DNA of 32,045 bases from Deltaproteobacteria bacterium (lineage in GTDB: Bacteria; Desulfobacterota; Desulfarculia; Adiutricales; Adiutricaceae): the NCBI GenBank assembly GCA_031288415.1, contig JAITRL010000282.1, positions 1 to 32,045 of the forward strand. Direction: 5' to 3'. Of this stretch, positions 1-32,045 are shown in pieces. The position numbers and the translations under genes are program-made. The notes beneath the pieces are model-generated. The model did not search any database, was not told where the DNA came from, and saw only the letters and a program-made list of their open reading frames with translations. The first letter of the stretch is position 1, and every line of letters starts with the position of its first letter.

Positions 1-47
1 AACGGCAAGGCTACGCCTCGTGCCCCCGCCGTACCCTTCTCCAAAAC

Positions 48-97
48 GCAAGCCCCCGGAGGGCCCGTCGCTTTCAACGGGCCCTCCGGGGGCTTGC
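48..97 (-). terminator. Perfect 20-bp hairpin terminator after P1
   Basis: Two perfectly complementary 20-nt arms (48-67 and 78-97) flank a 10-nt loop. Read on the minus strand, the stem ends in CTTGC and is followed by GTTTTGG, so a short T-run follows the hairpin. It lies just after the stop codon of the P1 gene and most likely ends that transcript. The symmetry means it may also act on any plus-strand transcript entering from the left edge. Confidence 0.75.
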
Positions 98-123
98 GGA
101 ATATCGCTTCAGGAAATCAGGCG

Positions 124-729
124 CTACCTGCTGTGCCGTTTACGGCCGCCGGAGCGGTCCGCCTTGCCGCCGTCGTTGCCGTCCCTGCCGTTGCCGTGGC
201 GGACTTCATATCCGGAGTCGCGCTTGCCGCCGCCTCCGGGCCTGCCCACTTTGCCCGAGTCGCGGCCGCCGGCGGGCCGGGCCGCCTTGCCGCGGCCGTG
301 GCCGTCCCCGGGCCGGGCCGCCTTGCCGCGGACGTGGCCGTCTCCGCCCCGCCCCGCTTTGGCGTGGCCGCGGCCGCGGCCGGGGCCGCCGGTCATGCGG
401 GGCGACGGGCCGCGGCCCCGGTGGCCGGGGCCGATGCCCCTTTGTCCGCCCCGGTTGACGGGCGTCTCGTTGACGTAGGTGTTGCTGATGTAGGTGTCGC
501 CGCCGTCATCGCTCACGGCGCCCGCGAGATCGTCGAAGTTGAGGCCGAAGCTGAAGGTCCCGTCCGGGGACTCGAACGAGAACCCTCCCCCTACCTGGGC
601 GTCGGCGGGGGAGGCGTGCCCCGCGAGCGCCGCGCACGCCGCGGCCGCGGCCAGGGCCAGCATGACATGCCTTGAACCGGCGTTCCGATTTTTGGCCTCG
701 CTTACCGCATTACGCTGTATGTCCGTCAT
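124..729 (-). CDS. Small secreted Gly/Arg-rich protein P1 (unrecognised family)
   Basis: A 201-residue protein of unknown function. The start was chosen at 729 because GGAGAGGAAAAGG lies just upstream; an in-frame start at 804 lacks such support. Residues 1-44 look like a signal peptide with a long charged N-region, a hydrophobic Ala/Leu core and an Ala-Asp-Ala cleavage site at 42-44. The mature protein begins with a compact core (about 46-95) containing SPDGTFSFGLNFDDL and GGDTYISNTYVNET. A basic tail rich in Gly, Arg, Lys and His follows; it contains a 12-residue repeat (GDGHxRGKAARP) and ends GGRKRHSR. The core is shared with P2 (1298-1774) and P3 (26848-27345). The secreted location is well supported. 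The tail could bind nucleic acid, polyanions or metal, which is inference only. Confidence 0.8.
   Translation of the reverse strand: MTDIQRNAVSEAKNRNAGSRHVMLALAAAAACAALAGHASPADAQVGGGFSFESPDGTFSFGLNFDDLAGAVSDDGGDTYISNTYVNETPVNRGGQRGIGPGHRGRGPSPRMTGGPGRGRGHAKAGRGGDGHVRGKAARPGDGHGRGKAARPAGGRDSGKVGRPGGGGKRDSGYEVRHGNGRDGNDGGKADRSGGRKRHSR
279..350. repeat. 36-bp tandem repeat, two units, inside P1
   Basis: Two adjacent 36-bp units (279-314 and 315-350) differ at only a few positions and encode the repeated GDGHxRGKAARP block of the P1 tail. The unit is a multiple of three, so copy-number change would keep the frame and alter tail length. Confidence 0.7.
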
Positions 730-1297
730 GGCCTTTTCCTCTCCGCGCCGTCCGTCGTTCAGCGGGGCGCCGTTTTTTGCCAGGGAATAATCACGCCCAG
801 TCATCCTGGGCGCCTGTGACCTTTTCCAGCAAACGGGGCGCCAAGCCGTGCCGGCCTTGCCCGCTCAGGCAGGCCTGCTTGCCCGGAAATCCTTGCGGGC
901 GGCGGGTTTGAAGGGTTCTCACCCGCCTGCCGGCAAGGGCGCGGCCCGCCTGCGGCGGGTAAGGCGAGCCAGCTTCCGGCTCCCCGGGCGGGTAATCCGT
1001 GACCGGGATCGGGTAATAGGTACGCGGCGGGGAAGGCCGCCGGGCGACCGGGGTTCCCGCAGGGCCTCCGGCCCTTGCGCCCGCGCGGCCGCTGCCTCGG
1101 GCCTGGCAAGGCAGCGGGCCCCGCCCGGTCAGGGGCCGGGCGGGGTCGATCGGCGCGGCCGGCCGCCAGGACCGGGGACCGGGCCCTGGCGGCTCCCATA
1201 TGCCTTGGACCGAGAGTCCCCGCAGTCCGGCACCGCCTGTCGCGGCCGGCCTGCGGAAACGCTTCTCCGGCCCTGACGGGAGTTTTCCACGCCCCGG
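730..1297. other. Intergenic region upstream of P1
   Basis: No convincing gene. It holds the P1 ribosome binding site, a 7-bp-arm inverted repeat (794-800 and 806-812), and the conserved upstream block 794-843 that is also found before P3. The remainder is GC-rich sequence whose open frames have no recognisable protein character. Confidence 0.6.
794..843 (-). promoter_or_regulatory. Conserved upstream block of P1 (shared with P3)
   Basis: About 50 bp lying 65-114 bp before the P1 start. It aligns with 27406-27454, which sits 61-109 bp before the P3 start. The plus-strand copies share CGCCC, then CATCC, and a final AGCAAAC(G/C)GGGCGCCA. The P1 copy also forms a small hairpin, CGCCCAG/CTGGGCG. 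The shared position and sequence suggest a promoter, operator or leader element copied along with the gene. I could not place confident -35 and -10 boxes inside it. Confidence 0.5.
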
Positions 1298-1774
1298 CTA
1301 CCTGCGACTGTTGTCCCTCAGACAGCCTACCTTCGAAGGAGGCTTTTTGTGCCAGCTGGAGGGGCAGGTGTTCGGGACTTTGCCAGGCCTCACGTGACGG
1401 GGCCTGTCGATGCCTGGCTTGCCGGGGCCCGGCTTGCCGATGCCGGGCCCCCCGGGACGGGGCCTGTCAGGGGGGCCGGCGTGCGCGGGCGGGCGCCCGC
1501 CGCGGTTCCCCGCGCGGGCGACGGTCGTCTCGTTGACGTAGGTGTTGCTGATGTAAGTGTCCCCGCCGGAGCCGGCGTCATACGTCTCGCCGAAGTTGAG
1601 ACCGATGCTGAACGCTCCGTCCGGGGTTTCCAGCGAGAAGCCGCCGCCGGTCACCCCGTCGGCCCTGGCCGGGGCGGAGTACATGGCCAGCGCGGCAGCG
1701 GCGGCTACTGCCGCCGCGGCGAGGGTCAACGCCGCCCTTTTGCCGCCGCGATTTGCGATAATAATGTTCCTCAT
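1298..1774 (-). CDS. Small secreted Gly/Pro-rich protein P2 (P1 family)
   Basis: A 158-residue protein of unknown function. AAGGAG lies at good spacing before the ATG at 1774. Residues 1-38 form a signal peptide (basic MRNIIIANRGGKR, a long Ala-rich core, and an Ala-Arg-Ala cleavage site at 36-38). The mature start has the family core, TGGGFSLETPDGAFSIGLNF followed by GGDTYISNTYVNET. A Pro/Gly-rich tail with short repeats (GPGIGKPGPGKPGID) follows. The last 25 or so residues no longer resemble the family tail, and their DNA contains a hairpin with a T-run, so the true or ancestral end may have been earlier and the present end may be a read-through. The gene is oriented like P1 and lies about 570 bp upstream of it, too far for an obvious operon. 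Confidence 0.7.
   Translation of the reverse strand: MRNIIIANRGGKRAALTLAAAAVAAAAALAMYSAPARADGVTGGGFSLETPDGAFSIGLNFGETYDAGSGGDTYISNTYVNETTVARAGNRGGRPPAHAGPPDRPRPGGPGIGKPGPGKPGIDRPRHVRPGKVPNTCPSSWHKKPPSKVGCLRDNSRR
1324..1348 (+). terminator. Hairpin with T-run, plus orientation
   Basis: Arms AGCCTACCTT and AAGGAGGCT flank a two-base turn, and TTTTT follows on the plus strand. It has the form of a Rho-independent terminator for plus-strand transcription, yet it lies inside the 3' end of the minus-strand P2 frame, and no plus-strand gene precedes it. It may be fortuitous, or may stop antisense transcripts. Confidence 0.35.
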
Positions 1775-2148
1775 GGGAATTCTCCTTGCAGGCCGCCGCA
1801 GGCAGAGCCGCGGGGCATGAAACGCGCCTGGTTTCCGGCCCCCTTCCTGCGGGGGCGCATATGCTGTCTAGCAATTCCCGTTCCAGGCGGGGATCTTCAG
1901 GATGAGCGAGAGCTCCGGCATTGTCCCTTAACACCTGCGCGGCCCGGCTTTCTAGCGGTTCCGGGCCGAGGGCCGGGGCGCGCCGCCCTGGGGCTGGCCC
2001 CTGCCCCTGGAGGGGCGCCCGCCCTTGAGGGCGCGTAACTTTTATCCGATGGCAGGGCCGCAGTTACCCGGCTGGCTGCCCCGCCTGCCCGGGCGCAAGC
2101 GCCGTGAGGGCCTTCCCGCAGGGGAAAAACCCCGGGCGCGGGGAAGCT
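1775..2148. other. Intergenic region between P2 and the DUF3825 gene
   Basis: GC-rich, with the P2 ribosome binding site at its left edge. No gene, convincing promoter or terminator was identified. Confidence 0.5.
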
Positions 2149-3462
2149 TCAGGCGCCTGAAATGCCCAAGGCGCGCATGGCCAAGTGCCGCAGGTGCACC
2201 GCAAGGCCCGCCACGGCCGGAGCGAACGGCTTCTTTTGCGACGTCGCCACCAGGGAGACCGTCGGGAAAGAGCAAGGCTGCGGGCAAGGCCGGGCATAAG
2301 CCTCTCCCTCCGGGGGGCACGGGGAGGCGTGCCTCTCCGCCGGTGAAAGCGCCGCTAATGCCCTTCCATCCCGGGTAAAGGGCGCGAAGGAAAGCGGCGC
2401 CGGGAAAGGCCGCGGGCAGTCCGCTCCCTCTTCGAAGGAGGGGGCAAGGCCGCGCTTCAGGCGGGGGGCAGACTGGGCGAAGCCGAATTTCCAAAGCCAG
2501 TTGTCCTTTTTCAGGGGAAGGCCCCTGAAGTTCCTGCGGGCCATGCCCAGAGGGAGCACGGTGCGGCCGACGTAGGCCCCGGACTGCCCCTTGTCCGCCA
2601 CCAGGGCCACGATCCCTGAGGGTTCCCGTTCGGCGAGCTCCAGAGGCATGAGCAGCTGAATCTTGCGGGTGGCGGGGTGCCAGAAGGGAACGGCCGCCCA
2701 GAAGGGATCCTTCTGCCTGAACGCCGCCTCGCGGAGCGCCGTTTTGAACTCGGCCGCCATGGCCGCCGCTGCCTTCGGGTCGCTGGACAGGGCCTGTGCC
2801 AGGGCGGCGCGGTACTCCTCAAGGCCGTCCTGGCTCGTGAGGGGCGGGTTCCGGCGGACCGTCTCCGGCGGCAGGTGCCTGGCCAGGAAAGCCGGGGGGA
2901 GCCTCTCCGGGCGTTCCATGATGATGTGCCCTAAGGAGCATGCGGGGACCCCGGACTTGGGGTCGTAGCGGAAGTCGGCCGGGGTCGCGGAAAAGACGGG
3001 CCTGGCGGGCAGGGGCCACAGCTGATTCACGAGGATCTTACCGGCCTGGCCTTCCGAAGGCGCGGCCAGATCCAGGAAAAACCACGCCTGCCTTCCGCCG
3101 CACTTGTTCCTGACGAAGACGGCGTACACCGGCTCGGCGAAGCGGTCGGCAAGGCCGGTGTCGAAGGCGGCGCAGCCGCCGGCGAAGGCGATTTTGCCTT
3201 CTTCCCTGGCCCGCTGGTACGCGAAGGACAGGTACTCCTTCAGCACGGCCCCGCGTTCGCCGGGGGCGGGCAGCCTGCCCCCGTCCGCAGGGGCCGGCCC
3301 CGAGGCGAGAGGCAGCCCGGCGAAGTGTTCCAGCTTGGCGTCGACGGCGTGAAGGTAGGCGAAATCGCTGAGGGCGGGCGGAAGAGCCTCGTGAGGGTTC
3401 TGCTCTAGGGGCGTCTCCGGCGACGGCACGCCCGCAAAGAATGCCATGTCTGCCGTGTCCAT
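2149..3462 (-). CDS. DUF3825-domain protein
   Basis: A 437-residue protein. The start at 3462 is fixed by a perfect AGGAGG six bases before the ATG; the frame is open further upstream, but that extension is Arg/Pro-rich noise. Residues about 75-325 match the DUF3825 pattern I know: IAFAGGCAAFDTGL (91-104), an aromatic PVYAVFVRN strand (111-119), FRYDPKSGVP then HIIMERPERLP (164-189), and AAVPFWHPATRKIQLLMPLEL with a final GRTVLPLGMARRNFRGL...NWLW (299-324). DUF3825 has no established biochemical role; a nucleic-acid-related function has been suspected. There is no signal peptide, so it is probably cytoplasmic. The roughly 110 residues after the domain are Pro/Ala-rich and look like read-through of GC-rich DNA, perhaps after loss of an original stop. 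It is separated by about 1.8 kb from the restriction-modification gene on the same strand. Confidence 0.75.
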   Translation of the reverse strand: MDTADMAFFAGVPSPETPLEQNPHEALPPALSDFAYLHAVDAKLEHFAGLPLASGPAPADGGRLPAPGERGAVLKEYLSFAYQRAREEGKIAFAGGCAAFDTGLADRFAEPVYAVFVRNKCGGRQAWFFLDLAAPSEGQAGKILVNQLWPLPARPVFSATPADFRYDPKSGVPACSLGHIIMERPERLPPAFLARHLPPETVRRNPPLTSQDGLEEYRAALAQALSSDPKAAAAMAAEFKTALREAAFRQKDPFWAAVPFWHPATRKIQLLMPLELAEREPSGIVALVADKGQSGAYVGRTVLPLGMARRNFRGLPLKKDNWLWKFGFAQSAPRLKRGLAPSFEEGADCPRPFPAPLSFAPFTRDGRALAALSPAERHASPCPPEGEAYARPCPQPCSFPTVSLVATSQKKPFAPAVAGLAVHLRHLAMRALGISGA

Positions 3463-4040
3463 GATATCCTCCTGAAGGTCCCGGCGCGGCCTGCGGGACA
3501 GGCGGGCGCGGGGGCGCGCAAAAATAAGGGAACGCGCGGGCGGCCGGAGCGGGGCCGGAAGCCGGGCAGGCTCAGGCGCGCTCCGTTGAAGCCGCCGCAA
3601 AAGAAGCGGAAGGCCCGGGCATCCGCTTACAGCATCTGCCGATGGCTATGTTCTATCCCAGGCATCGCAAGCGCCGTGCCAGGAAGGCGGCCGAATGCGG
3701 ATCGCAAGCCCTGCCGGCCGAAGGGCCCAGTGGCCTTCGGCCGGATTCCGCCGGCGCCGTTGCCGAAGCGGGCAATGTCTACGCGCCAAGAGGGAGAAAT
3801 TACCCGGCCGGCGGCCGATGCTCTCGGGCTTCGGACGCCGGCGCCTGGCTGGAAGACACGGTGCGGGGAGCCGCTTCCGCGCCCGCGCCGAAAAGCCTGA
3901 GGAGACAAGGAACGGCGGGCGGGCCGCCCGCCGAAGCTAAGGAGGGCCGGAGGGACTTTGCGGCGCCAGGCTTGCCCTGGGGCAAGCCGCGCCCTCGCCG
4001 GCGCCGCGGCGGCCGGAACCGCAGGGAAGGCTTCGCCGCT

Positions 4041-4063
4041 TAAAAGCCGTTACGGTTAACGGC
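4041..4063 (-). terminator. Possible minus-strand terminator
   Basis: Arms GCCGTTA (4046-4052) and TAACGGC (4057-4063) flank CGGT. On the minus strand the stem is followed by TTTTAA. The stem is short (7 bp). It lies over 1.2 kb past the end of the RM gene, so its role is doubtful. Confidence 0.35.
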
Positions 4064-4872
4064 CCGCATGCCCAAGGTATGGGGCCAGGAGCTCGACAGG
4101 CGCGGCCAAAAACGGGGCTTTTCTTCGGCAGGGCGCGGAAGCGCCGTCGGGGCGGCCGCCGCGGAACCGCAAACGGCGTTAAGGCTGAAGCCTCATGGGA
4201 AACAAGAGCCTCTCCCCGCCCGCTTCCGGAAAAGGCGGCGCCCCCCTTCCGGCAGCCGTGCCTGTGAGGGACCGGAAAAGGAAGGCTGATATTGGCGAAA
4301 GACAAGGCCCGCGACGCCCCCGTAAAGAGCGGGCCGGCGGGCGCCTGGGCACGGGGGGGCCCTTGCAAGGGAGCGGGGGGAGGGCCGGAAAAGGGGACGG
4401 GCGCCGCGGGGCGCGAAGGCCTGCGGAGGGCAAGGCGCCGGCACGGCCGATGGAAATCAACGGCTTAAGCAAGGCCCGGAGGGGGAGAGAACCGAACGGG
4501 CTGAACGGGAGGCTTGCGGCGCCGCCGGAACGTGCGCGAGGCCGGGACGATCGGTCCTGAAACGCCGAAATCCTGGAATGAAAACCTGTAAACCGCGTTC
4601 CAGTCAAGGCTGAACGCGGACAGGCCTGATGCCCGATTCTCCCTGAGCCGACGCCCGGCTCATGCGGATCGGATGCGCTTTTCAGGGAATGGGACGATCA
4701 GGCCGCTTGGACCGCTCGCGGCGCCGGCCGCGTTCCGATCTCGGCGGCGCGCGGGCCCTTTAACTGGTCAAGGCTGAATTTCCGCTGATTGCGCGAGTAT
4801 TGCGGCTGAATGACGGGAATAGCGGCGGGCCGCCGCGGATGGCGGACCGAACGGCGAAACCGGGCGGAATCG

Positions 4873-4917
4873 CGAAAGATCGGAAGAGCGGAAACACGAA
4901 AGAGCGGAAGAGCGGGG
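4873..4917. repeat. Purine-rich imperfect tandem repeat
   Basis: Two roughly 22-bp units built on CGAAAGA(T/G)CGGAAGAGCGG occur side by side in an intergenic stretch. No gene function is apparent. Confidence 0.5.
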
Positions 4918-5278
4918 AAAACCGCGGGAAGAAGACGAGGGGGGCTGACGGTGAATGGGGGAGGACAGGGGCCTGAAGTGACTTAGGGAAAGCGGGCAAA
5001 GGCGGGCTCAGGCCTTCCGGCCGGGGCGGGGGAAGGGGGCCTTAAGGCTTGCCGGGCAGGGATAAGGCAAGGCATGCCGTGCGGGGCGCGATCCTTCCGC
5101 AGGCCGCGCATGTCCCGGCGCCCCTCTGTCAGGGCTCGGCCAGGCCTTTGCGGCGGCGCTCATGCCGGCAGGGGCCGGCGGCTGCAGGTCAAGCCCGGTC
5201 AGCCGCCGCCGGGGAAGCCGGGCAGGCGCCGGCCGGAAAAGCCGGAACAAGCGGGCCTGGCCCGCCCCGGCCGCCGCG

Positions 5279-8200
5279 TCACGCGGGAAGAAGCTCCCGG
5301 GCGCATCTCAGCACCTCCTCGGCGTACTCGGGCTTTCTGGCGTTCAGGCACCTGAAGCCTTCAAGCATGATTTCCAGGTCGCGGACGTTGAGGCCGTAGA
5401 TGAGGGCCGCGACGGCGTCGTTGCGCGCCTGAAGGGCTTCCGCCCGCGTTTGGCCGAGGAGACCGCCGCCGTCGATGCCGAAAAGCCCGGCCGCGTCGGG
5501 GAAAAAGCCCGGCGAGTGGCTCAGGGTCAGCAAGGCCGCGTTGCGGGCCAGGTCGCGGCATGGGCCGGGGGCCGCGATGGCGGCGTCTTCCGGCTGCGGG
5601 AACGGAATCCGGGAGACGATCGACTTGCTGGCGTGGACATCCACCGAAAACCGCAAGGCCCAGTCGAACGGTATGCTGTTGAGGATGCCCAGCGCGAAAA
5701 ACAGCCTTTCGGGGGGGATCATGTCATGCTCCACCGCGCGGAGCTCCGGGCTGTAGCGGTACCGCCCCGGAACGGATGCCCAGAGGGTCTGGTGGGTCGC
5801 CACGCCGGCCGGCACGACCGCCGCGACGGCCGTCCTCTCGTTGCCCCTGCCGGCTATGGCGCGGAAGCACAGCCTCATGAAGTCGTGATCCATGACGGCG
5901 AAGCGGGCCAGGTCGCCCAGCCCGCGCTCGCCGGAGAGGAACCCGCCGAGCGTGCCCCCGCGGCCCGCCCGGCTGCGGTAGCTGAGATACGGGGCTTCCA
6001 GCGAGACGTCGGACCGGAACTGGATCGCCACGTCGCGGAGGAGACGGGAGACGTTCTTGCGCTCATGTATCCGCCTGAACTCCGACGGATCGACCCAGCG
6101 GGCCGGTTCCCTGTAACGGGCGCGGTAAAGGTAGATGGATTCGCCGCGGCAGACGGGGATGAGCCCCTCGCCCGGCTCCTTTCTGCTGATCTCCTTGAAG
6201 ACGAGCGGCTCGAAATCGTTCCTGAAGTCCAGCCAGCGCGGGTCGAGCGGCCTGAAGGACGAGTACATCCTGTCCAGGACCGGGAGCTGGCGCTCGCCGT
6301 CAGGTATCTCCATGTACGCCAGGAACTCCGGGGAGAGCCTTCTCACGGCGGAGACCGGGTAGGAAAACACGCCCGCGTCGGAGTCAAGCAGGTCAGGGCT
6401 CCTCAGGTTGAAGCGGGCCCTCATGGACTGGTCGGGATCGGCCCTCTTCTCGATCTGTATCATGCCGAACCTGTAGTGGCCTGTCACGTCCGGAAAGAGG
6501 GATTTCCGGTTGGCGAAGCCGTCGAACCTGACGATGCTGAACCCGTTCAGGATATGGAGCCTCATGTCCTTGGACATGTCATCGGTCAGAAGCGACGTGG
6601 GGACAAGGTAAACGAGGCATCCCCGCTCCGCCAGCAGCCCCAGGCTCCTCTCGATGAACGGCCTGAACAGGGCGCCGCTGCCTCCGGACTTGCTGTGCGG
6701 GTACTTCCGCCTGATGTACTCGTTCAGCACCCGCGCTGACGCCTCTTGCATGCCCAAACGGCTCATGTTGGACTTATCCGAGAGGACTTCCTCCCTGAGC
6801 CTCCTCTTCTCCGGTTCGGGAAGCTCGTCGTAAAACGGCATGAACCCCGCGAAAAAATGGTTTTCCTCGAAGCTGGTCTTCTTTGACGGCGGGTTCCCGA
6901 TGATCACGTTGAAGCCGGGCCAGGGGCCGCGGAAGGCGTCGGGGAATTCCGTCTCCCAGTTGAAGAAAGCGTATATCCGGCCGAACCTGCCGATCATGTC
7001 CCCGAATCTCGAGTAGCACCAGTCAGGATCCATCATGAGGGACCGGGTCCTGCTGTAGGCGACGAGGGCGCCGGAAATGTCGTCAAGCGAGGCTTCCATG
7101 CGGCCGCAGCTCTGGGTCACCGTGAGGGAATCGGCGTCGTAGACCCTGCGCCACAGCCTGGCCCGGTCATACGCGTCGACGATGTCCAGGAAATTTCGGA
7201 TGTCGAGATACTTGTTGATCTCGCTCATCTCGCCGGAAAGCCTCCGGTACAGCGACTTGGAAAGCTTGACCTGATCGCCGCTGGAGTCGTATATGTCGCT
7301 TAAGGCCGCCGATTCCTCCTGCAGCCTGTCGAAAAGGGCCTGCTGACTGGGCAGCGAGAGCTCGGGCCAGGTTTCCCGGCTCCTGGCCTCGTCGGCGCCC
7401 GCCCCGACCAGCGCGTTGCCGCGCTTCACGTGATGCTCTATGAACACGAGCGGGGCGCCTAAAACGAAGGTGTCGACCCACAGGGATACCAGGGCGAGCT
7501 CCACCGCGAGCTGCGAGACGTCCACGCCGTAAATCGTCCTCTTGAGGAGAATGCGCTTGAGCACATCCCTCTCCTCTATCACCGTTCCGGCCAGGCCGGA
7601 GCCGTCGTCCGGCCCCAGGATCGCCGCGAGGCCTTCCCTGATCGACGCCGCCTCCTTTTCCAGCGCCCTTCTCAGCCTCGTGTCCGTTCCGAGGCGCTGC
7701 CGGGCCTTGTCGGCCAGGAAGTTCAGCGCGTCAATCAGGATCTGGCCGCTGCCGCAGGCGTTGTCCAGTATCTTCATGTCCAGGATGGAGCGCCCCGGCC
7801 GGGCGAACACGGAGTCAAGCTGGCTTTGTATGCCCGCCTTCGCCATATGCGCGGACAGGGGGCCGGGGGTGTAGTAGGAGCAGGAGAGCCTTCTGTTCCT
7901 GAAAGCGTTCTGGAGGTACAGCTGTCCCTTGCCGACGACGGAGACCGTCTCCGTCCCTGCCCCCAGCCTTTCAAGGATAGCCTTGTCGCGGCGGCCGCAG
8001 AACCCCTCCATGACCTGCGGGGCGGCCTGGCGGCTCTTGGCGTAGGATACCCTCAGGAACTCCAGATCCTCCTCGGCCGTCCTGAACTCGTACTCGGCGA
8101 GACCGTGGTATATCGTCCCCAGGTGCGACGGCGACAGGGTCCTGAAGTCGCGCCGCGACCCGTCAGCGGCGTACAGGAGCCTGCCGAGCAGCCGGGAGAC

Positions 8201-9400
8201 GTCCTTGTCCTTCATGAGCCTCGGCTCGTCCAGGAGCGGTGACTTTTCGGGGCTGAACAGGCCGCCGTTCAAGAGGGTCACGCCGGCGATCTCGTCGCCC
8301 TCGTCCAGCGCGGCGAAAAGGGCCCTGAGCCTCTTCCACAGGAAACAGCGGTCGCCCCAGCCGACGGGGCCGCGGCTCCTCATGATCTCCACCGTGCGGC
8401 CCAGCGAGACGTCGGAGTACGCGGGGTGCCTGGCCAGCGCGTCGCGGTGCCTGTCCTCGAAATAGGACACGAAGGCCAGCCTGAACAGCAGGCGCAGGCT
8501 GTTTTCGAGCACCTCGTCCATGAGCATCGCGCGCTTTAGCGCGAGGGCGGAGGCATGAATCACCCGGCCGATGTCCTCGAACAGCGAGTATTCCCCCTTC
8601 TGCCCGTAAATCACGCTTTTGAGGTCATCCTCCAGCCTCGCCCTCCTGTCGTCCTCGCGGGCCAGGGCGACGTCGATCGCCTTGGGCTTTTCCTTGCCGG
8701 CGGCGTAGGTGGCCGCGTTGAAGATTCTCCAGAACGCCTCGAACGCCGCGCCCGCCTCCCCTTCCTGGTGAAAATTGGCGATGAGCCTGAGATCGAAGGT
8801 CACGAACCTCTTTTCCGGGGACACCCTCGTGTTGTCGATGAACATCCACGAGCGCCCGTTGGTCAGGAACCCGTAGTCTATCCTGGTGGCCTGCAGGTAA
8901 GCGAGCAGCTGGTTATAGGGGTTGTCGCCGGTCACCTTCCCGTTGTCGAGCCTCTGGCTCGGCGCCTTGATCTCCATGACCGCGCCGACCAGCCCGTATT
9001 CCGGATCCCTGGAGCCCGAGAACTCCCGCATCCGCCCCGCCGACGTGAAGAGCAGCATGTCCGGCCTCCTCTGCACGGAGGACACGGTCAGGGTATGCTC
9101 CATGAGGCAGTGCCAGCCCAGCATTTCCATGAGCGGCGCCACCAGCTGCGAGGTCACCTGCTGCTCGCTCGGCTCCGCGACCAGGAACGCCTTGTCCAGA
9201 AGCCTGCGGCAGGAGCGAAGCTCGTCCCCGGTGAGGGCGTCTCCGGGGATGCTTTCGCCTATCGCGTCGAAGACGTTGCCGCTGAAGATGCGGTTCGTCC
9301 AGAACCTGTTCGGGCCGGCAAGCTCCGGCTTCATGAGCGCCGGCATCGCCTGGACGCCGATTTCCATGTCGGGCTCGAGCGCTTCGGAAAAGACAGTCAT
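5279..9400 (-). CDS. Type IIG-like restriction-modification enzyme (Eco57I-family methyltransferase with nuclease domain)
   Basis: A 1373-residue single-chain enzyme expected to modify adenine in DNA and to cut unmodified sites. The N-terminal part (about 85-200) carries a PD-(D/E)XK nuclease pattern: Asp114 in RRPDMLLF and Glu143-Ile-Lys145 in VMEIKAP. A helical connector leads to the methyltransferase: YYTPGPL near 511, the SAM-binding motif I DNACGSGQ at 546-553, GVDVSQLAVELALVSLWV near 635, and catalytic motif IV as NPPS at 836-839 in VIIGNPPSKK. The C-terminal third resembles target-recognition regions of this family (LGILNSIPFDWALRFS...SRIPFPQP) and ends with the usual ALIYGLNVRDLEIML helix. 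The length suits type IIG or PglX-like enzymes. NPPS, rather than NPPY/F/W, is unusual. The start has a GGAAGG about 10 bases upstream. No separate methyltransferase, specificity or BREX/DISARM gene lies nearby. Confidence 0.87.
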   Translation of the reverse strand: MTVFSEALEPDMEIGVQAMPALMKPELAGPNRFWTNRIFSGNVFDAIGESIPGDALTGDELRSCRRLLDKAFLVAEPSEQQVTSQLVAPLMEMLGWHCLMEHTLTVSSVQRRPDMLLFTSAGRMREFSGSRDPEYGLVGAVMEIKAPSQRLDNGKVTGDNPYNQLLAYLQATRIDYGFLTNGRSWMFIDNTRVSPEKRFVTFDLRLIANFHQEGEAGAAFEAFWRIFNAATYAAGKEKPKAIDVALAREDDRRARLEDDLKSVIYGQKGEYSLFEDIGRVIHASALALKRAMLMDEVLENSLRLLFRLAFVSYFEDRHRDALARHPAYSDVSLGRTVEIMRSRGPVGWGDRCFLWKRLRALFAALDEGDEIAGVTLLNGGLFSPEKSPLLDEPRLMKDKDVSRLLGRLLYAADGSRRDFRTLSPSHLGTIYHGLAEYEFRTAEEDLEFLRVSYAKSRQAAPQVMEGFCGRRDKAILERLGAGTETVSVVGKGQLYLQNAFRNRRLSCSYYTPGPLSAHMAKAGIQSQLDSVFARPGRSILDMKILDNACGSGQILIDALNFLADKARQRLGTDTRLRRALEKEAASIREGLAAILGPDDGSGLAGTVIEERDVLKRILLKRTIYGVDVSQLAVELALVSLWVDTFVLGAPLVFIEHHVKRGNALVGAGADEARSRETWPELSLPSQQALFDRLQEESAALSDIYDSSGDQVKLSKSLYRRLSGEMSEINKYLDIRNFLDIVDAYDRARLWRRVYDADSLTVTQSCGRMEASLDDISGALVAYSRTRSLMMDPDWCYSRFGDMIGRFGRIYAFFNWETEFPDAFRGPWPGFNVIIGNPPSKKTSFEENHFFAGFMPFYDELPEPEKRRLREEVLSDKSNMSRLGMQEASARVLNEYIRRKYPHSKSGGSGALFRPFIERSLGLLAERGCLVYLVPTSLLTDDMSKDMRLHILNGFSIVRFDGFANRKSLFPDVTGHYRFGMIQIEKRADPDQSMRARFNLRSPDLLDSDAGVFSYPVSAVRRLSPEFLAYMEIPDGERQLPVLDRMYSSFRPLDPRWLDFRNDFEPLVFKEISRKEPGEGLIPVCRGESIYLYRARYREPARWVDPSEFRRIHERKNVSRLLRDVAIQFRSDVSLEAPYLSYRSRAGRGGTLGGFLSGERGLGDLARFAVMDHDFMRLCFRAIAGRGNERTAVAAVVPAGVATHQTLWASVPGRYRYSPELRAVEHDMIPPERLFFALGILNSIPFDWALRFSVDVHASKSIVSRIPFPQPEDAAIAAPGPCRDLARNAALLTLSHSPGFFPDAAGLFGIDGGGLLGQTRAEALQARNDAVAALIYGLNVRDLEIMLEGFRCLNARKPEYAEEVLRCARELLPA

Positions 9401-9859
9401 GCGGCGTAAACCTTCCGTGAATCATCCGGGCCGTCGGCGGGCCTCCCGCAGCCCGGCCGCCCCCCGGAAAGCCGGCGGACGGGCCTTATGAATCTTCTCG
9501 CTCCCGCAAGGGCACAAACGAGGCGCCTGTTCCCGCCCGGGCCTTGGCCGCCGGCCGGCCGAGGGGCCTCGCGCGGGTCCGCTCCTGTCCCGCCGCCCCG
9601 GCCGCCGCAGGTTGCGGGCGGCGGCAGGCTTTAGGCGCGGCCGCGCCTGCAAGGCAAGCCGCAAAGGCCGGGCTTGCCCTGGCCTGCCGTGACCTCAAGG
9701 CAGGACCTCCTCAAGGCCGACTCCCCTGAGGGTTGGGCAGGGAGGTGGACTGTTACCGCGATTCAATCGGAGAGAATCAACTCTCGAACATCCTTGAGTT
9801 TTCCCATTTACTTTTGAAAATGCTTTATATAGAAGCTCAAACTTTATTTAGCACTATAA

Positions 9860-9889
9860 AATGTACTCTTATCCTTCTGGGAATGTCAA
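9860..9889 (-). promoter_or_regulatory. Candidate promoter for the RM gene
   Basis: On the minus strand a perfect TTGACA (9889 to 9884) is followed after 18 bases by TACATT (9865 to 9860), in an AT-rich island. Transcription would run towards the RM gene with a leader of about 450 nt. The -35 is strong and the -10 moderate. Confidence 0.45.
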
Positions 9890-10146
9890 GAGTTTTTTCG
9901 GCCCGAGCGAGCCGTAAATGCCGAAAGGCCGGTTCCACTGCGCCGGCAAAGCAAGCTGCCGGCATCATTCGTTCGGCGAGGCGTGACCGCGCGGTGCCGT
10001 CCCCGCCCGTTACGGCAAGATTCCATGCCTAGTCCAAATATACCGAATATGGCGTAATGACTTCTTCTACGGTACTAAGCAATCTACTCTCCCGAACCCC
10101 GTTTCACAAGCATTTTTTGACTATGCTCCGCATTTTAAATTTTAGG

Positions 10147-10209
10147 TATATTACTATTTTTTTATAAATATCATATTGTTTAATATATTTATAATTAAAT
10201 AGTAATATA
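10147..10209. repeat. AT-rich 63-bp near-perfect palindrome
   Basis: Two 24-nt arms (10147-10170 and 10186-10209) are complementary except at two positions and flank a 15-nt loop. Weaker pairing (AAATTT) continues outside. The sequence is almost pure A/T, whereas its surroundings are strongly GC-rich. It could be a DNA-bending or nucleoid-protein site, a transposable-element remnant, or a strand-opening site. I see no DnaA-box cluster or replication gene beside it. Confidence 0.75.
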
Positions 10210-10965
10210 GTATATAAATTTCCGCCTCGCGCCTAGCAGCTTCTCAGCACGGTATTTGTCACCGCACGGTATTGTCGCGACCGTAAAGCCATAAAATGAG
10301 TTTTCGGCTTGCCGGGGAGAGAACCAGGCCGGCTGGCCCGGCCGCAGCAGGCGACTTTAGCCGCTCGCCCGGCTCTCTTCAGGGAACAGGCGGGCAAGCC
10401 GGAACTCCCCTGTGCCTGCCGGACATAGTCCGGCCGGCCCAGAGCCCCTCCCGGCGCAAGCCTCTCGCGCCTGCACGCTAAGGTTTTCCCGGAAAGCGCG
10501 GGCGGCTTCCGTTCATCAGGGCGCCGCCTGTCGCCTTGCCGGGATTCTTTCCCCGCCTCCGCCTGAGACTTCCCTGGCCGCAGGAAGCCTTACGCCGCAG
10601 ACCTTCCGCCGCGGCTTTGGGAGAGAGGGCGGCTCCAGGCGCCCCTGCCGGAACCCGGCCGGCCCGGGCGCGGCTCCTCTTGCGCGGCAGGCGCGCGCGG
10701 GAGCCGGAAACCGGAAGCCGCCCCCTGAAGTCAGCCGCCGGCCGCCCTGCCGCCGGGCCAGGCGCAGGGGCAGAGGAAGCGGCGGGCGAGGCGCGACGGA
10801 ATTCCGCAGGGCGCGATGTCTTCGCCGGCGGTTTGCCCGCCTCCAGCCGCGCCTCCCGCCGGATTTACGGCCAGTCCCGCCCGCCTTCTGGGCCGGCCTG
10901 CCTACCTTCTCCTGTCCGGGCTCGCCGGGCTTGTCCTGCCGGCCTCGGCCCCCTTCTCACTGTCG

Positions 10966-12999
10966 TCACTGCAGCGCCTGCGGCTTGATGAGCCCGGGAA
11001 TTTTGCCGCAGGTCTCGATGAAGGCCTGCCTGGCGGCCTTCGCCTCCGCAGTGAGCTTGGACAGCCGCTTTTTTTCCGGCGGAGTCAGCGCGCCTTTCGC
11101 GCGTTTCGCTTTGAGGGCCTCCCGCTCGGGGCAGTGCCTGGCGCAGGCCTCCGCCGCCGAGGCCAAGGCGAGGTACGCGGCCTCCTCCGGCTGGCCGGCG
11201 AAGACGGCAGGCACGGGGGAGGCCTCCGGGGGAGCGGCCGGCTCCCCCTCCTCCGGGGGCGCATCCTCCGGGATCGGCTCCTGCAGGCTCCCTTCCTTGA
11301 GGACCTTCCGCAGCATGTCGGCCTCCCTGGCCCTTCCGTCTTGCGAGAGCCAGGCAATCAGCACGCGGCAGCGGGTCGCGATCTGCTCCGGATAGATCCC
11401 CCGGAAAGCCTCATCCAGAAAGGACCTGCGCCCGCGGGCCCTCAGGCCCGAGCTCACGGCGAGCTTCTCGTAGAAGATCGCCTCCCCGCGCGCTCCCATG
11501 ACAATGCAGATCTCGCCCAGGTAGCCGGCGATGATCGACACCCAGTACGTGTCAAGCCCGCCGGAGCGGACGGCCTGCTCCAGCGCGCCGGTAAGCGAGC
11601 GTTTCGCTTCCCCGTGCCGGCCCTGGCGGAAGGAGGCGAAATTGGAGTATATCAGGGACCTGAGCGTGTCAGGGTGAGAGGCGCCCAGCGCGCGGCCCTG
11701 GGCGTCTGCCATCGCTTTGAACTGGGCCTTCGCGGCCTGCATGTCCTCCGTCATGAGCGTGAGGGCGTTCATGGAGCTTAAGTTCATGTCATCCGCCGGG
11801 CCCGCCGGTTCCGGCGCCCGGCTCCTGGCCTCCATGACCTCCTGGAGCATGGACTTCGCTTCGGTCTTCTTCCCGAGCTTGAGCATGACATTGGCCAGCC
11901 CGGTCCTGGCGGCCAGCGACTCGGGATGTTCCGGCCCCATCGAGTCGCTCATCTTCGTCACGAGCTCGCTCAGCAGCTCCTGTGCCTTCCCGTCCTCACC
12001 GACGGCGGAGAAGGCGTGGGCCAGGACGCCCATCGTGGAGACGGTCTCGGGGTGGTCAGGCCCCAGCAGCCGCTTCTTGCCCTCCAGGACCCCGCTGAGC
12101 AGGTCCCGCGCCGCGGCCCAGTCCCCGAGGGCCCCGTTGCACAATGACAGATGGTTCATGGTTCTCAGCGTGTACAGGTTGTCATCGCCCAGGGAAAGCC
12201 TTCTTCTCTCCAGGATGACCTGGAAAATGTCCCTTGCCGCGGCGAATTCGCGGCTGCGGAGCAGGGCCATTCCCAGGGCGGTCATGAAGTTAAGCGTTTC
12301 CGGGTGGCTCTGTCCCCACACGCGCTCGAACTTTTCCATGGCCCGCCCGCGCGCGGCCAGGGCCTCCTCGTGATCCTTGAGGCGCGCAAGCGCGACCGCC
12401 AGGCCCCTCTCCGCGCGCAACGTCACCGGATGGCTGTCTCCCAGCGCGAGCGAGGAGGTTTTCAGGGCGACCCTGAGGCCCGCCGCCGCTGACCTGGCGT
12501 CGCCGGCCTCAATGAGGGCGGCCGCGAGCGAGATCCGGGCGCAGACGGCCTGCGGGTGGGCCTCCCCGAGCGCGGAAGCGGCGCGGGCGGCAATCCCGTC
12601 CAGGGCCTTCCGGGCCCCCCCCGGGTCAAGAAGGTAGCTGAGCCTCACCAGGGCGGCCGTCTCGCCGGCGTAAAGGCTCTCCGGGGAATCCGGGCCGAAA
12701 ATGACCGGGATCCTCGCCAAAGCGCGGCCGGGAGGCCCCTCCATGTCAGGCGGCAGCTCCAGTTCGATCTCGTAGAACTCCCTGGCCATGCGGCTCCAGG
12801 CCGCAAACGCCCGCGGATCGCCGTCGCCGAAGGCGGCCTCGGCCGCTTCGGCCAGATCCTTCCAGCTCATGGAGGCCTCCAGGTGCATGGCCTCGTCAGA
12901 ACGTTTTTCCGCTTTGGCCCGCAAGTCTTCCAGTTCAGGGGGCATCTCTTCGAACTTCCAGGCCGGCCGGTAGGGCGCGCCTGCGGCTTCGTCAGTCAT
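10966..12999 (-). CDS. TPR protein, CHAT-less paralogue of the TPR-CHAT protein
   Basis: A 677-residue protein. AGGAGAG precedes the ATG at 12999; the frame is open further upstream but has no support there. There is no signal peptide. The N-terminus has the motif YRPAWKFEEMPPELEDLRAK, nearly the same as residues 85-108 of the TPR-CHAT protein. The middle (about 130-480) holds kinesin-light-chain-type TPR units of about 42 residues with LG..HP.TL signatures (LGDSHPVTL, WGQSHPETL, LGDDNLYTL, LGPDHPETV, MGPEHPESL, LGASHPDTL). The end (about 600-677) matches the linker before CHAT in the other protein and stops where CHAT would begin. TPR units bind other proteins, so a scaffold, adaptor or decoy role is possible. 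No catalytic motif was seen. Its partner is unknown. Confidence 0.85.
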   Translation of the reverse strand: MTDEAAGAPYRPAWKFEEMPPELEDLRAKAEKRSDEAMHLEASMSWKDLAEAAEAAFGDGDPRAFAAWSRMAREFYEIELELPPDMEGPPGRALARIPVIFGPDSPESLYAGETAALVRLSYLLDPGGARKALDGIAARAASALGEAHPQAVCARISLAAALIEAGDARSAAAGLRVALKTSSLALGDSHPVTLRAERGLAVALARLKDHEEALAARGRAMEKFERVWGQSHPETLNFMTALGMALLRSREFAAARDIFQVILERRRLSLGDDNLYTLRTMNHLSLCNGALGDWAAARDLLSGVLEGKKRLLGPDHPETVSTMGVLAHAFSAVGEDGKAQELLSELVTKMSDSMGPEHPESLAARTGLANVMLKLGKKTEAKSMLQEVMEARSRAPEPAGPADDMNLSSMNALTLMTEDMQAAKAQFKAMADAQGRALGASHPDTLRSLIYSNFASFRQGRHGEAKRSLTGALEQAVRSGGLDTYWVSIIAGYLGEICIVMGARGEAIFYEKLAVSSGLRARGRRSFLDEAFRGIYPEQIATRCRVLIAWLSQDGRAREADMLRKVLKEGSLQEPIPEDAPPEEGEPAAPPEASPVPAVFAGQPEEAAYLALASAAEACARHCPEREALKAKRAKGALTPPEKKRLSKLTAEAKAARQAFIETCGKIPGLIKPQALQ

Positions 13000-13060
13000 G
13001 GCTTTCTCTCCTGGGCAGGCCGTTTTCCGGCGCCGCGTCAACAACACGATGGGGTCCCGT

Positions 13061-13089
13061 ATTTTACGGCCTGACGGCGGAGGGGGCAA
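13061..13089 (-). promoter_or_regulatory. Candidate promoter of the CHAT-less TPR gene
   Basis: On the minus strand, TTGCCC (-35, 13089 to 13084), 17 bases, then TAAAAT (-10, 13066 to 13061). The expected start point leaves a leader of about 55 nt to the ATG. The -10 lies in a small palindrome, CCGTA-TTT-TACGG, which could be an operator. Confidence 0.5.
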
Positions 13090-14275
13090 CCCTGCCCCTG
13101 CCGCCCGCCGCGCGGCCGCTCGCGGCGCCCGGCGCATTGACGGCCCTGGAGCCTTCCGGCGGCCGCAAAACCCTCTCGCGGCCCGGAGCGGCCCTGTCCG
13201 GGACAGGGCGCCGCGCCTCGATCCGCGGCCGCCCGGCGGCAGACTCGTATCCTCCCGGCCCGAACCCAAAGCCTCATCCTCCGCTCCCCCGCCGCGCTCT
13301 GTGCGGCCCGACCCCCGTCCATGCCGCGGCCTGCACCCCGCCTGCCGGGACCTTGACCTTCCCGCTGGCGCCCGGGAAAACCCGATGGCCCGGGCTTGAC
13401 GGGCGGGGCCGCGAAAACCGGCTCTTGGCGGCATCCCTCCGGCAGAGGAGCGGCAGGCCGGCCTCCGCGGGAAAACATTACCGCGGCGGCGCGGACCTGC
13501 CGGCCCCGCTTCCGGCCTCTCCCTGACAAGCCGTTCGGGCCCCCTGAATCCGCCGGCTTCCCCGGAGCGCCGGATCGGCCCCGTTCACGAAGATTCGGCC
13601 GCGGCCAGGCCAAACCGCCGCCGCCCCCGGACGTCCCTGTCCCGCCGGCCTCACATGACCTGCCCGCCGGCCTCCCCGTGACCTGACCGCCGGCAATCCC
13701 TGTGACAGACAGTCAAAGCCGAGCCAAATGCCCCGTTCTTCCGCAGTCTCCGGAACGCGCCCCGTCGGATTAGACAGTCCCCTTCAGCTTTGCCATTCGC
13801 GCCGGCAGCGGCTTCGGGCATCCTGCGAAGGGCTTTTCCGGCGGCGCGGCATTCCGGCCTGCCGCATCCGCCGTCCCCTTTGGCTCAGCAGCGGAATCCC
13901 GGCCGCCGCGGCCGGCTGGTTTTGAACCGGCAGGGGCGCCCGGTACCTTGCGCCTTGCCTTACTGTTGCCGTCATAATTTGATTTGTTTTCAGCTCCGCT
14001 CGCCGGGATGCCGGGGCTCTTTTCCCCGGAACGGCTCCAGCCGTTGCCGCCCTTGCTCTTGCGGCACGGCGCGCCTTCGGGACGGGGAACGGAGGCAAGC
14101 GCCTCGGGACGGTTTTCCCGCCCGAGGCCGGCATAGGGCTCCCTGCCCGAAGCCTGCCCCCTGCAGCCTGAGTCTGACTTTTTCCCGGCATGCTGCAGGC
14201 ATGAAGGGCCGCTTCGGCCTGAACGCCGCAAGCTTTCCATGATCTTGAAAAGCGCGGGAAAGACGCGGGCTTTGG

Positions 14276-14303
14276 TTGATTTTCCCGGCTGACGCGTTAC
14301 AAT
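14276..14303 (+). promoter_or_regulatory. Candidate promoter of the secreted orphan gene
   Basis: TTGATT (14276-14281), a 16-base spacer, then TACAAT (14298-14303), about 115 bp before the start codon at 14421. It is one of the better sigma-70-like matches in the window. Confidence 0.55.
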
Positions 14304-14420
14304 CATAACGTCCGCCGTTTTATCCGGCTACGGCCTCCTCAAGCCCGCGCCGGAGCCCGATCGCCTGCAAAAACCTGCGGTCCTCACCGCGATCGGCCTG
14401 GACGGCTCCAAGGGACTCCC

Positions 14421-15050
14421 ATGACATTCCCCCCGTTCCCCGCGCGCCTCTCCGCGCCCGCCGCCGCCGCGGCCGCCGTCGCCCTGACGGTTTCCGGGGC
14501 GGCATTCGCGCAAAAGGGCTGGGAAACCTTCGACAGCTCCCGGGCCTTCGCGTCGGCTCCCGGGCCCGCCTTTACCCTGCGTTTGCCCCCCGGCATGCGG
14601 CAGGATCCCGGCCACGCCGGCCAGGCGGTTCACGCGGGGCCCGCCGACGCCCGAAACAGGCTGCTCATGTTCAGGGTCATAGTCCCTAAGGCTATGCCCA
14701 AGGAGTATTCGACATTCATCAATGAAGAGGGCGAGAAAGCCTTCTTCCTCCAGTACGCCGCCCAGCTGGCCGAACACGAGCAAGGGAAACTGTACCACCT
14801 GGAATTTCCCGAAACCCCTGACGCCACTGCCGAAGCTTACATCAGGTCAGCGGCAGGCTCAGGCCCCGACGGCAGCCTGCTCTCCTTCGACGTGTGGCGC
14901 GTGATTGTCAAGGAAGGCGTTATCCTGCAGTTCGGGTGCTCCTACATCGTCCCTGAAGGCGTTGCCGCGAGCGAAGGGCTCTCCTCGGCCGACAACCCCG
15001 GCTACGGCGCATACTGCCGGCCGTTCCTCGATTCCCTCGCGTACAAGTGA
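14421..15050 (+). CDS. Secreted protein of unknown function
   Basis: A 209-residue protein and the only convincing plus-strand gene. Residues 1-30 look like a signal peptide with an Ala/Val core and an Ala-Phe-Ala cleavage site at 28-30. The mature protein is mixed alpha/beta, with FTLRLPPGM near the start, an acidic segment (YSTFINEEGEKAFFLQYAAQLAEHEQ), and strands such as LLMFRVIVPK, SFDVWRVIVKEG and ILQFGCSYIVPEG. Two cysteines near the C-terminus (FGCSY and YCRPF) could form a disulfide outside the cytoplasm. I do not recognise the family. The start has a weak AAGG six to ten bases upstream, and a good promoter lies before it. It points away from the CHAT-less TPR gene and converges on the TPR-CHAT gene. 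Confidence 0.75.
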   Translation: MTFPPFPARLSAPAAAAAAVALTVSGAAFAQKGWETFDSSRAFASAPGPAFTLRLPPGMRQDPGHAGQAVHAGPADARNRLLMFRVIVPKAMPKEYSTFINEEGEKAFFLQYAAQLAEHEQGKLYHLEFPETPDATAEAYIRSAAGSGPDGSLLSFDVWRVIVKEGVILQFGCSYIVPEGVAASEGLSSADNPGYGAYCRPFLDSLAYK

Positions 15051-15723
15051 CTCCCCCGGGCTCCCCCTGCCCGCCCTGCCGCCAGGCCAAGCCTGGCCTG
15101 GCCTGGCCTGCCGCCGCTGCCTCACGGAGCCGCGGGCGCCGGCGGCGGCCCTGGAAAAGTTCCCGCCCCCGGCAGGCGCCCGGCCGCCCGAACTGTCCTT
15201 GTCTCGCCCGCAGGCCTGCCCGCCCGCCCGCTTCCGGCCGCCGGACAAGGACAGAGGGCGCCCGGAGACCCGGGCGCGACAGGCCCTTGCCGTTCCGGCG
15301 ACGCCCCTGGACTTTGGCCCTTGCGGCTCCCCGCTCATCCCCGGCGGAGGGCGTGAAAGCCTGGCGCCGCCTGGCAGGCGGCGGCGGATCTCAGGCCCTC
15401 GGCCTGAACCGCAAGGCTCGGCGCGATAAGACTTGGGCAAGCCTTCCGCGGCGCGGAAGACCCCTGTCGCGGCCGACATGGCCCGGCGGGCCCCGCCGCG
15501 GAGAGCGGTTAAGCCTTAAGGCGGGCCGGGGAAGGCGGCACGGCGAACCTTGACGCCCCTTCAGCGGCCCCGCGGCGTGAACCGCGCGCCCCTTCCGCAG
15601 TCCGCGGGTCGAACCGCGCGCCCCTTCGCAGTCCGCGGGGCGAACCGCGCTCCCCTTCCGCCGGGCAACGGGCGTCGCTAGCGCCAGGAGGGCCAAACGG
15701 CGGAACTTTCGGGGGCCGCGATT
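15051..15723. other. Convergent intergenic region with tandem repeat
   Basis: About 670 bp between convergent genes. No clear T-tailed terminator for either gene was found. It contains a CCTGG-rich run near 15080-15110 and the GAACCGCG tandem repeat at 15545-15669. Confidence 0.5.
15545..15669. repeat. 31-34-bp degenerate tandem repeat, about four units
   Basis: Four successive units begin with GAACC at 15545, 15579, 15611 and 15642 and share CCCCTTC and CAG(T)CCGCGG blocks. The middle two are nearly identical (32 and 31 bp). It lies between the ends of convergent genes and encodes nothing recognisable. Confidence 0.65.
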
Positions 15724-18700
15724 TCATTTCCAGTCCCCCATGAGCACGAATGTCCCCCAAAAATACGGGTGCGAAAAGCCCGCGCCTTCCCAGGGAGGGG
15801 CGCCGGCCGCGTTCCCCCCGGCAGCGGACTCGCCCGCTTCTCCGTAGGCGCTGATCACCTTCCCCCTCGCGGGCGAGGAGGCGGCGGAGACGTTCCGCAT
15901 GACTGAGAGCTGCGCCGCCTGCAGGGCCGAAGCCTTGTCCAGCCCCTGGAGATACCGCAGCCTGTAGAATTCCCGCATGAGATCCGGCGCGCTGAGATCA
16001 TCCACCGGGCTGAGGCTGGCGAGCACGGCCGCTCCCCCCGCCCTCTGCACGATCTCCCCGAAACTCTCCACCTCCTTGCCGTCCACCCTTCTCCAGTCCC
16101 CGGAGGCGGTGTCGCACGCCGAAAGCGTCAGAAGATCCAGGCCTTTGAAGTCAAGGTCAGGGGATGACTTTATCTCGGCAAGGCTGAGGGTCGCCCCGTC
16201 CCCCAGCAGAAGGGCGGTGTTCGCGATGCTCCGCGGGTCAAGGCGGAAATGACTCGCCACGTGCACCACCGGCGCTTCCGAGGCCAAGCCCCGGGAAAGG
16301 GCTTCACGGGTGAATTCCGAGTCCAGAAGGGCTTCGCCTTCCAAAGCCCCCGCCTCCCTTTCCCCGGAGCCGGCCGGCCTTCCGGAACCCCCTTCCCCGG
16401 GCCGGCTTCCGGCTCCGCCGGCGCTGTCCCGGCCTTCAGCGGAGCCCGGGCCTTTGCCTGCGGAGCCGTGGCCCCGCACCACCGCGGCCAGCTCCGCGGC
16501 GACCCCGGGCAGGGCCGGAAAGCCCGGCCACTCCCTCGTCACCCCGAAGGCCCTGGCCGACGGCCTGTCAGGCCTTGCGGAATCCCGCATTCTCTCCACG
16601 GTGGACTCCGTCACGATCACCGTGGGGTATTTTTCCGCCAGCCACCTCTCCCCGTCCCACAGCGCCGCCATGGGCACGTAGCGCAGGGCGCCGTCCAAGG
16701 ACAGCATGAGGGTGTGCGCCCCGGAGGCCTTCAGGGCCTCCTCGACGGGCGCGAACACGTGGCCGTAGAGCCTTGCCCCGAGCGGCCTGGGATCTTTCGC
16801 GGGGTTCTGGAAGGCCGCGCGGAACTCGGCGACGAGCCCGGCGAGCTCTTCCCTGGTCACGGCCGACTCGCCGGCCGCGAGGCCTTCCGGCGTTATCAGG
16901 GTGACGTGGAGGGTCTTTTCCGCGGACACGGCGTAGACGAGGGCCGCGCCGGCGCCCGCCGCCGCGAGGGCTTCCCGGCGGGCCTTGAACCTCTCCGACG
17001 CCCAGGCAGGGGGAGGAGCGGCCTTCGCCTCTGCCGAGGCCAACAGCCCTGGCAGCCTGTCCAGAGCCTTGGCAAAGCCAGCCCGGGCCTTACGGTCTTC
17101 CTCATCCAGCGCGGCCAGGCGCGCCTGCTCCTCCGGAAGGAGGCCTTCCTCTTCCCGCTTTTCGGCCAGCGCCCCGCGGGCGGCGGCCGCCGCGGCAGAG
17201 GCGGCCGCCGCCTCCGAGAAGTCCTTCCAGGCCGGCTCTTCCGGTGCTCCGATGAAAAGGGAGGTTTCCTGACCCGCGCCGCCGGCGCCCCAGGCGGGAG
17301 CCGGAGCCGCGGAGGCCCCTGCCGAGGCCCCCGCGGCCGCGGCTTCCCTGGCGGCGGGGGCCCTGCGCGCCGACGGCGGTGGGTAAGCCGTATCCGCATC
17401 AAGCTCGCTGAGCTCGTCCTCTTTCAGGAGTCCCAGCACCCAGAGAGCCTCCTCGCCCCTCCCGAGCCTCATGAGGACGTCGAACAGCCGGCGGTAGCGG
17501 TTTTCCACCGTGGCCAGCCAGCTCCGCCTCAGTTCCGGCTCGAGGGAGGCGAGGCGGCCTCTTTGGCCTTGCGCGGACTGGACCGAGAGCTTGAGGAAAA
17601 AGGCCGCCTCCTCCAGGCTGCCCTCTGAGGCGAGGATGGACCCCAGGCTCGCCGCCGAGACCCCGGCCACCGGATCGTCCATGCCCCGCAGGCGCAGGGA
17701 AGTCTCCAGGACCTCCGTAAGCATCGCTTTCGCCTCGGCGGGCTCTCCCAGGGCGAAAAGGACGTTGGCGAGGCTGTTGGCCGAGGTCAGGGCCTGGGGG
17801 TGACCCTGCCCGAGGGCCCGCCGCCTCGCCTCCAGGGCCTCCCGGTAAAGATCCCTGGCCCCCGCGAGATCTCCCATGTCTTCCGCGGCGGAGGCCAGGT
17901 TATGCAGGGAAGTCAAGGTGTTCTGGTGGTCCGGCCCGAAAACCCTCCTGCCGGTCTCCAGGACCTCCCGGTGCAGTTCCAGCGCGCCCGCGTGATCGCC
18001 GATCCTGCCCAGCGTCGACCCGAGGTTGTTCATGGTCCCCAGGGTATACGGATGCTCATTTCCCAACGCGCGCCTGGCCGCCTCCAGGAGCTCGCGCTGC
18101 ATGTCCCTCGCCCCGCCGAAATCCCCCAGCCTGACCAGGATGTTGGCGAGGAGGTTCATGGAGTACAGCGTGTCCTCGTGGTCGGCGCCCAGCGTGAGTT
18201 TCCGGGCCTCCAGGGCCTCGCGCGCCAGGTCCCTGGCCCTGGCGAGATCCGCGAGATAGCTCAGGACCGTGGCCAGGTTGGCTTTCGAGGCCAAGGTGGA
18301 GGGATGTTCAGGGCCCAGGTCCCGGGCCCTCGCCTCCAGGACCTCGCCGTAGAGATCCCTGGCCTCGGCGTACTCGCCTTGCTCGATCAGAACGCGGGCA
18401 AGGCTGTTTTTAGCTGACAGCGTCTCGGGGCTCGCCGGCCCAAGCGACCGTACCCTCTCGCCGACGGACTCGCGGGAAAGGGCCGCCGCCCCCGCCAGGT
18501 CCCCTCGCCTGGACAGGGCGCCGGCCATGTTGTCCAGGCAGCGCAGGGTGGCGGGGTGGCTCGGCCCTAAGGCTCCCCTCATTCCCTCCAGGGATTCCCT
18601 GTAAAGGCCCTCGGCCTCGCCGTGACGGCCGAGCCGGGACAGGGCGCTAGCCAGGCTGGCCTTGACGGACAGGACCTCCGGATGCTCGGGACCCAGGGCG

Positions 18701-19611
18701 CGCGCCCTCGCCTCCGCAGTCCGCTTGAGGATGCCGGCGGCCTCGTCCAGATCCCCGAGATCGATGAGGGCGAAGGCAAGGCCGTTTTCCGCGGCCAAGG
18801 CCTCCGGGCTGTCAGGCCCGAGGGCCTGGCTGCAGGACTCCGCCGCCTCCCTGAAGGCTTGCGCCGCGGCCTTAGCCTCGCCGGCGCCCCGGAGGGCGGT
18901 CGCGGACATGAGCGTGGCGGTCAGGGCCAGAGGATGGGTTGGCCCCAGCGCGGCCGCGGCCCTGCCGGCGATATGGGCAAAAGCATGGACGGCGGCCCGG
19001 GCGGCAGAGGGGTCGCCATCGGCCATGGCGAGGCGGGCGGCGGTCGTCTCCGCGAAGAGGGCCTCGGCGGAATCGGCCCCGAGGGACTCCGCGAGCCCTG
19101 CCCAGGCGCGCCGGGCGATCCCCTGGTAATCCTCGCCGCCTCTTCCTCCGTGCTCTTCAGCTTCCCGGACCATGCGGCTCAAGGCGGCCAGGGTCCGCGG
19201 GTCGCCTTCGCCGTAAGCGGCCTCCGCCGCCGCGGAGACGGCCTTCCAGGCCTCGGCGGCCCTGCCGAAGCTTGACTCGCCGGAGAAGCGCTCCGCCTCT
19301 GCCCGCAAGGCCTCAAGCTCCGGGGACATCTCCCCGAATTCCCAGGGAGGGCGGTAATACGCGCCCTTAGACGCGGCCGCGGCCCCTGTCTTGTCCGCGG
19401 GGGCGGGCGCGTCTCCTGCGGAAGGACCCGCCTGGCCGCCGTCCGCGGCTCCTGCGGATGGCTCCTCATGGGCCCCGGCCGCAACCCCAGCGGAAGAGGG
19501 CTGCCCCTCCCGCGCCCCGGCGCGGCAGGCAGGCGACAGGCAGAAGGCCAAAGCCGCCAAAACGGCCGCGGCGGCGGCAAGAGCGCGGTACTGACCGGAC
19601 GGCTTTGCCAT
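15724..19611 (-). CDS. Exported TPR-CHAT (caspase-like peptidase) protein
   Basis: A 1295-residue protein with a GGAG ribosome binding site and a good promoter. Residues 1-33 form a signal peptide (hydrophobic Ala/Leu core, Ala-Gly-Ala at 31-33), so it is probably exported. An Ala/Gly-rich spacer leads to YYRPPWEFGEMSPELEALRA (85-104), shared with the TPR protein at 10966-12999. About eleven kinesin-light-chain-type TPR units of 42 residues follow (roughly 220-690, LGP.HP.TL signatures), then an Ala-rich helical linker. The CHAT domain (about 890-1290) shows LSLDGALRYVPMAAL, then the likely catalytic dyad His1121 (VVHVASHF) and Cys1166 (LSACDTA), and VLASLSPVDD. CHAT domains are caspase/separase-like cysteine peptidases. 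A Gly/Ser-rich insertion interrupts the domain before the His. The usual HG is HF here. The substrate is unknown. Confidence 0.9.
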   Translation of the reverse strand: MAKPSGQYRALAAAAAVLAALAFCLSPACRAGAREGQPSSAGVAAGAHEEPSAGAADGGQAGPSAGDAPAPADKTGAAAASKGAYYRPPWEFGEMSPELEALRAEAERFSGESSFGRAAEAWKAVSAAAEAAYGEGDPRTLAALSRMVREAEEHGGRGGEDYQGIARRAWAGLAESLGADSAEALFAETTAARLAMADGDPSAARAAVHAFAHIAGRAAAALGPTHPLALTATLMSATALRGAGEAKAAAQAFREAAESCSQALGPDSPEALAAENGLAFALIDLGDLDEAAGILKRTAEARARALGPEHPEVLSVKASLASALSRLGRHGEAEGLYRESLEGMRGALGPSHPATLRCLDNMAGALSRRGDLAGAAALSRESVGERVRSLGPASPETLSAKNSLARVLIEQGEYAEARDLYGEVLEARARDLGPEHPSTLASKANLATVLSYLADLARARDLAREALEARKLTLGADHEDTLYSMNLLANILVRLGDFGGARDMQRELLEAARRALGNEHPYTLGTMNNLGSTLGRIGDHAGALELHREVLETGRRVFGPDHQNTLTSLHNLASAAEDMGDLAGARDLYREALEARRRALGQGHPQALTSANSLANVLFALGEPAEAKAMLTEVLETSLRLRGMDDPVAGVSAASLGSILASEGSLEEAAFFLKLSVQSAQGQRGRLASLEPELRRSWLATVENRYRRLFDVLMRLGRGEEALWVLGLLKEDELSELDADTAYPPPSARRAPAAREAAAAGASAGASAAPAPAWGAGGAGQETSLFIGAPEEPAWKDFSEAAAASAAAAAARGALAEKREEEGLLPEEQARLAALDEEDRKARAGFAKALDRLPGLLASAEAKAAPPPAWASERFKARREALAAAGAGAALVYAVSAEKTLHVTLITPEGLAAGESAVTREELAGLVAEFRAAFQNPAKDPRPLGARLYGHVFAPVEEALKASGAHTLMLSLDGALRYVPMAALWDGERWLAEKYPTVIVTESTVERMRDSARPDRPSARAFGVTREWPGFPALPGVAAELAAVVRGHGSAGKGPGSAEGRDSAGGAGSRPGEGGSGRPAGSGEREAGALEGEALLDSEFTREALSRGLASEAPVVHVASHFRLDPRSIANTALLLGDGATLSLAEIKSSPDLDFKGLDLLTLSACDTASGDWRRVDGKEVESFGEIVQRAGGAAVLASLSPVDDLSAPDLMREFYRLRYLQGLDKASALQAAQLSVMRNVSAASSPARGKVISAYGEAGESAAGGNAAGAPPWEGAGFSHPYFWGTFVLMGDWK

Positions 19612-19657
19612 AAGACGTTCTCCGTGGAAGCTTCGCGGTAAAGACAGGGCATACGCG

Positions 19658-19685
19658 ATTATACCGGAACCTGGCGAAGGATCAA
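19658..19685 (-). promoter_or_regulatory. Promoter of the TPR-CHAT gene
   Basis: On the minus strand, TTGATC (19685 to 19680), a 16-base spacer, and a perfect TATAAT (19663 to 19658). The expected start point gives a leader of about 40 nt before the ATG at 19611. Confidence 0.65.
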
Positions 19686-20188
19686 CGCCAACCCTTGCGG
19701 TACAAGGCTGATCCTAAGAGCTCCAGGCGCTTGCCCGCGCAAGGGCCGAAAAGACGCCGCGTCGAGCGGCAGCCAAGGCGTTTGCGCTTGCGTTACGTCG
19801 AAAGCCGTAACGGAATGGCGAAAGCCCTTGCGTTCATGAAGGAGCAAACGGGCGGGGAGCAAGGGCAGGGCCGCGCTCCGGCGCGCCTTGTCCCGCGGCG
19901 GCCGCGAAACCTGCCTGCCGAAGGCCGCGCGCAGGCCTCAGCCCTGCGCCAGGAAAACCCCCGCGATAATCAGCCCCGCTCGGGCGACGGGAAAGCCCGC
20001 GCGGTTTGCCGCAGGGCGCGCGCCGCCTGAGGGCCCGTCGGCCGGCTTCAGGGCGTGGCAGCCCGGCGGCGCTGACATCGGCATAAGCGGCCTTGTTCCG
20101 TCCGCGGCGCTTCATGCCGGGCGGCCCCTGCACGAAAAGGGCATGGAACCGCAAGGCGAAGGCAAGCCGCGGGAGCCGGCCCCGGAAA

Positions 20189-20236
20189 ACTTCTTCGGAA
20201 GCTTTCTTCGGAAACCTTCTTCGAAAGCCTTCTTCG
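20189..20236. repeat. Short TTCTTCGGAAR tandem run
   Basis: Four successive 13-14-bp units of the form TTCTTCG(G/A)AA(G/A)C lie in the intergenic region. They read through as short Phe/Ser or Lys/Glu repeats in several frames and do not belong to a recognised gene. Confidence 0.5.
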
Positions 20237-20345
20237 GCAGGGGTAAAATGCCGTTTTGCCCTCCGCTCTGGACAGGATCCCCCCCCGGCGCTTCCGCTTT
20301 TCCGGAAAAGAATCGCCGGCTCTTCCGGTCGGGAGCCGATTGTTT

Positions 20346-20441
20346 CCCTCAAGGCCGAAATGCTCAAGCCCCTCAAGGCCTGAATGCTCAAGTCCCTCAA
20401 CGCCTGAATGCTCAAGTCCCTCAAGGCCTGAATGCGCAGGG
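20346..20441. repeat. 24-bp tandem repeat, four units
   Basis: Four contiguous 24-bp units start at 20346, 20370, 20394 and 20418, each opening CCCTCAA(G/C)G and containing GAATGCTCAAG in the middle units. The inner units are nearly identical; the outer ones have drifted. It would read as an eight-residue IQALRDLS repeat on the minus strand, but no gene with a start and ribosome binding site contains it. It behaves like a minisatellite. Confidence 0.75.
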
Positions 20442-20807
20442 TATTTCGGCCTTCCCTGTCCCGCCCTTGGCGGAGCCTCCTCCCGCCTGCCCGCCGGAGG
20501 GCGGGGACCTCCCTGGGCCGCGGCCCCGGAAGGCCGTAGACAACCCGATCCAAGGCCGGCGTCCTTTCCGCCGGAAGCTCCCGGCCAAAAGGGAGCGGGC
20601 GCTCCCTTGGCTCGAGGATCAAAGCGGCAACCGCGCTGCCCTCAGGCAAGCTTAAACCCACAGTGCCGCCGGCTGCCAGGATTCCCGCCCAGGCCGGCCG
20701 GAGCCCTCAAGCCGACGGAGGGTCCTTGACCCGTACGCCCCCAGGCCTCCGGCGCGCCCGGAGGGCCGTTTTCCCGCGGCCGGGGGCTTTGCGCCCGCCC
20801 GGCGGAC

Positions 20808-22595
20808 CTAAGTCTCTTTGCCGATGCCGATGAGCATGTTTAGTATGGCCGCCCGGCACAGCTCGCGGTACTTCAGGGCCTTGGCCGCGTCGCCGTTCAA
20901 GGCGTGGAGGAGCGACAGGGCGATCGAGGGGCGCCAGGAACGCCGGTGGCCCCGCCCGAGGGCTTTGACCGTCAGGGACACGTGCCGTTCCAGGACCTCC
21001 GCGTGCCCCGCGAGATCCCCCAAGGCCAACCTGATCGCGGCGAGCCTTTCCAGGGCTTCCAGTTCCCGCGCGGGGTCGGCCCGCCGCGGCTTCCCGCGCT
21101 TCTTGAGCTCCTGCCAGGCGTACCCGGAGAACAGATCGGCGTCGGGCGGCTCGCCCCCGACAAGGTGCATCGTGGCAAGGCCCAGATTAAAGAAGACGGA
21201 GTCGGGAAACGCGAACCCTGAGGCCTTCGAGCTGGCTTCGCGGGCCTCCCTGTAGGCAATCGAGGCGGGCAGGGTCGCCCCGACGGCGCTCATGGCGTCG
21301 CAGTACGTGAAGACCGTATCCAGGCTTTCGCTGAAGTACAGGCGGCCGGCCGCGGCGTTTATCTCCGTCAGTTCAACGAAGAGCCTGCCGGCCCGGTCGA
21401 ACAAGCCGGTCTCGACGGCAAAGGCCGCCTCCCTGAAGACGCCCGCGAAGGCCGCCTGGGGACTGTCGCCCAGGAGCCGCGCCCTGGCCGCCTGATCTCC
21501 GCCGGAGAGGGCGCGGAACTCGTCCTCGGCGCAGAGCTCCGACAGGGCGGCGGCCAGGGGGGTCAGCAGCCCGCCTGGCCGCAGCCGCTCCCGCCTGTCG
21601 TTGAGCAGCGCGTGTTTCACGTTCACGGCTTCGACGCTCTCGCCCAGCAGCATGAGGATGCTGGCCAGAACGGCCGCGGACTTGACGACTACGGGATGCA
21701 CGGGCCCCAGGGCCTGCCGGGCATCGGAGAACCCCCGCTCCATGACCGAGCGGGCCTGCCCGAGTTTCTTGTTCTTAATGTGGCAGACGGCCAGCAAGAC
21801 GACGGACTCGGCCGTGTCCGGGTGACCGGGCCCCAGGCGCTTCCTGCGGCCGGAAACCGCCTGCCTGAGGAGGTCATGCCCGCGGCGGACATCATCTTTC
21901 TGGAGAAAAGCGGCCGCCAGGTCGTGAATGGAGGCGAGGGTGCGCGGATCCCCCTCCCCGAAGGCCTTTTTGCGGATGACATACGCCTCGTCAAACACCT
22001 GAAGGGAAATCTCGGACTCGCCCGCCTCGCGCAAGGAGTCGGCGAGGCCGGTCAGGGACTCGGCCACGCTGTGGTGGGAGGCGCCCAGGGCTTGCGCCCG
22101 CGCGGCCCCGGCCATTGCATGGAAGGAGACGGCTCTCTGGAGGTCCTTCAGGGCGCGGAGGCATTCGGCCAACGCGCCCATGAGCCCGATCGCGGCCGGG
22201 GAGGCTTCGTCGGGGGTATCGGAGAGGCCTGAGGGAACCTCGCTGCCGGCCTCGGAGAACCTCCTGCGGGCCTCCAGAAGGCGGAGCAGCATGAAGTCCA
22301 GGCCATGGCGCGCCTTCCCGCAGCCGAGGCCGACGTCGCTTATGTCCGGGAGCGGGCCTGTCCCCGCCGCGGCGGCAGCCCACTCCGCCGCTTCCCGCGC
22401 CAGCTCCTCGCCGGCGCCCTCCAGTTTTCCGGCGGCACGGCCGGCCCAGGCGTCGATCTCCCCCCCGGTGCCGTTTTCGGGCCGGGAGAAGCCAAAGAAA
22501 GGGACGGCCAGCAAGACGGGGGCAGCGCGAAAGTCAGCGGCGATGCCGGTCAGCATTTCCAAAACGGCCTTGCGCCTGTTATCGAAAATTTGCAT
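20808..22595 (-). CDS. TPR repeat protein TPR-A
   Basis: A 595-residue protein without signal peptide or catalytic motif, so probably cytoplasmic. GGAAGAG lies at good spacing before the ATG at 22595. The N-terminal helical region (1-130) contains AWAGRAAGKLEGAGEELARE and KARHGLDFMLLRLLEARRRFSEAG, conserved in TPR-B. TPR-like units follow with LG.(S/G)HP signatures (LGASHHSVAESLTGLADSL, FGEGDPRTLASIHDLAA, LGPGHPDTAESVVLLA, LGPVHPVVVKSAAVLA). The second half is a helical region ending in GDLAGHAEVLERHVSLTVKALGRGH and DAAKALKYREL. It is a tandem paralogue of TPR-B (23925-25715), with homologous leader and promoter. The last dozen residues (ILNMLIGIGKET) differ from TPR-B and resemble its own N-terminus (VLEMLTGIAADF). 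The function is unknown; protein binding is expected. Confidence 0.85.
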   Translation of the reverse strand: MQIFDNRRKAVLEMLTGIAADFRAAPVLLAVPFFGFSRPENGTGGEIDAWAGRAAGKLEGAGEELAREAAEWAAAAAGTGPLPDISDVGLGCGKARHGLDFMLLRLLEARRRFSEAGSEVPSGLSDTPDEASPAAIGLMGALAECLRALKDLQRAVSFHAMAGAARAQALGASHHSVAESLTGLADSLREAGESEISLQVFDEAYVIRKKAFGEGDPRTLASIHDLAAAFLQKDDVRRGHDLLRQAVSGRRKRLGPGHPDTAESVVLLAVCHIKNKKLGQARSVMERGFSDARQALGPVHPVVVKSAAVLASILMLLGESVEAVNVKHALLNDRRERLRPGGLLTPLAAALSELCAEDEFRALSGGDQAARARLLGDSPQAAFAGVFREAAFAVETGLFDRAGRLFVELTEINAAAGRLYFSESLDTVFTYCDAMSAVGATLPASIAYREAREASSKASGFAFPDSVFFNLGLATMHLVGGEPPDADLFSGYAWQELKKRGKPRRADPARELEALERLAAIRLALGDLAGHAEVLERHVSLTVKALGRGHRRSWRPSIALSLLHALNGDAAKALKYRELCRAAILNMLIGIGKET

Positions 22596-22875
22596 TCGGG
22601 ACTCTTCCGGCCGGCCTTTGCAACGGACCGGGTCACGGTCCGGAACCCTTCCGGGAATGGGGCGCCGGGGCTGACAGGAAGCGGAGGAGGGGACCGGCCC
22701 TGGGCGCCTTCCGCATTCGGGGCGGCCCGCGGGAGACCGGCCTTCGCCCCGGCGTCGGCTGAAGCCTCGGCCGAAGGCTCAGGCCGGGGCGAAGGCCGCG
22801 GCCTGAGCGGCGGCGAAGGCCCGGAGACGCCGCAGGGCGCCGGCGCGTAACAGGGCTCCGCAGGGCCGCGGGGAC

Positions 22876-22904
22876 AGATTTGCATTTAAACGCCCCCCTG
22901 TCAA
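22876..22904 (-). promoter_or_regulatory. Promoter of TPR-A (conserved with TPR-B)
   Basis: On the minus strand a perfect TTGACA (22904 to 22899) is followed by 17 bases and AAATCT (22881 to 22876). The TPR-B copy has TTGACA, 17 bases and AAATGT, with GTTTA and TGCAAAT also conserved. Conservation between the two copies is the best evidence that it is a functional site. The leader would be about 280 nt. Confidence 0.6.
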
Positions 22905-23831
22905 GAAAACGGAGGGCCGAGGGCCTTGCAGGCCGCGGCTCCCGCGCGATCCGGCCCGAGCGCGGGGACTTTAGGCGCGGCCGGGGTCCCCGAGCGCCGA
23001 AGCCGCTCCCCGCAAAGCCTTCCAGGCGCGCCGGCGCGCCGTCCGGGCGCGGGGCATGCCTTCCGCCCTCCTGTAACCCCGCCCTTTGGGATGCCTGGCT
23101 TTTCGCGGCCCGAACTCTGGCTTCGCCGCTGCCTGCGGCATGACACGCCTGCCTCCTTACGGCAGACCGCGCATCCTTCAAAGCCCGGCGCCGAGGCGCC
23201 GGAGCCCGGGCCGCCGGCCCTTCGGCGCGGGCCGCATGTCCCGTGGCCGGGCTGAAGGGGCGGCCCCCCTCAGCCCCGAACGACAGGAACGTTCCCCCAG
23301 GCTGAAACCGCCCCGCGGCCATCCTCCCCGCCGCCGCCGGGCGCCCGCGAGTCAACCGAAAGGTTCCCGGCCGCGCGATTCTTCCTTGCGGCTTACGGCA
23401 AAGTCCTTTCCTCCCGCAGGCCGGCCTGCCGCCGCGGGCCTTTTGAGCCCCCAGCCCAGGAGGGCTTCGCGCGGGGCCGTCCCGAATCCGCATACGGCCG
23501 CAAGCGCGCCGCGGCCGTCGGCCGACGGTTCATCGGCGCCGGCCCGGGCTGGCGGCTCCGCGGCGCAGGGAGGCCGCGGCCTTCCGGGCCTGAGGCCTGC
23601 CGCTGTTTCGCCGGAGGGCTCACGTCCTAAGGGGAGGGGGCGATCCCCCGGTCTGCGGATCTCGGGAGGGCCGGGCGCCTCGGCAAAATGCAGGCTTTAG
23701 CCCTCAGGGCGGAAGCCTTCCATGTTCGGCGGCCCGGGCTTCCCCGCCCAAAGCCGCCCGGACCCCTCAAGCAGGCACGGAAGTCATCGCCCGGCGCGCC
23801 TTCCAGGCCGCAGGCCTGACCGGAGGTCCCT

Positions 23832-23903
23832 TTTCGCGGCCTGACGGCCTTCGGCGGCCCTGCGGCCTTTGGCGGCCCTGCGGCCTTTCGCGGCCCTGCG
23901 GCC
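23832..23903. repeat. 18-bp tandem repeat, four units
   Basis: Four contiguous 18-bp units at 23832, 23850, 23868 and 23886, consensus TTTSGCGGCCCTGCGGCC. It lies just past the stop codon of TPR-B. The unit has dyad symmetry (GGCC), so it may form hairpins and affect transcript ends. Confidence 0.7.
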
Positions 23904-23924
23904 TTTTGCCGGCCCGCCCCGGCC

Positions 23925-25715
23925 TTATGGCTTTCCTCCGCCTCCGCGCAGCTTCCGTTCGGCCTCCAGGGACAGCTTGCGGTACTTCAGGGCCTTGGCA
24001 GCATCGCCGTTCAAGGCATGGAGGACCGACAGGACCGTCGCGGGCCGCAGGGTAAGACGGTGGCCCCGCCCTAGGGCCTTGCCCGTCAGGGACACGAGCC
24101 GCTCCAGGACCGCCGCGAACCCCGCGAGATCCCCTAAGGACAACATGAGCTCGCCGAGCCATTCCAGGGCCGCCGCCTCCGTCACGGGGTCTGGCCATTG
24201 AGGCTTTTTGCGCTTCTTGAGCTCCTTCCAGGCGAATTCGGTAAACTTAAGGGCGCTGATTGACTGGGCCGAGACGGAGTACGCCGTGGCCAGGCCGAGG
24301 AGCGTGAGGACGGTGTCAGGGTGCGCCGGCCCCAAGGCCTCCGTGCGGGCATTGAGGACCATCCCGTAGGTCTGCAAGGCGAGAACCGCCGCCCCGAGGC
24401 CGCACATGGCCTCGGCGTACATGAAGGCCATATCCGCGTCGCCGCCTGAGTCGGGATCCTCCGCCAGCGACAGGTCTTGCAGTTCAGTTAAGAGCTTGTC
24501 GACCCGCCTGAACTCATAAGTCTCGATCTTAATGGCCGCCTCCATGAAGACGCCCGCGAAGGCCGCCTGGGCGCTGTCGCCCAGGAGCCGCGCCCTGGCC
24601 GCCGGATCCCCGCCGGAGAGGGCGCTAAACTCGTCCTCTCCGCACGGCTCGGCCAAGGCGGCGGCCAGAGGCGACGGCCAGCCGGGGGGAAGCAGCCGCT
24701 CCCGCTTCTCCTTGAGCAGCGAAAGCTTCAGTTTCAAGGCGCTTTCCGTGTCGTTCTGCTCCCAGTAAAGGGTAGCCAGAAGGGACGCGACCTTGATCAC
24801 AGCGGGATGGCCGGGCCCCAGCGCCTGCCGGGCATCGGAGAGCCCCTGCTCCAGGAGCGCGCGGGCCTGCCTCGCCGATTTGCTCACCTTGACGCAAAAG
24901 GCCAGGCAGAAGACGGACACGGCGGTATCCGGGTGCCCTGGCCCGAGGACCTTCCTGCGGCCGGCAACCACCAGCTTGAAAAGATCCCGCGCGCGGCCGA
25001 AATCCTTGGCCAAGGCATGGGAGTCCGCCAGGTCATGATAGGAAGCGAGGGTGCGCGGATGCCCCGCCCCGAGGGCCTTCCTGCAGATGGCATACGCCTT
25101 CTCGCGCAAACGGATGGGCGGTTCGGACATGCCCATGTTCTGCAGGGAGTCCGCGAGGCCGGTCATGGACTCCGCCACGGCGGGGTGGTCGGGGCCCAGG
25201 GTAAACGTCCGGTGGGCTCCCGCCAAGGCATGGTAATGCATGGCGCGCCGGGGTTCATGCAGGGCGCGGAGGAATTCGGCCCCCGCGCTCAGGAGTTCGA
25301 GCGTGGCCGGGGAGGCTTGGTCGGAGGGCTTGGAGGGCTCGGAGGGCTTGGAGGGGCCTGAGGGAACCTCAGGGCCGGCCTCAGAGAGACTCCTGGCGGC
25401 ATCCAGGAGGCGGAGCAGCGTGAAGCCCACCTCATGCCGCGCCTCCCCGCTGGCATGGCGGGCGTCCCTTATGTCCTGGAGCGGGACCGCCCACGCCGCG
25501 GCTGCCGCCCACTCGGCCGCTTCCCGCAACAGTTCCCCGGCAGCCTCCAGGCGGCCGACGAAACGGCCGGCCCATGCGTTTAAGTGCCTCCCGGCGCCCT
25601 CTTCAGGCTGGAACTCTGAGTCAGGGAAGGATACTTCTCCGGGGGAAAGACACTCGTCGATGATGCCGACGAGCTGTTTTAAAACGGTCTCGCGCCAGTC
25701 ATCGATAATTTTCAT
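23925..25715 (-). CDS. TPR repeat protein TPR-B
   Basis: A 596-residue paralogue of TPR-A. The start at 25715 aligns with the TPR-A start (MKIIDDWRETVLKQLVGI against MQIFDNRRKAVLEMLTGI). The upstream GGGCGGG is only a weak ribosome binding site. The frame is open upstream to 26057, but that part aligns with the TPR-A leader in a different frame and is taken as non-coding. The N-terminal helical region is followed by a Pro/Ser linker (SGPSKPSEPSKPSDQ, absent from TPR-A), TPR units with LGPDHPAVAESMTGLADSL, LGAGHPRTLASYHDLAD, LGPGHPDTAVSVFCLAF and LGPAHPDTVLTLLGLA, and a conserved C-terminal region (GDLAGFAAVLERLVSLTGKALGRGH, DAAKALKYRKLSLEAE). It ends in a Gly-Lys tail also seen in the pseudogene copy. 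No enzyme motif or export signal. The role is unknown. Confidence 0.84.
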   Translation of the reverse strand: MKIIDDWRETVLKQLVGIIDECLSPGEVSFPDSEFQPEEGAGRHLNAWAGRFVGRLEAAGELLREAAEWAAAAAWAVPLQDIRDARHASGEARHEVGFTLLRLLDAARSLSEAGPEVPSGPSKPSEPSKPSDQASPATLELLSAGAEFLRALHEPRRAMHYHALAGAHRTFTLGPDHPAVAESMTGLADSLQNMGMSEPPIRLREKAYAICRKALGAGHPRTLASYHDLADSHALAKDFGRARDLFKLVVAGRRKVLGPGHPDTAVSVFCLAFCVKVSKSARQARALLEQGLSDARQALGPGHPAVIKVASLLATLYWEQNDTESALKLKLSLLKEKRERLLPPGWPSPLAAALAEPCGEDEFSALSGGDPAARARLLGDSAQAAFAGVFMEAAIKIETYEFRRVDKLLTELQDLSLAEDPDSGGDADMAFMYAEAMCGLGAAVLALQTYGMVLNARTEALGPAHPDTVLTLLGLATAYSVSAQSISALKFTEFAWKELKKRKKPQWPDPVTEAAALEWLGELMLSLGDLAGFAAVLERLVSLTGKALGRGHRLTLRPATVLSVLHALNGDAAKALKYRKLSLEAERKLRGGGGKP

Positions 25716-26047
25716 TTGGGGGCCCGCCCTGACCGCCGCGGCCGGCAATTCCGCCGATGGCAGGCGGCCTCTCAGATGGCCCCGGTCCCGCCCCGGAATC
25801 GCTTTCGGGGCGGGAACCCGCGGAGGCCTGACAAGGAAACTGAAGCCTGGGACCGGCCCACGCGCCCTCCGCGCATAGGGCGGTCCGCGGGTGACCGGGC
25901 TGGCGGCGGCATCGGGGAAGGGCGCGGCTGAGGCCACGGCCGAAGCCGGCGGCGGAGGCCAGGGCATCGGCGGAGGCCGAAGCCGCCGCGGCGGCCTGGA
26001 GACGCCGGACAGTGCCGGCACGTTGCTGAACTGAAGCGATCCGGAAC

Positions 26048-26076
26048 ACATTTGCACGTAAACGGCCCCATGTCAA
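26048..26076 (-). promoter_or_regulatory. Promoter of TPR-B (conserved with TPR-A)
   Basis: On the minus strand, TTGACA (26076 to 26071), 17 bases and AAATGT (26053 to 26048). The spacer shares GGGG, CGTTTA and TGC with the TPR-A copy. The leader to the ATG would be about 330 nt. Confidence 0.6.
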
Positions 26077-26686
26077 GAAACGGCGTGCCGGGTCCCCTGG
26101 AAAACCCGGCCCCCGGGCGGGGACTCCTGCGCGGCCCGCGTCTCCCGGCCCCGCAGGGACTCCCCGCAAGCCTTTCATGCGCGCCGGCCGGGAGCGCGGC
26201 CTGGAGGCCGGCCTTCCGCCCGCCTGGAACCCCGCACTTTGGGCGGCCCGGCTTCTCCCGGCCCGGTCCCTGGCCCCGGCGCCGGCCTTAGTCGCACGGC
26301 CCGCGCAAGGACCCTGCCAAACCTTCGCCAAGTTCCGCCGCGAGCCCTTGAAAGCCGGGCCGCTCGCGGCCGGCCCGGGAAAAGGCATGGGCGGAATTTC
26401 GCCTGAGGCGCGCCGCAAAAGCCCGCCGCCGGCCCGGCGCGCAGGGAAGCGGATAAAAAATTCAGCGGACGTTGCCGGAACGCCCCCGCAAGGCTCCCGG
26501 GCGCGTCTTAAGGCCCGCCTTCCTGAAAGCCTCCTCGCCGGGGAAAGGGAGGGGGTTTCGCGGCCCTGCGGCCGGCTGCCCGCGCCGGTGGCGGTCAGCC
26601 GCTCAGCGGAAGGCGGCCCGGCGCGGGCCTCGGCTCCCGGGCCCAAACCTAGGCGCCTTCCGCCGTTCCCCTCCCGGAAATTAAAA

Positions 26687-26728
26687 CCCCGCCGGCCGTT
26701 CCGGACTGATCCGGAAAGGCCGGCGGGG
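26687..26728 (-). terminator. Rho-independent terminator after P3
   Basis: 19-nt arms (26687-26705 and 26710-26728) with a single mismatch flank the loop CTGA. On the minus strand the stem is followed directly by TTTTAATTT. It lies about 120 bp past the P3 stop codon and fits a classic intrinsic terminator. Confidence 0.85.
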
Positions 26729-26771
26729 CCGCGGTCAGGGCTGACCGAAAACTCTTATATCGCCTGGTGTT

Positions 26772-26859
26772 GAGGCTCAAGTCGCCTGCGGTTCAGGCTC
26801 CCGCCGTCCGCGGTTGAAGCTCGCCTTGCCTGCGGCCGGGGTCCAAGTTACCTGCGGTT
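26772..26859. repeat. 22-bp degenerate tandem repeat, four units
   Basis: Four contiguous 22-bp units (26772, 26794, 26816, 26838), most ending in CTGCGGTT or CCGCGGTT. The last unit includes the final Asn-Arg-Arg codons and stop of P3. The unit is not a multiple of three, so the repeat is not an in-frame protein repeat and has probably expanded out of the gene end. Confidence 0.65.
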
Positions 26860-27345
26860 CCGTTTCTTTCCGTTGGCCCCCCCAGCGTGGCCGCGGTCGG
26901 AACCGTCCCTGCCGCCGCCGTGCCGGACCGCCTGAGCGGGTCCCCCGCGCCGGCCGCCGCCGTTATGCCCTACGTGCCCGGCGCCGCCGCGCCGGCCTCC
27001 GTCGGAGCGCCCGACATGCCAGGGCCCGCCGCGCCGGCCGCCGCCGGGGCCGCCCCGGTTGATGGTCGTCTCGTCGATGTAGGTGTTGTTGATGTAGGTG
27101 TCGCCTCCGCCCCCTCCGCCGTTCATGGCTCCCATGAGATCATCGAAGTTGACGCCGAAGCTGAAGGTCCCGTCGGGGGACTGGACGGAGAAGCCGCCTA
27201 TCTGGGCCTTGGCCGGGGTTGAGTATCCCGCGACGGCCAGGCAGGCCGCGGCCGCCGCCATGGCCAGCATGGCCATCCTGGAACCGTGGCGCCCGGTGTT
27301 CCTGTCCGCCGCCGCTGCCGCCGTAATAACCGATGTGTTCGTCAT
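26848..27345 (-). CDS. Small secreted Gly/Arg-rich protein P3 (P1 family)
   Basis: A 165-residue protein. GGGAGGAA sits at good spacing before the ATG at 27345. Residues 1-47 are a signal peptide with a long N-region containing several Arg residues, an Ala/Met/Leu core and an Ala-Lys-Ala cleavage site at 45-47. The core is IGGFSVQSPDGTFSFGVNFD then GGDTYINNTYIDETTINRGG. The tail repeats a 13-15-residue RRGGxxHV block three times and ends NGKKRNRR, matching the basic end of P1. It is closer to P1 than to P2 and shares an upstream block with P1, so P1 and P3 probably arose by duplication of a whole cassette. A strong terminator follows. Function unknown; export is well supported. Confidence 0.82.
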   Translation of the reverse strand: MTNTSVITAAAAADRNTGRHGSRMAMLAMAAAAACLAVAGYSTPAKAQIGGFSVQSPDGTFSFGVNFDDLMGAMNGGGGGGDTYINNTYIDETTINRGGPGGGRRGGPWHVGRSDGGRRGGAGHVGHNGGGRRGGPAQAVRHGGGRDGSDRGHAGGANGKKRNRR

Positions 27346-27905
27346 GTCCGGTTCCTCCCTGCAAAAGCCCGCCGTACGGCAAACCGTTAAATTTTTGACC
27401 TTGTTCGCCCGAGCATCCGGGGCTTTGCGTACTTGCGCAGCAAACCGGGCGCCAGGCCGGCCGCGGGGCCGCTCCGCAGGGACTGCTCTCTGGCTGAAAC
27501 CGTTGCATGGGGCGGTCTTGCGGCACTCTCCCCGGCGCCTGCGCCGGAGGGAGGCCGCCGCTCAGTCCGCGCGCGCGGCCGTGCCCGCCCGGCCTGGGCG
27601 GGTATTCGGTATCCAGGCGCCGGGTAATTAAGGCGCGCGCCGGGAACCCCATGCCTCTTGACTCCAACAAGCGGCTCCGGCGGCGGCAGGCCGTTCCGGG
27701 GTTTTCCTGCGCCGTACAGGCATATCCGGCCTCTCCGGCCGACCCGAGTCAAGTCCGGCCGTAGGCGAATCCTTGTCAGGAAAGGATTTCCTTAAGGCCC
27801 GGAACCCTGCGGCTTTGCGGGAACGCTCCGGAAACAGCCGGCCGGGCCGTCCGCGGGGCGGCGGCTTCCGCCGCCAAGGCCCCCTTCGGGCGCCCCGCCG
27901 CGGCC
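27346..27905. other. Intergenic region upstream of P3
   Basis: About 560 bp. It holds the P3 ribosome binding site and an AT-rich stretch (about 27385-27400) that could be part of a promoter. It also holds the conserved block 27406-27454. The remainder is GC-rich with no recognisable gene. Confidence 0.55.
27406..27454 (-). promoter_or_regulatory. Conserved upstream block of P3 (shared with P1)
   Basis: This aligns with 794-843 upstream of P1, at nearly the same distance from the start codon. It shares CGCCC, CATCC and AGCAAACCGGGCGCCA-type sequence. The P3 copy keeps only part of the small hairpin. It probably contains control sequences for both genes. Confidence 0.5.
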
Positions 27906-28690
27906 TTAGTGCTTTCCGCCGCCGCCATGCCGGGTCCGAGCGGCCGCCAGGGACAGCTTGCGGTACCTCCCGCCCTTGGCCGCGCCGCTACTGAAGGACT
28001 GGAGGACCGGACATGGCCGCCGCGCCCGGCGGGAACGCGGGCGGACCCGCCCGAGGGCCTTGCCTGTCAGGGTGACGAGCCGCTCCAGGACTGCGGCGTG
28101 CCCCGCGAGATCCGCCCCGGCCAACCTGACCGCGGCGAGCCGTTCCAGGGCCGCCGGTTCCGTCTCGGGTTCCGCCCGCTGCTTTCCTGCGCCGCCTTAG
28201 CTCTTCCCGTGGGGAGCTGGAGAGCTGACGGGCGTCGTTCGGGAACGCGCGCGATGATGCGCGTCGCGGCGACGCCGAGGAGCTGTAAGACGGCGTCGGG
28301 GCGCTCCGGCCCCAGGGCTTCCATGCGGTCCGCCTGGGCATCCAGGCGCGGCTGCAGGGCCGATTTGGCCGCCCCGGCGCCGCGTATGGCCTCGCCGTAC
28401 ATGAAGGCAAGCTCCAGGCCGCCGCTGAAGCCGAAGTCGCCGTCATCCGGCGTCAGTTCCGGAATTTCAGCCAGGAGCCGGCCGGCCGACTCTAACGAGC
28501 GGGTCGCGGCGGCAAGGGCGGCCGGCCTGAAGACGGCCGTGGCCGCCGCCTGAGGACCGCTGCCCAGGAATCGCGCGCCTCTCAGCCGGTTCCCCGGCGG
28601 AGAGGCCGCGAAACACGTCATCGCTGCACGGCTGGGCCGAAACGGCTCGCGCGTCAAAACATAACGCGGCGGCCGGCCGGCGACATCCCT
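27906..28690 (-). pseudogene. Decayed third copy of TPR-A/TPR-B (3' part only)
   Basis: The minus strand encodes recognisable pieces of the C-terminal half of TPR-B in three successive frames: PCSDDVFRGLSAGEPAERRA (against PCGEDEFSALSGGDPAARAR), then LELAFMYGEAIRGAGAAKSAL and EALGPERPDAVLQLLGVA, then DLAGHAAVLERLVTLTGKAL and YRKLSLAAARTRHGGGGKH. Frame changes occur near 28575 and 28190, so at least two frameshifts are present. The N-terminal 330 or so codons and any promoter are missing. The closest relative is TPR-B, since the Gly-Gly-Gly-Gly-Lys tail is kept. It lies beside an IS630-type fragment, which may have been involved in the truncation. It is very unlikely to make a functional protein. 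Confidence 0.8.
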
Positions 28691-29208
28691 CCCATAATGG
28701 CGGGTCATGGGAGCGAGGCGCCGCCCTGAAACTGAAAACGGCCCGGAAGCCGATCACATCGGCGGAACCGGCTGTCTCTGTCAGGCCTTGAACCCGGCAA
28801 GCCGGATATCCAAGGGCTTAAGGAACGTCTCTTCGACGGCAAGGCCGACAAATCCCGCATAACTTCCGCAGGCCCGGCGGATGCCGTTCCCCGCACGCCT
28901 AAGCCTGAGTCGACGAAAACGTAAGTTGAAGCCGCCATTATCCGGAGACTGAAGGAAAGCGCCAACATGTATTGGCTTTCACGATGATCATAGAACATTG
29001 ATCACTGAACATTGCGCCGCGCGATTCTCAAGGGGAATGATTCCCCTTGCGCCGGCTCTCCCGCCGGCTGCAGGAAACAGGCGACAGACCGGGCGACGGG
29101 GCCATCGGCATTCCAAGCGTTATTGACCGGGAAGCGATACGGGACAATATCGGGGGCGAGACAGGCACATGGCGTTTGCGGACCCGCGGCGGGGCCGGCC
29201 GTGCCTCG
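28691..29208. other. Intergenic region between pseudogene and transposase fragment
   Basis: About 520 bp with no recognisable gene; I looked for, and did not find, the DDE half of the transposase here. It contains two 14-bp direct repeats (28986-28999 and 29000-29013, GATCAYWGAACATT with two differences) and a perfect 9-bp-arm hairpin (29029-29037 and 29041-29049). Confidence 0.55.
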
Positions 29209-29679
29209 CTACTTCAGCAGTTCCGGCTCCTTCCCGGAACCCGCCGGAGCTCCGGGGGAAACCGCCCAGTTATGGCGCTTCAGAAGACGGTAAATCGTGG
29301 ATCTCGGGGTAACCTTGCCCACACGCCCGTTATATGAGGCATGAAGCTCTGACAAGGTGACGCCAAGACCGGCAAGATGCCGTTCGCGATGCTCCCTGAC
29401 AAACAGCTCTTCCTCCTCCAGGCTCATCAGGCTGTGGCGGCGGCCGCCCCAGGTGTTTTGTGGCCTCGCGGCCTCGGGGTACCGCACCAGTTTCATGTCG
29501 TTGAAGACTGTCTTGACGTCGATGCCGAAGGCGTCGGCAAGCCGGGCCCTGGTAAGGCCCTGCTGCGCCGACAGAAGGACCAGGATACCGGCGCGGTACT
29601 CCCGCTGGTCTTTCGGGCTGTCCCGGAACCTCCTGGCCCTTGCCAGCTCTTCCGGAGTAAACTTGAATGTCCTGCCCAT
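29209..29679 (-). mobile_element. IS630-type transposase, N-terminal DNA-binding half only
   Basis: A 156-residue frame with GGAGG before the ATG at 29679. It opens FKFTPEELARARRFRDSPKDQREYRAGILVLLSAQQGLTRARLADAFGIDVKTVFNDMKLVR, a helix-turn-helix of the IS630 (Tc1/mariner-like) transposase type. A Gly-Arg-Arg linker and a second winged-helix segment (GVTLSELHASYNGRVGKVTPRSTIYRLLKRHNW) follow. Many IS630 elements encode this part as a separate first frame and the DDE catalytic part as a second frame. Here the frame ends soon after KRHNW, and no DDE domain is found in the next 500 bp, so the element appears incomplete. No confident terminal inverted repeats or target TA duplication were seen. 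It probably cannot transpose by itself but may still bind DNA. Confidence 0.7.
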
Positions 29680-30014
29680 AAGCCGCCTCCATAGGATTTA
29701 CCAAAGGCCGCCGCAATGAAATATGTGAATATCGCGGAAAAAGGCTCCTGGCGCCGTCATGCCGGCCCGCAGGCCAACGGATAGCGCCAAGAGCCCAACT
29801 TTTTGCCGTTATGTCAGTGAGTAAGCTTTGTCACCCTGTCGCCGGAGGATTCCTGCCGGCCGCCGCCGACCGAACGGCCCTGGAAAACGCCTGTCGGCGG
29901 CGAAGACCGGCTCCCCTCCCAGGCGGCCGCCCCCTTTTCAGGGAGGGCAGGCAGTCCTGGGAGGGTTAACCGGGGCCGGCCGCCGGGCGCCGCCGGGCGG
30001 GGGAAGGGCCGGCG
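29680..30014. other. Intergenic region with autotransporter terminator
   Basis: 335 bp containing the transposase ribosome binding site, the terminator at 29738-29804, and a 9-bp inverted repeat with a long loop (CCTCCCAGG near 29926 with CCTGGGAGG near 29958). No gene was seen. Confidence 0.55.
29738..29804 (-). terminator. Bidirectional-looking terminator after the autotransporter
   Basis: Arms GGCTCCTGGCGC (29743-29754) and GCGCCAAGAGCC (29784-29795) pair with one mismatch around a 29-nt loop that has its own short stem. A-run and T-run flank the stem, so on the minus strand it is followed by TTTTT. It most likely ends the autotransporter transcript. Confidence 0.65.
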
Positions 30015-32045
30015 TCAGAACTGGAAGCCGATGCCGGCGGAGGCCTTGTGGTCGGTGAAGCCCGAGGCCACGTTGAGGTCGTAGTTGACGAAGATGTCGA
30101 CGGGCCCGCCGGTGTCCACCTTGAGGCCGGCGCCTACCTGGAAGGAGCCCCTGGCAGGCCTTATGCCTTGATAGGTCGCGTAGAGGCCGGTGCCGACGAA
30201 GCCCACGTTAAGGACGTTGTCAGGCCTGTCGGCAACGAAGGTGTAGCCGACCCTGAACTCGGGTGTGATGACCGCGGATCCCGACTGGATGTTGCCGGAG
30301 AACTTCAGTTCGACGGGGATCTCCAGAAGGTGGTCCGAGGCGCCCTTGAAGGAGTTGCCGGGGAACGCGTAGAGGCCTGCGTTCACGACGGTCTCGTTCC
30401 ACCCGTCCATCTTGTAGGAGAGGTAGCGGAGCCCGATGCTGGGGGTGAACGTGAAGCTGTCTCTCACGAGGTTGTAGCCGACCCTCGCCCCTAACTGCCA
30501 GCTGTCGATGTCGAAGCTCCCGGTCTTGGTTCCTCCCGTGGCGAGGGCCACGGTGGAGTCGTTGGACCTGTTGGCGTAGCCGAACTGGGCGTCGATGAAG
30601 AAGTTGTTGGACAGCGTGTAGGAGGCGTAGAGCCCGAAGCCGGCCGTCTTGACGTCTATGTCGGAGAGGCCGCCGTTGCTGTCGATCTTGCCGTAGGAGA
30701 AGGCGGCGGAGAGGCCCAGGAGAAGCCCGGGCACGGAAGCCACATGGCGGTCGTAGCCCAAGGCGAAGCCGCCGCTGCGGTACTTGTAGCCCAAAACGCC
30801 GTCGCGGTCGCTTTGCCTCGCCCAGGAGCCGAAGCCGCCTATCCAGAGGCGGTTAAGGTCATCGGCGGAACCCGCCGAGGGCGGGGTGATGGTCGAGGAC
30901 GACCTTATCTTGTCAAGGCGCCCGTAAACTACGCCCTGGGCCTTCAAAGCGACGTCGTTTACGGCGTAGGCGACGTTCAGGACCGACTCGCCGATAAGCT
31001 GCCTTAAGGCCAGCTCGGCGTTGACGGAGTCGTTGTTGAGGTACAGGGCCTGCAGGACACCGTTCAGGACCGCGCCCAGCCCGTTGGGCTGCTCTTCGTA
31101 TACCCGGGTGATGAGGCCGGCGGCCTTGCTGAAATTGCCGGTATAGGCGAAATTATTGCTGTCGGCCACCATCTCCACGCCGGCGCCCAAGCCTTTGTAA
31201 TCGCCTACCTTGACCGTGCCTGAAGAAGGATCCACGTCAAGGTCATAGGCGAACGACTGGTAGGATCCGGCTCCGCTCATGGTCGTAGCGCTCAGAATCG
31301 GAGTTGTATCGTCAAAATCGCCTTGCAGGTCAAGGAGGACAACCTCTCCTGCCGCCGGCCCGATAATTGTGTTGGATTGCAGCTGCCCTTGCAGGCTTGC
31401 ATCCGCCGAGATTTTCAGGACGGATTTGTCTTTGAGCGTGGCGGTTCCCGTAGCGACGTTCAAGTGGTTTGTCCCGAGATCGAGGGTCCCTTCCCCGTCT
31501 ACTGTCAGGTCGCCGTTGGTGATTTGAAAAGTGTTGCTGGAGGGTGTCTGGGTGATTTTAAAAAGCCCGCCGGTCTCGACGCGCAACCCGCCGTCAAGGA
31601 TATTGTTCCCCTCAGCGCTGTTCAGGGTGCCGCCGTTCTTGACGGCGATCTCTACCGGAGAAGTCACCGTGGAACTGTTTTTCAGGTTCAGGACGCCGGA
31701 GATGTCGAACGAGTCAGCCTCGTCTCCCGGGGTAGCGCTTCCATTAGCCAGGGTGATTGTGGCCCCGTCGACGTTCACGACGCCTTTTGCGCCGAGGTTG
31801 ATTTTCGCGCCTTTACCGGTGACTGATACCGCGCCTGCGATATCGGCGACGGAGTCGGCAGTGGCCCCTATGTTCAGCGAGCTCCCCTCTCCGGAAACCA
31901 GGACTGCGCTTGAGCCGTCATCGTCAACCTTCAGGCTGCCGCCGTCGACGTTAAGCGAACCGCCATCGCCGTCCACGACAAGATTCCCGCCGTCTTCCAC
32001 CTCCACCGAGCCGCCGGACTTGACGTCGAACTTGACGTCGTCGCC
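30015..32045 (-). CDS. Autotransporter, C-terminal part (5' end outside the window)
   Basis: The frame is open to the right edge, so 676 residues are visible and the signal peptide and start are missing. The visible passenger (about 1-340) is Gly/Asp/Ser/Val-rich with repeated strands such as GGSLNVDGGSLKVDDDGS, GKGAKINLGAKGVVNVDGAT and GGTLNSAEGNNILDGGLRVE, typical of a right-handed beta-helix. A helical linker (about 345-390, GAVLNGVLQALYLNNDSVNAELALRQLIGESVL) leads to the last 280 or so residues. These form a type Va autotransporter barrel: LWIGGFGSWARQSDRDG, GFALGYDRHV, DAQFGYANRS, WQLGARVGYNL, TPEFRVGYTF and a terminal GIGFQF with the C-terminal Phe needed for outer-membrane assembly. 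It should display or release its passenger at the cell surface. Adhesion or biofilm roles are common in such proteins, but the passenger is not specific enough to say. Confidence 0.92.
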   Translation of the reverse strand, partial: GDDVKFDVKSGGSVEVEDGGNLVVDGDGGSLNVDGGSLKVDDDGSSAVLVSGEGSSLNIGATADSVADIAGAVSVTGKGAKINLGAKGVVNVDGATITLANGSATPGDEADSFDISGVLNLKNSSTVTSPVEIAVKNGGTLNSAEGNNILDGGLRVETGGLFKITQTPSSNTFQITNGDLTVDGEGTLDLGTNHLNVATGTATLKDKSVLKISADASLQGQLQSNTIIGPAAGEVVLLDLQGDFDDTTPILSATTMSGAGSYQSFAYDLDVDPSSGTVKVGDYKGLGAGVEMVADSNNFAYTGNFSKAAGLITRVYEEQPNGLGAVLNGVLQALYLNNDSVNAELALRQLIGESVLNVAYAVNDVALKAQGVVYGRLDKIRSSSTITPPSAGSADDLNRLWIGGFGSWARQSDRDGVLGYKYRSGGFALGYDRHVASVPGLLLGLSAAFSYGKIDSNGGLSDIDVKTAGFGLYASYTLSNNFFIDAQFGYANRSNDSTVALATGGTKTGSFDIDSWQLGARVGYNLVRDSFTFTPSIGLRYLSYKMDGWNETVVNAGLYAFPGNSFKGASDHLLEIPVELKFSGNIQSGSAVITPEFRVGYTFVADRPDNVLNVGFVGTGLYATYQGIRPARGSFQVGAGLKVDTGGPVDIFVNYDLNVASGFTDHKASAGIGFQF

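Follow-up and report, generated by a model that had tools for sequence, protein, structure and literature searches.

P0001, a 677-residue TPR protein without a CHAT protease domain, is encoded on the minus strand (positions 10966–12999) of the window, that is, the whole 32,045-nt stretch of DNA analysed here, which belongs to a draft MAG of 4.7 Mb in 381 contigs with 83% completeness. We tentatively read it, with slightly more doubt than confidence, as a neofunctionalised, non-proteolytic, cytoplasmic scaffold that may derive from an exported family of TPR-CHAT proteases. We put this forward because the CHAT domain, the export segment and the groove asparagines of the family have been lost while the frame and composition of a working gene have been kept. 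The evidence also bears out the original prediction of a stable protease-less member as opposed to a fresh truncation, since a second protein (L025) has the same layout, the composition is that of a coding gene, no relic of the protease domain follows, and the frame is open where neutral drift would tend to close it.

The coding sequence is supported by its open reading frame, by homology and by a codon-position GC of 0.68/0.51/0.86, with coding-type composition in both halves. It starts with an ATG at 12999, and a Shine–Dalgarno-like AGGAG (13008–13012, minus strand) lies 8 nt 5′ of this codon. A longer ORF of 822 residues, which extends the frame upstream to 13434, was considered as the true frame and disfavoured; codon-position GC is flat in the extension (0.72/0.79/0.74) and of coding type inside P0001, so the start of the longer ORF is probably wrong. 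The clean start that had been claimed is thus backed by AGGAG and composition, whereas the claimed promoter comes down to one sigma-70-like match (13061–13089, minus strand), weak at 9 of 12 positions and found by consensus only; the 5.2 kb scanned holds two sigma-70-like sites, compared to 0.1 in shuffles.

P0001 consists of three parts. At its N terminus, the HEAD motif (YRPxWxFxxM..., 12769–12975, minus strand; predicted helices at residues 21–35, 39–57 and 62–77) caps the TPR solenoid, with a profile E value of 2.5e-31 that is to be read in the knowledge that the underlying alignment, A1, contains the protein's own segment as a row. The solenoid itself (about residues 100–568; 11296–12702, minus strand), assigned from Pfam, sequence and fold matches and the structural model, is built of units of 42 residues and has a kinesin-light-chain-type fold by both sequence and Foldseek, its best match being the kinesin light chain TPR domain (sequence E 1e-16, Foldseek 2.8e-07). 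LINK, the helical segment that joins TPR to CHAT in paralogues (10978–11208, minus strand), follows in the profile search and in the model, with an E value of 1.5e-31 against an alignment, A2, that likewise includes P0001's own row. The stop codon falls 3 residues beyond the end of the LINK model. The AlphaFold model of P0001 has a mean pLDDT of 84.4 and a pTM of 0.65.

The neighbouring paralogue P0002 (15724–19611, minus strand) has a signal-peptide-like start, typical by eye, followed by HEAD, TPR, LINK and a CHAT domain with a His/Cys dyad (HVASH, SACDT). In the model of its C terminus (mean pLDDT 83.2, pTM 0.84), LINK forms two long helices directly before CHAT. That the two ends of P0001 match this neighbour had been noted from the sequence; the likeness in fact spans nearly the whole length, matching at 37% in 483 columns of head and TPRs and at 33% in the 600 columns that run from the TPRs to LINK. 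The further claim that P0001 is cut right before the protease domain also stands: in Pfam searches P0002 shows a CHAT domain (E 8e-48), while P0001, whose stop lies just past LINK, matches TPR families only. P0001 therefore carries the solenoid-then-LINK arrangement of TPR-CHAT proteins without the CHAT domain and its His/Cys dyad, and the HEAD motif of the exported HEAD-TPR family without, by hydrophobicity scan, its N-terminal export segment.

No CHAT remnant was found 3′ of P0001 in a six-frame profile search down to position 9401 (best E 1.2), for which the CHAT domain of P0002 served as the positive control. With blastn, one CHAT-bearing frame matched the downstream DNA over 31 nt (27/31, E 6e-4); this match, the only one, is in reverse orientation, and we take it as chance.

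P0002 lies 2.7 kb upstream of P0001 on the same strand, and the two are not one simple operon because an opposite-strand ORF sits between them (14421–15050, plus strand; from the ORF list), which has a signal-peptide-like start by eye and no Pfam or NCBIfam match. On its other side P0001 adjoins a 1,373-residue type IIG-like restriction-methyltransferase (5279–9400, minus strand; PADLOC REase_MTase_IIG E 8e-164, Pfam Eco57I). The window also encodes, all on the minus strand, a DUF3825 protein (2149–3600), an autotransporter beta-domain protein (30015–32006) and, upstream of P0002, two related and adjacent TPR ORFs (20808–22595 and 23925–26057; 595 and up to 710 residues) without a HEAD or CHAT match.

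To place P0001 among its relatives, six genomes of the same genus, which we take to be termite-gut bacteria of the Adiutrix family, were searched with profiles from A1 (HEAD), A2 (LINK) and Pfam CHAT. HEAD occurs in all six and LINK and CHAT in five each; among 63 genomes of the class, HEAD is found in only 10 and LINK in 8, so the expansion of the HEAD/LINK family is, as judged from these profile matches, centred on this genus. The 99 loci that we fetched are a selection of the matches (125 HEAD frames, where the six-genome search counted 160 HEAD matches). They hold 84 frames with HEAD only, 24 with LINK-CHAT (several cut by contig ends), 22 with HEAD-LINK-CHAT, 19 with CHAT only, 8 with HEAD-CHAT, 7 with LINK only and 2 with HEAD-LINK, as well as 9 frames with multiple HEAD motifs; among these nine, L077 carries LINK but lacks CHAT. 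Within this selection, frames with HEAD only (84) are more numerous than those bearing CHAT (77). Several HEAD-TPR genes stand in tandem with an export-like start and without LINK or CHAT (L110 and L111 on G004 C218, L115 on G001 C223, L112 on G004 C354), and two frames of G001 (L071 and L067) carry four consecutive HEAD motifs; one of these two frames, 2,628 residues long, also has LINK and CHAT.

The HEAD-LINK class consists of P0001 and L025, which come from the same genome and end 3 and 4 residues after LINK. L025 (contig C55, start at 4022 of the locus, 1,451 residues) shows the same HEAD-TPR-LINK-stop layout and is not linked to P0001. Its 18-kb contig has no CHAT match, and no CHAT trace follows it by profile. 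No shared gene context is seen between the two, one lying by the type IIG-like restriction-methylase and the other by Ada/AlkA and O6-methylguanine methyltransferase genes. A shared leader was also considered; only CCAGGAGA is alike, and as 30 of 66 comparisons are as good or better, the likeness is not above background and gives no sign of a common leader. In the other five genomes of the genus (74–86% complete) there is no clear orthologue of P0001, the best matches reaching 38–39% over about 370–380 residues, below the paralogues of its own genome. Among the literature matches listed there is no paper on CHAT-less TPR-CHAT paralogues.

Trees suggest that the protease was lost and not absent from the start. 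P0001 and L025 nest among paralogues of their own genome, in a clade whose members mostly bear CHAT (support 96/90 in one tree, 87/84 in a concatenated tree), from which we infer that their loss of CHAT is derived. A single shared loss is not rejected (p 0.287). The two group with the dead-CHAT protein L026 of the same genome with support of 93/88 in one tree, a grouping to which the concatenated tree gives no support (p 0.125). The nearest paralogue of P0001 is not P0002, and a sister pairing of the two is rejected (AU p 0.031, in a set of four tests).

Loss of the protease recurs in relatives. Both catalytic columns are covered in 60 of 77 CHAT frames and not in the other 17; the dyad is lost (His, Cys or both) in 12 of the 60. 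L077, from another species (G002 C388), passes through LINK and stops 93 residues on, and nothing that follows matches CHAT significantly; its sister L094 (support 100/99) has a dead CHAT domain itself. L256, which belongs to another genus (positions 1–1700, G012 contig C69; 5′ end off the contig), stops just after LINK, and the relic of the CHAT C terminus that follows is itself interrupted by a stop. A CHAT-only frame with a signal-like start and no TPR (L038, 6396–8186, G000 contig C1) reads LSFDAF where the catalytic LSACDT would stand; its lack of Cys was seen by eye, and it stands outside the 12 counted as dead.

The export segment is the next difference. We scanned the segment before HEAD for hydrophobicity at a threshold of 1.5, which is not a trained predictor, and counted frames with a closed 5′ end, taking the overlapping L110/L111 once. 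An export-like segment is found in 31/31 HEAD+CHAT frames, 81/85 HEAD-only frames and 1/3 HEAD+LINK frames without CHAT (113/119 overall); P0001 and L025 are the two frames of the third class that lack it. The difference has a Fisher p of 0.006, chosen post hoc and among kin genes that are not independent. In P0001 the best window before HEAD reaches 0.07, in agreement with the earlier remark that it has no signal peptide. P0001 and P0002 are thus predicted to lie in different compartments, P0002 exported and P0001 not.

A third difference concerns the groove of the solenoid. According to eLife 38362, asparagine pairs of KLC1 bond with the main chain of the bound peptide, and N343 and N469, which are serines in KLC2, are said to set the preference of KLC1. 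In our 42-residue TPR unit model, built from 176 family repeats, the NN of KLC1 falls on columns 13 and 14, and from this alignment and the 42-residue spacing we read them as the counterparts of the KLC1 peptide-binding asparagines. For proteins with at least three scored units, column 14 is Asn in 193/454 units of 44 CHAT-intact proteins, a class defined by a CHAT span of more than 330 residues and absence from the dead list, with the dyad not necessarily checked in all. It is Asn in 7/72 units of 9 dyad-lost proteins, 1/43 units of the three CHAT-less LINK proteins and 20/302 units of 37 HEAD-only proteins. P0001 has Asn in 0/7 units at column 14 and 1/7 at column 13, and L025 in 0/25 at column 14. 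Within their own genome this makes 0/32 for the pair, compared to 30/52 in five CHAT-bearing paralogues, two of which (L003 and L023) have a CHAT domain that runs off the contig. The fold positions L15, A16, G23 and A28 are unchanged in CHAT-less proteins, with ratios near 1, and columns 4, 26, 40 and 42 also drop in this class. HEAD-only proteins are Asn-poor although they are exported, so the loss of asparagine tracks the loss of CHAT and not that of export.

There are exceptions, with an Asn share of at most 0.18 in 8 of the 44 CHAT-intact proteins and Asn in 2/3 units of the dead-CHAT protein L078. Only two independent pairs are supported, and they agree with the trend in 1.8 of 2 on average; since neither TPR units nor paralogues are independent, we place weight on the proportions and not on p values. 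HEAD- and CHAT-less TPR frames of the same genome (n = 11), comprising the two window ORFs upstream of P0002 together with frames of L027, L035, L036 and L037, have Asn at columns 13/14 in no scored unit.

For selection on the TPR region, the original prediction had pointed to dN/dS, which could be computed against paralogues: four pairs with P0001 give 0.37–0.66, like the two CHAT-bearing pairs (0.42 and 0.55), with dS mostly near saturation. These ratios are weak evidence because they come from paralogues only, with dS near saturation and in a GC-rich genome; they do not mark P0001 as less constrained than CHAT-bearing paralogues, nor do they prove constraint. In a neutral simulation at 0.3 substitutions per site, a mean of 6.8 stops arose and 1/300 runs stayed stop-free, and the P0001 branch has 0.74 changes per column in one tree and 1.14 in the concatenated tree.

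The known systems closest in structure are TPR-CHAT caspase-like proteases, namely Csx29 of type III-E CRISPR, and the separase fold. The TPR-LINK-CHAT model of P0002 aligns with Csx29 (7y9x; Z 26.6, 433 residues, rmsd 4.9) and with separase (5fc2; Z 23.4), from which P0001 differs in lacking CHAT and P0002 in looking exported. In Craspase, according to PMC9729208, TPR-CHAT works with gRAMP. Among six window proteins searched with PADLOC, P0001 and P0002 have no match at E 0.001. The P0002 model also aligns with DdvA (PDB 8rot and 8rw5; Z 19.6–19.7, 314–331 residues), a transmembrane anti-sigma factor by entry title only, whereas P0001 has no membrane-like segment; among the literature matches listed, PMC4374960 mentions DdvA and none is on its structure. 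Compared to KLC1, whose groove asparagine pairs grip the main chain of the peptide, P0001 has no such pairs. The dead-CHAT paralogues of the genus resemble it in their Asn-poor groove, save for L078, but keep a CHAT domain where P0001 has none.

Taken as a scaffold, P0001 would have had an ancestor within the exported TPR-CHAT protease family and would have lost CHAT and the export segment while keeping the HEAD cap, the solenoid and LINK. In exported members, a peptide that serves CHAT as trigger or substrate may be held by the groove asparagines. After the loss of CHAT, such a grip would no longer be selected, and the solenoid may now bind another partner by way of HEAD, the exposed LINK or different residues of the groove.

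The main rival to a cytoplasmic scaffold, in our view unlikely, is a regulator acting in trans, in which the exposed LINK docks on CHAT or on the LINK of another member before export and either keeps the protease inactive or helps it to fold. LINK is whole in P0001 and is the last part kept, and in P0002 its two long helices directly precede CHAT. It also occurs alone in small proteins, so LINK can be regarded as a module that P0001 has kept: in three of the six genomes, L034 (3911–4777), L088 (5094–5975) and L103 (6274–6927) consist of a signal-like start, a stretch of low complexity and a single LINK. The first lies near dynamin-like, ExbD and TonB genes and the other two both near a YbjN gene. 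The remaining LINK-only frames of the seven are not counted as free LINK, as L067 and L070 run off contig ends, L087 overlaps a CHAT frame and L081 stops 29 residues after LINK at most 170 nt from a contig end. Against such a regulator stand the differing predicted compartments of P0001 and P0002, the absence of a CHAT match from the contig of L025, and a nearest paralogue of P0001 that is not P0002. The first two of these points, with the rejected sister pairing and the lost groove asparagines, leave the original suggestion that P0001 serves the adjacent protease unsupported. As a decoy or substrate carrier, holding the same peptide as the protease so as to shield or deliver it, P0001 would have the right type of solenoid, in the same genome and from a nearby gene, but it shows no export-like segment, and neither it nor L025 keeps the column 14 asparagines that such a role might need. 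Although this last argument presumes that the groove holds the substrate, the different predicted compartment, the altered groove and the unconserved pairing make it the least likely reading, and a very improbable one.

That P0001 is a truncation product heading to decay seems to us quite unlikely. The case of L256, where CHAT is decaying after LINK, shows such a course in another genus, and the dN/dS of P0001 is not low; however, neither P0001 nor L025 is followed by a CHAT trace, both halves of P0001 have coding-type composition, its long branch has left the frame open, and asparagines were lost from the groove while fold positions were retained. Export by another route, with P0001 acting outside alongside other members, is improbable: nearly all scored HEAD frames (113/119) have an export-like segment, which favours a shared location, but no window before HEAD comes near the threshold and the start that defines this segment is backed by AGGAG and composition.

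More broadly, we consider it possible, if doubtful, that in this bacterial family CHAT has its peptide port in the kinesin-like TPR groove, whose asparagines tend to be kept or lost along with the catalytic dyad, and that this genus has repeatedly converted exported, peptide-sensing proteases to non-catalytic solenoids, of which P0001 and L025 would have returned to the cytoplasm as a separate non-proteolytic arm. To our knowledge, the targets sensed by TPR-CHAT proteases outside CRISPR are largely open. Within one genus, intact, dead and protease-less paralogues form a natural series in which groove asparagine goes with the active site; this singles out the TPR groove as a candidate peptide port and shows which of its residues are worth testing. 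In other protease families, pseudo-proteases pass from active to dead to loss of the domain, and the series suggests that bacterial CHAT proteins may follow the same path.
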